From Ensifer sp. PDNC004 (GTDB lineage Bacteria; Pseudomonadota; Alphaproteobacteria; Rhizobiales; Rhizobiaceae), in assembly GCF_016919405.1 (NCBI RefSeq), contig NZ_CP070353.1, positions 1,178,001-1,242,000 on the forward strand: a stretch of 64,000 bases of DNA, given 5' to 3'. Below the pieces are notes generated by a model, which worked only from the letters and a program-made list of their open reading frames with translations, was not told the origin of the DNA and did no database searches. This document shows positions 1 through 64,000 of the stretch, in pieces. Made by a program: the position numbers and the translations under genes. The first letter of the stretch is position 1, and each line of letters begins with the position of its first letter.

Positions 1-273
1 CAGACGCTCTGCAGCCTTGCGGCAATCTGTCAGTTTGTCCGGGTCCGGCATCAGCGAGCGAAGCGTCGGATCAAGAAAACTTGCGGCATCGTCGAGGACG
101 ACGCCACGGCCGGCAAGCACGCGCCCAAGCAGGTCGGAGTAGCCGTGGACCTGGCTGATGGCGAGCGCCCGGTTCTGACCCGCCTGGTCGAGGCGCGACA
201 CCCATCGCTGGCCGCTGACCGACCGCTCGACGTTCAGAAAGGCCCGCTGTACCGGATCCACCAATTCTTCCAT
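1..273 (-). CDS. recJ: RecJ single-stranded-DNA exonuclease, N-terminal 91 codons (partial)
   Basis: Only the first 91 codons are present; the gene continues past the left edge of the window. The minus-strand frame starts at an ATG at 271-273 (MEELVDPVQRAFLNVERSV) and stays open to base 1 through SRLDQAGQNRALAI, LLGRVLAGRGV and FLDPTLRSLMPDP. That reads like the N-terminal segment of alphaproteobacterial RecJ, ahead of the DHH phosphoesterase motifs, which would lie outside the window. RecJ is a 5'-3' single-strand-specific exonuclease acting in recombination and mismatch repair. The DHH core cannot be checked here, so the call rests on the N-terminal pattern and on its position next to hom, a neighbourhood I recall from rhizobia. 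Confidence 0.8.
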   Translation of the reverse strand, partial: MEELVDPVQRAFLNVERSVSGQRWVSRLDQAGQNRALAISQVHGYSDLLGRVLAGRGVVLDDAASFLDPTLRSLMPDPDKLTDCRKAAERL

Positions 274-400
274 GCTCGTCCACCCGCTTGGCGCTTGATT
301 CCTCTTAGCGCATAACCCTGGAAATCGTGACCGTTTTCAGAACGGCATACACAGAGATCCACGTTTCGCGGGGATCTGCGCTGCTATCGGCGCCCAAGGC

Positions 401-444
401 ATAAAGAAAGAAGCCTCGCCGGCTTGCTTGCACGGCGAGGCTTC
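401..444 (-). terminator. Intrinsic terminator behind hom
   Basis: A perfect 12-bp inverted repeat (GAAGCCTCGCCG at 410-421, CGGCGAGGCTTC at 433-444) has an 11-nt loop. Read on the minus strand it is followed by TTTCTTTAT, so it should end transcription coming out of hom. The rest of the 274-510 gap shows no coding frame I trust. Confidence 0.85.
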
Positions 445-510
445 CAATCTATCGGCGGCAAGCAGCGCTGGGCACTGCCATGCCGAACGGCTTGAAGGCA
501 CCTGTCGCCC

Positions 511-1833
511 TCAGTTTGCCTTCGGACGTTCGATGCGGATGACCTGCGGTTCGCCGACGAGGTAGCCCTCGCCCTTGATCGCCTTGATCGCATCGCGAAC
601 GGAGTGCTCCGATGTCGCATGCGTGACCAGGATGATCGTCTGCGGCTCGCCCGTGTCCATCAGCTGCTTGGAATGCTGCATGATCGATTCCAGCGAGATG
701 CCGTTGTCGGCCATGCGGGTCGCAATGCTGGCGAAGACGCCGGTGCGGTCGACGACCTTCAGGCGGATGAAATAGCCGCCCTCGTGGCTCTGGATCTGCG
801 CACGCTTGTAGGGAAGCAGCGCATTGGTCGGACGGCCGAAGGCCGGAACGTGCTGGGCGCCCGGGCGGCTCTTGGCGATGTCGGCGATATCGCCGAGCAC
901 GGCCGAAGCCGTCGCGTTGCCGCCGGCACCGGGGCCAACCATCAGGAGTTCGCCGAGAATATCGGATTCAATCGCAACCGCATTGGTCACGCCATCGACC
1001 TGAGCGATGACGGAATCATAAGGCACCATCGTCGGATGGACGCGCTGCTCGATGCCGCTTTCAGTGCGCTGGGCGACGCCGAGAAGCTTGATGCGGTAGC
1101 CGAGATCGGCGGCCGCATGGATATCGTCGATCGAGATGTTGGTGATGCCTTCGAGGTAGATATCGTCGGCCGCGATCGCCGTTCCGAAGGCAAGGCTCGT
1201 CAGGATCGACAGCTTGTGCGCCGTGTCATTGCCCTCGATGTCGAAGGCCGGGTCGGCTTCGGCGTAACCGAGTCGCTGGGCTTCCTTGAGGCAGGCTTCG
1301 AAGGACAGCTGTTCCTTCTCCATCTTCGTCAGGATGTAATTGCAGGTGCCGTTCATGATCCCGTAGACGCGCGAGATCGTGTTGCCGGTCATGGATTCGC
1401 GCAACGCCTTGATGACGGGGATGCCGCCGGCAACAGCCGCTTCGTAGTTGAGCAGCGCGCCTTTCTCTTCGGCGATCTTGGCAAGTTCGATGCCATGGGC
1501 AGCCAGCAGCGCCTTGTTGGCGGTGACCACGTGAATGCCGCGCTGCAGCGCCGCCTTGACGGCCGAATAGGCCGGATCGCCGGAGCCGCCCATCAGCTCG
1601 ACGAAAACGTCGATATCGGCGTCACGCGCAAGCGAGATGGCGTCGTCGAACCAGGCGGTCTTCGAAAGATCAACGCCGCGATCCCTGTTGCGGTCGCGCG
1701 CCGTTACGGCCGTGGTCTCGATTGCCCGTCCGCACGTTGTCGCAAGCATCTCGTGACGATCCTGGAGGATTCGCACGAGCGAGGCACCGACGGTACCCAA
1801 GCCCGCAATGCCGATTTTGAGGGCATCTGCCAT
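511..1833 (-). CDS. hom: Homoserine dehydrogenase
   Basis: Catalyses NAD(P)H-dependent reduction of aspartate semialdehyde to homoserine, the branch to threonine and methionine. The protein (440 aa) has the N-terminal nucleotide-binding glycine motif (GIAGLGTVGAS), the NKALLA lysine segment, NGTCNYIL, and EADPAFDIEGNDTAHK typical of the catalytic domain. A C-terminal ACT domain follows (FIRLKVVDRTGVFASIA), the usual allosteric module of about 440-residue enzymes. Two ATGs lie six bases apart; I prefer the inner one at 1833 because AGGAA sits at normal distance from it, while it almost touches the outer ATG at 1839. It lies 88 bp downstream of the aminotransferase gene on the same strand, so co-transcription is likely. 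A strong terminator follows. Confidence 0.97.
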   Translation of the reverse strand: MADALKIGIAGLGTVGASLVRILQDRHEMLATTCGRAIETTAVTARDRNRDRGVDLSKTAWFDDAISLARDADIDVFVELMGGSGDPAYSAVKAALQRGIHVVTANKALLAAHGIELAKIAEEKGALLNYEAAVAGGIPVIKALRESMTGNTISRVYGIMNGTCNYILTKMEKEQLSFEACLKEAQRLGYAEADPAFDIEGNDTAHKLSILTSLAFGTAIAADDIYLEGITNISIDDIHAAADLGYRIKLLGVAQRTESGIEQRVHPTMVPYDSVIAQVDGVTNAVAIESDILGELLMVGPGAGGNATASAVLGDIADIAKSRPGAQHVPAFGRPTNALLPYKRAQIQSHEGGYFIRLKVVDRTGVFASIATRMADNGISLESIMQHSKQLMDTGEPQTIILVTHATSEHSVRDAIKAIKGEGYLVGEPQVIRIERPKAN

Positions 1834-1921
1834 AGCCATTTCCTAACATGTAGAGGGCGCACCGCGAGAACAGCGGGGCCAGTGTGGAAGGAGGCGCGCG
1901 TCAAACACGCCTCCCGACTTC

Positions 1922-3139
1922 TTACCTATGAGCGTTCAGCGAGATGACGTTGTGCATCGTCTCGTCGGCGGTCGACAGGAACTTCTTGATGTTGCGCGCC
2001 GCCTGACGGATGCGGTGCTCGTTTTCGACGAGAGCGAGACGAACGTAGTCGTCGCCCTGCTCGCCGAAGCCGATACCGGGAGCGACCGCGACATCAGCCT
2101 TCTCGACGAGGAGTTTTGAGAATTCGAGCGAACCGAGATGACGGAACTTCTCCGGGATCTTCGCCCAGGCGAACATCGTCGCTGCCGGCGGCGGCACTTC
2201 GAAGCCGGCCTTACCGAAGCTGTCGACCATCACGTCGCGGCGGCGCTTGTAGATGTTGCGCACTTCGGCGATGTCGCTGCCGTCGCCGTTCAGCGCCTGG
2301 GTGGCGGCCACCTGGATCGGCGTGAATGCGCCGTAGTCGAGGTAGGATTTCACGCGCGTCAGTGCCGCGATCAGCCGCTCGTTGCCGACGGCAAAGCCCA
2401 TGCGCCAGCCCGGCATTGAGAATGTCTTCGACATCGAGGTGAACTCGACCGTGCAGTCGATCGCGCCCGGAACTTCCAGCACCGACGGCGGCGGCGCGTC
2501 GTTGAAGTAGATTTCCGAGTAGGCGAGATCGGACAGCACGATGATGTCGTGCTTCTTCGCAAAGGCGATCACGTCCTTGTAGAAGTCCAACGTCGCTACC
2601 TGCGCCGTCGGGTTCGACGGATAGTTGAGGATCAGCGCCAGTGGCTTCGGGATCGAATGGCGAACGGCGCGTTCCAGCGGCCCGAAGAAGGTTTCGTCCG
2701 GCTCGACCGAGATCGAGCGGATGACGCCGCCTGCCATCAGGAAGCCGAAGGCGTGGATCGGATAGGTGGGGTTCGGGCACAGGATGACGTCGCCAGGTGC
2801 GGTGATCGCCTGCGCCATGTTGGCGAAGCCTTCCTTCGAGCCAAGGGTAGCGACGACCTGGGTATCCGGGTTGAGCTTGACGCCGAAGCGGCGGGCGTAA
2901 TAGGCGGCCTGGGCACGACGCAGCCCGGGAATGCCCTTCGACGACGAATAACGATGCGTGCGCGGGTCCTGAACGGCCTCGCAGAGCTTGTCGACAATCG
3001 ACTGTGGTGTGGGTAGATCCGGATTGCCCATGCCGAGGTCGATGATGTCAGCACCGGCCGCTCGCGCGCTTGCTTTCAAACGGTTGACCTGTTCGAAAAC
3101 ATAGGGCGGCAAACGCCGGACTTTGTGAAACTCTTCCAT
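1922..3139 (-). CDS. Class I/II PLP aminotransferase, AlaC / LL-DAP aminotransferase-like
   Basis: A 405-residue fold-type I aminotransferase very close in pattern to E. coli AlaC (glutamate-pyruvate aminotransferase): RLPPYVFEQVNRLK at the start, DIIDLGMGNPDLPTP, SKGIPGLRRA, ILNYPSNPTAQ and SMSKTFSMPGWRMGF carrying the PLP lysine (SMSK). The arginine expected near the C-terminus for alpha-carboxylate binding is in DYVRLALVEN. Proteins of this group in alphaproteobacteria are annotated either as alanine aminotransferase or as LL-diaminopimelate aminotransferase; sequence alone does not separate them. The frame is open to 3220, but GAGG lies 7 nt before the ATG at 3139, which also fits the family start. 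Linkage to hom suggests an amino-acid biosynthetic role. Confidence 0.9.
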   Translation of the reverse strand: MEEFHKVRRLPPYVFEQVNRLKASARAAGADIIDLGMGNPDLPTPQSIVDKLCEAVQDPRTHRYSSSKGIPGLRRAQAAYYARRFGVKLNPDTQVVATLGSKEGFANMAQAITAPGDVILCPNPTYPIHAFGFLMAGGVIRSISVEPDETFFGPLERAVRHSIPKPLALILNYPSNPTAQVATLDFYKDVIAFAKKHDIIVLSDLAYSEIYFNDAPPPSVLEVPGAIDCTVEFTSMSKTFSMPGWRMGFAVGNERLIAALTRVKSYLDYGAFTPIQVAATQALNGDGSDIAEVRNIYKRRRDVMVDSFGKAGFEVPPPAATMFAWAKIPEKFRHLGSLEFSKLLVEKADVAVAPGIGFGEQGDDYVRLALVENEHRIRQAARNIKKFLSTADETMHNVISLNAHR

Positions 3140-3265
3140 CTCCAAACCTCGTTTGGCGCACGCTCCCGCCAGCGGCTCAAGCCTTTGCGAAACCGTGCGC
3201 TGTGGTGAACGGCCGTCCATGCGGCCATTGAACGCTTTGCGTCCAAATCACCGGAAAGGCAAGCG

Positions 3266-3574
3266 CTAATTCTGGATCTCTTTCAGCGTGTCCGTGCCGT
3301 GCTGTTCGGCGAGCGCGCGCATCTCCTTCAGGCGCCGCTGGTACTCCGCTTCGGAGATCGCGCCGGACTTGCGCGCAGCGCCGAGCGAGCTCAGGCGCGC
3401 CTGCATATTGGTCGCTTCTTCGTTGGTCATCTGCGCCGTTGCGGCCGGCTTCTGGCCATAGACCGACGGATAATTCTCGAAGTTTGTCCCCTGGCTGTTG
3501 CAGCCAGCAAGCGTGCCTAGCAGAACGATCCCGGCAACCCAGGTGATGGAACGCTGTTTTCCGACGGCAAGCAT
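3266..3574 (-). CDS. Small lipoprotein with SHOCT-like C-terminus
   Basis: A 102-residue protein with a basic start, a hydrophobic segment and a lipobox (LLGTLAGC, Cys about residue 25), so it should be a lipid-anchored envelope protein. The mature part is short. Its C-terminal third (ARKSGAISEAEYQRRLKEM) resembles the SHOCT oligomerisation motif, in which a short amphipathic helix follows a G-x-I-[ST]-x-x-E/D-F/Y pattern. Function is unknown. It diverges from phaC across a 109-bp AT-rich gap (3575-3683) that probably carries promoters for both genes. The lipoprotein assignment is firm; the SHOCT resemblance is my reading. Confidence 0.8.
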   Translation of the reverse strand: MLAVGKQRSITWVAGIVLLGTLAGCNSQGTNFENYPSVYGQKPAATAQMTNEEATNMQARLSSLGAARKSGAISEAEYQRRLKEMRALAEQHGTDTLKEIQN

Positions 3575-3683
3575 ACTGGAGACGACCTCTATTTTGATGG
3601 CGCGACGATGCGCTAGCCCTTGTAATCATTTTCGGGCAGAATGTAAAAATACAAAACAAACAAGATGCTGTGGAGGACGCCGG

Positions 3684-5522
3684 GTGACAGCAGAGAGGAA
3701 TGCGGAAGGCAAGGACGGCTACGCAGGCTTCGATCCCAAATCCGTCGAACCTTATATCGTCAAGGATCCGGAAAGCCTCGCCGTCAACCTCGCCCGCGCC
3801 ATGGAACAGCTTGGCAAGGCGGCCTCCGCCTGGCTGGCGCCGCGGGAATCGGGCCAGAAGTCCGATACCTTCGCCGAGCCCGTCACCGACATGGTCAAGA
3901 CGCTGTCCAAGGTCTCGGAGTACTGGCTTTCCGACCCTCGCCGCACGCTCGAAGCGCAGACTCACCTGATGGGCAGCTTCTTCGAGATCTGGTCGCGCAC
4001 GCTGCACCGTATGTCCGGCGAAGAGACGTCCGCGCCTGCCGCCCTCGAGCGCAACGACAAGAGATTTGCCGACGAGGACTGGGTGAAGAACCCGTTCTTC
4101 GACTTCATTCGCCAGGCCTATTTCGTAACGTCGGACTGGGCCGAACGCATGGTCGAGGACGCCGAGGGGCTCGACGACCACACGAAACACAAGGCTGCCT
4201 TCTACGTAAGGCAGGTTTCGAGCGCGTTGTCTCCGACGAACTTCGTCACCACCAACCCGCAGCTCTACCGTGAGACCGTTGCCTCGAGCGGCGCCAACCT
4301 GGTCAAGGGCATGCAGATGTTTGCCGAGGACATCGCCGCCGGCCGTGGCGACCTCAAGCTCCGGCAGACGGACACCAGCAAGTTTGCGATCGGCGAGAAT
4401 ATCGCGATGACACCGGGCAAAGTCATTGCCCAGAGCGACGTTTGCCAGGTGCTGCAATACGAGGCGACGACGGAGACCGTACTGAAGCGGCCGCTGCTGA
4501 TCTGCCCGCCCTGGATCAACAAGTTCTACGTGCTCGATCTCAACCCGCAGAAATCCTTCATCAAATGGGCGGTCGACCAGGGGCACACGGTCTTCGTCAT
4601 CTCCTGGGTGAACCCGGACGAGCGGCACGCGACCAAGGATTGGGAAGCCTACGCCCGCGAAGGCATCGGCTTTGCGCTCGATATCGTCGAGCAGGCGACC
4701 GGCGAGCGCGAAGTCAACGCCATCGGTTATTGCGTCGGCGGCACCCTGCTTGCCGCAACGCTGGCATTGCACGCTGCCGAGGGCGACGACCGCATCCGCT
4801 CGGCGACACTGTTCACGACGCAGGTCGATTTCACCCATGCCGGAGACCTCAAGGTCTTCGTCGACGAGGACCAGATCAGCCAGATCGAACAGAACATGAG
4901 CGTGACCGGCTATCTCGACGGCTCGAAGATGGCGACCGCCTTCAACATGCTGCGCGCTTCGGAGCTGATCTGGCCCTACTTCGTCAACAACTACCTGAAG
5001 GGCCAGGAGCCCCTGCCCTTCGACCTGCTTTACTGGAACTCCGATTCGACGCGGATGCCGGCGGCCAATCATTCCTTCTACCTGCGCAACTGCTACCTCG
5101 ATAACAAGCTTTCGAAGGGCGAGATGGTGCTTGCCGGAAAGCAGGTGTCGCTCGGCGACGTGAAGATCCCGATCTACAATCTCGCGACCAAGGAAGATCA
5201 CATCGCGCCGCCACGCTCTGTGTTTCTCGGCAGCGCTTCGTTCGGCGGCAAGGTCACCTATGTTCTCTCGGGCTCGGGCCACATAGCCGGCGTCGTCAAC
5301 CCGCCGGACAAGGGCAAGTATCAGTTCTGGACCGGCGGCGCGCCCAAGGGTGACTTCGACGATTGGTTAAAGGCGGCCAAGGAAACACCGGGATCCTGGT
5401 GGCCGCACTGGCACCAATGGATCGAGAAACTCGACAAGCGACGCGTTGCGCCCCGCAAGCCGGGCGGTCCGCTGAACTCGCTTGAGGAAGCGCCGGGCTC
5501 CTACGTGCGCGCCCGCGCCTGA
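3684..5522 (+). CDS. phaC: Class I poly(3-hydroxyalkanoate) synthase
   Basis: Polymerises (R)-3-hydroxyacyl-CoA, mainly 3-hydroxybutyryl-CoA, into storage polyester on granule surfaces. The 612-residue product has the class I length. The alpha/beta-hydrolase core shows the synthase lipase-like box GYCVGGT with the active-site cysteine, the aspartate in LATKEDHIAPP and the histidine in SGSGHIAGVVN; PPWINKFYVLDL is also characteristic. The open frame extends upstream to 3498, but that part overlaps the divergent lipoprotein gene and does not look like the family. The GTG at 3684 has GGAGG at 3672-3676 with a 7-nt spacer and gives the expected N-terminus. sfsA follows after 21 bp. The S. meliloti homologue is often called phbC. 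Confidence 0.97.
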   Translation: MTAERNAEGKDGYAGFDPKSVEPYIVKDPESLAVNLARAMEQLGKAASAWLAPRESGQKSDTFAEPVTDMVKTLSKVSEYWLSDPRRTLEAQTHLMGSFFEIWSRTLHRMSGEETSAPAALERNDKRFADEDWVKNPFFDFIRQAYFVTSDWAERMVEDAEGLDDHTKHKAAFYVRQVSSALSPTNFVTTNPQLYRETVASSGANLVKGMQMFAEDIAAGRGDLKLRQTDTSKFAIGENIAMTPGKVIAQSDVCQVLQYEATTETVLKRPLLICPPWINKFYVLDLNPQKSFIKWAVDQGHTVFVISWVNPDERHATKDWEAYAREGIGFALDIVEQATGEREVNAIGYCVGGTLLAATLALHAAEGDDRIRSATLFTTQVDFTHAGDLKVFVDEDQISQIEQNMSVTGYLDGSKMATAFNMLRASELIWPYFVNNYLKGQEPLPFDLLYWNSDSTRMPAANHSFYLRNCYLDNKLSKGEMVLAGKQVSLGDVKIPIYNLATKEDHIAPPRSVFLGSASFGGKVTYVLSGSGHIAGVVNPPDKGKYQFWTGGAPKGDFDDWLKAAKETPGSWWPHWHQWIEKLDKRRVAPRKPGGPLNSLEEAPGSYVRARA

Positions 5523-5543
5523 ACCATTTTTGCAGGACCTGCC

Positions 5544-6263
5544 TTGATCTTCGATCCCCCGCTGACGACCGCGATCCTCGTGCAGCGCTACAAGCGCTTT
5601 CTCTTCGACGCCCTGTTGCCCGATGGCACAGCCATGACCGGATCCTGCCCCAATACCGGTTCGATGCGCGGGCTGACGACGCCCGGTTCGCGCATCTGGA
5701 TGTCGGAACACGACAGCCCGACGCGGAAATACCGCCATATGCTGGAAATCGTCGAAGCCGACGGAACTATGGTCGGCATAAACACCGGCCTACCCAACCG
5801 GCTTGCGGAAGAAGCCATCAGGCTGGGGCTCGTTTCCGACCTGCATACCTATGAGCACAGCGCGCGCGAGCAGAAATACGGGCGCAACTCGCGCATCGAC
5901 ATTCTCCTCAGCGATCCCGAGCGCGGCCGTGCCTATGTCGAAGTCAAGAACGTGCATTTCAGCCGCACGCCCGGTCTTTCCGAATTTCCTGACAGTCCGA
6001 CAACGCGCGGTGCGAAACATCTCGACGAGCTCGGTGATATGGTCGAGGCTGGTCACCGTGCGGTGATGATCTATCTCGTGCAGCGTGATGACTGTGACCG
6101 GTTGAGGATCTGCCGCGAGTTCGATCCCGCCTATGCACACGCGTTCGACCGCGCGATGTCACGTGGTATCGAGGCCTACGCGGTCAAATGTCAGGTTTCG
6201 CCAACGCAAATCCGCCCGACCGGATTGATGGCAGTGGACGAAGCGGCCCTCGCTGCTCTATGA
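5544..6263 (+). CDS. sfsA: SfsA family DNA/RNA-nuclease-like protein
   Basis: A 239-residue homologue of E. coli 'sugar fermentation stimulation' protein A. Family landmarks are the start IFDPPLTTAILVQRYKRFL, GSCPNTGSMRGL, NTGLPNRLAEEAI, and the core AYVEVKNVHF with FPDSPTTRGAKHLDEL, a layout like PD-(D/E)xK nucleases with an OB-fold N-terminus. The start is TTG at 5544: AGGA sits 6 nt upstream, and E. coli SfsA begins at the equivalent point. The gene is 21 bp behind phaC and 30 bp before map, so the three are probably read through together. The biological role of SfsA remains poorly defined. Confidence 0.93.
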   Translation: MIFDPPLTTAILVQRYKRFLFDALLPDGTAMTGSCPNTGSMRGLTTPGSRIWMSEHDSPTRKYRHMLEIVEADGTMVGINTGLPNRLAEEAIRLGLVSDLHTYEHSAREQKYGRNSRIDILLSDPERGRAYVEVKNVHFSRTPGLSEFPDSPTTRGAKHLDELGDMVEAGHRAVMIYLVQRDDCDRLRICREFDPAYAHAFDRAMSRGIEAYAVKCQVSPTQIRPTGLMAVDEAALAAL

Positions 6264-6293
6264 AATCCGACTGGAACAACTGAAAGCTTTGGA

Positions 6294-7133
6294 ATGGTGA
6301 CTTACATCGAGGCAGGGTCTGCGCCCTACAAGAATACCGGCGTTATCCGGCTCTACGGACCGGAAGGTTTCGAGGGCATGCGAAAAGCCTGCCAGGTGAC
6401 CGCGCGTTGTCTGGACGAGCTCGTCTCGCGGGTGCAGCCGGGCGTCACCACCGACGAGATCGACCGGTTCGTCTTCGAGTTCGGCATGGACAATGGCGCG
6501 CTACCGGCGACGCTCAACTATCGCGGCTACACGAAATCGTCGTGTACCTCGATCAATCACGTCGTCTGCCACGGCATACCGAACGACAAGCCGCTGCGCG
6601 AAGGCGATATCGTCAACATCGACGTCACCTATGTCGTCGATGGCTGGCACGGCGATTCGAGCCGGATGTATCCGGTCGGCGAGATCAAGCGTGCCGCCGA
6701 GCGACTGCTCGACGTCACCCATGAAAGCCTGATGCGCGGCATTGCCGCCGTGCGCCCCGGCGCCCGCACTGGCGCCATCGGCGAAGCGATCCAGGTCTAT
6801 GCCGAAGCGGAGCGCTGCTCCGTGGTGCGCGATTTCTGCGGCCACGGCGTCGGCAAGCTTTTCCACGATGCGCCGAACATCCTCCACTATGGCCGCGCCA
6901 ATGAAGGCCCGGAGCTGCGCGAGGGCATGATCTTCACCATCGAGCCGATGATCAATCTCGGCCGCCCGCATGTGAAGGTGCTCTCGGACGGCTGGACCGC
7001 GGTCACCCGTGACCGGTCGCTGTCGGCGCAATACGAGCACACGGTCGGCGTCACCGCCGACGGCTGCGAGATCTTCACGCTTTCGCCGGCGGGCCTGTTC
7101 AAGCCCGGCGTCAGCACGATCGGCGCCGCATGA
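6294..7133 (+). CDS. map: Type I methionine aminopeptidase
   Basis: Removes the N-terminal methionine from nascent proteins. The 279-residue product carries the pita-bread fold metal ligands in their usual order: [16 protein letters not shown] (two aspartates), [13 protein letters not shown] (histidine), MIFTIEPM (glutamate) and [10 protein letters not shown] (glutamate). The substrate-site histidine is in [11 protein letters not shown]. It is about 15 residues longer at the N-terminus than the E. coli enzyme; an ATG at 6294 begins [12 protein letters not shown]. Its stop overlaps the radC start (ATGA), indicating translational coupling. Confidence 0.96.
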
Positions 7134-7918
7134 CGAAACGTCCGATCTCCCCTGACGGCGACTTGGCGCCATCGGCGGACGAGAGGACGTTTTTTCCGCA
7201 ATTGCAGCTGGACGGGAAACCGGCGACGAAGAAGGCGCCGGAACCCGAGGCCCATTACCACGGTCATCGCAACCGGTTGCGGACGCGCTACCGGGAACAG
7301 GGCGACTCGGCGCTTGCAGATTACGAAATCCTGGAATTGCTGCTCTTTCGGCTGATCCCGCGCAAGGATACCAAGCCGATCGCCAAGGCCCTGCTCGCCC
7401 GCTTCGGCACGCTCGCCGGTGTCTTCGGCGCCCCGATCGCGCTGTTGCAGGAAGTGAGCGGTATCGGCGAAGCGGTTGCCCTCGACCTCAAGCTGATCTC
7501 CACGATCGGTCACCGAACACTCAAGAGCGAACTTCGCCAGAAGCAGCTTCTCTCGTCCTGGAGCGCCGTCATCGACTATTGCCACGCGGCGATGGCCTAC
7601 GAGACGAAGGAACAGTTCCGCATCCTGTTCCTCGACAAACGCAACACACTGATTGCCGACGAAGTGCAGCAGAAAGGCACGATCGACCACACACCGGTCT
7701 ACCCGCGTGAAGTCGTCAAACGAGCACTCGAACTCTCGGCAACGGCGATCATCCTCGTCCACAACCATCCATCCGGCGACCCGACCCCGTCGCGCGCCGA
7801 TATCGACATGACCAAGCTGATCGTCGAGACGGCCAAACCGCTCGGCATCGCCGTGCACGATCACATCATCATCGGAAAAGACGGACACGTTAGCCTGAAG
7901 GGCCTGCGACTGTTCTGA
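7130..7918 (+). CDS. radC: RadC/YsxA family JAB-domain protein
   Basis: A 262-residue member of the RadC (DUF2466) family. An N-terminal helix-hairpin-helix part ([28 protein letters not shown]) precedes a JAB/MPN metalloprotease-like domain with the full zinc signature: the glutamate lies upstream and [15 protein letters not shown] supplies HxH-x-x-x-S-x-D. Despite its name, direct repair activity has not been established for this family; the JAB motif suggests a metallohydrolase. It overlaps map by 4 bp and is probably the last gene of the phaC-sfsA-map-radC run. Confidence 0.95.
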
Positions 7919-8002
7919 TCACGCCGGCACCCAGCCGTTTCGCACGGCGGAGGCACCAGCCCGGTAGTGGCGCCACTCTGCCGCAAACAGTGGCGAAGGC
8001 GG

Positions 8003-9208
8003 TCACCCCGAAAGGCCGGATTCGACAGACTCCGTCCCCGCCGAGCGAGAAGCCTCGACGACCATATGCACGAACTGCAGTTTCGCCACTGACGGCTTCG
8101 ACATCACGAAGGGGTAGAAGTCCGGCTGGCCCATGCTGCGCGCCAGTTCGTTGAGCACCATCGTCATTTCAATCCAGGAGTTCAATAGCGACAGAAACCC
8201 GTCGGCGCCGGTGTCTTCGGGCGCATACAAGGCGTCGTGCTCAAACGGCTCGATAATCGCTTCAAGATCTTCTGCATCGAGCCCAAACCCGAGCGCTGTG
8301 CCAAGGCTATCGATCATATGCAGATAGTGTGCCCAGGTTTCCGCCCAGTCTTCCCAGGGATGTGTGGAAGCATAGGCGCTGATGTATCGGTCGGCCCAGT
8401 CTACGGGAGGGCCATTCTCATAGTTCGCCTTCAATGCCGCCGCATAGTCGGCGCGCTCATCTCCGAAAAGCGAACGAAAGGGCTCCAGCCAAGGGCCGTT
8501 GAGAATAAGCCTATTCCAATAGTAGTGACCGACCTCGTGTCGCAAGTGACCGAGCAGCGTGCGATAGGGTTCATGCAGTTCGAGCCGCATCTTCTCTCGC
8601 TGAACAGAATCCGCTTCCTCGATGTTGACCGTAATCAAACCGTCAACGTGCCCGGTCAGCACGCGCGGCCCGCTCTCCGGCGAACGCAGGAAATCGAACA
8701 TCAGACCGTGCTTCTCGTCCTCGTCGACCTTTGACTTCACCGGCAATCCGAGCGACAGCAGCTGCGAAACGAGTCGTCGCTTCGCAGCCTCGATCAGCCC
8801 CCAGTGACGGGCATTGTCCTCACAATCGAGATTCGGAATGGTCCTGTTCAGACGGCAGGCGATGCAAAGGGACCTCGGCTCGCTCGCCGTCAGCATCCAG
8901 TTGCACAACGCGGCAGTGTCACGATTGCTGCAATACTTCAGCAACGGCCGCCCGCCACCCGCGTCCCACGTGTCCGGCTGCGGACCCGGCTCAAGCAGTA
9001 TCAGGACGCCTTCACCCGGCAGATATCCGAGCGGCGCCTGGCAGCTGTTGCAAAGGGTATTGCCGAAGAAGATGTGACTGCCACAGCGGCAGACATAGGT
9101 GCGCGAATACCGCTTGGCCACGTCGCGGCGCTTCCAGTTCGTACCGATCAGGTCCCCAAGCGTTTCCAGAAGGCTTGCCACGACGTCCTCCAAGTTCGAA
9201 ACTGGCAA
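8003..9208 (-). CDS. Putative zinc-binding metallopeptidase with N-terminal zinc ribbon
   Basis: A 401-residue protein with two recognisable parts. Residues about 39-58 hold a CxC...CxxC cluster (VCRCGSHIFFGNTLCNSCQ), and a second pair CIAC occurs near residue 115, so the N-terminal third probably binds zinc structurally. Further on, LLGHLRHEVGHYYWNRL contains an HExxH-like HEVGH gluzincin motif, followed by acidic residues (DERADY) and WEDWAETWAHYLH that may supply a third ligand. The architecture matches a family annotated in proteobacteria as 'putative zinc-binding metallo-peptidase'. No signal peptide is visible, so a cytoplasmic location is likely. Substrate unknown. It is 24 bp downstream of corA on the same strand. 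Confidence 0.82.
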   Translation of the reverse strand: MPVSNLEDVVASLLETLGDLIGTNWKRRDVAKRYSRTYVCRCGSHIFFGNTLCNSCQAPLGYLPGEGVLILLEPGPQPDTWDAGGGRPLLKYCSNRDTAALCNWMLTASEPRSLCIACRLNRTIPNLDCEDNARHWGLIEAAKRRLVSQLLSLGLPVKSKVDEDEKHGLMFDFLRSPESGPRVLTGHVDGLITVNIEEADSVQREKMRLELHEPYRTLLGHLRHEVGHYYWNRLILNGPWLEPFRSLFGDERADYAAALKANYENGPPVDWADRYISAYASTHPWEDWAETWAHYLHMIDSLGTALGFGLDAEDLEAIIEPFEHDALYAPEDTGADGFLSLLNSWIEMTMVLNELARSMGQPDFYPFVMSKPSVAKLQFVHMVVEASRSAGTESVESGLSG

Positions 9209-9232
9209 AGTCGGCCTGATTGGCGCTCGGGC

Positions 9233-10276
9233 CTAAAGCCATTTCGCGCGGCGGAAGAAGCGGTAGAGCGTGCCGCACAGTCCGATGATGACAGCCAGCA
9301 CGACGAAGTAGCCATAGCGGAACTTGAGCTCCGGCATGTCGTCGAAGTTCATTCCGTAAATGCCGGCAATCGCCGTCGGCACCGCGAGGATCGCCGCCCA
9401 GGACGCGAGCTTGCGCGAAATCTCCGTCTGCTCGGATTGCCCGACCATCAGGCTCGCCTCGAAGGTGAAGGCGAGCACTTCACGCAAAGCGTCGATATCC
9501 TCCTGAACGCGCCGCACGTGGTCGGTCACGTCACGGAAGAGCGGCTGCAGTGCTGCATCCATGCCCGGCAGATCGATGTGCTCATGCCGTCGGCAGACGT
9601 CGACCAGCGGCACGACCGCGTTTCGCAGGCGCAAGAGATTGCGCCGCAGCAGATACAGGCGTTCGATGTCGCCCTTGACCAGCCGCTCGCGCAGCAGCCG
9701 GTCCTCCAGTTCCTCGACTTCCTCGTGGATCGCCTCGATCACCGGCATGTAGTTGTCGACGATGAAATCGAGGATCGAATAGAGGATGTAGTTCTCGCCA
9801 TGGGCAAGGGCTGCCGGCGAGGCTTCGCAGCGCTGACGCACGGCCATGTAAGAGGTCGACGCGCCGTGCCGGACCGAGATGACATAACCGCGCCCCACGA
9901 ACAGATGCGTCTCGCCGAAGGCGATCTCGTCGCCGACCATGTGCGCGGTGCGGGCGACAACAAAGATCGAATCGCCATAGATCTCCAGTTTCGGCCGTTG
10001 GTGCGCCTTGCAGGCGTCCTCGATCGCCAGGTCATGCAGATCGAATTCCTGCTGGATCTGCCGCAACAGTTCGGCATCGGGCTCATGCAGGCCAATCCAG
10101 ACCACCGCACCTGGACGATCGCGCCACTTGCCTGCGTCTTCGATGCGGATATCGCGGACGCGCACGCCGTTCTCGTAGACCGCGGCCGCAACGACGCCGG
10201 CGCGCGGCTGTGAATTCGGCATGACGGCTTCACCGTCAGACTGTGGCAAAACCCTGTTCGTCAGCTCCAATCCCAT
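9233..10276 (-). CDS. corA: CorA family magnesium/divalent-cation transporter
   Basis: A 347-residue CorA-type channel. It has a large cytoplasmic N-terminal domain, long helices (AIHEEVEELEDRLL and the following 100 residues), then two transmembrane segments at the C-terminus. The first of these ends in the signature YGMNFDDMPEL (the GMN selectivity motif); the second is VVLAVIIGLCGTLYRFF. Three in-frame starts are possible (10303, 10276, 10222). I choose 10276 because GGGAGG lies 6 nt upstream of it. The zinc metallopeptidase gene follows 24 bp downstream. Confidence 0.94.
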   Translation of the reverse strand: MGLELTNRVLPQSDGEAVMPNSQPRAGVVAAAVYENGVRVRDIRIEDAGKWRDRPGAVVWIGLHEPDAELLRQIQQEFDLHDLAIEDACKAHQRPKLEIYGDSIFVVARTAHMVGDEIAFGETHLFVGRGYVISVRHGASTSYMAVRQRCEASPAALAHGENYILYSILDFIVDNYMPVIEAIHEEVEELEDRLLRERLVKGDIERLYLLRRNLLRLRNAVVPLVDVCRRHEHIDLPGMDAALQPLFRDVTDHVRRVQEDIDALREVLAFTFEASLMVGQSEQTEISRKLASWAAILAVPTAIAGIYGMNFDDMPELKFRYGYFVVLAVIIGLCGTLYRFFRRAKWL

Positions 10277-10326
10277 CGTCAGCCTCCCAGGCAAATACGA
10301 CACCGACGGGCTCCGGATGTCTTAAC

Positions 10327-10356
10327 GGAACCAAGCATACGCGCACTCCCTTATAT
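10327..10356 (+). promoter_or_regulatory. Candidate EcfG/RpoE2-type promoter ahead of sthA
   Basis: GGAAC at 10327-10331 is followed after 19 nt by TT in an AT-rich run (TTATATATT). The general-stress sigma factor of Sinorhizobium (RpoE2) is reported to use GGAAC-N18/19-TT. It faces sthA, about 120 bp upstream of its start. The motif is short, so this is only a candidate. Confidence 0.3.
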
Positions 10357-10479
10357 ATTCTCATCCGGCTGTTTCGGCTATGAAAACCACTTCATCAAAC
10401 CGTGCCATTGACGGTATAGAGGCTTGCGAGCGAGAGTTTTCGCAACGCACAACGATTCCACCTTCTAACGGACACGCCT

Positions 10480-11895
10480 ATGAACCAGTTCGATCTCATC
10501 GTTGTCGGAAGCGGACCTGCCGGCCGCCGCGGCGCCATCCAGGCAGCCAAGCTCGGCAAGAAGGTCCTCGTCATCGAACAGGGAAAACGCGTCGGCGGCG
10601 TTTCGGTTCATACCGGCACGATTCCCTCCAAGACGCTGCGCGAAACGGCGCTCAATCTTTCGGGCTGGCGCGAGCGCGGTTTTTACGGACGGTCCTATCG
10701 CGTCAAGCAGGAGATCAGCGCCGATGACCTCCGGCAGCGCCTGATCATCACCCTCAATCATGAGGTCGAGGTTCTCGAACACCAGTTTGCGCGCAACCGC
10801 GTGCAGCAGATGCGCGGCAAGGCGAGCTTCGTCAATCAGACCACGCTGGAGGTCGTCAAGGACGACGGCGAGACCATGCTCGTGTCCGGCACCAGCATCA
10901 TGCTTGCCGTCGGCACCAAGCCCTTCCGCCCGGATTACATGCCGTTCGACGGCAAGACCGTGCTCGACAGCGACGAACTGCTCGATATCGAGACCCTGCC
11001 GCGCTCGCTGGTGGTGATCGGCGCCGGCGTCGTCGGCATCGAATACGCCACGATCTTCAGCGCGCTCGACACCCAGGTAACGGTGATCGACCCGAAGACA
11101 ACGATGCTCGATTTCATCGACAAGGAAATCGTCGAAGACTTCATCTACCAGCTGCGCGACCGCAACATGAAACTGCATCTCGGGCAGAAGGCCGAAACGG
11201 TCGAAAGACTCGAAGATGGTAAGGTGCTGCTGACGCTCGACAACGGCCGCAAGATCACGACCGACATGGTGCTCTTTGCCGCGGGCCGCATGGGCGCGAC
11301 CGATACGCTCAACCTTCCGTCCGCCGGGCTTGAAGCCGACAGCCGCGGGCGCCTCAAGGTCAATCCCGAGACCTTCCAGACCTCCGTGCCCAACATCTAT
11401 GCCGCCGGCGACGTCGTCGGCTTCCCGAGCCTCGCCTCGACTTCGATGGAACAGGGCCGCATCGCTGCCCGCGTCGCCATCGGCGCGATCGCGATGGAGC
11501 CGCAAAAGTACTTCCCCTACGGTATCTATGCCGTGCCTGAGATCTCCACCTGCGGTCTCTCGGAAGAAGAGGTCAAGGAACGCGGCATACCCTACGAATG
11601 CGGCATCGCCCGCTTCCGCGAGACCTCGCGCGGCCACATCATGGGGCTCGATTCCGGCCTGTTGAAAATGATCTTCTCGCTGAAGACCCGCCGCCTGCTC
11701 GGCGTGCATATCATCGGCGAAGGCGCGACGGAGCTGGTGCATATCGGCCAGGCGGTGCTGAATCTCAAGGGCACGGTCGAGTACTTCGTCGAAAACACCT
11801 TCAACTACCCGACGCTGGCCGAAGCCTACAAGATTGCTGGCCTCGACGCCTGGAACCGCATGGGCGAGATCAAGCAGGAAGCACCGAAAGCGTAA
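10480..11895 (+). CDS. sthA: Soluble pyridine nucleotide transhydrogenase
   Basis: Flavoprotein moving reducing equivalents between NADPH and NAD+. The 471-residue protein is of the dihydrolipoamide-dehydrogenase fold: FAD motif VVGSGPAGRRGA, a second dinucleotide motif VVIGAGVVGIEYATIF, the FAD-binding NIYAAGDVVGFPSLA, and a C-terminal dimerisation domain ending in HIIGEGATELVHIG. The redox-active CxxxxC of lipoamide dehydrogenases is absent: the equivalent stretch is VSVHTGTIPSKTLRE, the replacement seen in SthA. It is transcribed alone. A 9-bp hairpin follows without a clear U-tract. Confidence 0.94.
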   Translation: MNQFDLIVVGSGPAGRRGAIQAAKLGKKVLVIEQGKRVGGVSVHTGTIPSKTLRETALNLSGWRERGFYGRSYRVKQEISADDLRQRLIITLNHEVEVLEHQFARNRVQQMRGKASFVNQTTLEVVKDDGETMLVSGTSIMLAVGTKPFRPDYMPFDGKTVLDSDELLDIETLPRSLVVIGAGVVGIEYATIFSALDTQVTVIDPKTTMLDFIDKEIVEDFIYQLRDRNMKLHLGQKAETVERLEDGKVLLTLDNGRKITTDMVLFAAGRMGATDTLNLPSAGLEADSRGRLKVNPETFQTSVPNIYAAGDVVGFPSLASTSMEQGRIAARVAIGAIAMEPQKYFPYGIYAVPEISTCGLSEEEVKERGIPYECGIARFRETSRGHIMGLDSGLLKMIFSLKTRRLLGVHIIGEGATELVHIGQAVLNLKGTVEYFVENTFNYPTLAEAYKIAGLDAWNRMGEIKQEAPKA

Positions 11896-11915
11896 GCTTC
11901 CAGCGACAGAGCCGA

Positions 11916-11937
11916 CCGCCGTCAACGATGACGGCGG
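11916..11937. other. Perfect hairpin downstream of sthA
   Basis: CCGCCGTCA (11916-11924) and TGACGGCGG (11929-11937) form a 9-bp stem with a 4-nt loop just after sthA. No T-run follows on either strand, so it may stabilise the transcript end or be a weak terminator. Confidence 0.4.
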
Positions 11938-12081
11938 CGGCCAAACGCCCGAAGGGCACCGATGGTGGCTCCGCGCTACGGCCGCCCTCTCCCGCCCGTC
12001 CCTCAAAACCGGCATCTGAAATGCGCGGGACGCTGGCGAATCGGCTAGCTTCACCTCTGCCGATCAAGAGAGCCGAACACC

Positions 12082-12885
12082 ATGCGCATCCTTTCGCTCA
12101 ATGCCTGGGGCGGCAAGCTCCATTCGCCTTTGATGAAGTATCTCGTCGATGTCGACGCCGACGTCCTGTGCCTGCAGGAGATCGCGCGATCACCGACGAC
12201 AGAGGCCGAATGGCTGAGCTATCGCGATGCGGACGTAGAACTGCCGCAACGCGCCAACCTCTTCGACGAGATCGCCGCCGTGCTTCCAGGACATGACGGA
12301 TTCTTCTGCCCGACGGCGCGTGGGATTCTCTTTGCCGGTGACGCGCCCGTGGCATCGGAATTCGGCCTGGCGACCTTCGTTCGGCGGGGCTATTCCGTCA
12401 TTGGCCAGGCACTCGGCTTCGTGCATGGCGGCTTTTCGCCCGACGGTTGGGGGCCGCATCCGCGTGCGCGCAACGCCCATTGCATCCGACTGTTCGATCA
12501 CGACGCTGGCACTCCCATCACTATCGCGCAGATGCACGGGCTACGGGAGGTTCGAGGCAAGAACGACAGTCCGGAACGCCGCGCGCAGGCCGACGCGCTG
12601 GTGGGTCTCATCCACCAGGTCTGGCCCGGCGACGAGCGGCTGGTCGTCTGCGGTGACTTCAACGTGCTCCCGGACAGCCAAACGTTTCAGACGCTCGGGC
12701 AACTGGGCCTCGTCGACCTCGTCGTTTCCCGCGGCCACACGGACACGCGCACCTCGCACTATCGAAAGAGCGGCCGCTTTGCCGACTACATGCTGGCGAA
12801 TGGCGCAGTCACCGTCGCTCGCTTCGATGTCGTCGCAGCGCCCGAAGTCTCCGACCACCGCGCCCTCCTCCTCGACATCGCTTAG
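12082..12885 (+). CDS. Endonuclease/exonuclease/phosphatase (EEP) family protein
   Basis: A 267-residue EEP-superfamily hydrolase, the fold shared by ExoIII, DNase I and inositol-phosphatases. Motifs in order are MRILSLNAWGG (metal Asn), DVLCLQEIAR (metal Glu), IAQMHGLR (His), VVCGDFNVLPDS (Asp/Asn pair) and VSDHRALLL (catalytic His with Asp). The substrate cannot be read from sequence; the HGLRE segment differs from the ExoIII type found at 45.7 kb. No signal peptide. It stands between sthA and the terminator of tig, apparently as a single gene. Confidence 0.87.
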   Translation: MRILSLNAWGGKLHSPLMKYLVDVDADVLCLQEIARSPTTEAEWLSYRDADVELPQRANLFDEIAAVLPGHDGFFCPTARGILFAGDAPVASEFGLATFVRRGYSVIGQALGFVHGGFSPDGWGPHPRARNAHCIRLFDHDAGTPITIAQMHGLREVRGKNDSPERRAQADALVGLIHQVWPGDERLVVCGDFNVLPDSQTFQTLGQLGLVDLVVSRGHTDTRTSHYRKSGRFADYMLANGAVTVARFDVVAAPEVSDHRALLLDIA

Positions 12886-12964
12886 TCCGTCGCGCGTTCG
12901 GCCGGGCCAAAAATCGGCTCCCGGTGAGCGCTTCCACAGGACGAAGAGCTCGCCTCCCGCAACG

Positions 12965-12993
12965 AAAAAGGCCCTGCCGCAAGCGGCAGGGCC
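12965..12993 (-). terminator. Intrinsic terminator of tig
   Basis: GGCCCTGCCG and CGGCAGGGCC form a 10-bp GC-rich stem with a 4-nt loop. On the minus strand it is followed by TTTTT. It lies 26 bp after the tig stop. The plus strand also has a short T-run, so it may serve the EEP gene too. Confidence 0.9.
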
Positions 12994-13018
12994 TTTCGAT
13001 TCCTAAGCTTCGATCCGA

Positions 13019-14497
13019 TTACTCGGCGCTGTCGTCAGCGGCCTTCTTCTTGGCCGGAGCCTTCTTCTTCGGAGCGGCAGCTTCTTCGCCTTCGGCGGCT
13101 TCAGCCTTGGCGGCGGCCTTCTTCTTGGCCGGAGCCTTCTTGGCAGCCTTGCCTTCGGTCTCTTCGTCGTCAGCCGTCAGCTCTTCCTTGGAAACCGTCT
13201 TGTCGGTTACCGAGATTTCGCCGAGCAGGTGGTCGACGACCTTTTCTTCGAACAGCGGAGCGCGCAGCGAAGCAGCGGCGCCCGGGGTGTTCTTGAAGTA
13301 GTCGAGGATCTGCTTTTCCTGGCCCGGGAACTGGCGCAGCTGTTCGAACAGCGAACGCTGCAGTTCGTCGTCGCTGACCTGAACGCCGGCCTTTTCGCCG
13401 ATTTCCGAGAGAACGAGGCCGAGGCGAACACGACGCTCAGCGAGCTTGCGGTATTCAGCGCGGGCTTCTTCTTCGGTGGTTTCTTCGTCAGCGAAGGTCT
13501 TGCCGGCCTGCTGGAGGTCGGTGTTGATCTGGCGCCAGATGTTTTCGAATTCGGCTTCGACGAGACGCTGCGGCGTTTCGAACTGGTAGAGTTCGTCGAG
13601 CTGGTCGAGGATCTGACGCTTGACCTTCTGACGGGTCAGGTTGCCGTACTGGCTTTCGATCTGGCCGCGGACGATTTCCTTCAGCTTGTCAGCCGATTCG
13701 AGGCCGAGCTTGGTGGCCAGTTCGTCGTTGATTTCGATGTCCTGGGCGCCAGCCACGTCCTTGACGGTGATGTCGAAGGTGGCTTCCTTGCCAGCAAGGT
13801 TTGCAGCCGGGTATTCAGCCGGGAAAGTCACGGTGATGACCTTCTCGTCGCCAGCCTTCAGGCCAACGAGCTGCTCTTCGAAGCCCGGGATGAAACGGTT
13901 GGAACCGAGAACCAGCTCAGCGTCTTCGTCCTTGCCGCCGTCGAAAGCGACGCCGTCGACCTTGCCGAGGTAATCGATGGTGACGCGGTCGCCGTTGGCG
14001 GCCTTGCCCTTCTTCGATTCGTAGCTGCGGGCGCTTTCGGCGATCTTGAGGATCTGCTCGTTGACTTCGTCTTCAGCGATCTCGACGACTTCGCGGGTCA
14101 CCTTGATGCCGCTAACGTCCTTGAGCTCGATCGCCGGGATGATTTCGTAGGCAACAGTGAACTCGAGGTCGGCTTCTGCGTTGAGGATCTTGTCGGCTTC
14201 TGCCTCGTCCTCGGTCATCGCGATTTCCGGCTGGGTCGCCGACTTTTCGCCACGGCCCGACAGGATCTCGGTCGGCTTGTCGCGGACGATCTCGTTGACG
14301 AGATCAGCCATGATCGACTTGCCGTAGATCTTCTTCAGATGCGCGGCCGGTACCTTGCCCGGACGGAAGCCGTTGATCTTCACACGGTCCTTCACTTCGG
14401 CCAGGCGCTCGTTCATACGAGCTTCCATGTCCTTGGCCGGGATAACGACCTTGAGTTCGCGCTTCAGCCCTTCAGCGAGCGTTTCGATAACCTGCAT
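13019..14497 (-). CDS. tig: Trigger factor (ribosome-bound chaperone / PPIase)
   Basis: Ribosome-docking chaperone for nascent chains. The 492-residue product has the ribosome-binding signature [18 protein letters not shown] near residues 44-60, an FKBP-type PPIase domain at about 165-250 ([20 protein letters not shown]), and the C-terminal substrate-binding helices. The last 60 or so residues are an unusual low-complexity tail with alternating Lys/Ala-rich blocks ([34 protein letters not shown]). I start at the ATG at 14497, where AAGG lies 7 nt upstream; a TTG two codons earlier is possible. Terminator downstream. Confidence 0.97.
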
Positions 14498-14676
14498 GTT
14501 CAAACCTTCATTTCACGTTGACTGTGCTCTTCCCCTTCGAAAGGTCTGGCGAGCACGTGAGCCGATCCATTTGCCGGGAGTGGCTTTACGCAGTTCTGCA
14601 ACCGTTTTGCAAGCAAAATGGCACTCCAGCCCCCTTCATCCCTGCAGAATCCGGACTTCGGGCGCGATCGCTGTTC

Positions 14677-14761
<85 letters not shown>

Positions 14762-14946
14762 GTTCAGACAATCGCACCGCCTGTTCGTATTCCCGCAAGT
14801 CCAACCAGCGGAATACCGCGGATACAAAGGGCATGCTGAAAAGTTCAGGGCTTTCCCGAGCGCGGCGTCTCTATATCACTCGTTCTCGCGGGATCAAAGG
14901 GAAAATGCGGGAATTCCACCACCGATCCGGCAGGGGACGGCGCAGC

Positions 14947-15528
14947 TCAATAGAGAGGCTCTTCATAGACCGGGCTGCCATTGACTGCGATCTCGCGGAT
15001 CTGGGCCTTTCCCTTGGCGTCTACGCGGATATTGACGGAGAGCGCCTCGGCGTTGCGCGCCTCCTCCAGCGTCCGCCCCTCGCCTTCCGGCACATAGAAG
15101 CGCTCGATCCCGTATTCCACACTGACGGACGAGAGCGCGGACGAAGGATAGTAGATAAAGGGCAGCGAGCGAAGGACGACGCTGTCGCCGGCGAGGCCAA
15201 GCGGCTGGAAGGACGCTTCGGTCGCCGCCCAGAAACCGTCGAGTTGCTTTTCCAGCCGAACGTAGATCTGCGCCTCTTCCGACTGCTTCGGCGTATCGCC
15301 CTTGAACAGTTCCGGCTGGAGCCTGGAAATGTCGTAGCTCAGGATCACGTAGTCACCCCGAAGCAAATCGCGGGGATCGACGGGCACGGTCTTCAACAGC
15401 ACGTCACGGCCGCTTCTGAGGATCGATGCCCTGCTCTCGATCATATAGCCAAGGGCCGCCGTCTGTACGCCCGCAACCAGCAGGGCCGCCAGCAATGGGT
15501 TCAGCCAACGGGTCTTTGCAGCGGTCAT
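14947..15528 (-). CDS. GDYXXLXY-domain membrane-anchored protein
   Basis: A 193-residue protein with one N-terminal transmembrane segment or uncleaved signal (WLNPLLAALLVAGVQTAALGYMI) and an extracytoplasmic part. It contains the family-naming motif GDYVILSY at about residues 58-65 (in DPRDLLRGDYVILSYDIS). The start codon overlaps the stop of the DUF2157 gene by 4 bp (ATGA). The pairing of GDYXXLXY proteins with DUF2157 membrane proteins recurs in bacteria, which suggests a complex, but its function is unknown to me. Confidence 0.88.
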   Translation of the reverse strand: MTAAKTRWLNPLLAALLVAGVQTAALGYMIESRASILRSGRDVLLKTVPVDPRDLLRGDYVILSYDISRLQPELFKGDTPKQSEEAQIYVRLEKQLDGFWAATEASFQPLGLAGDSVVLRSLPFIYYPSSALSSVSVEYGIERFYVPEGEGRTLEEARNAEALSVNIRVDAKGKAQIREIAVNGSPVYEEPLY

Positions 15529-16634
15529 TGTGGCGCCTCCGTCCCGCGCGCATTTGCCAAGTGCCCCTCGATGCGGATGACGAGCCAGGCGATGCCGGCA
15601 ACCACCAGCCCCGAAATCAGGAAGAAGCCCGAGGTGCCGAGCATCGAGCCAAGGGTCTCGAAGGCGAGGTAGAGAAGCTCGCCGGCAAAGGCGACGTAGC
15701 CGAGATAGCGCACGGCGCCGTTCTGCGCCCCGGCAAGCGCGATCCCGAGGAGGGCCACCAGCAGCGTGCCCGCCCCGGTCGCGACCTCCGATGTCACGCC
15801 GACGGCTTCAAATTGAAGAGCGGTAAAACCGAGCAAGGCGAGCGCGAAGGAATAGAAGGTGGGTGCCGAACCGGCATCGACCGCAAGCGCGCGAAGCGGC
15901 GAGCCGGGCAGCGTCGCCGCGAGAAAGGCCACGAGCCCGCACGCAGCGAGGCCACCGGCAAAGGCGAGCGATGCATTATCGAGATAAAGCCAGGCGAGCC
16001 ACGACAGGACGAGCAGATAGGCGAGATGACGAACCCTGTCGGCGGCCGTGAAACGCACCAGCAGCACGACGATCACGGCAAGCGTCGGAACGGACCACAT
16101 GCGCCAGTCCGGCGTCGCACTGAACCCATCGTCTTTCAGCACCGTTGCGAAATAGAACCAGGCGAGCCCGCCGGTAACCGCGGCCATGGCTGCGGAGCGA
16201 AATGCCACGGCAGAGAGCACGGCGCCAGCAAACCACAGCAGCGCGGCGTCGGCCGCATCGCCGGACAGATGATACATCTGCCCGATCAGGGCGATGCCAC
16301 CGCCAAAGGCAGCCGCCCCCAGAACGAGCGCGGCAGCGGCGAGCGTTGGGCGTCCGGTGCGGATCAGCCAGGCGGCGGCAAAGTGAAAGCCCCAGACCAA
16401 GGCGACGATGCCGGCCACGCGGGCAAGACGCGGCAGCGCCTCCCAGTTGGCGGCAACAAGCAGCAGGATTGAGGCGGACAACAGGAGTGCGGCGAGAATG
16501 AGCAGGACGCGCCCGGCCCGGAACGTCGACTCGCGACCGTCATATTCGGCGAGCATGGCACGCGCCGCATTCTCCTGCAGCAGCCCCTTGTCGACCCAAT
16601 GCTTGAAGTCTCGTTCGAGACGCGCGCGGTACAT
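15525..16634 (-). CDS. DUF2157 polytopic membrane protein
   Basis: A 369-residue integral membrane protein. A soluble N-terminus of about 40 residues (MYRARLERDFKHWVDKGLL) matches the DUF2157 pattern and is followed by roughly ten hydrophobic segments (for example VLLILAALLLSASILLLVAAN and LALVLGAAAFGGGIALIGQMY). The GxxxIGQMYHLSGD stretch is typical of the family. It is the first gene of a two-gene unit with the GDYXXLXY protein. Role unknown; no transport signature is visible. Confidence 0.88.
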   Translation of the reverse strand: MYRARLERDFKHWVDKGLLQENAARAMLAEYDGRESTFRAGRVLLILAALLLSASILLLVAANWEALPRLARVAGIVALVWGFHFAAAWLIRTGRPTLAAAALVLGAAAFGGGIALIGQMYHLSGDAADAALLWFAGAVLSAVAFRSAAMAAVTGGLAWFYFATVLKDDGFSATPDWRMWSVPTLAVIVVLLVRFTAADRVRHLAYLLVLSWLAWLYLDNASLAFAGGLAACGLVAFLAATLPGSPLRALAVDAGSAPTFYSFALALLGFTALQFEAVGVTSEVATGAGTLLVALLGIALAGAQNGAVRYLGYVAFAGELLYLAFETLGSMLGTSGFFLISGLVVAGIAWLVIRIEGHLANARGTEAPQ

Positions 16635-16794
16635 CCTGCCCCCAGCCTAGAATCCGATGCTTGAATTGGTTCCGTTCAGTCCCCAACTAACCACGTATCG
16701 GCGCGGAAACACAATCGCCCTGCGGCAGTTGCGCACCAAACCGATAGGGACGAATGAACGGCTTGCGCAATGCGCATATCTTCCATGCGGATAT

Positions 16795-16827
16795 TGCACT
16801 GCACAAATCGATTGAAAGGTCCTATAT
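16795..16827 (+). promoter_or_regulatory. Candidate promoter and TGCA-type box ahead of the first small-RNA module
   Basis: TGCACTGCACAAAT (16795-16808) lies upstream of CTATAT (16822-16827), which resembles a rhizobial -10 element. The stretch CTATATTCAAATCATC is nearly repeated as CTATCTTCAACTCATC at 17197-17212 ahead of the second module, and TTATATTCCAGAGCATC at 17493 precedes the first DUF1127 gene. TGCA-containing boxes also precede the other units (17139, 17454, 18018). The -35 element (CTGCAC at 17-nt spacing) is weak, so an activator may be needed. Confidence 0.45.
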
Positions 16828-16929
16828 TCAAATCATCAAAGGCGAACGAAGGCATGAAGCCAGACGGTCGCCAGCGGAAATGGCCAACCGCCTCAGTTTA
16901 CTGAGAAAGGCCCGGGTAAAACCGACGGA

Positions 16930-17055
16930 ATTCGGACGAGCGCACTCCTCCTCCCAGCGCTCTTCCGATCAGATTGGCAACACTCCTCCTCCCAGTTGCC
17001 AATCACTCCTAATGACGCTCGCTGGACCTCCTCCCCCAGCGGGCGTTATTCTTTT
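16930..17055 (+). ncRNA. Anti-Shine-Dalgarno 'cuckoo'/alpha-r14-type small RNA, copy 1
   Basis: Three consecutive hairpins each place a CU-rich anti-SD sequence in the loop. Hairpin 1 is GAGCGC/GCGCTC (16938-16962) with CCTCCTCCC at 16947-16955. Hairpin 2 is a perfect 9-bp ATTGGCAAC/GTTGCCAAT (16973-17003) with CCTCCTCCC at 16985-16993. Hairpin 3 is ACGCTCGCTGG/CCAGCGGGCGT (17015-17046) with CCTCCTCCC in the loop region and the run TATTCTTTT after it, an intrinsic terminator. This is the hallmark of the alphaproteobacterial family known as suhB/alpha-r14/NfeR1 or cuckoo RNAs, thought to base-pair with ribosome-binding sites. The 5' end is inferred from copy 2 and the usual length; a start near 16834, giving about 220 nt, is also possible. 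Confidence 0.85.
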
Positions 17056-17196
17056 CAGCCCTCCTCTCCACAAAGAAGCCTGCGTCTGCGCAGCTGCACA
17101 ATATTCGTGCATAATTTCGCTGCGCTCGCCCCACGCCATGCATTGGATGCATAGGTGCCATTCTGGAACAGCGCTACCCTTCCACCCGCCTGCGTA

Positions 17197-17202
17197 CTAT
17201 CT
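17197..17202 (+). promoter_or_regulatory. Candidate -10 element of small RNA copy 2
   Basis: CTATCT lies 8-10 nt before the presumed 5' end of copy 2, within CTATCTTCAACTCATC, which is almost identical to the stretch upstream of copy 1. A box TGCATTGGATGCATAG lies at 17139-17154, about 43-58 nt further upstream, a usual place for an activator site. Confidence 0.45.
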
Positions 17203-17208
17203 TCAACT

Positions 17209-17339
17209 CATCGATCGGGGCGGCGCACTCCTCCTCCCAGCGCCCCTCGATTTGGATCGGCGACACTCCTCCTCCCGGTTGCCGATCAGAACAAAGCGAC
17301 GCTCGCTGGATCTCCTCCCCCAGCGGGCGTTGTTTGTTT
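17209..17339 (+). ncRNA. Anti-Shine-Dalgarno 'cuckoo'/alpha-r14-type small RNA, copy 2
   Basis: Same three-hairpin plan as copy 1. Loop sequences CCTCCTCCC occur at 17230-17238 (stem GGGGCGGCGC/GCGCCCC with a bulge), at 17268-17276 (10-bp stem GATCGGCGAC/GTTGCCGATC with one G-U pair), and CTCCTCCC in the terminator loop (stem ACGCTCGCTGG/CCAGCGGGCGT, 17299-17330, then TGTTTGTTT). The terminator stem is identical to copy 1, while hairpins 1 and 2 have changed sequence on both arms, so pairing is kept by compensatory changes. That is strong internal evidence for a functional RNA. Predicted length is about 130 nt. Confidence 0.88.
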
Positions 17340-17568
17340 CTGGCCCCTCACATTTCGGGCAGCTTCCAGCCACGACAAGTCGATTGTGCCGCGCGTTTTA
17401 GACGCCTGCCGCGAACGCGCCATCGCACAGAGGCTTGCACGGCCTGCATGGGTGCGATGCAGCATTGTCTCTGTAACTTCTGCTCAAAACGATTATATTC
17501 CAGAGCATCAGATGACGGCCAGCAAGAGAGATTAAGCGCTGGCACACGACCCTAGAAAGGATAGGATC

Positions 17569-17712
17569 ATGAACCTCGCACGCTCTTTCAACAATTGGCG
17601 CAAGTATCGTCAGACCTGCAACGAACTCGGCCGCATGAGCGACCGCGAACTGTCTGACCTCGGCATCGGCCGTGGCGACATCCCGTACGTTGCTCGCCAG
17701 GCGATCAAGTAA
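17569..17712 (+). CDS. DUF1127 micro-protein, first copy
   Basis: A 47-residue protein, MNLARSFNNWRKYRQTCNEL followed by GRMSDRELSDLGIGRGDIPYVARQAIK. The pattern WRKYRxTxxELxxxSDRELxDLGIxRxDI is the complete DUF1127 domain. Short DUF1127 proteins of alphaproteobacteria are arginine-rich; one (CcaF1 of Rhodobacter) is reported to bind RNA and to be encoded next to CCUCC-motif small RNAs, and others are linked to phosphate or stress adaptation. AGGA lies just before the ATG. It sits 230 bp downstream of small RNA copy 2 with its own terminator, so it is probably a separate unit, with a TTATAT -10-like element at 17493-17498. Confidence 0.93.
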   Translation: MNLARSFNNWRKYRQTCNELGRMSDRELSDLGIGRGDIPYVARQAIK

Positions 17713-17749
17713 TTCAGGCTGCGCCTTACGCGCAACCGACCTCCAGTAG

Positions 17750-17785
17750 ACGCCCTCCGGTTCATTCCGGGGGGCGTTTTCTTTT
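17750..17785 (+). terminator. Intrinsic terminator of the first DUF1127 gene
   Basis: An 11-bp stem ACGCCCTCCGG/CCGGGGGGCGT (one G-U pair) with loop TTCATT is followed by TTTTCTTTT, 38 bp after the DUF1127 stop. Confidence 0.92.
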
Positions 17786-18017
17786 GGCGCCGCCAGTACG
17801 ATCCAGGTGACGCCTTCGCACTTGCGAGAGACACCGGATGCTCCGCCATCTGCCACTGCCCATGCAACGGAACCGGGCTTATGAGAGGTGCTTCGTCGTC
17901 TCTCGCCATCAGCTCGTAAATACGTTTGAAAACAGTCTCTTATCGGCGGACAATTAAGACTTTAATCAATCCTTAATCGATGCCGCCTTTTGAAGCGGTG
18001 CCCATCTATGCGGCGAT

Positions 18018-18070
18018 GCACTGCACAAATGCATAGCAGCTGCATTTTCTTTGCACTCCACCTTCTAATT
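18018..18070 (+). promoter_or_regulatory. Candidate regulatory box and promoter of the second DUF1127 gene
   Basis: TGCACTGCACAAATGCATAG at 18018-18037 repeats most of the box seen ahead of small RNA copy 1 (TGCACTGCACAAAT). A possible -10 (CTAATT, 18065-18070) lies 28 nt downstream. The interrupted TGCA-N4-TGCA dyad suits a LysR-type regulator. In Brucella the LysR protein VtlR is reported to activate DUF1127 genes and an sRNA, which makes its rhizobial homologue LsrB a reasonable guess. Confidence 0.4.
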
Positions 18071-18142
18071 AGACAAGCGTATAAGAACCTCAACGACGCA
18101 GACAGATGGCTGTCGCGACAACCTGATTTTGAGGAAAAGACC

Positions 18143-18286
18143 ATGAACCCGATTCGTATCGCAAAAAGCTGGATCAACTACCGCCGCACCGTCAGCGAGC
18201 TCGGCAACCTGTCGAACCACGCTCTCAATGACATCGGCATCACCCGCTACGACATCCGCAACATTGCGGCCCGCTCCTTCCGTTAA
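18143..18286 (+). CDS. DUF1127 micro-protein, second copy
   Basis: Another 47-residue DUF1127 protein ([20 protein letters not shown], then [20 protein letters not shown]). It keeps the family frame WxxYRxTxxEL...L.DIGI.RxDI but differs from the first copy in most other positions, so this is an old duplication. The frame is open further upstream, but GAGG at 18131-18134 with an 8-nt spacer and the family length fix the start at 18143. Terminator 28 bp downstream. Highly basic; RNA or protein binding is plausible but not shown by sequence. Confidence 0.93.
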
Positions 18287-18313
18287 TCGGAACGAACGAC
18301 CAGGACTTCCAAG

Positions 18314-18341
18314 ACGGCGCCTTCAGGGCGCCGTTTTCGTT
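18314..18341 (+). terminator. Intrinsic terminator of the second DUF1127 gene
   Basis: ACGGCGCC (18314-18321) and GGCGCCGT (18327-18334) form an 8-bp stem followed by TTTTCGTTT. It separates the micro-protein gene from trmFO. Confidence 0.9.
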
Positions 18342-18386
18342 TATAGGCGTTGGAACGAAAGGCCGAGCCGTGATAGGAAGCCGGCC

Positions 18387-19805
18387 ATGAGCAAAGACAC
18401 TTCTTCCCACTCCCCCATCCACGTCATCGGCGGCGGCCTTGCCGGATCGGAAGCCGCCTGGCAAATCGCCGAAGCCGGCGTACCGGTCATTCTGCATGAG
18501 ATGCGCGGCGTGCGCGGCACTGACGCCCACAAGACCGACGGCCTTGCCGAACTTGTCTGTTCCAACTCCTTCCGTTCGGATGATGCCACCAGCAACGCGG
18601 TCGGCGTTCTGCACGCGGAAATGCGCCTTGCCGGCTCGCTGATCATGAAATCGGCCGATGCCAACCAGGTGCCGGCCGGTGGTGCGCTCGCGGTCGATCG
18701 CGACGGCTTCTCCGACGCGGTCAGCGCGGCGATCGCTGCCCATCCGCTGATCACGGTGGTGCGCGAGGAAGTCACCGGCCTGCCGCCGAAAGATTGGGAT
18801 CTCACCGTCATCGCGACCGGTCCGCTGACCGCACCCGGCCTTGCCGAGGCGATCCGCGCGGAAACGGGCGCCGATGCGCTCGCCTTCTTCGACGCCATCG
18901 CACCGATCGTCTACACCGAGACCATCGACATGGACGTCTGCTGGTTTCAGTCGCGCTACGACAAGGTCGGCCCCGGCGGTACCGGCAAGGACTACATCAA
19001 CTGCCCGATGACCGAGGAGCAGTACAATGCCTTCGTCGATGCGTTGATCGCCGGCGACAAGACCGGCTTCAAGGAATGGGAAGGCACGCCCTATTTCGAC
19101 GGCTGCCTGCCGATCGAGGTGATGGCAGAACGCGGCCGCGAGACACTGCGCCACGGGCCGATGAAGCCGATGGGCCTCACCAATGCCCATAACCCCACGA
19201 TCAAGCCCTACGCCGTCGTACAGTTGCGCCAGGACAATGCGCTCGGCACGCTCTACAACATGGTCGGCTTCCAGACGAAGCTGAAATACGGCGCACAGGC
19301 CGAAGTCTTCCGCATGATCCCGGGCCTGGAGAATGCCGAATTCGCCCGTCTCGGCGGCCTGCACCGCAACACCTACATCAACTCGCCGACACTGCTCGAT
19401 GGAACGCTGACGCTGAAGTCGCGGTCGGGCCTGCGCTTTGCCGGACAGATCACCGGCTGCGAAGGCTATGTCGAAAGCGCGAGCATCGGCCTGCTCGCCG
19501 GCCGCTTCGCCGCCGCCGAGCGCAAGGGCGAGACTTTGGCCCCACCGCCGGCGACCACAGCCTTCGGCGCGCTGCTCAATCACATCACCGGTGGGCATAT
19601 CGTCTCCGACGATGAACCGGGCAAGCGCTCGTTCCAGCCGATGAACGTCAACTTCGGGCTGTTCCCGCCGCTCGACCCGGGCGCGATCGTCAAGCCGGAA
19701 GGCGTCAAGCGCTTCCGCGGCAAGGAGAAGGCGGTCGCCAAGAAGCAGGCGACGGCGTCGCGCGCACTCGCCGATTGCGCCGCCTGGCTCGGCAAGTCCG
19801 CCTGA
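18387..19805 (+). CDS. trmFO: TrmFO, folate-dependent tRNA (uracil-54) methyltransferase
   Basis: FAD and methylene-tetrahydrofolate-dependent enzyme making ribothymidine at position 54 of tRNA. The 472-residue protein starts with the dinucleotide motif [17 protein letters not shown], followed by [61 protein letters not shown] and HRNTYINSP, all diagnostic for TrmFO (formerly Gid). The ATG at 18387 is preferred over upstream in-frame codons because those overlap the second DUF1127 gene and its terminator. A terminator follows. Confidence 0.97.
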
Positions 19806-19833
19806 CGGCTCGGAAACGCATCAAGGAAACGAC

Positions 19834-19870
19834 AAAAGGCCCGCTTGCAGCGATGCAAGCGGGCCTTTTC
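19834..19870. terminator. Bidirectional terminator between trmFO and the convergent unknown gene
   Basis: AAAAGGCCCGCTTGC and GCAAGCGGGCCTTTT form a stem with flanking A and T runs, so it can work in both directions between two convergent genes. Confidence 0.92.
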
Positions 19871-19893
19871 CTATAGCAGTGCGCGGAGAGAGC

Positions 19894-20388
19894 TTACTCG
19901 GTCGCCTGCGCCGTGTGCGGCGGCTCGATCGCCGGCTGCTCGAACTCCGATTTCGGGCTGAAGCTGCCGAGCAGCCAGAGCGAAACCTCGGCGGCCTCGC
20001 CGGCACTCTGAAATTCGAAGTCGTTGTCGAGATAAGCAAAATCGGGGAAATGCACGATCAGGCCTCGGCCGGTCTCGGAGCTATTGACCCGAACCTTTCC
20101 GGGCTGGATCACGTGGCAGACATAGTGGGTGCCGTGCGACTGGATGAAGCCCGCCTTGCCGTCATGCAGCCGCAGGAAGATCGCCGTGCGGTCCGCCGTC
20201 GAGTGCAGCGCCCGGATCGCCTCGTCCGGAAAGGCACGGCCGAACTCCACCATCGCAGAGCCGGCATCGGGATTGTCCCAGTCCCGCTCGGCGCGGGCGT
20301 TCATCCACATGTAGAATGCGCCGACCAAGACGATGACGGCGATGAGCAATAACCAAAGCATCCGCGGGCGCTCCCCTTCGCTCGGCAT
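19894..20388 (-). CDS. Single-pass membrane protein of unknown function
   Basis: A 164-residue protein with one N-terminal transmembrane segment (MLWLLLIAVIVLVGAFYMWM) and a periplasmic or membrane-proximal domain of about 130 residues. I do not recognise the family. The predicted domain has several short beta-like stretches (AIFLRLHDGKAGFIQSHG, GKVRVNSSETGRGLIVHFP) and an aromatic-acidic patch (FPDFAYLDNDFEF). An internal ATG at codon 10 is an alternative start that would place the helix at the very N-terminus. It lies 113 bp downstream of the phytoene-synthase-like gene on the same strand and may belong to that operon. Confidence 0.75.
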   Translation of the reverse strand: MPSEGERPRMLWLLLIAVIVLVGAFYMWMNARAERDWDNPDAGSAMVEFGRAFPDEAIRALHSTADRTAIFLRLHDGKAGFIQSHGTHYVCHVIQPGKVRVNSSETGRGLIVHFPDFAYLDNDFEFQSAGEAAEVSLWLLGSFSPKSEFEQPAIEPPHTAQATE

Positions 20389-20501
20389 GACGCCGATAAA
20401 GCGCTTCTATACGCTGCGAGGCTTGTGCCAATTTGTCGTCTCGGCAAACGCGCCCGCGAATGCCTGAGCAGACCGAACCTCTGGTCGATCGTCCGGATCG
20501 A

Positions 20502-21344
20502 TCAGAAGCGACGGCGGCGTGCGGCGCGCCACATCCACCATTGCCGCTGCCATTGGGCCGGGCGGACGGGCTTCTGCAGAAGCCCGGCACCCGCAGCCTC
20601 CGCGCGGTTGAGGATAGGCTCGACAAGCGCAAGCGGTATGAAGGCGGGGAAATTCGACGGCGCGATCGCTGCCATCTGCGCACGCGCCTTAGCGAGATGA
20701 TCCCGCCCAAAGCCCGCGAAAGCCCGGATCGCCTGGCCGATCGCGGCGCTGTCTTCACCGGCGATCAGCGTTTCGCGATCGAGACCGGTGGCGCGCAGCA
20801 ACTCGGCCGGCAGGTAGACCTGGCCGCGGCGCAAATGCAGCGGCAGCAGCATGAGCAGGCCTGCGACCGTCTGCGCGACACCCCCATGCCCGGCGACTTC
20901 GGCCGATTTCGCAGCATTGTCAGGATCAAGCACCAGGGACGAGAGCTGGATCAGCGCCGAGGCGGTCTCGCCGGCATAGCCCTCGAGCGCCGAGCGGTCC
21001 TCCATCGGATCGTCGTAGAGATCGAAGATCCGTGCATCGATCATGTTCTCGAACACGGAGACCGGCAGTCGGTGCGTACGAATGCAGCCAAGAAGCGCTT
21101 CAGCGAGCGGATGCCCTTCCCCGGTCGACGCGTCGTTGCCGATGAGGTCTCGCCACCATTGCATGCGGATCTCGCCCGGGATCGGCTCGTGCACGAGATC
21201 GCGGATACGCGCAATCTCCGCGTTGAAGGCATAGAGCGCGGCAAGGGCTGGCTGCTTGTCGGCCGGCGCAAGCAGGCAGGCGAGATAGCGGTCGCGGTCG
21301 GTGTCCCTGAGGTCAGCCAGAATCTGGGCAGAATTGTCGTGCAC
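20502..21344 (-). CDS. Squalene/phytoene-synthase-fold protein, NDUFAF6-like
   Basis: A 280-residue protein of the squalene/phytoene synthase fold: DRYLACLLAPADKQPALAAL, YAFNAEIARIRDLVHEP, EIRMQWWRDLIG, FDLYDDPMEDRSALEGYAGE and GQVYLPAELLRATG. The first aspartate-rich motif of true prenyl synthases (DDxxD) is replaced by a segment reading EIARIRD, and the partner motif is reduced, so prenyl-transfer activity is doubtful. This is the subgroup containing human NDUFAF6, a complex I assembly factor. Its neighbour, 20 bp upstream, is the Mth938-domain protein homologous to NDUFAF3, which supports a role in respiratory-complex assembly. Confidence 0.82.
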   Translation of the reverse strand: MHDNSAQILADLRDTDRDRYLACLLAPADKQPALAALYAFNAEIARIRDLVHEPIPGEIRMQWWRDLIGNDASTGEGHPLAEALLGCIRTHRLPVSVFENMIDARIFDLYDDPMEDRSALEGYAGETASALIQLSSLVLDPDNAAKSAEVAGHGGVAQTVAGLLMLLPLHLRRGQVYLPAELLRATGLDRETLIAGEDSAAIGQAIRAFAGFGRDHLAKARAQMAAIAPSNFPAFIPLALVEPILNRAEAAGAGLLQKPVRPAQWQRQWWMWRAARRRRF

Positions 21345-21364
21345 GTCGTCTTCCCCAGGCCCGA

Positions 21365-21751
21365 TCAGACGGCGATCAGTGCGACGGCGACTGCGCGCGA
21401 TTCGGCCAGCATCACATTGTAGGTGCGGACAGCGGCCCCGGTACTCATGGGATCCGACGATATGTTGGCGGCGCGTAAGGCCGCCTTCACATCGGCCGGC
21501 AGCGGGCGAATGTCCTTGCCGGTGCCCACCAGCAGCACCTCAATGTCCTTCGCCTCATCGACGACCTTGTAGAACTTCTCGACAGTCAGCGCATCGCCCT
21601 CCGCGACGTCCCATGCATAGACGCCCGAGGGCAGCATCAGGATCGAGCCACGATGCGACATGTCTGCGAAGCGAAAGCCACCATTGCCGTAGGCATCGAT
21701 GGGCGCACGTCCCGGAAAATGGGCTTCGCGAATTTCAATTCCCTTAGGCAT
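21365..21751 (-). CDS. Mth938-domain protein, NDUFAF3-like
   Basis: A 128-residue Mth938-like domain protein: HFPGRAPIDAYGNGGFRFAD, GSILMLPSGVYAWD, EVLLVGTGKDIRPLPADVKA and DPMSTGAAVRTYNVMLAESR. The motif GTG near the middle and ST-GAA-RTYN near the end are typical of this fold. The mitochondrial homologue NDUFAF3 helps assemble complex I. The ATG at 21751 lies one base past the secF stop, so translation is coupled to secDF. The frame is open far upstream, but that stretch overlaps secF and is not part of the domain. Confidence 0.85.
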   Translation of the reverse strand: MPKGIEIREAHFPGRAPIDAYGNGGFRFADMSHRGSILMLPSGVYAWDVAEGDALTVEKFYKVVDEAKDIEVLLVGTGKDIRPLPADVKAALRAANISSDPMSTGAAVRTYNVMLAESRAVAVALIAV

Positions 21752-21752
21752 T

Positions 21753-22463
21753 TCAAACAGCACCCTTTGCCGCGCCCGCCGCACCCGTATCCGCGCCGGA
21801 GGCGTTCTCGTCCCCCGGAATGTGGTCGGTGCGCTTTCTGAAGAGGATGAGGATCGGCCCGGCGATGTAAATGGACGAGATCGTTCCGACGATAACGCCA
21901 AACAGCATTGTAACACTGAAGGCGCGGATGAGGCCGCCACCGAAGAGATAAAGCGCTGTCAGTGCCAGAACGGTCGTCAGCGCTGTCAGGATGGTGCGCG
22001 ACAGCGTCTGGTTGATCGACGTATCGATCAGCACCGACAACGGCATGCGCTTGTAGCGTGCAAGGTTTTCGCGGATGCGATCGTAAATGACGACCGTGTC
22101 GTTCAGCGAGTAGCCGACGATCGTCAGAACCGCGGCAATGCTGCCGAGATTGAACTCGATGCCGGTCAGCACCAGGAAACCGATCGTCAGCAGCACGTCG
22201 TGCGTCGTGGCGATGATCGCGCCGACGGCGAAGCGCCATTCGAAACGCAGCCACACATAGAGCAGGATCGCTAGGAACGAAACTGCAAGCCCGATGGTGC
22301 CGGCACGCGTCAGTTCGCCCGACACGACGGGGCCGACCACCTCGACACGGCGGAAATCATACTCGTCCGAAAGTTCCGACCGGATGACGCCAGCGGCCGT
22401 CTGCTCGGCGTTGTCGCCCGCTTCCTGCGACGGCACCCGAACGAGAACGTCTTCGCCCGCGCT
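21753..22463 (-). pseudogene. secDF: SecF part of a disrupted SecDF translocase gene
   Basis: Codes for the C-terminal five transmembrane helices of SecF: VVSGELTRAGTIGLAVSFLA, GAIIATTHDVLLTIGFLVLTG, FNLGSIAAVLTIVGYSLNDT with the family motif VGYSLNDTVVIYDRIRENL, SINQTLSRTILTALTTVL, and the last helix IYIAGPILIL. The frame upstream reads AGEDVLVRVPSQEAGDNA, which is normal SecF, but then meets a stop (TGA, complement of 22464-22466), so about 100 residues of N-terminal SecF are not readable. No start codon with a proper ribosome-binding site is seen. In Rhizobiales SecD and SecF are usually one fused protein of about 850 residues; the whole span 21753-24347 has that length. Confidence 0.8.
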
Positions 22464-22880
22464 CGATCATCGCATGCACCATCGCCTAACGACGATCATA
22501 TCTAGTCTCGTCGTGCGCGCGTGCAGCTCGCGACCTGACTCCCTCTCGCAATTCAATCAGACTCGATGCTCGATCGCCCTTGATCGACGCCGAGTCATAA
22601 ATAGCCCGTAGCTTACGCTGCTGCCATTTCGTGCAGCGCTGTTTTCCCTCCATCTGATAAGACCGGTTGCGTAAATCTTAACGCATGACAGCATCGTACC
22701 AGTACGCATGAAGCGCTTCCAGTACGATATACCAACTTCAGTCCTCAGCCTCCGACCATTTTCCAGTGCGCAGCTCCCTCGCACGACTCACGCGGTTTAC
22801 ACCGTAGAAGGCGTTGCAGAGCGTCGTCCGCTACGATTGCGACGCGTCACGGCTAAGCCGCTTCCGCTCCGCGCCAGATA
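22464..22880 (-). other. Scrambled tract inside secDF
   Basis: Read on the minus strand, fragments of normal secDF recur in order but in shifting frames: an AVT segment, a stretch coding for a version of TAFTVTRL, FMR, and a stretch matching NLGVDFKGG...IE, ending in EDVLVRV. The distance between intact ends (about 420 bp) matches that expected for the missing 135 or so codons, so sequence seems altered by many small indels and substitutions rather than by insertion. GC content is visibly lower (one 60-bp row has 29 G+C). There are no insertion-sequence ends. Either an uncorrected low-quality consensus patch or a decayed gene segment. Confidence 0.75.
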
Positions 22881-24347
22881 GAAGAGAATTGCGCTCGCAA
22901 TCAGCATCGTCAGGTTGGCGTCGAAGATGCTGCTGAACACGCGCGAAAAGGCGTCGTTGATCGTGCGCCGCAGAGGCTCGGCGCCGCGAACCTCTTCCCG
23001 CAGGCGCTCGTAGATCAGCACGTTCGAATCGACCGCGACGCCGATCGTCAGAATGATGCCGGCAATGCCCGGAAGGGTCAGCGTCGCGCCCGAGAGGGAG
23101 AGCGCCGCGATGATCAGGACAATGTTCAGGGCAAGCGCAATGACGGCAAAGACGCCGAAGACGCCGTAGAAGAAAATCATGGAAGCGGCGACCGCGATGG
23201 CAGCAACCAGGCCGGCCTTCAGCCCATCGGCGATGGCGTCGCCACCGACGCCGGGGCCAACCGTCCGCTCTTCGACGAAGGTCAGGGGCGTGGGTAGCGG
23301 TCCCGTGCGGACGAGAGCGGCAAGGTCGGTCGCACCTTCGGTCGGCAGGTCCGCAGAGATGCGCAAGGTATCGCGGTTGACCGCCTCCGACAGCTTGAGC
23401 GTCGCGATGACCTGTCCGTCGAGAACGATCGCTGCGTCCCTTGGCGGCTGCTGCGCCGCAAGGGCGGCAACGCGTTGTTGCGACGCGGCATCAATCTTGA
23501 TGGCAACCGACGCGCTTTCGCCTGAAGCATCAGGTTCCGGCTGGGCCGAAACATAATTGGCCGCGGCAAGCAGCGGCGCCTTTTCGACGAGATAGGGCAC
23601 CGGCGGGTCGTCGAAGGAATAGAGGACTTCCGTTCCGGACGGCGGCTGCCCCTCGACGGCCCGTTGCACGGGCACGGAGGTGTCGAGCATCCGCAGAGCC
23701 AGATTGGCCCTCTGGCTTAGCAGGTCCTTCAACCGCTGCGGATCGCCGAGGCCGGGCACCTGCACGATCAGCCGGTCGTCGCCGCGGCGCTGGATCAGCG
23801 GATCGGTGGCGCCGACTTCGGCAACGCGGCGGCGCACGACATCGATGGACTGCGCCACGGCCAGCGAGAGCCGGTAGTCGATGCCTTCGTCCGTCAGGCG
23901 CAGGCGAACCAGCTCATCCGGTTCCGCACTGTCGAACACAACCTCGGAAATCGGCTCGGAGCCGAAGCCACCGATCTCGACAGGCGCCGTCAGCGGCTTC
24001 AGCCGCTCGCGAGCGGCTGAAAGTTGCGACCGGTCGCGAACGCGGAAGGTGATCGACTGGCCTTCGCCGGAAAGGCCGATATAGGCGATGTCGGCATCGC
24101 GCAGCGATTTGCCGACCTCGTTGGCGATCGTCTCGAGCCGTTCGGCGACAATGTCGCTACGCGCGGCCCGCAGCATGAAATGGGAGCCGCCCTGGAGATC
24201 GAGCCCAAGCGCCACCTGGCGGTGCGGCAGCCAAGCCGGAAGCTCGGCTGCCTCTTCCCGGGTCAGAACATTCGGCAGTGCAAAGGCGATGCCGGCAAGC
24301 GCCACCAACCAGACGAGGATACGTTTCAACGGCGGTAATCTGCGCAT
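22797..24347 (-). pseudogene. secDF: SecD part of a disrupted SecDF translocase gene
   Basis: The first ~490 codons are a normal SecD: an N-terminal helix (ILVWLVALAGIAFALPNVLT), then LGLDLQGGSHFMLRA (the DLQGG motif), the large periplasmic domain with DRLIVQVPGLGDPQRLK, and the RND-like membrane helices with LTLPGIAGIILTIGVAVDSN and DANLTMLIASAILFYL. After LFYL, where GSGPVRGFAVTL is expected, the frame reads ARSGSGLAVT and then about 17 residues of arginine/serine-rich sequence before a stop, so the last SecD helix is lost. SecDF uses the proton gradient to assist Sec-dependent secretion. yajC lies 45 bp upstream, the normal yajC-secDF order. Confidence 0.85.
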
Positions 24348-24392
24348 GCCTCAAACGCTCCAATTGCTTGGCTGGGGGTGACTGTTCCTGCC

Positions 24393-24728
24393 TTATTCCT
24401 TGACAGGCTCGCCCTTGACGCGAACTTCCGACACGCCGCTGCGGACGACACGGATCTTCACGCCATCGGCGATTTCGACTTCGAGTTCGCTGTCGTCGAC
24501 GACCTTGGTAACCTTGCCGACGATGCCGCCGCCGGTCACGACCTGGTCACCGCGACGGATGTTCTTGAGGAGCTCCTCGCGGCGCTTCATCTGAGCGCGC
24601 TGCGGACGGATGATCAGGAAATACATAACGACGAAAATCAGCAGGAACGGCAGGATGGACATGAGAATGTCCGCGCCGCCGGCGGAAGGGGCGCCGGCAG
24701 TCTGCGCAAAAGCTTCGGTAATGAACAT
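24393..24728 (-). CDS. yajC: YajC, preprotein translocase accessory subunit
   Basis: A 111-residue single-pass membrane protein with the classic pattern: a short periplasmic N-terminus, one helix (MSILPFLLIFVVMYFLIIRP), then RPQRAQMKRREELLKNIRRG and DQVVTGGGIVGKVTKVVDD. YajC associates with SecDF. It is the first gene of the unit that continues into secDF, the Mth938 protein and the phytoene-synthase-like protein. GGAG lies before the start. The 302 bp up to the DUF815 gene contain only the divergent promoter region as far as I can see. Confidence 0.96.
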   Translation of the reverse strand: MFITEAFAQTAGAPSAGGADILMSILPFLLIFVVMYFLIIRPQRAQMKRREELLKNIRRGDQVVTGGGIVGKVTKVVDDSELEVEIADGVKIRVVRSGVSEVRVKGEPVKE

Positions 24729-25030
24729 CGATCACTCCTTGAGTTCAAATATCGGCGGTTCCTCCGCGCCAAATCGGCCGGAATATAGGGACGCCCGGCC
24801 GCTCTGCAAAGCCGCGGGCACCCGTACCCGTTCCTGTGCCTCTGACACAATTTACACAAGAGGAGAACCCCTCGCGCGGGCCTTGGTGACCTTTTCCAGC
24901 GTAAACCTGCGTGCTACCGGGTTTCTGGTGGGACCAGGCCGCGACGCGGTTACGGTAAACACCAGGGCCACGCCGCCTCGAATCAGGACGGTACGGCCAA
25001 ACACCTGATTCAGCGAGTGGAGAGAGACAT

Positions 25031-25900
25031 ATGCCGGAAGCAAAGATCGACGTACTCATCAGGGAAATGCAGAAGCTTTCCGCGGCGATCGAGCGCATGG
25101 CAGGGCCAGCCGCCGCAGCCAACGACTGGACCGCTGCCGAGTGCTTCGTCTGGGCACCGGCGACGCACCATCTGCAGCCGGTCGCCAAGCCGAACCGCAT
25201 CGAACTGTCCCTGATCACCGGGGTCGACCACGTCCGCGACATCCTGCTCGACAACACGCTTCGCTTTGCGGAGGGTTTCACGGCCAACAACGTGCTCCTC
25301 TGGGGCGCGCGCGGCATGGGCAAATCCTCGCTGGTGAAATCGGTCCATGCGCAGGTTGCGCGCGACACCGGCGTTGCGGTGAAGCTCGTCGAGGTCCATC
25401 GCGAAGATATCGCCACCCTGCCGGCGCTGATGGACATTCTGAAGACCGCGCCGGTCCCGGTGATCGTGTTTTGCGACGACCTGTCCTTCGATCACGACGA
25501 TACGTCCTACAAGTCGCTGAAGGCCGTGCTTGACGGCGGTGTCGAAGGACGGCCCTCCAACGTGCTGCTCTATGCCACCTCGAACCGGCGGCACCTGCTG
25601 CCGCGGCACATGATGGAGAACGAGCAGTCGACGGCCATCAATCCGTCGGAAGCGGTCGAAGAGAAGGTATCGCTGTCCGACCGTTTCGGCCTGTGGCTCG
25701 GCTTCCACAAATGCAGCCAGGACGACTATTTGGCGATGATCGACGGCTATGCCGAGCACTATGGCTTCAAGCGCGATCGCGAAACCCTGCATGCCGAGGC
25801 GCTGGAATGGGCAACGACCCGTGGCGCGAGATCCGGCCGCGTCGCCTGGCAGTTCATCCAGGATCTCGCCGGGCGCCTGCGCCACAGGATTGACGGGTAA
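25031..25900 (+). CDS. DUF815 AAA-type ATP-binding protein
   Basis: A 289-residue P-loop ATPase of the DUF815 family. Walker A is in LLWGARGMGKSSLVKSVH; the Walker B-like acidic segment is VPVIVFCDDLSFD; NVLLYATSNRRHLLPR provides the sensor-like Asn; and SLSDRFGLWLGFHKCSQDDY is a conserved family stretch. No transmembrane segment. Substrate unknown; it may act as a remodelling ATPase. It is divergent from yajC and convergent with the NlpD-like gene, with a start at an ATG in the NdeI-like CATATG and AGTGGAGAGAG shortly upstream. Confidence 0.9.
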   Translation: MPEAKIDVLIREMQKLSAAIERMAGPAAAANDWTAAECFVWAPATHHLQPVAKPNRIELSLITGVDHVRDILLDNTLRFAEGFTANNVLLWGARGMGKSSLVKSVHAQVARDTGVAVKLVEVHREDIATLPALMDILKTAPVPVIVFCDDLSFDHDDTSYKSLKAVLDGGVEGRPSNVLLYATSNRRHLLPRHMMENEQSTAINPSEAVEEKVSLSDRFGLWLGFHKCSQDDYLAMIDGYAEHYGFKRDRETLHAEALEWATTRGARSGRVAWQFIQDLAGRLRHRIDG

Positions 25901-25939
25901 CCGGGCGCGTCGCGAGCGACGCACTCCACCGATATCGTG

Positions 25940-25979
25940 AAACAGAAAGCACCGCCTGCCCAAAAGGACAGGCGGTGCC
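25940..25979 (-). terminator. Intrinsic terminator of the NlpD-like gene
   Basis: GCACCGCCTGCC and the complementary arm containing CAGGCGGTGC (25949-25979) form a long stem. On the minus strand it is followed by TTTCTGTTTC. It lies between two convergent genes. Confidence 0.8.
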
Positions 25980-26018
25980 ATAACATCGGATCCGGGTCGG
26001 CTCTGCGACCGATCGAGA

Positions 26019-27572
26019 CTATTCGAGGAAGGTCGCCGGGTTTACCGCGGTGGCATTCTTGCGCACCTCGAAGTGAACCTGCGGCTGGCTTGCCCGGCCG
26101 GTCATGCCGGAGGCCGCGAGCGTCTGGCCGCGCTGAACCTTCTGGCCGCGCTGAACCTTGAGTTCGGACGCATTGCCGTAGACCGTGACCGTGCCGTCGT
26201 CGTGACGGACCAGGACGGCGTTACCGAGTTCCTTCAGGCTGCTGCCCGAATAGATGACGACACCATTTTCGGCGGCCTTGATCGGCGTGCCCTCCGGCAC
26301 AGAGATGTTGATGCCGTCGTTGCGGTTGCCGTCGACATTGGCGCCGTAGCCTGCGACGACCGCGCCGCGCACCGGCCAGCGGTACTTGCTGATGCCGGTC
26401 GACTTCGGCGAATCTTCGCCCATGTCGGTCGACTTGCTGGCGACTTCGCTGACGCTCTGCTTGGCAACCGGCGCCTGGTATTCGGCCGGCTTGTTCTTGT
26501 CGAGCGAAGCGACCTGCGGCTGCTCTGCCTTCTTCGGAACGGAGGCCGTCTTGACCTGGTCCGGAGCGGCACCATTTGCACCCGGCAGCTGCAGCGTCTG
26601 GCCAACACGGATCGATTCGGCCGTCAGGCCGTTCGCCTGCTTGAGGGCGGCAACAGAGACACCCGTCGTCTTGGCGATACGGTTGAGCGAGTCGCCCGGC
26701 TTGACGGTGTAGGATCCGCCGCCGGCACCCTCGCCGTTCGTTGCCGGCTTGCCCGCAACGACGTCGGACTTGCCTTCGCCCTTTTCGCGGGACTGGGCCG
26801 AACCCGGCAGGATCGCGACGTCGCGCTGGTTGACCGGCAGCGGCGACGGCTGGCGGTTGCTGCCATCGAGACCAGCGATCGAGTTGGTGGCAGCCGCCTT
26901 GGCAGCGCTGCCTGCAACGCCGAAGGTCGGGATGACGAGACGCTGACCGGTCTCGACCTGCGCTGCGGACTGCAGACCGTTGGCCTTCAGGATTTCCTTT
27001 TCCGGGACACCAAAACGCTTGGAGAGAACGGCGACATTGTCACCCGGGCGAACCATGATCGTCGGAGCGTTCTGCGTCGTCCAGCCGCTCTTGCTTGCGG
27101 TTTCCTTGACCGTTGCGGGAAGCGTCTGCTGCGTGGCGAGTGCGGCCTGCTGGCGTGCTGCCGGGAACGGCTGGGCTTCGGCGCGCTGGTTTCCAGCAGC
27201 GCTCGGGTCAGCCAGAGTGGTGCGCTGAACGGAGATCGGGGTCGAGGCGACGCGGGCGTTGGATACGGGCGTGGAGGCCGTGTTTACCGGATCGTAGGCA
27301 CCCTGCCCGGCTGCCGCGGGATAGGGCTGACCGAGGGCTGAACCACGGTTATCAACCGGCGCTGCCGCCATCTGACCGACGGACACATCGCCGCGCGGAA
27401 CCGGCGTTGCGTCTCGGGGGATGGAATTTGTGGTGATGTTGTCGGACCGGGAGAACAGGCCGTCAAACCGGCTTGCATCCGAACTGCAGCCTGTTGCGAC
27501 GCCTGCCAGCAGGACCGCCACGCAAAGGCGGATCGTCGACTTTCCAACCCCGGGAGATACAAACTTACGCAT
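26019..27572 (-). CDS. NlpD-like LysM/M23 lipoprotein
   Basis: A 517-residue envelope lipoprotein: lipobox ending at Cys29 (LLAGVATGC), a long Ala/Pro/Gln-rich linker, LysM domain 1 at about 170-215 (VRPGDNVAVLSKRFGVPEKE), LysM domain 2 at about 290-335 (YTVKPGDSLNRIAKTTGVSV), and a C-terminal LytM/M23 domain (YRWPVRGAVVAGYG...). The metal-ligand positions look degenerate: the usual H..D is here in NRNDGINISVPEG with no His, although VHFEVR at the end is kept. Such degenerate LytM proteins (EnvC, NlpD) activate amidases rather than cut peptidoglycan. The sequence VQRGQK is directly repeated. I start at M9 of the longest frame (27572). Linkage with surE-pcm mirrors the E. coli surE-pcm-nlpD cluster. 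Confidence 0.9.
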   Translation of the reverse strand: MRKFVSPGVGKSTIRLCVAVLLAGVATGCSSDASRFDGLFSRSDNITTNSIPRDATPVPRGDVSVGQMAAAPVDNRGSALGQPYPAAAGQGAYDPVNTASTPVSNARVASTPISVQRTTLADPSAAGNQRAEAQPFPAARQQAALATQQTLPATVKETASKSGWTTQNAPTIMVRPGDNVAVLSKRFGVPEKEILKANGLQSAAQVETGQRLVIPTFGVAGSAAKAAATNSIAGLDGSNRQPSPLPVNQRDVAILPGSAQSREKGEGKSDVVAGKPATNGEGAGGGSYTVKPGDSLNRIAKTTGVSVAALKQANGLTAESIRVGQTLQLPGANGAAPDQVKTASVPKKAEQPQVASLDKNKPAEYQAPVAKQSVSEVASKSTDMGEDSPKSTGISKYRWPVRGAVVAGYGANVDGNRNDGINISVPEGTPIKAAENGVVIYSGSSLKELGNAVLVRHDDGTVTVYGNASELKVQRGQKVQRGQTLAASGMTGRASQPQVHFEVRKNATAVNPATFLE

Positions 27573-27760
27573 GACGCTTACCCACTCCGAACGCAACTCG
27601 ATGTGGATTGATTAAAGCGTATTAGAGTTACCGCGTGGTTAAGGTAGACCCCACCAAAGGACTAATTTGACCAAATGCTAACCATAGGCCGACCGCCGCC
27701 CATCAAGCGCATGTTAGCAGCAGCCGCCGCAGCGGCCGCCCGGGCAGGAAAAGCGTAACG

Positions 27761-28405
27761 CTAGATCAGTTCGGAATAGAGGCGCTCGATCTCGGACACG
27801 GACCGGCGTTCCGTCTGGTCCTCTTCGTAGCTGATGCTCGTCAGGTCCCAGGCAAAAATCTGCCGACCGGCCGGCTGCGCCAGGGTTTCGGACTGGGCCG
27901 TCTTGTCTTCCTCGAGCAGGACGCTCACCAGCGTCTGGAAGGCGGTATCTCCGTCCGCGCCGCTTGCTTCTTCATATTCGAGCGACCGCAGGCCGGCAAC
28001 GGCCGCTTCGCGTGTCCCGAAATAGCGCAGACTGTTCTGGTCCTCCGGCCGAAGACCGTCGTAGTAGTCGATGAAGCTCTTGTAATAGGCCTGGTGATCG
28101 CCCGAATCGAGAAACTTGCCGAAGGCCTGGTACTCGCGCGAGGCCAGCTGCGGCGACAGGCGATTGTTCCATTCCTCGCGGGTGAGCGCCGGCTGGCCGT
28201 CGGAGGCCTTCTTGGTCTGACCGAGATAAAGCAGGGCATCGGCCGAAAGCGAGATGCGTGGCGTCGGATCAAAGAAAGTCGCGGCGAGCGCCTGTGCCGC
28301 CTGCTCATCCTTGCCCGCGGAATTCGTCTGGCCGGCATTGCGCCCGGCAAGATTGTTCAGCCCGTCGCCGGATGCTGCCGCCGTCAACCTGTTCGCGATC
28401 TGCAT
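27761..28405 (-). CDS. Conserved hypothetical protein between pcm and the NlpD-like gene
   Basis: A 214-residue soluble protein that I cannot assign to a family. The N-terminus is Gly/Ala/Asn-rich without a signal peptide (MQIANRLTAAASGDGLNNLA). The middle contains ISLSADALLYLGQ and AFGKFLDSGDHQAYYKSFID, and a helical acidic part continues to the end (SVSEIERLYSELI). The composition is acidic and hydrophilic. Position in a conserved envelope cluster suggests an envelope or motility-related role, but nothing in the protein demonstrates it. Codon use matches the neighbours. The gap 27573-27760 holds only the promoter region of the NlpD-like gene as far as I can see. Confidence 0.75.
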   Translation of the reverse strand: MQIANRLTAAASGDGLNNLAGRNAGQTNSAGKDEQAAQALAATFFDPTPRISLSADALLYLGQTKKASDGQPALTREEWNNRLSPQLASREYQAFGKFLDSGDHQAYYKSFIDYYDGLRPEDQNSLRYFGTREAAVAGLRSLEYEEASGADGDTAFQTLVSVLLEEDKTAQSETLAQPAGRQIFAWDLTSISYEEDQTERRSVSEIERLYSELI

Positions 28406-28599
28406 GTGCCGTCTCCGTACCTCGCGACCGGTGTCCGCCGACGTCGCAAGGCAAGCGACGACTCGCAGGCGGAACCCTGTCCGTGCACGGCAGGCGTATG
28501 GCGCGAAGCTTGCGCGAGACTGGAGAAAGTTAAGGGGTCGTTAATAGTCGACGCCGGCGCAACCGGCGCTCCTCACCCGCGCGGACCGGAATTCAATAT

Positions 28600-29253
28600 T
28601 TAGAGAAACGACGCCAGCTGCTGCACGATCGGAAGGTAAGGCGCGTCGAACAGATCCTCGCGATCGAAGCGGCTGCCCGTGCGGCTGACGCGCACGACCC
28701 GGCAATGGGTCTCGCTCATCATGATCGGAACCAGCAGGGTGCCGCCCGAAACGAGGTGATCCGAAAACATGCGGGGCAGACTGTTGAAGGCGGCCGTGAT
28801 CAGGATCCGGTCGAAGGTGCCCTCACCCGGCACGCCGGCACTGCCGTCGGCATGCCGGACGATGACATTGCGAACACCTGTTTTTTCGAGGTTCTTCTGG
28901 GCGATGCCGACCAGCGTCTGATAGCGGTCGATCGTCAGCACGCGCTCGGCGACGCGTCCCATGACCGCGGCGGTGAAGCCGCTGCCGGTGCCGACTTCGA
29001 GAACACGCTGGCCGGATTTCAGATTGAGGCTGTGCAACAGACGGACCGCAAAGTCGTACCCCTCCATGAACGAACCGCAATCGAGCGGGATCGTTCGCTG
29101 CGAATGGGCTTCGGCCTGGTACTGCGGCGGCGCGAAGTAGCTACGCGGCGTCTGTTCGACGGCCTTCAGCAAGTCATGGTTGGTAATGCCTTCGGCGCGC
29201 AGCCGCAGCACCATCTTGGCAAAGCCTTCCTGTTCCGACACCCGCGCGCTCAA
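28600..29253 (-). CDS. pcm: Protein-L-isoaspartate O-methyltransferase
   Basis: Repairs isoaspartyl residues in aged proteins using SAM. The 217-residue protein shows the substrate-binding segment [20 protein letters not shown], then [18 protein letters not shown] and SAM motif [18 protein letters not shown]. Start is TTG at 29253: GGGAG lies 7 nt upstream, and the codon overlaps the surE stop by 4 bases, so translation is coupled. The surE-pcm pairing is conserved across proteobacteria. The 194 bp to the next gene show no feature. Confidence 0.93.
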
Positions 29254-30020
29254 TCAACGGCTCCCTCGTTGAGCGCCCGCGCCAGGCGATCCTGGACACT
29301 GTAGTCGGTGAGGTCGAGTTTAAGCGGCGTGACCGAGATCATGTTTTCACGCAGGGCGTGAATGTCGGTGCCGGCGCGGAAATCGCCGAAGCGTTCGCCG
29401 AAACGCAGCCAGAAATAGGGAAAGCCGCGACCGTCGGTTCGCTCGTCGATCGACAGGCCGAAATCGAGCTTGCCTTGCGACGTCACTTCCGTGCCGGCGA
29501 CGGTATCCGCCGAGCAGTTCGGGAAGTTGACGTTGAGCAGCGTGCCGTCAGGCAGGTCCACCTTCATCAGCTTGCGGATCAGGGCCGGCGCATGGGTTTC
29601 AACAACATCCCAAGGTACCGTCTTTCCGACCGTGTGATTGTAGGCCTGGCTCAGCGCGATCGAGCGGATGCCCTGCAGCGTTCCCTCGATGGCGCCGGCG
29701 ACGGTGCCGGAATAGGTCACGTCGTCGGCCATGTTGGCACCGATGTTGACGCCGGACAGCACGAGATCGGGCTTGCGATCGAGCACCTTGCGGACAGCCA
29801 TGATGACGCAATCGGTCGGCGTGCCGCGAAGCGCAAAGCGCTTTTCCGCGATCTGCCGCAGCCGCAACGGCTCCGACAACGTCAGCGAATGGGCAAGGCC
29901 GCTCTGGTCCGCTTCCGGCGCGACGACCCAGACGTCATCCGAAATCGTCCGGGCGACCCGTTCGAGCACCGACAGCCCCTCGGCGTGAATACCGTCATCG
30001 TTTGTCAGCAGGATCCGCAT
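29250..30020 (-). CDS. surE: 5'/3'-nucleotidase SurE
   Basis: Stationary-phase survival nucleotidase acting on nucleoside monophosphates. The 256-residue protein starts with the metal-site motif [16 protein letters not shown], followed by [49 protein letters not shown] and LLNVNFPN, all typical for SurE. It is 26 bp downstream of serS and overlaps pcm. Confidence 0.97.
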
Positions 30021-30046
30021 GATGCCGTACTCCCCTCGACGTTCGC

Positions 30047-31330
30047 TCAGGCAACCTTTTCGATGCGCGTCTGGCCGCCCATGTAGGGAACCAGCACCTC
30101 CGGCACCGATATCGAACCATCGTCATTCAGATAATTCTCGATGACGGCGATGAGCGCGCGGCCGACAGCAACGCCCGAGCCGTTCAGCGTGTGAACGAAG
30201 CGGGTTCCCTTGTCTTCCTTGGTGCGATAGCGGGCATTCATGCGGCGTGCCTGGAAATCGCCGCAGACCGAGCACGACGAAATCTCGCGGAACGTGTCCT
30301 GCCCCGGCAGCCAGACCTCGAGGTCATAGGTCTTGCGGGCGCCGAAGCCCATGTCGCCGGTGCAAAGGGTCATGACGCGGTAATGCAGGCCGAGGCGCTT
30401 CAGCACCTCCTCGGCGCAGGCGGTCATGCGCTCGTGTTCGTCGATCGACGATTCAGCATCGGTGATCGACACCAGTTCGACCTTGTTGAACTGGTGCTGG
30501 CGTAGCATGCCGCGGGTGTCGCGACCGGCAGAGCCTGCTTCCGAGCGGAAGGACGGCGTCAGCGCAGTGAAGCGCAGCGGCAGCTTTTCGCCTTCGAGGA
30601 TCTGTTCGCGAACGATGTTGGTCAGCGGCACTTCCGCGGTCGGGATCAGCCAGCGGCCGTCGGTGGTGCGGAAAAGATCCTCGGCGAACTTCGGCAACTG
30701 GCCGGTGCCGTACATCGCATCGTCGCGCACGAGAAGCGGCGGCTGCACTTCAGTGTAACCGTGTTCCTGGGTGTGCAGGTCGAGCATGAACTGGCCGAGC
30801 GCGCGCTCGAGCCGCGCCAATTGCCCCTTCAGGATCGTGAAACGCGAGCCGGAAATGCGGGCCGCGCCCTCGAAATCCATCAGGCCGAGTGCTTCGCCGA
30901 CTTCGAAATGCTCGCGTGGCTGGTGGTTCCAGCTGGGCTTCTTGCCAACCACGCTCTTGACGACGTTTCCGGTCTCGTCCGCACCGACGGGTACATCGTC
31001 CAGCGGGATGTTCGGAATGCGCGACAGGGCGTCGTTGAGCTCGGCCTCGATCTTGCGGCTGTCCTCTTCGAGTGCCGGCATGGCGTTCTTCAGGTCGGCA
31101 ACCTCGGCCTTCAGCTTATCGGCGAGCTCGGCATTCTTCTGCGCCATGGCCGCGCCGATATCCTTCGAGGCCGCATTGCGGCGCGACTGCATGTCCTGCA
31201 GCGCCTGAAGGTTCGTACGGCGGCGTTCGTCGAGCGCGATCAGAGATGCCGACAAAGGCTCCGCGCCCCGCTTCGCCAGGGCGGCGTCCAGCATCTCGGC
31301 ATTCTCACGGATCCATTTGATATCAAGCAT
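30047..31330 (-). CDS. serS: Seryl-tRNA synthetase
   Basis: Class II aminoacyl-tRNA synthetase charging tRNA-Ser. The 427-residue enzyme has an N-terminal coiled-coil arm ([20 protein letters not shown] region), motif 2 in [20 protein letters not shown] with FNKVELVS, and motif 3 in [17 protein letters not shown]. It sits 46 bp downstream of tatC on the same strand and 26 bp before surE, consistent with a tatABC-serS-surE-pcm operon. Confidence 0.97.
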
Positions 31331-31376
31331 TTTCGTTCCACGCGTTGGTCAGATCACGGCGCGAAATCTCGAATGC

Positions 31377-32219
31377 TCAGCCCTTGGCGGGGCCGACCTC
31401 TCCGGAAGATCCTTCCTGCGACTCGGCAGCCTCGCTCTTGAGCGCGTCCGCTGCCCGCTGCCTTTCGACGAGTCGCGCCGTATAGATCGAAATTTCGTAG
31501 AGAAGGATGGCTGGCAGCGCAAGGCCGATCTGGGAAATCGGATCTGGCGGCGTGAGTACGGCCGCGACAACGAAGGCGATCACGATCGCGTATTTGCGCT
31601 TCTCGGCAAGCCCCTGCGAGCTCACGAAGCCGACGCGGGCAAGAAGCGTGGTGATGACCGGGAGCTGGAAGACAAGGCCGAAGGCGAAGACCAGCGACAT
31701 GATCAGGCTCAGATACTCCGAGACCTTCGGCAGGAGCTGAATGGCCACCTGCCCTTCGCCACCGCCCTGCTCCATGGCCAAGAAGAACCACATCACCATC
31801 GGGGTGAAGAAGAAATAGACAAGCGCGCCGCCAAGCAGAAACAGGAGCGGTGACGCAATCAGGAACGGCAGAAACGCTGCGCGCTCGTTCTTATAGAGCC
31901 CAGGTGCCACGAACTTGTAGATCTGTGCAGCGATTACAGGAAAGGCGATGACCAGCGCACCGAACATCGCCACCTTAATCTGGGTGAAGAAGAACTCCTG
32001 CGGCGCCGTGTAGATGAGCTCGACATTGCGATGGTTGAGGCCCGCCCAGCTCACGGCCCATTTGAACGGCAGCACCAGAAGGTTGAACAGGCCCTTGGCG
32101 AAGTAGAAGCAGACGAGGAACGCAGCGAAGAACGCGCCGATGGCCCACATCAGGCGCCTGCGCAATTCGATCAGATGCTCGATCAGCGGCTGCGGCCGGT
32201 CCTCGATATCGCCGCTCAT
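31377..32219 (-). CDS. tatC: TatC, twin-arginine translocase core subunit
   Basis: Binds twin-arginine signal peptides and, with TatA/TatB, exports folded proteins. A 280-residue protein with six predicted helices. Signatures are PLIEHLIELRRRLMWAI at the N-terminus, the PQEFFFTQIKVAMFGALVIA stretch, YKFVAPGLYKNERAAFLPF, and VIAFVVAAVLTPPDPISQI. The C-terminal tail is charged and about 30 residues long. Start overlaps the tatB stop by 4 bp. Confidence 0.97.
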   Translation of the reverse strand: MSGDIEDRPQPLIEHLIELRRRLMWAIGAFFAAFLVCFYFAKGLFNLLVLPFKWAVSWAGLNHRNVELIYTAPQEFFFTQIKVAMFGALVIAFPVIAAQIYKFVAPGLYKNERAAFLPFLIASPLLFLLGGALVYFFFTPMVMWFFLAMEQGGGEGQVAIQLLPKVSEYLSLIMSLVFAFGLVFQLPVITTLLARVGFVSSQGLAEKRKYAIVIAFVVAAVLTPPDPISQIGLALPAILLYEISIYTARLVERQRAADALKSEAAESQEGSSGEVGPAKG

Positions 32220-32938
32220 GCTTCACCTTTCTTGCGCGCGCTGGTGCGCGGCTTTGACGTCTTGGCAGCAGGCTCTGCCACTGTCGGCGTCACTTTTTTC
32301 TTTTCAGCGGCCGGCTTCGCGGGCGCTTTGGCAGAAGACTTCGCCGCGGCCGTGTCCGCCTTGGGCGTGGGTGCTGCGGCCTTGGGCGCTGTCGTTGCCG
32401 ACTTGGGCGCGGCCTTCGTTACGGCCGGGGCCGCATCGGCTTTCGCCTTGGCCGCACGTTTCGGCTTTTCTGCCGGCGCGGCGGCGACCTCTGCGCGCTC
32501 GATCTGGCGATTGGCCGAACCGATTGCCGCGGCGGCAACCGCATCTGCAGGCTTGGTTTCGACCGCGGCCGGCGCAAGGGGCGGTTCGACGGCGGTCACC
32601 GTATCGACGCTGCTCGGTGTCGCAGGCTGGTCGGGTGTGGCCGCCTTCTGCAGGTCCGCCTTGATATCGTTGCCCATCTGGCGCAGCGGATTGATTGCAT
32701 CGCGCAACGCATTGGCCGGATTGAGACTTTGCGCGTCGCTGATGGTCTTTCGAACCTCGTCAAGGTCCGCTTCGCGCAGCGCTTCATCGAACTGCTGACG
32801 GAATTCCGATGCCATGCCGCGCATCTTCGAGGTCATGCGGCCGAAAGCCCGCAACATTGGCGGAAGGTCTTTCGGCCCGACAACCACGATCAGAACGATT
32901 GCGATGACGACGAGCTCGGTCCAGCCGATATCAAGCAT
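32216..32938 (-). CDS. tatB: TatB, twin-arginine translocase subunit
   Basis: A 240-residue TatB: N-terminal helix MLDIGWTELVVIAIVLIVVV, a Gly-Pro hinge (GPKDLPPMLRAFG), then an amphipathic helix (MTSKMRGMASEFRQQFDEAL). The C-terminal half is a long disordered tail rich in Ala, Lys and Pro (KAAPKSATTAPKAAAPTPKA), much longer than in E. coli TatB (171 aa). This tail is common in rhizobia. Coupled to tatC by a 4-bp overlap and 74 bp from tatA. Confidence 0.95.
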   Translation of the reverse strand: MLDIGWTELVVIAIVLIVVVGPKDLPPMLRAFGRMTSKMRGMASEFRQQFDEALREADLDEVRKTISDAQSLNPANALRDAINPLRQMGNDIKADLQKAATPDQPATPSSVDTVTAVEPPLAPAAVETKPADAVAAAAIGSANRQIERAEVAAAPAEKPKRAAKAKADAAPAVTKAAPKSATTAPKAAAPTPKADTAAAKSSAKAPAKPAAEKKKVTPTVAEPAAKTSKPRTSARKKGEA

Positions 32939-33012
32939 GCGATATGTCCTGCAAACCCTTGATGCCGCCAGCCCGGTATGGACACCGGACAGGCTTCACC
33001 GACACCAGACTG

Positions 33013-33219
33013 TTAGCGAACTTCGTCAGACTTGTGGTCAACGGTCTTGCCGTCGAGCGTCTTGTCGGTAGCAGCCGCCTCATCGTCGGACATGCCCTTC
33101 TTGAAACTCTTGATGCCCTTAGCAACGTCACCCATCAGTTCGGGGATCTTACCGCGACCGAACAAGAGCAGCACCACGACCAGAACGATCAGCCAGTGCC
33201 AAATGCTTAACGAACCCAT
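33013..33219 (-). CDS. tatA: TatA, twin-arginine translocase pore subunit
   Basis: A 68-residue Tat[21 protein letters not shown] gives the single helix, [20 protein letters not shown] the hinge and amphipathic helix, followed by a short acidic tail. The frame is open 14 codons further upstream, but the ATG at 33219 gives the canonical TatA start; AGGAGTAAGAGC lies in front of it. Confidence 0.95.
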
Positions 33220-33310
33220 GCTCTTACTCCTCTGAGCCTTCCCCGATTTAGGCTCTATCACATGTCAATTTTCAGGCGTGCCTCAAGCACGCGTCTCGTT
33301 GTGACAGACC

Positions 33311-34423
33311 CTAAGATGCCGAACTGCTTTTTTCAAACAGTAATATATCCCGCTCGTTAACTGAAAGCATTACATCACGCAATCCATGCGGCAATCGGTC
33401 CGCCCTGATGCGCGCCCGGACCACCTCCTCACAACGCGGCACGGCAAGCTCCAGAAGCTCGACCACGCCGATGAAGCGACGGGAGAGAATGCGGGCGGGA
33501 ATGTCGCCACCTTCTTCGCCGACGCGCACCCCGGACAGCCTGACGGCCACCGAGAGGCGCTTGCCTTCCGGGTGGGGGCCGGCTGCAACGCTTCCGACCG
33601 GCGTCTCGACGCGACCGCCACGAACCTGGGCATCGAAGACGTTGAGCTCCGAGAAGAAACCAGCGGCAAAAAGGTCTCGCGGCTCGCGGTAAAGCTCGTC
33701 GGCCGTCCCGACCTGAACGAGGCGTCCGTCCTTCAGGAGCGCGATGCGATCCGCCATGCGCATCGCCTCTTCAGCGTCATGCGTGACGACGATCGCCGTA
33801 GCCCGGGTCTCCCTGAGGATCGCGAGGGTGTCGGCACGGATGGAATCCTTGAGGCGCGAGTCGAGGCCGGAAAAGGGTTCGTCCATCAACAGCACCGCCG
33901 GACGCGGCGCGAGCGCGCGGGCAAGCGCCACGCGCTGCTGCTCGCCGCCGGAAAGCACGTGCGGATACAGATCGGCATAGTGCGACAGGCCGACACGCTC
34001 GAGCGCCGCATCCGCCTGGATCAGGCCTTCCTTCTTGGGGATCGCCGTCAGACCGAAACGGACATTGTCGCGGATCGTCATGTGCGGAAAAAGCGCAAAG
34101 TCCTGAAACATCAGCCCGACGCCACGCTTTTCCGGGGGCAGGAAAACAGAGGGACCGGAAATTTCCTGGCCGTTGAGCATCAGACGCCCGGCGCTCTGCC
34201 GCTCGATGCCCGCGGCGATGCGCAGCAGGGTCGTCTTGCCGGATCCCGAAGGCCCGAGCAGGCACAGGACCTCGCCGGCCTTTGCTGCCAGGCTGACGCC
34301 CTTGATCGTTTCCTTGGCGTGATAGCTGTGATGGATATCTTCGAAGGTCAGGCTCGCCGCGAACGAGACACCCGCTGTCCGTCGCGTGGTCATGACGGGA
34401 GCGTCCTGCGGATCTGAAACCAT
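33311..34423 (-). CDS. Orphan ABC transporter ATP-binding protein (FbpC/PotA-like)
   Basis: A 370-residue ATPase of the spermidine/iron/sugar importer type: Walker [20 protein letters not shown]-loop [11 protein letters not shown], signature [17 protein letters not shown], Walker [13 protein letters not shown] and the switch histidine in [12 protein letters not shown]-terminal TOBE-like regulatory domain follows (about 280-370). No permease or substrate-binding gene is next to it, so the substrate is unknown. It lies between scpB and tatA, 91 bp from tatA and 82 bp from scpB. FbpC- or CysA-like homology is expected, but specificity cannot be read from the ATPase. Confidence 0.88.
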
Positions 34424-34505
34424 GCTCTTGCATTCCTTGACACCAGTGGCGCAGGGCCAGCAGAGCCCGACGCCATGGAAAGCCGATATCTATAATCAGG
34501 TTTTT

Positions 34506-35234
34506 CTAATCGGCTTCTTCGCCCTTCGGTGTCAAGAGCCCCAGTTCCTCCAGGTCGAGCTGGGTGATCGGATCCTCGTTCTCGGCCAGTTCGTCGTCGC
34601 CGGTCGGAACGGGGATGTTGAGGTTCGAAGGCACGCGGCCGGAGAGCAGCCCGGCGCCCTTCAATTCCTCGATGCCCGGCAGGTCGCGCAGTTCCTCAAG
34701 CCCGAAGTGATCGAGGAAGTCGCGCGTCGTGCCGAAGGTCACCGGACGCCCCGGTGTGCGCCGGCGCCCGCGGAACCGGACCCAGCCCGCCTCCATCAAC
34801 ACGTCGAGCGTACCCTTCGAGGTCTGCACGCCGCGGATATCCTCGATCTCGGCGCGGGTCACCGGCTGATGGTAGGCGATGATCGACAGAACCTCGAGGG
34901 CGGCTCGTGAAAGCTTGCGGACCTCCTGTTCGTCGGTCTGAACGACGAAGGAGAGGTCGGCGGCCGTGCGGAAGGCCCAATGGTCGGCCACCTGAACGAG
35001 GTTGACGCCGCGCGTCGCATAAAGGGCCTTCAGCCGCAGCATGATCGCGCGCACATCGGCGCCCCCCGGAAGCCGGCTCTCGATATAGGCCTCGGACACC
35101 GGCTGCGCCGAAGCGAACACCAGGGCTTCGGCGATACGCTCGGCTTCCTGCTCAAGCCGTGGATCGAAGGATGCCGCTTCGATCTCGTCCTCCTCGTCGG
35201 GAACGCCAGGCAGGTACTTCTGGGCTTCAGCCAC
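34506..35234 (-). CDS. scpB: Segregation and condensation protein B
   Basis: Winged-helix partner of ScpA in the SMC complex. The 242-residue protein has the two winged-helix domains: ERIAEALVFASAQPVSEAYI at the start, LSRAALEVLSIIAYHQPVTR, and RAEIEDIRGVQTSKGTLDVL. The start is GTG at 35234: GGAGG is 6 nt upstream, and the protein then begins VAEAQKYLPGVPDEE. It overlaps the end of scpA by 8 bp. The C-terminus is acidic. Confidence 0.95.
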   Translation of the reverse strand: MAEAQKYLPGVPDEEDEIEAASFDPRLEQEAERIAEALVFASAQPVSEAYIESRLPGGADVRAIMLRLKALYATRGVNLVQVADHWAFRTAADLSFVVQTDEQEVRKLSRAALEVLSIIAYHQPVTRAEIEDIRGVQTSKGTLDVLMEAGWVRFRGRRRTPGRPVTFGTTRDFLDHFGLEELRDLPGIEELKGAGLLSGRVPSNLNIPVPTGDDELAENEDPITQLDLEELGLLTPKGEEAD

Positions 35235-36093
35235 GGGCTGCCTCCATTTCGGCAAGGGTCTCCGCATCGATCGGATTTGGTCCGCGTCGAAGATAGATCG
35301 GCGCGAAGGCTTCTTCCTGGCGAATTTCGAGGCGGCCCTCGCGAACCATTTCGAGCGACGCGGCAAAGGAGCTGGCGATTGCCGTTGCCCTCTCCTTCGG
35401 CGTCGTCATGTAGCGCACCAGAAAATGATCGAGCGCCGTCCAGTCGTCGAGACCGCCGATCATACGGGCCAGGATCAGCCGCGCATCGGACAGCGACCAG
35501 ACGTGGCGCTTTTCGATCGTCACCTGGGTTATCGCCTGTCGCTGGCGCAGGCTCGCATAGGCGCTCAGCAGATCGTAGAGCGAAGCGTCGAAACCGGATC
35601 TCCTCTCGGTGACGATATGCTCCGGTGCGCCTCGGACGAAAACGTCCCGGCCGAGCCGGTTTCGGTTGATGAGCCGCGTCGCCGCCTCGCGCATCGCTTC
35701 CAGCCGCTTCAGCCGGAAGGCCAGCGCCGAGGCCATCTCCTCGCCGGTAGGACCATCATCCTTCGCCTGCTGCGGGATCAGCAGTCGCGATTTCAGATAG
35801 GCGAGCCACGCCGCCATGACGAGGTAATCGGCCGCAAGCTCGATGCGGATGCTGCGCGCGCGTTCGATAAAGGCGATGTACTGTTCGGCGAGCGCCAGGA
35901 CGGAAATGCGCGAAAGGTCGACGCGTTGGCTTCGGGCGAGATGCAGCAGCAGGTCGAGCGGCCCTTCGAAGCCGGCGATATCGACAACCAGCGCTTCCTC
36001 ATGCAGTCCGCGCTCGGCAGTCTCGTCCTGCCACAGCGGGTCCATCGGCGCCTTCGACGCAGGCTTGCCTTGTCTTTCGCCCGCATTGCTCAC
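35227..36093 (-). CDS. scpA: Segregation and condensation protein A
   Basis: Kleisin subunit linking the SMC heads for chromosome compaction. The 288-residue protein carries the ScpA N-terminal signature VDIAGFEGPLDLLLHLARSQ, then AADYLVMAAWLAYLKSRLLI and a C-terminal winged helix (ATAIASSFAASLEMVREGRL). It starts with GTG at 36093. Downstream gene scpB overlaps, upstream gene nagZ is 53 bp away; nagZ-scpA-scpB is the conserved rhizobial order. Confidence 0.95.
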   Translation of the reverse strand: MSNAGERQGKPASKAPMDPLWQDETAERGLHEEALVVDIAGFEGPLDLLLHLARSQRVDLSRISVLALAEQYIAFIERARSIRIELAADYLVMAAWLAYLKSRLLIPQQAKDDGPTGEEMASALAFRLKRLEAMREAATRLINRNRLGRDVFVRGAPEHIVTERRSGFDASLYDLLSAYASLRQRQAITQVTIEKRHVWSLSDARLILARMIGGLDDWTALDHFLVRYMTTPKERATAIASSFAASLEMVREGRLEIRQEEAFAPIYLRRGPNPIDAETLAEMEAARG

Positions 36094-36146
36094 TGGCAGC
36101 CCGACCCTTTCCTTCAGTCTCTGTTTGCCTTCAGTCTTCGTTTGCC

Positions 36147-37163
36147 TCAGACCGTTGCAAACAGGGCGTTGAACTCCGCCCGCAAATCGACTTCGCTCGC
36201 ATCGTCGGACGCCCGGAACGCGGCTTCTGCGGCCCTCGCCCGGCGCAAGCTCTCACCGGCCAGAACCGGCACGACATCCGCGACGGCCTTCATTTCCTCC
36301 ATTATGCCATGACAATGCAAGACGAGATCAAGTCCCGCGGCAATGATGTTGCGCGCGCGGGTGGTCATGTCGCCGGCAAGCGCGTTCATCGACACGTCAT
36401 CCGACATCAGCAGGCCGTTGAAGCCGATATGGCCACGAATGATCTCGCGCACGACCTTCGCGGAGGTGGTGGCCGGGTTGTCCGGATCGATCGTTGTGAA
36501 CACCATGTGCGCCGACATCGCCATTACCTCGTCCTTCATCGCAACGAAGGGCAGGAAGTCGCTCGCGGCAAGCTCATCGAAGGTGGCGCTGACGACGGGC
36601 AGATTGTGGTGCGAATCGACGAAGGTGCGGCCGTGGCCCGGCATGTGCTTCATCACCGGCAGCATGCCGCCGGCCTTCAGCCCCTCGCCCATCGCACGGC
36701 CGATCGCCGTGACGCTCTCCGGATCGTGGCCGTAGGCGCGGTTGCCGATGACGTCGTGGCTGCCGGGCACCGGCACGTCGAGCACCGGCAGGCAATCGAC
36801 GGTGATGCCGAAGCGCATCAGGTCAAAGGCGTGCAGACGCCCCATCAGCCAGGCGGCCCGCAGACCGAGCTCCGCGTCGCGGCGGTAGATTTCACCGATC
36901 GCCGCGCCATTCGGATATTGCTGAACGAGCGGTGGGCGGATGCGCTGAACGCGCCCGCCTTCCTGGTCGATGAGCACGGGCGCATTCGGATTGCCGATGC
37001 TGTCGCGAAGGGCTGCCACCAGATCCGAGATCTGCTGCGCCTCGCCAATGTTGCGCCCGAACAGGATGAAGCCCCAGGGGCGTTCTGCCGCGAAGAAATC
37101 GCGCTCGTCGCTCGTGAGGGAAAGGCCCTTGCAGCCGGAGATAAATGCTTTTGATTCGCTCAT
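36147..37163 (-). CDS. nagZ: Beta-N-acetylhexosaminidase NagZ
   Basis: Glycoside hydrolase family 3 enzyme removing GlcNAc from muropeptides during cell-wall recycling. The 338-residue protein shows the family core: KHMPGHGRTFVDSHHNLPVV contains the catalytic His/Asp loop, and LLMSDDVSMNAL provides the aspartate nucleophile (SDD). Other markers are VLIDQEGGRVQRIRPP and FGITVDCLPVLDVPVPGSHD. No signal peptide, consistent with a cytoplasmic enzyme. It is 155 bp downstream of the SPOR gene. Confidence 0.95.
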   Translation of the reverse strand: MSESKAFISGCKGLSLTSDERDFFAAERPWGFILFGRNIGEAQQISDLVAALRDSIGNPNAPVLIDQEGGRVQRIRPPLVQQYPNGAAIGEIYRRDAELGLRAAWLMGRLHAFDLMRFGITVDCLPVLDVPVPGSHDVIGNRAYGHDPESVTAIGRAMGEGLKAGGMLPVMKHMPGHGRTFVDSHHNLPVVSATFDELAASDFLPFVAMKDEVMAMSAHMVFTTIDPDNPATTSAKVVREIIRGHIGFNGLLMSDDVSMNALAGDMTTRARNIIAAGLDLVLHCHGIMEEMKAVADVVPVLAGESLRRARAAEAAFRASDDASEVDLRAEFNALFATV

Positions 37164-37257
37164 CCCAAAAGCATAGAGCGCGGGCTGCCCGGCGCGAAGT
37201 CACAAAGACAGGGCACCCCCACTCATTTCACAAGGTCATGGGGCAATCGAAAGCCCG

Positions 37258-37294
37258 AAAACGCGAAAGGCGCGGCCTCCTCGGCCGCGCCTTT
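37258..37294 (-). terminator. Intrinsic terminator of the SPOR gene
   Basis: AAAGGCGCGGCC and GGCCGCGCCTTT form a 12-bp stem with a 5-nt loop, 25 bp after the stop of the SPOR gene; the minus strand continues with TTTCGCG. The T-run is weak. Confidence 0.7.
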
Positions 37295-37318
37295 CGTTAA
37301 CTCGATCACTATGCCCGT

Positions 37319-40279
37319 TTACTTGGTAACCAGGCAGCTTCCGCCGGCGCCCTTGTACTTGGAGCAAAGGGCATTGGCCTCGTCCTTAGAACCGGCCGGG
37401 ATACGGACGCGGTAGTAGGTCCCCTTGCCGGCGATTTCCGCCTTTCGGATGTCGACGCCGCGGCCGCCAATGACGCTTCCGAACTTGTTCGACAGGCTGT
37501 TGTAGGACTTCTGCGCCTCGGCTTCGGACGGCAGAGATGCGACCTGGATGAAATAACCACCGGCCGGAACCGATGCGGTGGCAACCTCCTGTGCCGGCTG
37601 CGTCTCAGCCGGGAGGGCGGCCTGCTCTTGCGCCGGGCGGGCGTTTTCCACCGGCTGTGCGGCCGGGCGAGTCTGCGGCGTCGGAGCCTTTTCGCCACCG
37701 GCGGAAGCCGTCGTCGTAACGCTGCGCACCGGAACCTGCTCGATGTTGGCGTTGCCCGTTGCGGCGAGCGCGACCTGGTCGGTGCTGGCCGAAGCCTGAC
37801 CTGCAGCCGCGACGTCGTTCGAAGGCGTTGCGGGCAGCGGCTGGGTCGTGCCGGCGACATCGGTCGCCGGTGCTGCAACCGGCTCTTCGCGAGCGACCAG
37901 CGTTCCATCCGGCTTGACGATCATCGTGCGCACCTTCCTCGGTGCGACGGCCGGCGTCTTGTCTTCTTCCTGGGCCGCGGTCTCGCTATTGCCACCGTCC
38001 GGCAGCAGGCGATCGCCGTCCTCTTCGTTCGGCAGAGCCGTCTGAAGGGTTTCGGCCTCGTCGCTGCCTTCGAGCGGCAGGGTCTCCGGCGTCAGCGTCC
38101 TTTGCACGACATCCATCGGCTCCTCGGTCGAAGAGACCAGAGCTTCCTGCTGCGGCGCGCCAGCCTGAGCACCGGCAACGCGGTCATAAACCGCCTTGTC
38201 CTGGTTCGGCACGGTCTTGCCGCCCTTCTCCTCGGGCACGACCTTGACCGGGGCCTTGTCCGCCAGAATGATCTTCGGGCCTTCGGCCGAGCTGACCGCA
38301 CCGCTACCGCCCATCCAGGCGTAAACAGCAGCGCCACCAAGGATGATGACGCCGGCAACGCTTGCCGCCAGCAACATCGTGCGCTGCGAGCGACGGCCGG
38401 TGCCATATTCGCGGTATTCGCCGGCATCCTGCTGGCCCTGCGCTGCGGAAAGCCGTTCGGCATCGCGGGCAACGGCAGGGCGTTCGACGATCGAGCGGCG
38501 GAAGTCTTCTTCCATCGCCTTTTCAAATTCGTCGAAATCGTCAAGCGAGCCCTGACCCAAGGCCGGAGCAGCGGCAACAGCCGGCGCCGGACGGGCCGGT
38601 TCTACCTTTTCGACGGCAGCCGGACGGGTTTCCTTGACCGGAGCGGGCGTTCCGAAGAGCTGGGCCATTTCCGCATCGATATCGAGATCGTAGTCGGCCG
38701 GATAGGCGACCGGCTTCTCCGTCTCGATGACCGGCAGCTGCGGCACGTCCATGTCCGCGATCGGCGCGACGCCGTTCTCGGCTTCCGAAATCATCGACGG
38801 ATCGAAGGGCAGCGTGCTCTCGGGTTGTGCTTCCTGGCGCTCGACCGGCGCGGGGGCGACGTAAGGTTCGACGAACCGCTCCGGCTCGCGTTGCGGAACG
38901 GCGGCCTGCACGACCGGCTGCACCGGTGCTTGCGGTACGACGGCGGCAACGACCGGCTCATCGACAACAACGTCAGCAAAGTCGAGCTTCAGCGCCTCGT
39001 CGGAGAGCTCCATTTCGAAGTTCTCGATGTCGAAGCTCGGCTCGTGCTCCGGCTGCGCAACTGGCTTGGTCGCCTCGACCACCGGTTCCGCGACCTGAAC
39101 TGGGGCAGCAGCGACGGCAGCAACCGGCGCAGCAACAGCTGCAACGGGCGTTGCGACCGACGATACCAGCGGGCCGGCAAAGGCACGCTGCTGGCTGGCA
39201 CCCGAGGCGGATGCAACCGGCGTCGCCCGGCTGAAGGTGGGCGTAAAGGGATAAGGGCTCTTCTTTATCGGAGCGGCAGTGGCAGCCGCTGGCGTGACCA
39301 CCGGTGCCACGACAGGCTGCGTTTCCGAATGAAGAGCGGGATGCGATTGGACCGCGGCGGCAACCGTCGCGGCAACCGGCGGAACCGGGAACCGTTCGAT
39401 GTCGGCCAAGAGATCGTCGCGAGCGACATCCTGCTCGACGACTGGTTGAGCTGCAATCAGGTCTTCCTGATAGGAAGGCTCAATCTGATAGGAACGCTCA
39501 ATTTCGCGCTCTTGCTCCACCACATCGAAGCGCGGCTGTTCAAAGGCCGAAAACGCCTCTGCAACCAGAGCCGGCTCGGCCCAGGCCGAAGCGGCTTCGA
39601 CGGCCGGCGGCTGCCAAGCATCGACGATCTGGTCAAGTGCATCGCTTTCCTGCGGCTCGACGTGAGGAGCAACCTCGGCAACATCGGCAACATCGGCAAC
39701 ATCGTCCGACAGCAGATCGGCTTCGCCAAGCGACAATTCGAGTTCGCGTTCAAGATCGAACGACGGCTCATCGACGTAGGCCTCAGTGTTGCCGGCTTCG
39801 GCAACCTGCGGCGCGACGGAGAAGGCATGAACCTCGGCATAGTCCTCGTCAGCGACGGGGGCTGGCGCCGCCTCGACGCGTTCGGGCTGGAGGAACATCG
39901 GCTCTTCAAGCTCGGCAACGGGCTCCCCCACCGGCTCTTCGTGTACGACGACGTGTTCTGCTACCGGATCGAACCGAGGTCCTTCTTGTTCGGCTACAGC
40001 CTCGAAGCGGGGCTCTTCGATCGGAGCCGGCTGGACTGCAGCCGGCTGCGGCACGGATCGCGGCGCGTCGTAGCTGTCGAACGCGCGAAGCAGTTCGTCT
40101 TCGAGATCGAAGGCGGGGTCTTGACGCACCGCCTCCTGGTGTCGCTGCAGTTCCTGCAACTGCTGGACGGCCGGCCGGGCATCGTAACCGACGATCCGGG
40201 CGAGTTCGGCCAACGGATCATCGTCTGCCAATACATCGAATTCAGCCGGCCCGCTTCGTGCGAATTGTTTGTCTGCCAT
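37319..40279 (-). CDS. Giant SPOR-domain protein with long disordered N-terminal region
   Basis: A 986-residue protein. The N-terminal ~70 residues look folded and family-specific (FDVLADDDPLAELARIVGYD, DLEDELLRAFDSYDAP). Residues ~75-630 are a very long acidic Pro/Ala/Val/Glu-rich region. One transmembrane helix follows at about 633-655 (MLLAASVAGVIILGGAAVYA), then a periplasmic linker and a C-terminal SPOR domain of about 80 residues (GGYFIQVASLPSEAEAQKSY onward to GAGGSCLVTK). SPOR domains bind denuded septal glycan, so a division-site role is likely, with a remarkably long cytoplasmic part. Neighbours are argS (63 bp upstream) and nagZ. Start chosen at the ATG at 40279. Confidence 0.88.
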   Translation of the reverse strand: MADKQFARSGPAEFDVLADDDPLAELARIVGYDARPAVQQLQELQRHQEAVRQDPAFDLEDELLRAFDSYDAPRSVPQPAAVQPAPIEEPRFEAVAEQEGPRFDPVAEHVVVHEEPVGEPVAELEEPMFLQPERVEAAPAPVADEDYAEVHAFSVAPQVAEAGNTEAYVDEPSFDLERELELSLGEADLLSDDVADVADVAEVAPHVEPQESDALDQIVDAWQPPAVEAASAWAEPALVAEAFSAFEQPRFDVVEQEREIERSYQIEPSYQEDLIAAQPVVEQDVARDDLLADIERFPVPPVAATVAAAVQSHPALHSETQPVVAPVVTPAAATAAPIKKSPYPFTPTFSRATPVASASGASQQRAFAGPLVSSVATPVAAVAAPVAAVAAAPVQVAEPVVEATKPVAQPEHEPSFDIENFEMELSDEALKLDFADVVVDEPVVAAVVPQAPVQPVVQAAVPQREPERFVEPYVAPAPVERQEAQPESTLPFDPSMISEAENGVAPIADMDVPQLPVIETEKPVAYPADYDLDIDAEMAQLFGTPAPVKETRPAAVEKVEPARPAPAVAAAPALGQGSLDDFDEFEKAMEEDFRRSIVERPAVARDAERLSAAQGQQDAGEYREYGTGRRSQRTMLLAASVAGVIILGGAAVYAWMGGSGAVSSAEGPKIILADKAPVKVVPEEKGGKTVPNQDKAVYDRVAGAQAGAPQQEALVSSTEEPMDVVQRTLTPETLPLEGSDEAETLQTALPNEEDGDRLLPDGGNSETAAQEEDKTPAVAPRKVRTMIVKPDGTLVAREEPVAAPATDVAGTTQPLPATPSNDVAAAGQASASTDQVALAATGNANIEQVPVRSVTTTASAGGEKAPTPQTRPAAQPVENARPAQEQAALPAETQPAQEVATASVPAGGYFIQVASLPSEAEAQKSYNSLSNKFGSVIGGRGVDIRKAEIAGKGTYYRVRIPAGSKDEANALCSKYKGAGGSCLVTK

Positions 40280-40342
40280 GCTCTCCACTCACAATTGCCT
40301 GTATCGCTGTGCCAGTGCATTGTGGGAAAATGGTGACAATAC

Positions 40343-42103
40343 TTATCGCATTTCCTCCGGTGCGGAGGTGCCTGTAATAGACAGGCCGGATTTCAATACC
40401 GAAGCGACAGCATGCACCAGCCCGAGTCTGGCAGTACTTAATTCTCTATTTTTATCGTTAACAAAACGTAATTCTGGATTCTCTTTACCTTTGTTCCAAT
40501 GACCGTGGAAGGCGGCGGCAAGATCATACAGGTAAAACGCGATGCGATGCGGCTCCTGAGCCTGTGCCGCAGCCTCGATAACTCGCGGATATTCTGCGAG
40601 CTTGGCAACGAGCTGCAGCTCCGCCGGATCCGAGATCTGGCCCAGAACGGCACTGGCGAGATCGACCGATTCGAGGTTCAGGTCCGGGAATGCTTCCGCA
40701 GCCTGGCGGAAGACCGAGCGGCAGCGCGCATGCGCATACTGCACGTAGAAGACCGGGTTATCCTTCGACTGTTCTGTTACTTTAGCAAAGTCGAAGTCGA
40801 GCGGCTCCGAGTTCTTCCGATAGATCATCATGAAGCGCACCGGATCGCGACCGACTTCATCGACGACATCGCGCAGCGTGACGAAGTCGCCGGAGCGCTT
40901 CGACATCTTCACCGGCTCGCCGTCGCGGAAGAGCTTGACCAGCTGGCACAACAGAACCGTAAGCTTCGACGAACCGCCGGAGACGGCGCGCGCCAGCGCT
41001 TCCAGGCGCTTGACGTAGCCGCCATGGTCGGCCCCGAGCACATAGATCATCTCGTCGAAGCCACGGTCGAACTTGTCCTTGAAGTAGGCAACGTCGGCGG
41101 CGAAGTAGGTATAGCTGCCGTCCGACTTGATCAGCGGCCGGTCGATATCGTCACCAACCTCGGTCGAGCGGAACAGCGTCTGCTCGCGATCTTCCCAGTC
41201 TTCCGGCAATTGCCCCTTCGGCGGCGGCAGCGTGCCCTTGTAGACGTGACCCTTGAAGGTCAGGTCGTTGATCGCGGTGCGGATGGCGGCAGCGCCGTTA
41301 GCGTGCAGCGTGCGCTCGGAGAAGAAAACGTCGTGATTGACGTTCAGCGCCGCGAGATCCTCGCGGATCATTGCCATCATCGCGTCGATCGTCCGGTCCT
41401 TGACGAGCGGCATCCACTTGTCTTCGGGCATCAGCCGAAGGCTGGTGCCGTATTCGTCGGCGAGCGCCTCGCCGACCGGCACGAGATAATCGCCCGGATA
41501 AAGGCCCGCCGGGATCTCGCCGATCTCTTCGCCCAGCGCCTGGCGATAGCGCAGGAATGCCGACCGTGCGAGAACGTCGATCTGCGACCCCGCATCGTTG
41601 ATGTAGTATTCCTTCGTGACCTCATAGCCGGAGAAGGCCAGAAGGTTGGCCAGCGCGTCGCCGACAACGGCGCCACGGCAATGGCCGACATGCATCGGGC
41701 CGGTCGGATTGGCCGATACGTATTCGACGTTGACCTTGCGGCCACCACCGACTGCGCTGCGGCCGTAGTCGACGCCCGCACGCGCCATGTCCGACAGCAG
41801 CTTCTGCCAGTAGGAAACCGAAAGGCGGACGTTGATGAAGCCCGGACCGGCAACGGAAACGTCGGTGACTTCCGGGTCCTGCTTGAGCTTCTCGACGATG
41901 AGTTCGGCAAGCGCGCGCGGGTTCATGCCGAGCGGTTTTGCCAGCACCATCGCAGCATTGGTCGCAACATCACCATGGCTCGGATCGCGCGGCGGCTCGA
42001 CGTTGACACGGCCGAAGTCAAGCTCGGATCGCTTTTCTCGAACGCTTTCAAGCGTTTCGAGAATGTCCTTAATTCTTGATTCGAAGTCCGTGAAGAGATT
42101 CAT
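40343..42103 (-). CDS. argS: Arginyl-tRNA synthetase
   Basis: Class I synthetase of 586 residues. N-terminal ArgS-specific additive domain, then the HIGH signature as [47 protein letters not shown] and the KMSKS loop as [16 protein letters not shown]; the C-terminal anticodon-binding domain follows. The frame extends to 42151, but the family begins [15 protein letters not shown] at 42103. The SPOR gene follows 63 bp downstream; dgt is upstream behind its own terminator. Confidence 0.97.
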
Positions 42104-42144
42104 CTGATCCGTCCGCTTTTCCCGGCCACGAGTGACCGGCGCAA

Positions 42145-42186
42145 AACTCAAAAAGGAGGCTCGGTTCGGCCGAACCGTAAGCCTCC
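42145..42186 (-). terminator. Intrinsic terminator of dgt
   Basis: A long near-perfect hairpin: GGAGGCT and CGGTTCGG pair with CCGAACCG and AGCCTCC (two unpaired bases TA), followed on the minus strand by TTTTTGAGTTTT. It lies 14 bp after the dgt stop and separates dgt from argS. Confidence 0.93.
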
Positions 42187-42199
42187 GGGCGGGGCGTCC

Positions 42200-43417
42200 C
42201 TAGCGCAAATCGGGCGTATGGTCAAACAAGCGCTTGTGCACGCTGATCGCAAATGTGTCAGTCATGCCGGCGAGGTAGTCTCCGACGTGCCGCGCCCGCG
42301 CCGGCTCCGCCATGCCGGCAATCTGGTCGATCCAATAGTGCTCCCGCATCAGCTGCGGGTCGTCCATGAAGGCATGGTAGAGATCGCAGACGATCGAGGC
42401 GGCATTTTCCCGCACACGCATGACTTCCGGGTGCCGATAGATCCGGGTCATCAGCAGGCGCTTGATCTGCTTGTCCGTCTCGCCCATCTCCTCGGAGAAG
42501 GTCGCCATCACGGTGCCGGCCTGGCGCACATCGGCGGCGCTCTGCGGGCGTATCTCGCCGATGCGCTGTTGCGCAATGCCGATCACGTCCTCGACCATCG
42601 CCGTGATCTGCCGGCGCATGATCTCATGCGTGAAGCGGCTGCTTTCCAGACCGGGATAACGGTCGTGAACCTCGCGCATCAGGCGCGCGAGAAACGGCAC
42701 GTCCTCGAGCATTTCAAAGGTGAGATAGCCGGCCCGCAAGCCGTCGTCGATGTCATGGGTGTTGTAGGCGATATCGTCGGCGATGGCCGCGACTTGCGCC
42801 TCGAGGCTCGCAAAGCTCGCCAGTTCCAGATCATGCAGCGCGCAATAATCAAGGATCGGTTGCGGTACCGGCCCACGGGCGCCCTCACCGTTTGCATTCA
42901 GCAACGGCCCATTGTGCTTGACGAGGCCTTCCAGGCTTTCCCATGTCAGGTTCAGCCCATCGAACTCGGCGTAGCGCCGCTCGAGCTTGGTGACGATGCG
43001 CAGCGACTGGGCATTGTGATCGAAGCCGCCATAGGGCTTCAGCATGTCGTGAAGGGCATCCTCGCCCGTATGGCCAAAGGGCGTGTGGCCGAAATCGTGC
43101 ACGAGAGCGACGCCTTCGGCCAGATCTTCGTCGAGCTTGAGCGCGCGCGCCAGGGCCCGGGCGATCTGCGCCACCTCGATCGTGTGCGTCAGGCGGGTGC
43201 GGTAGTGATCGCCGTCGGCGGCAATGAAGACCTGCGTCTTGTGCTTCAGGCGGCGAAACGCCGTGGTGTGCACGATGCGGTCGCGGTCGCGCTGAAAATC
43301 GGAGCGCGTCGCGCTCGTCGCTTCGGGAAAGAGCCTGCCGCGTGTCATCCAGGGATTCGACGCGAACGGCGCATGTTCACCATAACCGAAGCCGAGCGCA
43401 TTTTTGTCGAATGTCAT
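42200..43417 (-). CDS. dgt: dGTPase-like HD-domain triphosphohydrolase
   Basis: A 405-residue deoxyguanosinetriphosphate triphosphohydrolase-like protein. HD-domain ligands appear as [19 protein letters not shown] and [18 protein letters not shown], with the upstream [20 protein letters not shown] region typical of the family and [19 protein letters not shown] later. It hydrolyses dNTPs to deoxynucleosides and triphosphate. The start at 43417 is chosen because AGGTGGAAG lies directly upstream and the family begins near there; the longer frame reaches 43594. Divergent from erpA. Confidence 0.93.
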
Positions 43418-43629
43418 CTTCCACCTAATTCGTCGTCCCATTGACGGGGCATTCAAGCCTTCATACCTATAGTGAAAGCTACGGAAACGCGTGATGCAAG
43501 ATCGACCGATTCCGCAAGCGGAAGCAACGGCTTGGCCGCCGGTCTTGAATAAAGCCCCGAAACCGGCCAGATCGCGTGCTTGAATATAGGGCAATTCTCT
43601 CCGGTTCTTGACCCCGGCAGGAGGCAGAT

Positions 43630-43962
43630 ATGACGCATGAAACCGTGACCCTCTCGGATGCTGCAGCGAAGCGGATCGCCACGATCCTGCGTTCCGACAG
43701 CCACAACAACGCCATGAGGGTGTCCGTCGAGGGCGGCGGCTGCTCGGGCTTTTCCTACAAGTTCGACCTGGTCGACAGCAGCAATGACGACGACCTGGTC
43801 CTGGAAAAGCACGAGGCCAAGGTGCTGATCGACAGCCTGTCGCTTGTCTATATGGGCGGCTCGGAAATTGACTTCGTCGACAACCTGCTCGGCCAGTCGT
43901 TTCAGATCAAGAATCCGAATGCGGTTGCAAGCTGCGGATGCGGAACGAGTTTCTCCATCTGA
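43630..43962 (+). CDS. erpA: ErpA-type iron-sulfur cluster insertion protein
   Basis: A-type Fe-S carrier of 110 residues. The three conserved cysteines are present: one in [13 protein letters not shown], two in [12 protein letters not shown]. These bind the cluster that is delivered to apo-targets. GGAGG at about 43619 precedes the ATG. It is a monocistronic gene between the divergent dgt and the convergent cls. ErpA rather than IscA is favoured by the CGCG C-terminus and by the genomic position next to dgt in rhizobia. Confidence 0.93.
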
Positions 43963-44021
43963 CGCCAGCGCCCCACGCCTTCTAGCCGGCTCCGCTTGAA
44001 CCACGAACGGGGCCGTTTGCG

Positions 44022-45485
44022 TCAGAGATAGGGCGATCCCAGCCAGAGAATGCGGTTCGCCAATCGATCCGCGAACGACTTCTTGCGCAGCCTTTCGAGC
44101 GTGACTGCTTCGGCTGAGGCGAGAATGTCGGAGATCGTGCCATTGATTGCCTCGGCGAAGCCGTGGTCTAGAACCTCAAGGTCGAACTCGAAATTAAGCC
44201 GCAAGGAGCGTGGGTCGAGATTGGTGGACCCGACATAGGCCCAGCGGTCGTCCACGGTCAAAAGCTTGGAGTGGTTGAAAGCGCCCTTCGCCCGCCACAC
44301 ACGACAATGGCCCTTCAGCACCTGATCGAACTGCGCAGTCATCGCCCTGTCGACCAGCAGCAGATTGTTGACCGCGGGAACGATGACATCCACCTCGACG
44401 CCGCGGCGCGCGGCCGTGACGAGCGCGCTGATGAGCTCGCGGTCCGGCAGGAAATAGGGCGACATTACCCGGATGTTCTTCTGCGCGACCGAAAACGCCC
44501 CCATGAGCATCTTGTGATTGGTCTCGTTGGTGGCGTCCGGCCCGGATGGCACGGCGCGCATCAACACCGACGGCGCATCCGCCTGCAGTGGCGCCTCTTC
44601 GATCGCCCAGGCGGGGCCCGCCAGAACCTCGCCGCTTGAGAATTGCCAATCTTCGGCCGAGACCTGGAAGATATCGGCGACCACCGGCCCGAGCATGCGG
44701 AAATGCGTGTCCTGCGCCGGCGACTGACCGGCGATCTCACTGGTGAAGCCCACCCGGATGTTCATGCCGCCGGCAAAGGCAACCTGACCGTCGACCACGA
44801 GGATCTTGCGGTGCGTGCGCAGGTTGGCATAGGGCAGCCGTAGCCCCATGATGATGTTGCCGTTGAACACCGCCGTCGGAACGCCTGCCGCCTCCAGGTA
44901 ACCGACAATGCTCGGCACAGAGTAACGCGCGCCAACGGCGTCGATCAGCACCCGCACCTCGACGCCGCGCGCCACGGCCGCAATCAGGGCGTCGGCAAAG
45001 CGCAGGCCGATGACGTCGCGATCGAATATATAGCTTTCGAGCAGGATCGAGCGCCGCGCGCCAGCGATCGCTTCCAACATCGCGGCATAGGCGGCATCGC
45101 CGCCGGCGAGCACCGATATGCGATTGCCCGTGCACATGCGATGGCGCGAAACGCGGTCGCCGAGGATCTTCATCGCCGCAAACCGGTCGCCGAACCGCAC
45201 CGTTATGTCAGCGTCCGACACGTCGAAGCGGCCGAACTGATCTGGCCCCTGCCCGCGCAACAGCGCGCGCTGCGAGCCGATCGAGGAGCGCCTGATGCGG
45301 TTTACGCCGCCAACGGCGTAGATCAGTGCGCCGACGATCGGCGAAAGCAGGACGACACCGACCCAGCCGGCCGCGGCGCGCACGTCGTCCTTCGTCATCG
45401 CGGCATGAATGGCCGCGGGGATGCCAAGCGCGAAGGACAGGAGCGCCAGGATATGCGGCCAATAATTCTGCACGAGATCGATCAT
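44022..45485 (-). CDS. cls: Cardiolipin synthase (phospholipase D superfamily)
   Basis: Condenses two phosphatidylglycerol molecules to cardiolipin. The 487-residue protein has two N-terminal transmembrane segments (ILALLSFALGIPAAIHAAM and GWVGVVLLSPIVGALIYAVG) and two HKD motifs: THRKILVVDGQVAFAGG and FNHSKLLTVDDRWAYVGSTN. I place the start at 45485 (MIDLVQNYWPHILAL), because the longer upstream stretch is not typical. The order cls, xthA, exoR is the same as around exoR in S. meliloti as I remember it. Confidence 0.93.
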   Translation of the reverse strand: MIDLVQNYWPHILALLSFALGIPAAIHAAMTKDDVRAAAGWVGVVLLSPIVGALIYAVGGVNRIRRSSIGSQRALLRGQGPDQFGRFDVSDADITVRFGDRFAAMKILGDRVSRHRMCTGNRISVLAGGDAAYAAMLEAIAGARRSILLESYIFDRDVIGLRFADALIAAVARGVEVRVLIDAVGARYSVPSIVGYLEAAGVPTAVFNGNIIMGLRLPYANLRTHRKILVVDGQVAFAGGMNIRVGFTSEIAGQSPAQDTHFRMLGPVVADIFQVSAEDWQFSSGEVLAGPAWAIEEAPLQADAPSVLMRAVPSGPDATNETNHKMLMGAFSVAQKNIRVMSPYFLPDRELISALVTAARRGVEVDVIVPAVNNLLLVDRAMTAQFDQVLKGHCRVWRAKGAFNHSKLLTVDDRWAYVGSTNLDPRSLRLNFEFDLEVLDHGFAEAINGTISDILASAEAVTLERLRKKSFADRLANRILWLGSPYL

Positions 45486-45692
45486 GGGCGGGACTATAGC
45501 CGGCCATCGGGCGGAATCAATTCGGCGCCTGAAGCGTATACCGTATCGACCGCCGCTGCCCTGATAAGAAGCGCCGGCGCGCTTCGCGCGCGCTGTTGAA
45601 AACCCGCAGGTAGCGGATTTGTCAAAAGAATCCGGAGCGGCTAGAAATGAGCCCGCCAAGGACTTAACCGACATGGAAGGGCGTTTCGAGCC

Positions 45693-46490
45693 ATGAAGAT
45701 TGCCACCTGGAACATCAATGGCGTCAAGGCGCGAATCGACAGCCTGTTGGCCTGGCTGAAGGAAAGCGGGCCGGATATCGTCTGCCTGCAGGAAATCAAA
45801 TCGGTGGACGACGGCTTTCCGCGCCTCGAGATCGAAGCGCTCGGCTATCATGTCGAAACACACGGCCAGAAGGGCTTCAATGGCGTCGCGCTGCTTTCCA
45901 AGCTGCGGCCGGACGAGGTCAATCGCGGCCTGCCTGGGGACGATACGGACGAACAGTCACGGTTCATCGAAGGTGTCTTCTCGGTCGAAGGCGGCGTGAT
46001 TCGCGTCTGCTCGCTCTACCTTCCGAACGGAAATCCCGTCGACAGCGAGAAGTACCCCTACAAGCTCGCCTGGATGCGCCGGCTTGAGGCCTATGCGAAG
46101 CAGCGCCTGTTGCTCGAAGAACCTTTCATCCTTGCCGGCGACTACAACGTCATCCCTGAGGAACACGACTGCTGGGACATCAGGGTCTGGCAGAACGACG
46201 CCCTCTTCCTGCCGGAAACGCGCGCGGCATTTCGCCGGCTGCGCAATCTCGGCTTCACCGACGCGGTGCGCGCGACCTCGGACGCTGTGCCGCTCTATAC
46301 GTTCTGGGATTATCAGGCCGGCTGCTGGCCGAAGAATTTCGGCATCCGCATCGACCATCTGATGCTGTCGCCGGAGGCAACCGACCGCCTGGTGTCGACA
46401 TCAATCGACAAACATGTCCGCGCCTGGGAGAAGCCCTCGGACCACGTGCCCGTGATCGGAACGTTTTCGTTCGCGCCCGCTTCAGCCTAA
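45693..46490 (+). CDS. xthA: Exodeoxyribonuclease III
   Basis: AP endonuclease/3'-exonuclease of 265 residues in base-excision repair. Motifs: MKIATWNINGVKARI, DIVCLQEIKSVDDGFP (metal Glu), GFNGVALLSK, SLYLPNGNP, LAGDYNVIPEEHD, and RIDHLML...SDHVPVIGTF with the catalytic Asp-His pair. It is divergent from cls and convergent with exoR. Confidence 0.95.
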   Translation: MKIATWNINGVKARIDSLLAWLKESGPDIVCLQEIKSVDDGFPRLEIEALGYHVETHGQKGFNGVALLSKLRPDEVNRGLPGDDTDEQSRFIEGVFSVEGGVIRVCSLYLPNGNPVDSEKYPYKLAWMRRLEAYAKQRLLLEEPFILAGDYNVIPEEHDCWDIRVWQNDALFLPETRAAFRRLRNLGFTDAVRATSDAVPLYTFWDYQAGCWPKNFGIRIDHLMLSPEATDRLVSTSIDKHVRAWEKPSDHVPVIGTFSFAPASA

Positions 46491-46566
46491 GGCGCGTTAT
46501 TCCAGATCTATGTGGAGAATGATCCCTGGGCCGGGCCGGTTTGGGGATCGTCCGAAGACCAGACAA

Positions 46567-47373
46567 TCAGTCGTCGTCGCCCTGCATATGCAGGTTCTGC
46601 GACAGTGCGATGGCCGTGCGCCGGTCGTCTTCGCTGGCAAGCGAGAAGGCCTGCTCCTGCATCGACTGCATCCAGGGCCGATCCTTCGGCGAACACTGAT
46701 CGAGCGCCGCGGTCATGAACGCGAGACCACGAACGGTCTGGCCTTCCTGGAAAATCACATTGCCAAAGACACCCATGGCGCCGGCGTGACCGCTCTTGCG
46801 CGCACGGTTGAGCCACTTCTTGGCCTGCTGAACGTTCACACTACCGCCCTCGCCCGACAAGAGCATGCGCGCGAGCTGGAACTGCGCCTCGGCGACGCCG
46901 AAGGTCGATGCCGCCTGGAAATAGAGCTGGCGCGCCTGGGACATGTCGGATTTGATCGGGCTGTCGGGAATGCCGCGGCGATAGTAGCCGGCAAGGGAGA
47001 TCAACGCGTTGACGAAGTAACCGGTGTCTTCCGAGCCCGGCTCTACGCCCTGCTGGGCGATTTCGCTGTAGATCTTGAAGGCTTCGAGGTCGTTCTCGGC
47101 GACACCGTCGCCATAGGCGTACATGTTGGCGAGAGCCCAGCGGGAGCCGGTATGGCCCTTCTCGGCCGCGTATTTGTAGGCTTCTACGGCCTCGTCCTTG
47201 CGGCCATTCTTGTAGGCGGAAAACCCGAACTTGAAGAGGGCGAAAGGACCCGATTCCTTGGTGACGCCCGCACCGGGATCAAAAGCGTAGGCCGGCATGG
47301 CGAGGGTCCCACAGACCGCCAGCGACACGCCGAGTATCGCAACCTTTAGTGACTTTAGTTCACCCGCAAGCAT
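46567..47373 (-). CDS. exoR: ExoR, periplasmic regulator of ExoS-ChvI signalling
   Basis: In S. meliloti ExoR is a periplasmic Sel1-repeat protein that inhibits the ExoS sensor kinase and so controls succinoglycan production, motility and symbiotic invasion. The 268 residues match the known length. There is a signal peptide (KVAILGVSLAVCGTLAMPAYA), then Sel1/TPR-type repeats (DEAVEAYKYAAEKGHTGSRW, QARQLYFQAASTFGVAEAQF, VQQAKKWLNRARKSGHAGAM) and an acidic end QGDDD. The start at ATG 47373 (MLAGELKSLKV) matches the known protein. The gene is convergent with xthA. Its presence places the organism firmly in the Rhizobiaceae. Confidence 0.97.
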   Translation of the reverse strand: MLAGELKSLKVAILGVSLAVCGTLAMPAYAFDPGAGVTKESGPFALFKFGFSAYKNGRKDEAVEAYKYAAEKGHTGSRWALANMYAYGDGVAENDLEAFKIYSEIAQQGVEPGSEDTGYFVNALISLAGYYRRGIPDSPIKSDMSQARQLYFQAASTFGVAEAQFQLARMLLSGEGGSVNVQQAKKWLNRARKSGHAGAMGVFGNVIFQEGQTVRGLAFMTAALDQCSPKDRPWMQSMQEQAFSLASEDDRRTAIALSQNLHMQGDDD

Positions 47374-47789
47374 CACAGTCTAATTCTTCCGTTCCAGCCG
47401 GCCACGCCGAACCCATCACCGCTGCAAACACACAAGCCCGGACGACCCGCCGCCGCGAACTTCACCAACTTCGCCGACAGAGCCGACGCAACCTTTCCAC
47501 AATGAAACTTAGACATAGTTCCCGAAGCCGTCATTTTAATGGACCACTTGCACTGGCGTGCCAGAGGTCACATCTGTCATGACGGTCGTCGATCCAAGTT
47601 TCATTTCACCCCAAACGCTGCAGGTATCACACTCACATTGCAGGCTTGTTCCTATATCGCTGCTCCCTGTTTGTGGCGGGAAATGGACATAGCCGGAACG
47701 AGTCTGATCCTAGCAAACTCTAGCATTAAAAGTGTTGCTGAATCGTCACATTGCGGGACAGTGCGGACGCGTGGTTAAGAGGCTCCACA
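47374..47789. other. Long intergenic region upstream of exoR
   Basis: About 415 bp without a credible gene, between exoR and the terminator of the FadL gene, both on the minus strand. It must carry the exoR promoter and leader. I see no sRNA-like terminator or tRNA. The part from 47600 to 47760 is more AT-rich than the coding neighbours. Confidence 0.5.
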
Positions 47790-47819
47790 CATAAGAAAGG
47801 CCCGGTAAAACCGGGCCTT
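47790..47819 (-). terminator. Intrinsic terminator of the FadL-family gene
   Basis: AAGGCCCGG and CCGGGCCTT form a 9-bp stem with loop TAAAA; on the minus strand it is followed by TCTTAT. It lies 22 bp after the porin stop. Confidence 0.88.
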
Positions 47820-47840
47820 GCAGGATCAGATGACGAAGGA

Positions 47841-49118
47841 TCAGAACTTCACTTTGATCGATGTCGAAATGGCACCGACAAAGTCGTCGTCGAAATCGTA
47901 GGAAACGTCGTCACCAATGACGTCGTCGCCATACTTGACCGCGCCGGAACTGCCGCCGGTCATGATGCCGACCGCACCGGCAAGACGGAACTCAAGATTT
48001 TCGGTCGGCGTGTAGGAAACACCGGTTCCCAGCGTCCAGGTGTCGGTCTGCGTTCCATACCCGTGGCTGGTGCCGCGGTCCCAGGTCAGGCTGACGGCGC
48101 CACTCCATTGATCATTGAACTTGTGGCCGACACCGCCGGTGATGGTCCAGCCGTCACGGTAGAGAAGATCAAGGCTCGTGCATGGCGTAGTACGGGAGAC
48201 CGTGGCGGGGCAGAATTTCAGGACCTGAAGCTGGCTCCAGTCCGTCCACTTCACCGAGCCAAATGCCGCCCAACCGGGTGCAAAGCCGCTCTGCAGCTTG
48301 AGTTCCAGCGAGTCCGGCATCGAAGCCGCACCGTTTACGTCGTATTTCGTACCGGTCACAAGGCCCACGCCCGGTACAACGAAGCCCAGCTGGCGAAGGT
48401 CGATGAAGCCCGAGAGGTTATCCAGATCGACAGCACTGTTGTACACGAGGCTCGCTCGCAAGGCATACTCGGGGATTTCGTAGGCAGCACCTGCGCGCCA
48501 GCCCCAGCCATGCCCTCCAAGCTCGAGCCTGCCAATGCCGGTAAAGGCACCAGCGAGCGGCGTGCCTGTATAATCCTGAACCAGCCGTTCCTTGAAGCCG
48601 TTGACTTCCTGATAGAAGACGCCGCCGATCACACGGAACTGGCCTGGCCCCATGTCCCATTTGTAGGAGCAGGTCGCGGAGTAGTTGTCGCTCTCTACCT
48701 TCGTTTCGATATTGCTGTTGGCACCGGCCCAGTTCTGCCCCGGATTGGTGTGGGCACCCCAGGGCTGGGAGTAGTCAGCCATACAGTCGACGCTGTCACC
48801 AAAGGCCGCCTTAACGCCGACGCGCGGAACCCAGTAGCTCTCGGTGTCGTCAGCAGTATTCGGTCTGTTGTTGAGATTGCCGCCACCAAAAGTCCCGGTA
48901 AGAATGTTGGTGTTCCCGGTATCGGTATCACGGACGTTCTTCAATTCGCGCTGCGGATTGACATAGGTCGCCGACGCTTCCCCCGCATAATCCGACGGAT
49001 CGAACAGCAGATCGATGTTGTAACCGCCGCGTTCAAGGCCGCCCGCGTGCGCGGCGGAGGCAAACAGCAAACCCGCTGCTACCGACAGAACACCCCGCTT
49101 AAAATTCATGTGAGCCAT
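47841..49118 (-). CDS. OmpP1/FadL-family outer-membrane transporter
   Basis: A 425-residue outer-membrane beta-barrel. Signal peptide MNFKRGVLSVAAGLLFASAA ending AHA-GG, then alternating aromatic-rich strands, and a terminal strand ending in phenylalanine (AISTSIKVKF), the signal for barrel assembly. The short-gap pattern of N-terminal hatch (NIDLLFDPSDYAGEASATYV) and the final strands matches FadL/OmpP1. The family moves long-chain fatty acids or other hydrophobic compounds. Start at 49118 is fixed by GGAGG 6 nt upstream (MAHMNFKRG). It has a terminator and a long AT-rich promoter region. Confidence 0.9.
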   Translation of the reverse strand: MAHMNFKRGVLSVAAGLLFASAAHAGGLERGGYNIDLLFDPSDYAGEASATYVNPQRELKNVRDTDTGNTNILTGTFGGGNLNNRPNTADDTESYWVPRVGVKAAFGDSVDCMADYSQPWGAHTNPGQNWAGANSNIETKVESDNYSATCSYKWDMGPGQFRVIGGVFYQEVNGFKERLVQDYTGTPLAGAFTGIGRLELGGHGWGWRAGAAYEIPEYALRASLVYNSAVDLDNLSGFIDLRQLGFVVPGVGLVTGTKYDVNGAASMPDSLELKLQSGFAPGWAAFGSVKWTDWSQLQVLKFCPATVSRTTPCTSLDLLYRDGWTITGGVGHKFNDQWSGAVSLTWDRGTSHGYGTQTDTWTLGTGVSYTPTENLEFRLAGAVGIMTGGSSGAVKYGDDVIGDDVSYDFDDDFVGAISTSIKVKF

Positions 49119-49518
49119 CCAGCTCCTCCCCCTGCACTGCAAACTGCGACATTCCACCTCATGTCGTGTGGGCCGAAGTATTCTCACGATCCCGTGAAAT
49201 CGCAAATGCGAGATCTAGCAGGTAGCACGCCCGATCGGTCACAGAATTTACGTAAGATTCTCATGATTTGGCCACAATGGCGCCAGATTGGAACCATTTT
49301 CTAAAATCATGGATTAAATCCACTAAATTAGAATGGATTTCCAAACCATCGAAAACCTGTGTCACCGGAACAACATTATCGCTTTTTGCGGTAGAACGAC
49401 GAAAAACTCCGTTGAAGTTCCGTTCAAACACCACGCGCGCTTAATCGCTCGCCCAGCGGATTCAACTGATCGAATCAATGCCAAATCTCGATCGGCGGAA
49501 GTTTATCTTGAATTTCTA
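49119..49518. other. AT-rich intergenic region between valS and the FadL-family gene
   Basis: About 400 bp between two minus-strand units. The part 49250-49330 is strongly AT-rich and carries several TTTT and AAAT runs and a dyad-like TTTAATCCA/TGGATTAAA arrangement, fitting a regulated promoter of the porin gene. A 63-codon open frame on the plus strand (49333-49524) has no ribosome-binding site or family match that I recognise and is not called. Confidence 0.5.
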
Positions 49519-49552
49519 AAATAAAAATCCGCGGCATTTCTGCCGCGGATTT
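49519..49552 (-). terminator. Intrinsic terminator of valS
   Basis: AAATCCGCGGCA (49525-49536) and TGCCGCGGATTT (49541-49552) form a perfect 12-bp stem with a 4-nt loop; the minus strand then runs TTTTTATTTTA. It lies 62 bp downstream of the valS stop. Confidence 0.95.
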
Positions 49553-49613
49553 CGATTCTCTACGGTCGATCATCCTCTTGAACGTCCGCGTCGTTCCCAG
49601 CGAATTTCTCGCC

Positions 49614-52454
49614 TCAGCCGGCCTCGGCGACGCGCGTCAGCGCAACGCTCAGCGATTCCTTCTGGAGATCGAGTTCGACGAGACGCTCACGTTCCGCTTC
49701 GACCAGCTCCGGCTTGGCGTTGGCGACAAACTTCTCGTTTGCCAGCTTGCCGAGGATACGCTCGCGCTCTGCTTCCACCTTGGCAATCGCCTTCTCAAGC
49801 CGCGCTTTCTCGGCCGAGAGGTCAATCAGGTTGCCGAGCGGCAGGCAGGCGGTTGCCTCGCCAACGACGATCTGGGCGCTGCCGCGCGGGGCGACAGTGG
49901 CGTGATCGATATGCTCGACACGCGCCAGGCGACCGATCGCCTGGGCATGCTGCTGCAGGCGCTCGCGCGTCAGGTTGTTGGCACCGACCACGATCAATGG
50001 TGCTGTTGCCGCTGGCGGAACGTTCATCTCCGAACGGACCGAACGAATGCCGGAGACCAAATCGATCAGCCAGTTGATCTCGTCGGCCGCCGTGTCATCG
50101 GCATAGGACGGCGCCGGCCATTCCGCGTGGCACAGCAACGTCGAGCGCTCCTGCCCCTCGCCCGCCGTCTGCGCCCAGAGTTCTTCCGTCATGAACGGCA
50201 TGAACGGGTGCAGCAGCTTGTAGATCTCGTCGAGAACATAAGCAACGCAAGCTTGCGACTCGCGCTTTGCCGCTTCGTCATCGCCGCCGAAGATCGGCTT
50301 CAGCAGCTCGAGGTACCAGTCGCAGAACTGATTCCAGACGAACCGGTAGAGGCTGCCGGCGGCGTCGTTGAAGCGATAGGCATCAAGCGCCTCGGTAACG
50401 TCCCGGATGGTGCGCGACAGTTCCGTCAGGATCCAGCGGTTGACGGTGAGCGACGAGGCTTCGGGAATGAAGCCATCGCTGCTGGTAACGCCATTCATCT
50501 GGGCAAAGCGCGTCGCGTTCCACAGCTTGGTGCCGAAGTTGCGATAGCCGGCGATGCGCGCCGGGTCGAGTTTCACGTCGCGCCCCTGGGCGGCCATGAT
50601 CGCCAGCGTGAAGCGCAGGGCGTCGGCGCCGTATTCGTCGATCAGTTCGAGCGGATCGATGACGTTGCCCTTCGACTTCGACATCTTCTGGCCGTTCTTG
50701 TCGCGAACGAGCGCATGGACATAGACCGTATGGAACGGCTCGACCGGGGTGCCGTCGGCATCCTTCATGAAATGCAGGCCCATCATCATCATCCGGGCGA
50801 CCCAGAAGAAGATGATGTCGAAACCGGTGACCAGCACGTCGGTCTGGTAATACTTCTCCAGTTCCGGCGTCTCGTTCGGCCAGCCGAGCGTGGAGAACGG
50901 CCACAGCGCCGAGGAGAACCAGGTGTCGAGAACGTCTTCGTCACGCGTTAGGATTTCGCCCGGCTTGAAGTTCTCGAGCAGGTCCTCGACATAGGCCTTC
51001 ATCGGGCCTTCATGCGCCAGATAGTGCTGGATCGCGGCGTGCAGCGCCTCTTCCTCGGTCTTTTCGACGAAGACCTGGCCGTCCGGACCATACCAGGCCG
51101 GAATCTGATGCCCCCACCAGAGCTGGCGCGAAACGCACCAGGGCTGGATGTTCTCCATCCACTCGTAGTAGGTCTTCTCCCAGTTCTTGGGAACGAAGTT
51201 GGTCCGGCCTTCCTTGACCGCGGCGATCGCCGGCTTCGCCAGCGTCTTGGCGTCAACGTACCATTGTTCCGTCAGGCGCGGCTCGATCGGCACGCCACCG
51301 CGATCACCATGGGGAACCATGTGCTTGTGCGGCTCGATCTTGTCGAGAAGGCCTGCCTCTTCGAAGATGCGAACGATGATCTTGCGCGCTTCGAAGCGGT
51401 CCTTGCCTTCGAGTTCGTCCCAGGCGCCATGCAGGGCAGCCGGATCGCTGAGCCCTTCGAGGAAATCCTCGTTGTCCTTGATGGTGATGCGCCCTTCGAT
51501 CGTCATGATGCTGATCGCGCGCAGACCGGCGCGCTTGCCGACGTCGAAGTCGTTGAAATCATGCGCAGGCGTGATCTTCACCGCGCCGGTGCCGGCGGTC
51601 GGGTCCGCGTAGTCGTCGGCAACGACCGGAATACGGCGACCGACGATCGGCAGGATGACGTGCTTGCCGATCAGCGGCTTGTAGCGCTCATCCTCGGGAT
51701 TGACGGCGATGCCGCTGTCTCCGAGCATGGTTTCCGGACGGGTGGTGGCAACGACGAGATAATCGCGCTTTTCCCACTCGGTCGCCTTGCCGTCTTCATC
51801 GAAGGCAACCGGATAGTCGAAGGTGACGCCGGGCTCCAGCGGGTAGCGCAGGTGCCAGAGATTGCCGTTGATCTCGTGCTGCTCGACCTCCAGGTCCGAA
51901 ATCGCGGTCAGGAGCTTCGGGTCCCAGTTGACCAGGCGCTTGTCCTTGTAGATCAAGCCTTCCTTGTAGAGCGAGACGAAGACCTCGAGAACGGCTTCGG
52001 ACAGCCCTTCGTCCATGGTGAAGCGTTCGCGCGACCAGTCGCAGGACGCGCCGAGCCGCTTCAACTGGTTGAAGATGAGCCCGCCCGATTCGGCTTTCCA
52101 TTCCCAGACCTTCTCGATGAAGGCTTCGCGGCCCATCTGCCGGCGGTGCTGCTGGCTCTCCATCAGCTTGCGCTCGACGACCATCTGGGTCGCGATGCCG
52201 GCATGGTCCATGCCCGGCTGCCACAACACGTCCTTGCCGCGCATGCGTTCGAAGCGAACCAGCACGTCCTGAAGCGTGTTGTTGAGCGCGTGGCCCATGT
52301 GCAGCGAACCCGTCACGTTCGGCGGCGGGATCACGATGCAGAAACTGTCGGCGCCGGGCTTGGCACCCGCCCCTGCACGAAACGCGTTTTCTTCGTCCCA
52401 CTTCTTGGCGATACGCGGGTCGACGGATGCGGAATCGTAGGTCTTATCAAGCAT
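49614..52454 (-). CDS. valS: Valyl-tRNA synthetase
   Basis: Class I synthetase, 946 residues. HIGH motif in [20 protein letters not shown], editing domain around [19 protein letters not shown] loop in [20 protein letters not shown], anticodon-binding domain, and a C-terminal coiled-coil ([20 protein letters not shown]) typical of ValS. Editing removes mischarged threonine. Terminator follows. popZ lies 121 bp upstream. Confidence 0.98.
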
Positions 52455-52526
52455 TTTGGAGCCAATTTACGAGATTGATGTCAGCGTCTTGTAAACCGGA
52501 ACGGCCGGCGCAAGTCAACACGAACG

Positions 52527-52555
52527 CAAAAAGCCGCGACGACAGCGCGGCTTCT
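52527..52555 (-). terminator. Intrinsic terminator of popZ
   Basis: AAGCCGCG (52531-52538) and CGCGGCTT (52546-52553) form an 8-bp stem, followed on the minus strand by TTT. It lies 20-40 bp after the popZ stop. Confidence 0.85.
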
Positions 52556-52575
52556 TTCGTATTCGGCTTCGGCTT

Positions 52576-53385
52576 TTAGCGCCGAGGGCCGCGCGCGACC
52601 CGCTCGATCTCCTCGCGGACGAGCCGCTCGACAAGCGTCGGCAGATTGTCGTCGAGCCATTCCTGCAGCATCGGCCGCAGCATCGCCTCGGCAATTTCAT
52701 CAAAGGAACGTCGCGATCCCTGATCCACTGCGTGGGCAAGATCGCCGAAGGACTGAGCGACCTTGCGGCCGACCTCCGGGGAGACGATCGCCGCAAGTGC
52801 CGTCTCCGGCGCGGGCGCATCCAGCGCGACGGCTGCCACGGGCGGAATCGCGCTTAAAACTTCCGGTAGTTCGACTGGCGGCGGCGCGGCGGCCTCTGGC
52901 TCGGCCAGCGCCTCAACCTCGGCAACCGGCTCGATCACCGGCGCTTTCGGGGCAGAAACCGCGGCCATGCGCGAGGTGACGACAGGACTGTCCTGAATGG
53001 CGACGACCTGCGGCGCTGGTTGAACCTCCCGTGCGGGAAAACCCGTGGCATGACGCTCGGAGGCGGCCCGAACCCGCGCCGCGACATCGGCCAGCGAAAG
53101 CGGCGGCTGTGCTGCCGACGACGGCTCAGTCTGTACCGCCGGGCTTTCCACGGCCGGCGCGACGGAGGCCGACTTCGGGGGCTCGTCCCGCTCATCGCGT
53201 CGGCCAAAGGCGATGGTCTCGATCTCGCTGTCGATGGTCAATTCGATCTCGTCGCTAGCCTCGTCCTCGAACTGCTCGTGCGGCGCGAACCCGGCTTGCC
53301 CGGGTTCGTTGCTCTCAATGATCTTGCGAATGGATGCCAGGATTTCATCCATCGACGGTTCACGCGCGACATTGAGCTGTGCCAT
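52576..53385 (-). CDS. popZ: PopZ, polar organising protein (DUF2497)
   Basis: Polar scaffold anchoring the centromere complex and cell-cycle proteins in alphaproteobacteria. The 269-residue protein has the two conserved ends of PopZ: REPSMDEILASIRKIIESNE at the N-terminus and SFDEIAEAMLRPMLQEWLDD followed by LPTLVERLVREEIERVARG at the C-terminus. Between them lies a disordered acidic Pro/Ala/Glu-rich spacer, which in Caulobacter controls condensate behaviour. Start at 53385 with AGG 6 nt upstream. It lies downstream of tolC's terminator and 121 bp upstream of valS. Confidence 0.93.
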   Translation of the reverse strand: MAQLNVAREPSMDEILASIRKIIESNEPGQAGFAPHEQFEDEASDEIELTIDSEIETIAFGRRDERDEPPKSASVAPAVESPAVQTEPSSAAQPPLSLADVAARVRAASERHATGFPAREVQPAPQVVAIQDSPVVTSRMAAVSAPKAPVIEPVAEVEALAEPEAAAPPPVELPEVLSAIPPVAAVALDAPAPETALAAIVSPEVGRKVAQSFGDLAHAVDQGSRRSFDEIAEAMLRPMLQEWLDDNLPTLVERLVREEIERVARGPRR

Positions 53386-53525
53386 TTCCATCCTCGTTTG
53401 ACGCGGCAGACATGTGTTCCAAAACTGGACATGCGCCGATTTCCGACAAACCTTAAGTGAGTTCGCGGACGAAACAAACGCCACGAATCAGTCGCCCGGA
53501 TTCTTGCACAGATTTGTTTTCAGGG

Positions 53526-53559
53526 GAAAAAATAGAAACGCCCCGGGGATACCGGGGCG
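53526..53559 (-). terminator. Intrinsic terminator of tolC
   Basis: CGCCCCGG (53539-53546) and CCGGGGCG (53552-53559) form an 8-bp GC-rich stem; on the minus strand TTTCTATTTTTT follows. It lies 35 bp after the tolC stop. Confidence 0.93.
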
Positions 53560-53593
53560 CTGCTGCAATATCTGGAAAGACGAGAGGACGCTC

Positions 53594-54961
53594 TTAGCGA
53601 CCGTCCACGGTCCGCAAGCCGATCCACTTGTCCTTGACCGCCTCGTAGTGCTCCTCGGAGCGATATTCCGCGACCTGAAGCCCCTGGTCCTTGACCGTCA
53701 GCCGCGCGGAGGCCGCAAGCAGCGAATAGCTGGCGACGACGGCATCGCGTTGCGCCAGAGCGAGGAGTTCCTGCGCCTGAAGCACGTCCTGCTGCGAATC
53801 GAGTACGTCGAGGGTCGTGCGCTGGCCGACCTTGCGCTCTTCGATCACGCCATCGAGCGCCAGCTTGGCAGCGGAAATCTGCGCCTTGTTGGCAGATATG
53901 CGCGCAATCGCGGCTTCCAGCTGAGCATAGGCCGAAACGATTGTCTGCTGCACCGAAGCGCGGGCGGAATCGACGAGGATGCGCTGCTGGCCGAGGCGTT
54001 CCTTGGCCTGGCGGATCTGGCCGTACTCGGCACCGCCCTGATAGATCGGAACCTCAAGGCGAGCCGTGATGCTCGATGCATTGCTATCGAACTGGCTGGC
54101 ATTGCCGGTGGTGCGGCCAACCTGGCCCTGCAGCGTCACACCGGGAAGCATCGTGCCTTCCGCCGACTTGACCTGATAGCCGGCCGAATCAACGGAGTAC
54201 TGTGCCGACAGAATGATCGGGCTTTCCCGCAGACCGGTCGCGACGGCCTGATCGAGCGTGCGCGGCAGGCTCTTGGAAGCCGGCGAGGCCTGCTTGATGC
54301 CCCGCGGCACGTCGCCGACGATCTGCACATAGGTCGCTTCGCTCTGCTTCAACTGAGCGACGGCGACGATAAGCTGCGACTGGGCGTTGGCGAGCGAGGC
54401 TTCTGCAAGGCTTACGTCGGTACGGGTACCCTCACCCACGTCCAGACGGGCCTTGGCCGCGTTCACCTGCTCCTGAAGGAACGCGATGTTCTGCTTGCGG
54501 ATCGATACGAGCTGCTGATCGCGCGCGATGTTGGAGTAAATCGTGGCGGCCGAAAGGAGAATGGAAATCTCGTTGGCGCGCAGCGATTCGCGGGTTGCAA
54601 ACACGTTCGATTCGGCGGCGCGAACATTGTTCAGCGTCTGAAAGCCGTCAAACACCATCTGGTTTACGGTGATGCCGACCTGTCCCTGGTGGAGGTCTTC
54701 GCTCAGGGTCTTTTCCCGGTCGATGGTCGAAAGCGTTCCGGACGCGAAGGCTGCCACCTGGGGGCGAAAGCCGGACTTGGCGATCGGCACACTCTCATCG
54801 GTCGCCCTGAGGCCGGCCCGCGCGGCATTCAGGTCAGGGTTGTTTGCGTAGGCTTTGGCCATTGCGCCGAAGATCGTCTCGGCCAGTACTGCTTGCGGTG
54901 CAAGCAGCAAGCTTGTCGAAACGGCGGCCATGAGGGCCGCTTTGCGGACAATCGACACCAT
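53594..54961 (-). CDS. tolC: TolC-family outer-membrane efflux protein
   Basis: Trimeric outer-membrane channel for type I secretion and drug efflux. The 455-residue protein has a signal peptide (KAALMAAVSTSLLLAPQAVLA), then the two-repeat OEP architecture: long helices such as NNPDLNAARAGLRATDESVP and the second-half helices IYQGGAEYGQIRQAKERLGQ and ARASVQQTIVSAYAQLEAAI, and the internal RTDVSLAEASLANAQSQL and TTLDVLDSQQDVLQAQ typical of TolC. Start at 54961 (MVSIVRKAAL); the longer frame is non-homologous. The Pcm-like gene is 288 bp upstream. In S. meliloti a close homologue is required for symbiosis and EPS secretion. Confidence 0.96.
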   Translation of the reverse strand: MVSIVRKAALMAAVSTSLLLAPQAVLAETIFGAMAKAYANNPDLNAARAGLRATDESVPIAKSGFRPQVAAFASGTLSTIDREKTLSEDLHQGQVGITVNQMVFDGFQTLNNVRAAESNVFATRESLRANEISILLSAATIYSNIARDQQLVSIRKQNIAFLQEQVNAAKARLDVGEGTRTDVSLAEASLANAQSQLIVAVAQLKQSEATYVQIVGDVPRGIKQASPASKSLPRTLDQAVATGLRESPIILSAQYSVDSAGYQVKSAEGTMLPGVTLQGQVGRTTGNASQFDSNASSITARLEVPIYQGGAEYGQIRQAKERLGQQRILVDSARASVQQTIVSAYAQLEAAIARISANKAQISAAKLALDGVIEERKVGQRTTLDVLDSQQDVLQAQELLALAQRDAVVASYSLLAASARLTVKDQGLQVAEYRSEEHYEAVKDKWIGLRTVDGR

Positions 54962-55249
54962 TACTTCTCTCTCCGATCGGGGCGGCAGAGCCTGCCCTCT
55001 ATTTCCGCGGCGCCGCTCTTTTTGCAAAAAGCGACCCCAACTAGACACGGCGATGAAGCGCTCACACCGCCCACTGGTGAGCAAATCACTACCACTGCAC
55101 TCTTTGAAACCCGGAATCAGCATTCCGACAACTGGGCAGCCATACTCTGCGCAGCCATTTCAAAAAGAAACAAGTACCCCGTTGCGAATTGGCAACATTG
55201 TTATTTTAGCAGCGCATTTAATTGTTGATATCCCTCAATAAGTGGGACC

Positions 55250-55915
55250 TCAAAAAACAAATTCCTGTGCACGACGGAAGCCGGGGAGCGGCTTGACCGC
55301 GGTGTTGAAATCGGGGCGCTCGGACGTCTTTCCGTGCTCGTGCACGTAGAGTTTAGCGCGAGAAGCATTGCCAAATCCTTCAACGACCACGAGCCGCCCG
55401 CCATCGCGCAGCTGCCCGAACAAAGCGGTCGGCAGGACTTCGACCGAGCCGTGGACGAAGATCACGTCGTAGGGTGCCTCGGCGGCGTATCCCTTCTCGA
55501 GTTCGCCGGTTACCACGGCGATGTTGTCGTAACCGAGGCGGGACAGCGTTTCGGTCGCGGTGGCAGCGAGGCCTTCATCGCTTTCGAGCGCGACGACCGA
55601 ACCTGCAACCTGCGACAGCAGTGCGGATGCATAGCCGGTGCCGCAGCCGATCTCCAGAACGACATCGGACTTGGCGATTTCGGCCAACTGGAGAAGCTTG
55701 GCGAGCGGCGACGGCTCCATCAGGAAGCGCGGCGCGTTGCCGTTGGCAACCTCGAGCGCGATATCCGTATCGATGTAGGCGAGCTCTTTCATCTTGGCAG
55801 GCACGAATTCCTCGCGCGGGACGCTCAGGAACGCGGACAGGATCGAGTGGGACGTGACATCCGTCGTGCGGATCTGGTTGTCCACCATCTTGGTGCGCGC
55901 TGCTTCGAAATTCAT
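55250..55915 (-). CDS. Protein-L-isoaspartate methyltransferase-like protein (second Pcm homologue)
   Basis: A 221-residue class I methyltransferase of the Pcm family: NQIRTTDVTSHSILSAFLSV, VPREEFVPAKMKELAYIDTD, SAM motif I VVLEIGCGTGYASALLSQVA, and YDVIFVHGSVEVLPTALFGQ. The substrate region is diverged from true Pcm (compare the pcm at 28.6 kb), so it may have another substrate. The start at 55915 is supported by GAGG 8 nt upstream. It lies directly upstream of tolC, an arrangement I recall in other rhizobia. The 288 bp to tolC probably hold a promoter. Confidence 0.88.
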   Translation of the reverse strand: MNFEAARTKMVDNQIRTTDVTSHSILSAFLSVPREEFVPAKMKELAYIDTDIALEVANGNAPRFLMEPSPLAKLLQLAEIAKSDVVLEIGCGTGYASALLSQVAGSVVALESDEGLAATATETLSRLGYDNIAVVTGELEKGYAAEAPYDVIFVHGSVEVLPTALFGQLRDGGRLVVVEGFGNASRAKLYVHEHGKTSERPDFNTAVKPLPGFRRAQEFVF

Positions 55916-56120
55916 GGTAGTGCCCTCGTGGTCCGGATAGGCGCGGCGCCCGGTTTCGGGCAAGCACGCACGATCGTCTACTGGCTCCCGTCGGAAAGCC
56001 TTTGAGGTAAGCTCATAAATCGGCGACCGGCCGGTTTCAAGCGACAGCGGCAATTTGCGCCGGAAAAACGGGAGGGAATTGCACCGCGAACAGCGGAGGC
56101 GACACGATAGCCGGCCGGGA

Positions 56121-56546
<426 letters not shown>

Positions 56547-56549
56547 GGG

Positions 56550-57632
56550 TCACCCGATCCGTGCGATGGTCGTCTCGGCGTGACCGAAGTCCTGGCGGCG
56601 CGGCTGCGCCTTGCGGGCCAGGCGATGGTCGAGGTCGCGGCTGACGAGCCGCTCAACGGCTGCAGCGGCATCGGCGAGAATCACCTTGTAGCCACCGACC
56701 GAGCGGGCAAAATAGTTGTAGATGACGACGGCCGGGATCGCCGCGACCAGGCCGATGGCGGTCGCCAGGAGCGCCTCCGCGATACCCGGCGCCACGATCG
56801 CCAGGTTGGTCGTCTGCGCCTTGCTGATGCCGATGAAGGAATTCATGATCCCCCAGACCGTGCCGAACAGACCGACGAACGGGCCGACGGAACCGATCGA
56901 GGCCAGGATGCCGGTGCCGCTTGTCATGCGCTTGCCGGCGCGAACCTCGATGCGGGTCAGAAGCGACGAAACACGCTCCTTAAGGCCGCCCGTCGGCGCG
57001 TGATCGATCACCGCCTCCGAGCGGGCCATCTCGTCGATCGCCGCGGCGACCATTTCGGGCGCCGGTCCCGACTTGCCGTCGAAGGACCCCTTGACGTCTG
57101 CCAGGCCGTTGGCGGCCGACAGCAGGCGAACCGCGCGCGTCAGGCGCGCCTTGGCGCCAAAGAGTTCCAGCAGCTTGACCACAAAGATCGCCCAGGTGGC
57201 GACGGACGCCAGCGCAAGACCAATCATCACGCTCTTCACCACCACGTCGGCGGCCATGAACATGCCGATTGGAGAAAGGTCGTGCGGCAGCACCGGGCTT
57301 GCTGCGCCCTCACTTGTTGCAGGCGCGCTTTCAGCCGTCGTCGTGGTGCCTTCAACCGCGACCGGAGCCCCCTCGCCCGACGTAGCGGCTGGAGTTTGCA
57401 GTGCCGGCTGCGCCTGGGTCGCCGGGTCAACCGACGGAAAGGTTGCGGCCGTGCCCTGACCTTCCGCCACCGGCGCGGATGCGGACGGCGCGGTTGCGCC
57501 GCTCTGCGTACCGTCGACCACGGGTGCGGACGTTGTCGCTTGTGCCAGGGCGGCCGTCGGAGAAGCTGCGGAGGACAGGACCAGCATTGCGGCTGCCAGA
57601 AAATTGATCGTCGATCGGGCTCGTCTCGGCAT
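56550..57632 (-). CDS. exbB: ExbB, TonB energy-transduction subunit with long N-terminal extension
   Basis: A 360-residue MotA/TolQ/ExbB protein. The C-terminal two thirds hold the three helices: VVVKSVMIGLALASVATWAI, ILASIGSVGPFVGLFGTVWG and ALLATAIGLVAAIPAVVIYN. The N-terminal ~130 residues begin with a signal peptide (STINFLAAAMLVLSSAASPT...AQA) and are a Ala/Thr/Pro-rich linker, common in rhizobial ExbB. Start at 57632 is chosen because GAGG is 6 nt upstream; longer in-frame ATGs lack a good site. ComEC ends 184 bp upstream. Confidence 0.94.
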   Translation of the reverse strand: MPRRARSTINFLAAAMLVLSSAASPTAALAQATTSAPVVDGTQSGATAPSASAPVAEGQGTAATFPSVDPATQAQPALQTPAATSGEGAPVAVEGTTTTAESAPATSEGAASPVLPHDLSPIGMFMAADVVVKSVMIGLALASVATWAIFVVKLLELFGAKARLTRAVRLLSAANGLADVKGSFDGKSGPAPEMVAAAIDEMARSEAVIDHAPTGGLKERVSSLLTRIEVRAGKRMTSGTGILASIGSVGPFVGLFGTVWGIMNSFIGISKAQTTNLAIVAPGIAEALLATAIGLVAAIPAVVIYNYFARSVGGYKVILADAAAAVERLVSRDLDHRLARKAQPRRQDFGHAETTIARIG

Positions 57633-57815
57633 CTCGTTCCTCACGTACTGGTCCATTTCGTCGTGTCGGGGCGAAGGGTTTGCCGTCATCCGCCACCACC
57701 CTTGCGCGCTTCCGAGGCTGTTTACGCAACGGAAAACCGAATGACAAGGATTTGTGGAGTTTATCAATCAAGAATAATTTCGCAACCGTCCATTGCCCAG
57801 GCTGGACCGACGTTT

Positions 57816-60290
57816 TCAGGGCGTCGGCTGGTCTTCGACGAAGGCGCCGCTGCGCCAATCATAGGTGCGATGCCGCTCCCAGGGACGGGCAAGCGTCGTG
57901 AAAGCCGACTGGAATTGCATGGCGGGTGAGTTGAGCCCCTCCTGCTGTTCCGCCCGGATTTCGATTGCGCCGGTGCGGCGCAGCGTAGCGACATCGACGA
58001 TGCGGGCTCCGCGCACGGCGCACGCTTCGGCATCGACCCGCGCGGCGACCACGATCAGGTCCGCCTGATCACACAGGGCGGGAAAGAGGCGCGGATTTTC
58101 GAGAGTGACGATCGTCCAGCCGACCGCACTGCGCGCGGCGCACCATTGCTTGTCGCGGCAGACGAAACTGCCTGCCTTGCTTGCCGCGATCGCCGATGAA
58201 AAATCGGCGCGGATCGCGGCAGCCTTCTCTCCCTCAATCGGCGGCGCTCTTCTGACCGCCTGTTCCATAGCCGGATAAAGACCGTCGGCCGCAGGCGGAA
58301 GCGTGGCCGGCCGCTCATGTTTCGCGACGATGAGCGCCCGTTGCCATTGCGAGAATATGAAGTCCGGCGGACGCGGCCGGTTCGTTGCGATGGCATCATC
58401 CGTGACCAAGCCGACGAGACGGCCGTCCTCGGCGATCACAATATCGGGCCGGCTGCCGCCTTCGAATACCAGGCTGAGAAAGCCTGCGCAGATCAGCACG
58501 ATGCCAGAGATTGCGAGCCAACTGCGCAGGACGCAAAGAAAGACACCGCCGATCGCGATCAGCACGAAGCCGATGGGGCCGATGCGGCCGGTCACGACCT
58601 CGCCGTCGAGCGACGTCACGAACCGCGCGACGTCGAGCATCCGATCGAGACCCCACGCCATCGCCATCAAAGGCAGATGCTCGAGCCCGAACGGCATCAG
58701 CAGCATGGCGAACAGCCCGAACGGCATGATCACGATGCTGATCAGCGGCATGGTGAGAATGTTTGCGATGAGGCCATAGGCCGGCAGCCTATGGAAGTAG
58801 GCGATCGAATAGACTGACGTTGCCAGACCGCCGATAAGCGAGGTGATCAGGATGCCCGCGGCGACGCCGGTGATGAGGCGCCCCTTGCTGCGGCTGCCGG
58901 GCGCTTCGGCCTTGCCCGTGCGCCGTTCGCGCCAGCGCCCGTAGCCGGCAACCAGCGCCAGTGTGGCGGCGAAGGACATCTGGAAGCCTGGCCCGGCCAC
59001 GGCCGAGGGCATGAGCACGACGATGACGATTGCAGCGAGCGCGACGTTGCGCAGGCTGATCGACATGCGATCGAAGAACACCGCGACCAGCATGATCGAG
59101 ATCATGATCCAGGCGCGCAGTGCCGATACGGCGCCGCCCGAGATGAGAATGTAGAAGCAGACCATCAGCAGCGCGCCGGCCGCCGCGACCTTCTTGATCG
59201 GCACGCGGTGCGCGAGCCCCGGCACCATGCTGAGAGCGGTGCGCGCGCCGATCAGAAAGGTGCCGGCTGCCAGCGCCATGTTGAGGCCGGAGATCGCCAG
59301 CACGTGCGCCAACCCAGCCTGTCGCAGCACCTCGACGGTCTCTCGGCTGATTGCCCTTTCCTCTGCGGTGACCAGTGCCGCCGCAAGCGCGCCAGTGTCG
59401 CCGCCGATCGACGAGCGGATCCTCTCGCCGACCGTTTCCCGCATCGCGGCCATCGTCTTTTTCGTCGCCGAAAGCAGCGCGGCCACAGTGCCACCCTCTT
59501 CGCTCGCGACCTTCTCGGATAGCTTCGGCGCGCCGTAGAAAAACCCGACGGCGCCAATTCCCTTGAAATAACTGTCGAAGGCGAAATCGTTCAGGCCGGG
59601 CAGCGCCGGGCCTGAGGGCGGAGACAGGCGCGCCCTGCCCTCGATCAGAGCGCCGAGCGGAAACGGCTCTCCGGAGCCCCGCGTCACCAGCGTCGCCTTC
59701 AGCGGCTGACGGCGCAGTTTTGGCCGGCTCGTTTCCTCGATTTCCAGCCCGTAACGCCACCGGCCGCGATCATCCTGCTCGCGTGAAAAGACCGTGCCCC
59801 GCAGGTTCGTGGTGACCGGAGCGTCGAGAACAACCGTGTCGGTGCGCCATGTCTCGATCGCGACCAGCAGCATGCCAGCGATGAACAGCGTCACGGCAAC
59901 CAGCGGAGGACCCACGGGCGCCAGTTTCCACCGACAGACCAACGCTGCCATTCCAAAAATGCACAGCAGCACTGCAAGATTGGCAATCCGGATATCGAAG
60001 GGCAGCGCCAGCCAGGCGAGTACACCGAAGATCAAGAACACCGGGATCAACACAAAACCGTGACCGAATGCCCTTTCCTCTTCGATCGCTGCGAGGAACG
60101 CCGGGTTGACGGCGGCAGGCCGGAAACGGGCTGCGCGGCTCGCAATTGCCCGCCACGACGGCCGGAGAAACGGGGGTAGTCGCCCTGTTGCAGGCACGGT
60201 CGCCGCGATTACGGCGGCATCGGAACCGGGCACCCCGAAGCTGCCGCGTTCGACGTCGAGCGACGCTTGCCGCATTTCCGTTTCGCTCAT
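57816..60290 (-). CDS. ComEC/Rec2-family membrane protein without metallo-beta-lactamase signature
   Basis: An 824-residue polytopic protein. An N-terminal DUF4131-like part with two to three helices (VLIPVFLIFGVLAWLALPFD) and the OB-like region LIEGRARLSPPSGPALPGLN precede the competence domain (LAHVLAISGLNMALAAGTFL, containing the family-typical ISGLHxA-like motif, and GAVSALRAWIMISIMLVAVF). The C-terminal third is soluble but shows no HxHxDH, so it probably lacks nuclease activity of the usual type. ComEC passes single-stranded DNA across the inner membrane in competent bacteria; natural competence is not established in rhizobia. Divergent from gltA. Confidence 0.9.
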   Translation of the reverse strand: MSETEMRQASLDVERGSFGVPGSDAAVIAATVPATGRLPPFLRPSWRAIASRAARFRPAAVNPAFLAAIEEERAFGHGFVLIPVFLIFGVLAWLALPFDIRIANLAVLLCIFGMAALVCRWKLAPVGPPLVAVTLFIAGMLLVAIETWRTDTVVLDAPVTTNLRGTVFSREQDDRGRWRYGLEIEETSRPKLRRQPLKATLVTRGSGEPFPLGALIEGRARLSPPSGPALPGLNDFAFDSYFKGIGAVGFFYGAPKLSEKVASEEGGTVAALLSATKKTMAAMRETVGERIRSSIGGDTGALAAALVTAEERAISRETVEVLRQAGLAHVLAISGLNMALAAGTFLIGARTALSMVPGLAHRVPIKKVAAAGALLMVCFYILISGGAVSALRAWIMISIMLVAVFFDRMSISLRNVALAAIVIVVLMPSAVAGPGFQMSFAATLALVAGYGRWRERRTGKAEAPGSRSKGRLITGVAAGILITSLIGGLATSVYSIAYFHRLPAYGLIANILTMPLISIVIMPFGLFAMLLMPFGLEHLPLMAMAWGLDRMLDVARFVTSLDGEVVTGRIGPIGFVLIAIGGVFLCVLRSWLAISGIVLICAGFLSLVFEGGSRPDIVIAEDGRLVGLVTDDAIATNRPRPPDFIFSQWQRALIVAKHERPATLPPAADGLYPAMEQAVRRAPPIEGEKAAAIRADFSSAIAASKAGSFVCRDKQWCAARSAVGWTIVTLENPRLFPALCDQADLIVVAARVDAEACAVRGARIVDVATLRRTGAIEIRAEQQEGLNSPAMQFQSAFTTLARPWERHRTYDWRSGAFVEDQPTP

Positions 60291-60434
60291 TGCGCCCGCA
60301 CTTTAGCCCCTGACTTCGCGGCCGATCATGCAACCAACGTCTCGCAACCGCAACCGAGGCGCTATCTGCCGAAAAAAGCGGCAAACCTATATAGAATGGT
60401 ACCGCACCATCATCGGACGAGCTTATTGATCTCT

Positions 60435-60463
60435 TTGGACTTATTGCCGTAACATGCCATTAT
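60435..60463 (+). promoter_or_regulatory. Candidate sigma-70 promoter of gltA
   Basis: TTGGAC (60435-60440), a 17-nt spacer, then CATTAT (60458-60463). This leaves a leader of about 135 nt before gltA. The AT-rich region 60370-60550 is otherwise free of genes. Confidence 0.45.
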
Positions 60464-60561
60464 TGCGTCGCCATATGCACATTTTCGCATCGCACAATTT
60501 GCCTTTCGTACAGCTTGGCAGTCGAAAATAAATCATATAGCAAATTCGCAACGTTCATTGT

Positions 60562-60583
60562 CGTGGCACGTCTGTGTGCCACG
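60562..60583 (+). promoter_or_regulatory. Hairpin in the gltA leader
   Basis: CGTGGCAC (60562-60569) and GTGCCACG (60576-60583) form a perfect 8-bp stem with loop GTCTGT. It ends 12 bp before the GGAGG of gltA. It is either an RNA structure affecting translation or a DNA operator dyad. Confidence 0.55.
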
Positions 60584-60605
60584 TTGCCATAAGACGGAGG
60601 GTCCG

Positions 60606-61895
60606 ATGACTGATAAAACCGCGGTTGTAACACTCGATGGAAAGTCGGCGGATCTTCCGGTGCGATCTGGGTCCATCGGCCCTGACGTCGTGGACATCGG
60701 CTCGCTCTACAAGCAGACGAAGATGTTCACTTACGACCCGGGCTTCACGTCGACGGCGTCGTGCGAATCCAAGATCACCTATATCGACGGCGACGAAGGT
60801 GTGCTGCTGCACCGCGGCTACCCGATCGAACAGCTTGCCGAGCACGGCGACTTCCTCGAAGTCTGCTACCTGCTGCTCTACGGTGAACTGCCGACCAAGG
60901 CGCAGAAGGCTGATTTCGACTACCGCGTCACGCACCACACCATGGTGCACGAGCAGATGTCGCGCTTCTTCACCGGCTTCCGCCGCGACGCACACCCGAT
61001 GGCCGTCATGTGCGGATGCGTCGGCGCGCTCTCGGCCTTCTACCACGACTCGACCGACATTACCGATCCGCACCAGCGCATGGTTGCCTCGCTGCGCATG
61101 ATCGCCAAGATGCCGACGATCGCGGCCATGGCCTATAAGTACCACATCGGCCAGCCCTTCGTTTACCCGAAGAACGACCTCGACTACGCCTCGAACTTCC
61201 TGCGCATGTGCTTTGCCGTTCCGTGCGAAGAATATGTCGTCAATCCGGTTCTGTCGCGCGCCATGGATCGTATCTTCATCCTGCACGCCGATCACGAACA
61301 GAACGCTTCGACCTCGACCGTTCGCCTCGCGGGCTCGTCGGGCGCCAACCCGTTCGCCTGCATCGCGGCCGGCATCGCCTGCCTCTGGGGCCCGGCGCAC
61401 GGCGGCGCCAACGAAGCGGCGCTCAACATGCTTGCGGAAATCGGCACGGCCGACCGCATTCCGGAATTCATCGCCCGCGCCAAGGACAAGAACGACCCGT
61501 TCCGCCTGATGGGCTTCGGTCACCGCGTCTACAAGAACTACGACCCGCGCGCCAAGATCATGCAGAAGACCACGCATGAAGTGCTCGCCGAGCTCGGCCA
61601 CAAGGACGATCCGCTCCTCGAAGTGGCGATGGAACTCGAGCGCATTGCGCTGACCGACGAGTACTTCATCGAGAAGAAGCTGTACCCGAACATCGACTTC
61701 TACTCGGGTATCACGCTGAAGGCGCTGGGCTTCCCCACCACCATGTTCACCGTTCTCTTCGCGCTCGCCCGCACCGTCGGCTGGATCGCGCAGTGGAACG
61801 AGATGATCGAAGATCCGGAACAGCGCATCGGCCGCCCGCGCCAGCTCTATGTCGGCGCTCCGCAGCGCGACTATGTGCCGGTCTCCAAGCGCTGA
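60606..61895 (+). CDS. gltA: Citrate synthase
   Basis: First TCA-cycle enzyme, condensing acetyl-CoA with oxaloacetate. The 429-residue type II enzyme has the catalytic residues in [20 protein letters not shown] (His), [20 protein letters not shown] (His, Arg) and [16 protein letters not shown] (Asp), and ends with [20 protein letters not shown] followed by [10 protein letters not shown]. The start at 60606 has GGAGG at 60595-60600. The strong terminator follows 22 bp after the stop. In most Rhizobiales gltA lies beside lpxB. Confidence 0.98.
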
Positions 61896-61917
61896 GACCG
61901 ACAAAAGCACAGACAAC

Positions 61918-61954
61918 AAAGGCCCGGTCATCGCTGACCGGGCCTTTGTTTTTT
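61918..61954 (+). terminator. Intrinsic terminator of gltA
   Basis: GGCCCGGTCA (61921-61930) and TGACCGGGCC (61935-61944) form a 10-bp stem with loop TCGC, followed by TTTGTTTTTT. The plus-strand U-run and A-run on the other side make it potentially bidirectional. Confidence 0.97.
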
Positions 61955-62095
61955 CAGCGCTGGATCGACGGTTGCGGCCGGTAGTGATCAGTCGCTATGA
62001 GCAGCAACGCAAGACTGCCCGAGCGCACGCTGTGCGCCGGGCGTCATCGTCAGTAAAGCGTCGATGAAGATTGCGCCCTCAGGCAGCGGTAGATC

Positions 62096-63271
62096 TTACG
62101 ACTTCCTCTTGTCGAGATAGCCGAGAACGATCTTGGCTGCCATCTCGCCCGGCGGATGGTCGGTCGCCATGCGCTGCTGCACAAGCGCGTAGCCGTCGAG
62201 CATCGAGGCCCGCTGCGCCGTTGCGCTGGAAAGCCGCTCCATCCAGCGCGTCAAAGCACCGGGACGGATCGATTCGCCGAAATATTCCGGGACGATCGGG
62301 AAATCTGCAATCAGGTTGGGCAATGCGCCGCTCCAGATGCGGATGCGCTTGTGCAGGAATTTTACCAGGAAATCAGGCGCATAGGTCGAAACGACGGGCA
62401 CGCCGGCCAAAGCGAGTTCCAGAATGACCGTACCCGAAGCTGCGATCGCGGCATCGGCCCGATCGAACGCCGCCCATTTGTCGGCCGCACCGACGGAAAT
62501 CTCCGGCTGGATGGTCCAGGATGCGGTAATTTCCCGCACCAGTTTCTCCTGGCGCGGCACGGTCGGAAGCACGAAGCGGACGCCCGGATGGCGGGCAGCG
62601 AGTTCCTCGACCGTCGCGCGGAAGATAGGCAGCAGGCGACCGACTTCGCTCGAGCGCGAGCCCGGCAGCAGAAGGCAGGTCGAAACACGCCCGTCCTTGG
62701 CTCCTGCAAGGCGCGGCTGGCGGCTTGCGCGAACGGCAAGCACATTGGCGTCGCTTGCAAGTCGATGGCCGACATAGGTGGTCGGAGGCCCTTGCAACCG
62801 CTCCATCGCCTCCGGCTCGAAGGGCAATACGGCAAGCACGTGATCGACGTAGCTGCGCATGCGCGGCGCACGCTCAGGCTTCCAGGCCCAGACGCTCGGG
62901 CAGACGTAGTTGATGACGGGCAGATCCGGCAATGCAGCACGGACTTTTCGCGCCACGCGGTGGGTGAAATCCGGGCTGTCAATGATCAGAAGCGCGTCGG
63001 GTCGGGCTGCAATGATGGCCTTTGCCGTCTCGCGGATGCGCATGATCAGCTTCGGTAGACGGGCGAGCACCTGGGTGAAACCCATGATCGACAGTTCGGA
63101 ATAGTCGAACAGCGAGCGCAGCCCCTCGGCCTCCAGGGCCTCGCCGCCGACACCGACGAGTTCGACGTCGGAATGGCTTTGCGCCCGAAGCGCGCGAACG
63201 AGATCGGCGCCCAGAAGGTCGCCGGAAACTTCACCGGCGATCACAGCGAGCTTGTACCGTGGCGCAATCAT
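62096..63271 (-). CDS. lpxB: Lipid-A-disaccharide synthase
   Basis: Glycosyltransferase condensing UDP-2,3-diacylglucosamine and lipid X to lipid A disaccharide. The 391-residue protein begins KLAVIAGEVSGDLLGADLVR and shows LLIIDSPDFTHRVARKVRAA, YVCPSVWAWKPERAPRMRSY, LPGSRSSEVGRLLPIFRATV and AIAASGTVILELALAGVPVV, all LpxB signatures. The start at 63271 overlaps the lpxI stop by 4 bp; the longer upstream frame overlaps lpxI and is not homologous. Confidence 0.97.
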   Translation of the reverse strand: MIAPRYKLAVIAGEVSGDLLGADLVRALRAQSHSDVELVGVGGEALEAEGLRSLFDYSELSIMGFTQVLARLPKLIMRIRETAKAIIAARPDALLIIDSPDFTHRVARKVRAALPDLPVINYVCPSVWAWKPERAPRMRSYVDHVLAVLPFEPEAMERLQGPPTTYVGHRLASDANVLAVRASRQPRLAGAKDGRVSTCLLLPGSRSSEVGRLLPIFRATVEELAARHPGVRFVLPTVPRQEKLVREITASWTIQPEISVGAADKWAAFDRADAAIAASGTVILELALAGVPVVSTYAPDFLVKFLHKRIRIWSGALPNLIADFPIVPEYFGESIRPGALTRWMERLSSATAQRASMLDGYALVQQRMATDHPPGEMAAKIVLGYLDKRKS

Positions 63272-64000
63272 CGCCTGTTGCCTCCGGATGCGCGCTCCAC
63301 TCCGGCGACGAACAGCCCCGCTCGATCGGCGACACTGACCACGTCGTTCCGTTCCAGTACCAGCGCCCGCCCGGCTTCCACAGCAACGCCAGCAAGACCA
63401 GCTCGCTCGGCAAGGGCGATGGTGGATGGACCGATCGACGGGAGGTCGGCACGCAGGTCCTGTCCGGGCTTGCAAAGCTTGACGAGTACGCCGCGCCGGC
63501 GGGAGGAAACGCGCCCCTCCGCCTTCAACACGGCGACACGCTCCAGCATGGCGTCCGTGCCCTCGGCACCCTCGAGCGCGACGACACGCCCGCCGACCGC
63601 AACCGCCCCCTGCCCCACGTCGAGCGCGCCGAGCGCATTGGCCGCAGCAATACCCGCTTCTATGTCGCGTTGGTCGTCAGCGTCAGGGTTCACAGCACCG
63701 ATGGGGCCTGAGTCGGCCAGGAGATTGGGAACCACCTCGTGCACGCCGATGACATGCGCGCCGCTTGCCTCGATCAGCTGCATCGCCATGCGCAGGACCG
63801 CATCGTCCCCGCCCGAGACCAGCGTCTTTAGAACTGAAGGTATCTTTGCGAGGGTCCGCAATGTCGGGCGGATATCGCGCCATTCCGGCCGGCGCCGAAC
63901 CCACCCGGACAAGACGACGCGGTCTATGCCCTCTTCCCTGAATGTCCGGCTGATATTGGCGAAATCGCCGATCGCCAGAACCGAGTGGTCGAAGTCGATC
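63268..64000 (-). CDS. lpxI: UDP-2,3-diacylglucosamine pyrophosphatase LpxI (partial, N-terminus missing)
   Basis: LpxI hydrolyses UDP-2,3-diacylglucosamine to lipid X, replacing LpxH in alphaproteobacteria. The readable C-terminal 244 codons continue past the right edge. They contain SGWVRRRPEWRDIRPTLRTL, ANALGALDVGQGAVAVGGRV, VVALEGAEGTDAMLERVAVL, KPGQDLRADLPSIGPSTI and LAGVAVEAGRALVLERNDVV, all typical of LpxI (DUF1009). It is coupled to lpxB by a 4-bp overlap, the order lpxI-lpxB seen in Rhizobiales. Confidence 0.95.
   Translation of the reverse strand, partial: IDFDHSVLAIGDFANISRTFREEGIDRVVLSGWVRRRPEWRDIRPTLRTLAKIPSVLKTLVSGGDDAVLRMAMQLIEASGAHVIGVHEVVPNLLADSGPIGAVNPDADDQRDIEAGIAAANALGALDVGQGAVAVGGRVVALEGAEGTDAMLERVAVLKAEGRVSSRRRGVLVKLCKPGQDLRADLPSIGPSTIALAERAGLAGVAVEAGRALVLERNDVVSVADRAGLFVAGVERASGGNRR

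Follow-up and report, generated by a model that had tools for sequence, protein, structure and literature searches.

Beside the tRNA-modification gene trmFO, the 64-kb stretch of DNA analysed here (the window) carries a cluster of ar14 small RNAs and DUF1127 genes, which confirms the locus first noticed from the letters alone. Its order is RNA-RNA-DUF-DUF, all on the + strand, and the four units lie within about 1.4–1.5 kb. In coordinates of the window, the features are:

16764..16777, +, LsrB-type box of RNA module 1, TGCGCAATGCGCAT, 45 bp 5' of the -10 box; TGCA-N6-GCAT with one mismatch
16794..16807, +, second conserved promoter element of module 1, TTGCACTGCACAAA, read by eye and also found in relatives
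16823..16828, +, -10 box TATATT of module 1; predicted start of transcription at about 16835
16927..17051, +, ar14 (cuckoo/NfeR1-type) RNA copy 1 with three anti-SD hairpins; RF02344, 115.4 bits
17139..17152, +, LsrB-type box of RNA module 2, TGCATTGGATGCAT, 42 bp 5' of the -10 box
17195..17200, +, -10 box TACTAT of module 2; predicted start of transcription at about 17206
17210..17335, +, ar14 RNA copy 2 with three anti-SD hairpins; RF02344, 102.4 bits
17436..17449, +, LsrB-type box of DUF1127 gene 1, TGCACGGCCTGCAT, 44 bp 5' of the -10 box
17494..17499, +, -10 box TATATT of DUF1127 gene 1
17569..17712, +, DUF1127 gene 1, 47 aa; PF06568, E 9e-17
17749..17778, +, terminator of DUF1127 gene 1; stem like ar14 hairpin 3, without anti-SD loop
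18022..18034, +, LsrB-type box of DUF1127 gene 2, TGCACAAATGCAT, spacer 5, 45 bp 5' of the -10 box
18080..18085, +, -10 box TATAAG of DUF1127 gene 2
18143..18286, +, DUF1127 gene 2, 47 aa; PF06568, E 1.8e-14
18311..18338, +, terminator hairpin of DUF1127 gene 2; z -4.0, 1 of 200 shuffles as good
18387..19805, +, trmFO, flanking anchor gene outside the unit; NF003739, 681 bits against a cut-off of 262

Both RNA modules span the full RF02344 model (positions 1-123 of 123), at 115.4 and 102.4 bits against a gathering score of 58.8. The original prediction placed two three-hairpin modules about 280 bp apart, and the measured distance is 283 bp (16927-17051 and 17210-17335, + strand); the loops of the three hairpins in each module read (C)CTCCTCCC. 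Its family call held in part, given that ar14/NfeR1/cuckoo (RF02344) is right and suhB (RF00519) is wrong: a scan of the whole window with RF00519 gave no match at the gathering score, and the Rfam matches in the window are the two ar14 copies and one tRNA. The modules have fold energies of -57.6 (copy 1) and -63.2 kcal/mol (copy 2), with z-scores of -8.8 and -5.5 and none of 200 shuffles as good, and the six anti-SD loops are all unpaired in the predicted fold. The last stem, presumably the terminator in copy 1, is identical in both copies as had been claimed, with 11 pairs in the Rfam model and 12 with G-U in our script.

Across 33 ar14 sequences, 89.3% of cells in the three-hairpin fold are paired and covariation is strong. 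Double-change cells number 225, compared with 81 in shuffles, and none of 500 shuffles reaches the observed value on any of five measures; hence the compensatory change is real. A wider set of 84 matches from the window and related loci gives 93.6% paired cells and 657 double-change cells against 204 in shuffles, in an alignment that was fitted to the model and is biased towards it. Stems that vary yet stay paired, the sign of a fold under selection, are thus seen in both sets. Ahead of hairpin 1, the leader of module 1 is estimated at about 90 nt, and the hairpins of module 2 start right at its estimated start. A 16-codon ATG frame in the module 1 leader was considered as a conserved leader peptide and rejected, the leaders of two relatives (L015 and L016) having no ATG there. 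With known members of the ar14/NfeR1/cuckoo family, the modules share three hairpins, CCUCCUCCC loops, multiple copies per genome and an LsrB-type promoter box; they differ in forming a tandem pair, the first with the estimated leader, and are known here from sequence alone.

The two 47-aa ORFs are DUF1127 genes as proposed (PF06568, 61 and 53.6 bits against a cut-off of 23.3), with estimated leaders of about 50–65 nt. Each is followed by a terminator of its own, also as proposed, consisting of a hairpin and a T-rich tail (z -6.3 for gene 1 and -4.0 for gene 2); a terminator pattern scan listed the gene 1 hairpin and missed that of gene 2. The gene 1 terminator stem is probably a leftover of ar14 hairpin 3, and an ar14-like stem lies 3' of the first DUF gene in only 10 of the 20 named RNA-first loci. 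The S. meliloti gene duf1127-1 (tetracycline attenuation) likewise is a DUF1127 gene under its own promoter, but its leader is reported to be 279 nt long with a 29-aa upstream ORF (PMC12218461).

The proximity of the two families extends to other genomes. Among the 150 ar14 matches listed (61 genomes from 61 genera), 90 have one of the 150 listed DUF1127 matches within 1 kb, with 0.2 expected from rounded genome sizes. Of these linked pairs, 89 of 90 are on the same strand, and 50 of the 56 genomes having a listed ar14 copy are represented. The suggested linkage is genuine and was already known, the association having been named ‘CIN1 locus’ in a 2015 paper cited in PMC10253847. What our locus appears to add is an LsrB-type box per unit and a series of layouts beside trmFO.

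Like the Rhodobacter ccaF1-CcsR1-4 operon (‘CIN1 locus’), the cluster has a short DUF1127 gene adjoining tandem anti-SD hairpin RNAs on a single strand. In Rhodobacter, the DUF1127 gene lies 5' of the RNAs and is co-transcribed with them from an RpoHI/RpoHII promoter, whereas here the RNAs come first, two DUF1127 genes follow and, judging by order and signatures, each unit would be transcribed separately, with an LsrB-type box and an end hairpin. The RNAs differ as well, judging by CcsR1, which we take to be RS0680a. RS0680a has two stem loops (PMC3927594), compared with three hairpins in ar14 here. A layout different from that of Rhodobacter had been anticipated; the RNA-first order and the promoter signature per unit bear this out, but the layout recurs in relatives, with RNA-RNA-DUF-DUF in 16 of 16 genomes searched of the genus (coordinates compared by eye).

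Related Rhizobiaceae-type genomes have RNA-first layouts, and at this site beside trmFO neighbouring families have an operon-like DUF-RNA arrangement. The RNA-first layout is almost limited to a single section of the trmFO tree, in a classing that counts L055 as RNA-first solely because its contig ends there. Operon-like layouts have 4–57 bp from the DUF domain to the firm RNA match, R-D-R-D intermediates occur (L040 and G019), and some relatives have both DUF1127 genes and no RNAs at the site (L023, L025 and L037). Of the 28 loci in the tree's most distant section, 20 carry DUF but lack a firm RNA match. This series suggests a route from a protein-RNA operon to separately promoted parts; the change would have run in that direction, and the ar14-like stem in the gene 1 terminator looks as if it were the trace of a split operon.

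Each of the four units has an LsrB-type box, TGC[A/G]-N5/6-GCAT, 42–45 bp 5' of a -10 box, which agrees with the claim that the units are separately promoted, as far as a promoter signature can indicate it. When TGCA-N6-GCAT was looked for 5' of the -35/-10 elements, it was exact at RNA module 2 and DUF1127 gene 1, with one mismatch at RNA module 1 and a spacer of 5 at DUF1127 gene 2. In the window and the best 80 of 591 trmFO relatives, box, 44/45 spacing and -10 box together give 73 sense matches within the clusters, from 42 of 81 sources and over 65.5 kb, and a single match in the remaining 2.13 Mb of strand-sequence, or 77 and 6 with the spacing relaxed to 41–46; this specificity holds for these loci, from which the signature was derived, and orthologous loci are non-independent tests. 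The N6 box, with the window counted in, precedes DUF1127 gene 1 in 21 of 25 cases, RNA module 1 in 12 of 20 and RNA module 2 in 5 of 9 (shuffle means 0.6, 0.3 and 0.3), in counts that number genes by order, skip DUF1127 frames of at least 200 aa, miss some (one in L040) and include an L040 stretch labelled RNA module 2 that extends into a DUF gene. The figure of 21/25 is low because three entries (L027, L028 and L040) are probably of the gene 2 type by position. Before gene 1, 21 of 22 box spacers are different, and so nearly unconstrained a spacer is what a protein-binding site would be expected to show.

Before DUF1127 gene 2, the spacer-5 box lies 44–45 bp 5' of TATA/TACA in 19 of 21 loci; the exact N6 box is found in 0/21, and with a strict -10 hexamer 0/18 boxes are counted at 41–47 spacing. 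Among 29 further loci from 29 genera, 14 loci have the signature, with 26 sense-strand matches in all against two on the opposite strand, and 15 loci are without it; by group, it is present in 8/10 RNA-first, 5/14 DUF-first and 1/5 unlinked loci. The named DUF-first loci have the box in 18/23 cases (20/23 allowing spacer 5) and the full signature in 12/23. Elsewhere in the genome of the window, the unlinked ar14 copy L004 fits the design poorly, and L002 and L005 do not fit it.

In S. meliloti, LsrB binds and activates the NfeR1 and AbcR1 promoters (PMC10746234, PMC8844928); it activates NfeR1 via TGCA-N6-GCAT, and mutating that box abolished LsrB binding (PMC10746234). VtlR is reported to activate three DUF1127 genes and AbcR2 (PMC12595884) and to bind the promoter of atu1667, a gene for a small protein (PMC7486931). 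In our genome, trxB (TIGR01292, 398 bits against a cut-off of 343), a 302-aa LysR-type ORF (PF00126 and PF03466) and an ar15/AbcR pair lie next to one another. By this neighbourhood we name the LysR-type gene lsrB; in the best 25 of 55 rows it reached no curated cut-off of named NCBIfam regulators. The locus resembles the LsrB/VtlR regulon (AbcR1/AbcR2, NfeR1, DUF1127 genes) in its TGCA-N6-GCAT-type box and, if LsrB binds here, in that a single LysR-type regulator controls both RNA and DUF1127 targets. It differs in that boxed RNA and DUF1127 genes share one locus of about 1.5 kb, whereas Brucella VtlR targets are scattered, judged by locus tags (PMC12595884). A literature search of titles, abstract openings and excerpts found no statement that all such units share the LsrB box.

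The best explanation, to which we give a probability of about 70%, is a CIN1-type locus that arose from a DUF1127-RNA operon, which in the Rhizobiaceae-type lineage broke up into four LsrB-activated, separately promoted units. The common activator would be LsrB, a redox-responsive regulator of the LysR type known as VtlR in Brucella and Agrobacterium, binding TGC[A/G]-N5/6-GCAT about 54–70 bp 5' of each start and recruiting sigma-70 polymerase. The ar14 RNAs would repress many mRNAs, their anti-SD loops covering ribosome-binding sites, as NfeR1 is reported to silence mRNAs in S. meliloti by pairing of these loops (PMC7143759). The DUF1127 micro-proteins would serve the same response, perhaps helping the ar14 RNAs. 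The locus brings three separate reports together: that LsrB drives NfeR1, that VtlR drives DUF1127 genes and that DUF1127 genes accompany anti-SD RNAs. With all three in one locus under one promoter design, action of DUF1127 on RNA versus proteins becomes directly testable in a tractable symbiont. A bolder version, in which the DUF1127 proteins are dedicated, Hfq-independent partners of ar14, the LsrB promoter was copied before each piece of the operon, giving RNA and protein doses that are set separately yet by one redox signal, and the gene 1 terminator stem is a scar, seems to us unlikely.

Other readings account for part of these observations. Both families are multi-copy per genome, and two such common small elements could be neighbours by chance; the linkage of 90/150 listed matches against 0.2 expected rules this out, and the layout is the same in the genomes searched of the genus (16/16). 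A single long operon with leaky internal terminators and inert internal boxes would fit four units on one strand within 1.4 kb, as well as a generic sigma-70 scan that returned the module 1 promoter alone and missed those of module 2 and both DUF1127 genes. We regard it as very improbable, given a strong end hairpin at each of the four units and relatives that keep promoter signatures at fixed spacing before internal units.

Nearly even odds go to a shared regulon only, in which RNAs and micro-proteins are both LsrB-controlled without contact and DUF1127 acts on proteins such as PhoR. Short Agrobacterium DUF1127 proteins are reported to act on this kinase, and the pstS defect of a triple mutant is complemented by CcaF1, by a homologue from S. 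meliloti and by YjiS of E. coli; in the same source, as excerpted, RNA binding was not found for Salmonella YjiS (PMC12501420). DUF pairs without RNA, and the 20/28 distant loci without a firm RNA match, point the same way. However, close same-strand linkage in 50/56 genomes among the matches listed suggests more than a common activator, as do the operon-like layouts with their 4–57 bp gaps. Rhodobacter CcaF1 is reported to bind RNA and to participate in CcsR maturation (PMC10253847), and NfeR1, unlike AbcR1/2, is described in excerpts of PMC8844928 as not an Hfq partner, which leaves room for another helper. It is also conceivable, if somewhat doubtful, that module 2 is the working NfeR1-like gene and module 1, with its leader of about 90 nt, a silent or weak backup. 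In S. meliloti northern blots, 1 of 6 ar14 copies was reliably detected (PMC7143759), and the proposed six exposed loops may therefore be an overstatement as one working unit; moreover, the box-to-start geometry of module 2 is near that of NfeR1, -72 to -57 (PMC10746234), and its hairpins begin directly at the estimated start. Against this, module 1 is the stronger RF02344 match, its promoter box is kept in 12/20 loci with a first RNA module, and the copies are in tandem in all 16 genomes searched of the genus.

An RpoH1-type promoter was also considered for module 1 and rejected: it does have CCTATAT, but 16 nt upstream of this the hexamer reads CTGCAC. The conserved TTGCACTGCACAAA element of module 1 is a candidate second regulator site.

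The 1.75-kb gap between a DUF2157 gene and trmFO is filled by four plus-strand units, two ar14 small RNAs (RNA1 and RNA2) and two DUF1127 micro-protein genes (DUF1 and DUF2), each preceded by a TGCA-N6-GCAT box or a near form of it:

15525-16634, minus strand, DUF2157 membrane-protein gene, divergent, left border of the gap
16764, plus strand, box of RNA1, TGCGCAATGCGCAT, 45 bp to the -10 box
16927-17051, plus strand, ar14 small RNA copy 1, RF02344 match
17139, plus strand, box of RNA2, TGCATTGGATGCAT, 42 bp to the -10 box
17210-17335, plus strand, ar14 small RNA copy 2, RF02344 match
17436, plus strand, box of DUF1, TGCACGGCCTGCAT, 44 bp to the -10 box
17569-17712, plus strand, DUF1127 gene 1, 47 aa, PF06568 match
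18022, plus strand, box of DUF2, TGCACAAATGCAT, 45 bp to the -10 box
18143-18286, plus strand, DUF1127 gene 2, 47 aa, PF06568 match
18387-19805, plus strand, trmFO, right border of the gap

The ar14 RNAs, the DUF1127 genes and their association are already known; new as a variation on them, as far as literature searches reach, are the promoter design common to all four separate units and the proposed origin by splitting of an operon. The genome holds five ar14 matches, four above the gathering score, and nine DUF1127 matches; the two occur together only in the window (two of each), the remaining copies lying apart. Among the best 80 of 591 trmFO relatives, Ensifer adhaerens Lc04 is the nearest named one when judged on the flanking trmFO protein (94% identity).

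Both ar14 RNAs are predicted to fold far better than shuffles (z of -8.8 and -5.5), with all anti-SD loops open. Across 33 ar14 sequences, 29 of 31 stem pairs show two-sided changes, and on each of five covariation measures the observed value was reached by 0 of 500 shuffles; structures slid along the alignment brought pairing down to 33-50%. Hairpin 1 is the weakest stem (72% of cells paired) and hairpin 3 the strongest (100%). At E values of 0.01 or below, a covariance model built from these sequences matched 84 times across the window plus 80 loci anchored on trmFO, and pairing counts on this alignment, which is fitted to the model, agree with the 33-sequence result. The leader of module 1 before the first hairpin (16835-16926) is an estimated ~90 nt and by eye appears rich in short stems in some relatives.

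The LsrB-binding site of the S. meliloti NfeR1 promoter is TGCA-N6-GCAT, about -72 to -57 from the start, and NfeR1 transcription requires LsrB (PMC10746234, in excerpt). In the window and relatives, the N6 box precedes DUF1 in 21/25 cases (shuffle mean 0.6), RNA1 in 12/20 (0.3), RNA2 in 5/9 (0.3) and DUF2 in 0/21; before DUF2 a spacer-5 form lies 44-45 bp ahead of TATA or TACA in 19/21. Spacer bases are nearly free to vary. When -10-like hexamers were counted at all gaps of 10-74 from the box, they concentrated at 44-45 (RNA1 4/7, RNA2 3/6, DUF1 17/32, DUF genes of other clades 14/30), with 0/4 for DUF2 under a strict hexamer. The joint signature of box, fixed spacing (44/45) and -10 box, shaped on the same loci as were counted, occurs 73 times inside clusters (42 of 81 sources) versus once elsewhere in 2.13 Mb of strand-sequence, and 77 versus 6 times at a looser spacing of 41-46. 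A further 29 loci, representing 29 genera, gave 26 occurrences in sense and two in antisense, and 15 of the loci had none; by our grouping of layouts, the signature was found in 8/10 RNA-first, 5/14 DUF-first and 1/5 unlinked copies. Bare boxes were even between strands (46 and 46), so specificity lies in box plus spacing, not in the box alone. Scanned for generic sigma-70 promoters, the region yielded the module 1 promoter and none of the three for RNA2, DUF1 and DUF2, as expected if these depend on an activator; the scan gives no support for them.

In a survey of 61 genomes, one per genus of the family, ar14 was matched in 60 and DUF1127 in 59; among the matches listed, 90 of 150 ar14 copies had a DUF1127 gene within 1 kb (0.2 expected), on the same strand in 89 of the 90 pairs. 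The commonest order there was DUF-then-RNA (29 clusters), with gaps of 27-444 bp, frequently <50, that look short as in an operon. RNA-RNA-DUF-DUF occurred in five survey genomes including the window's own, and other genomes had RNA-DUF-DUF or more extended RNA-first arrangements; coordinates compared by eye place RNA-RNA-DUF-DUF in 16/16 genomes of the window's genus.

Of 28 trmFO-side loci in the most distant relatives (Microvirga, Methylobacterium, Bradyrhizobium and others), 20 carry a DUF1127 gene and lack a firm RNA match. Mesorhizobium, Phyllobacterium, Aurantimonas and Brucella-type genomes have DUF(-DUF)-RNA, with 4-57 bp from DUF domain end to firm RNA match, and Rhizobiaceae-type genomes are RNA-first. 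On a quick, midpoint-rooted trmFO tree, two changes account for the RNA-first order when only loci with both parts are considered, one being a cut contig (L055). Of 22 RNA-first rows, 20 fall in a single part of 28 rows (support 81, not starred); L040 branches elsewhere, in an unresolved position. Set against every other state, the RNA-first group needs seven changes, because some neighbours have lost parts. We infer the direction of layout change from this tree. In DUF-first loci the N6 box precedes the DUF gene in 18/23 (20/23 allowing spacer 5) and the full signature in 12/23, so a single box probably used to serve the two parts together.

RNAs also flank DUF genes (R, RNA; D, DUF): R-D-R-D in L040 and survey genome G019, R-D-R-D-D in survey genome G024 and D-R-D-R in L061. 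In three Rhizobium-kind loci (L019, L022, L024), DUF1 is directly followed by a retained TCCTCCC-loop hairpin and a terminator, which match ar14 weakly (E 8e-5 to 7e-4). In the window, the DUF1 terminator and ar14 hairpin 3 have a common stem. The 64 kb of the window hold three stems of this type (RNA1, RNA2, DUF1), and the 80 loci hold 33 (21 ar14 hairpin 3, 11 after a DUF gene, 1 elsewhere). Of 20 named RNA-first loci, 10 have such a stem behind the first DUF gene and 10 do not. We read the DUF1 terminator stem as a relic of an RNA formerly 3' of DUF1.

The genome carries, in a row, trxB, a 302-aa LysR-type gene and a pair of ar15/AbcR RNAs, resembling arrangements described for lsrB and vtlR (PMC12595884, PMC8844928, in excerpt). 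Brucella VtlR activates three DUF1127 genes and AbcR2 (PMC12595884, in excerpt); Agrobacterium VtlR binds the promoters of abcR1 and atu1667, the latter termed a small hypothetical protein and orthologous to two of those three genes (PMC7486931, in excerpt). Active LsrB is predicted to switch on all four units. Like NfeR1, for which this has been shown (PMC7143759, in excerpt), the ar14 RNAs would block ribosome-binding sites, and the micro-proteins may assist them, as CcaF1 is reported to assist CcsR RNAs (PMC10253847, in excerpt); NfeR1 is described as not binding Hfq (PMC8844928, in excerpt), which leaves room for such a helper. The micro-proteins may instead act on proteins such as PhoR (PMC12501420, in excerpt). 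Sequence alone cannot choose between these roles, and both may hold, since CcaF1 also complements a phosphate defect in Agrobacterium (same excerpt).

A third ar15 RNA, top-scoring of the three, lies on the smallest contig (C3:661730-661840). Another ar14 copy of this genome (C1:983433) has by eye an apparent fourth anti-SD hairpin upstream of the model start and a related promoter, GCAT 45 bp before TATATT. Two other replicons encode identical 48-aa DUF1127 proteins (C1:1237571, C3:44863) with near-identical upstream stretches, in which a one-off box, TGCATTTCCCACAT, lies by eye ~45 bp before TATAAG or similar letters; on sequence, this is a promoter-plus-gene duplication between replicons. 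Three relatives (L037, Agrobacterium; L023 and L025, Rhizobiaceae-type) have retained the DUF1127 pair, with a box before the first gene, and have no ar14 match at the trmFO-side locus. In Aurantimonas sp. (L052:5084-5890), one DUF1127 gene and then six ar14-like RNAs in tandem stand ahead of trmFO. In a Bradyrhizobium MAG, trmFO is accompanied by a DUF-RNA pair (L091:5838-5945, 55.7-bit model match), outside the tree part where such pairs are common.
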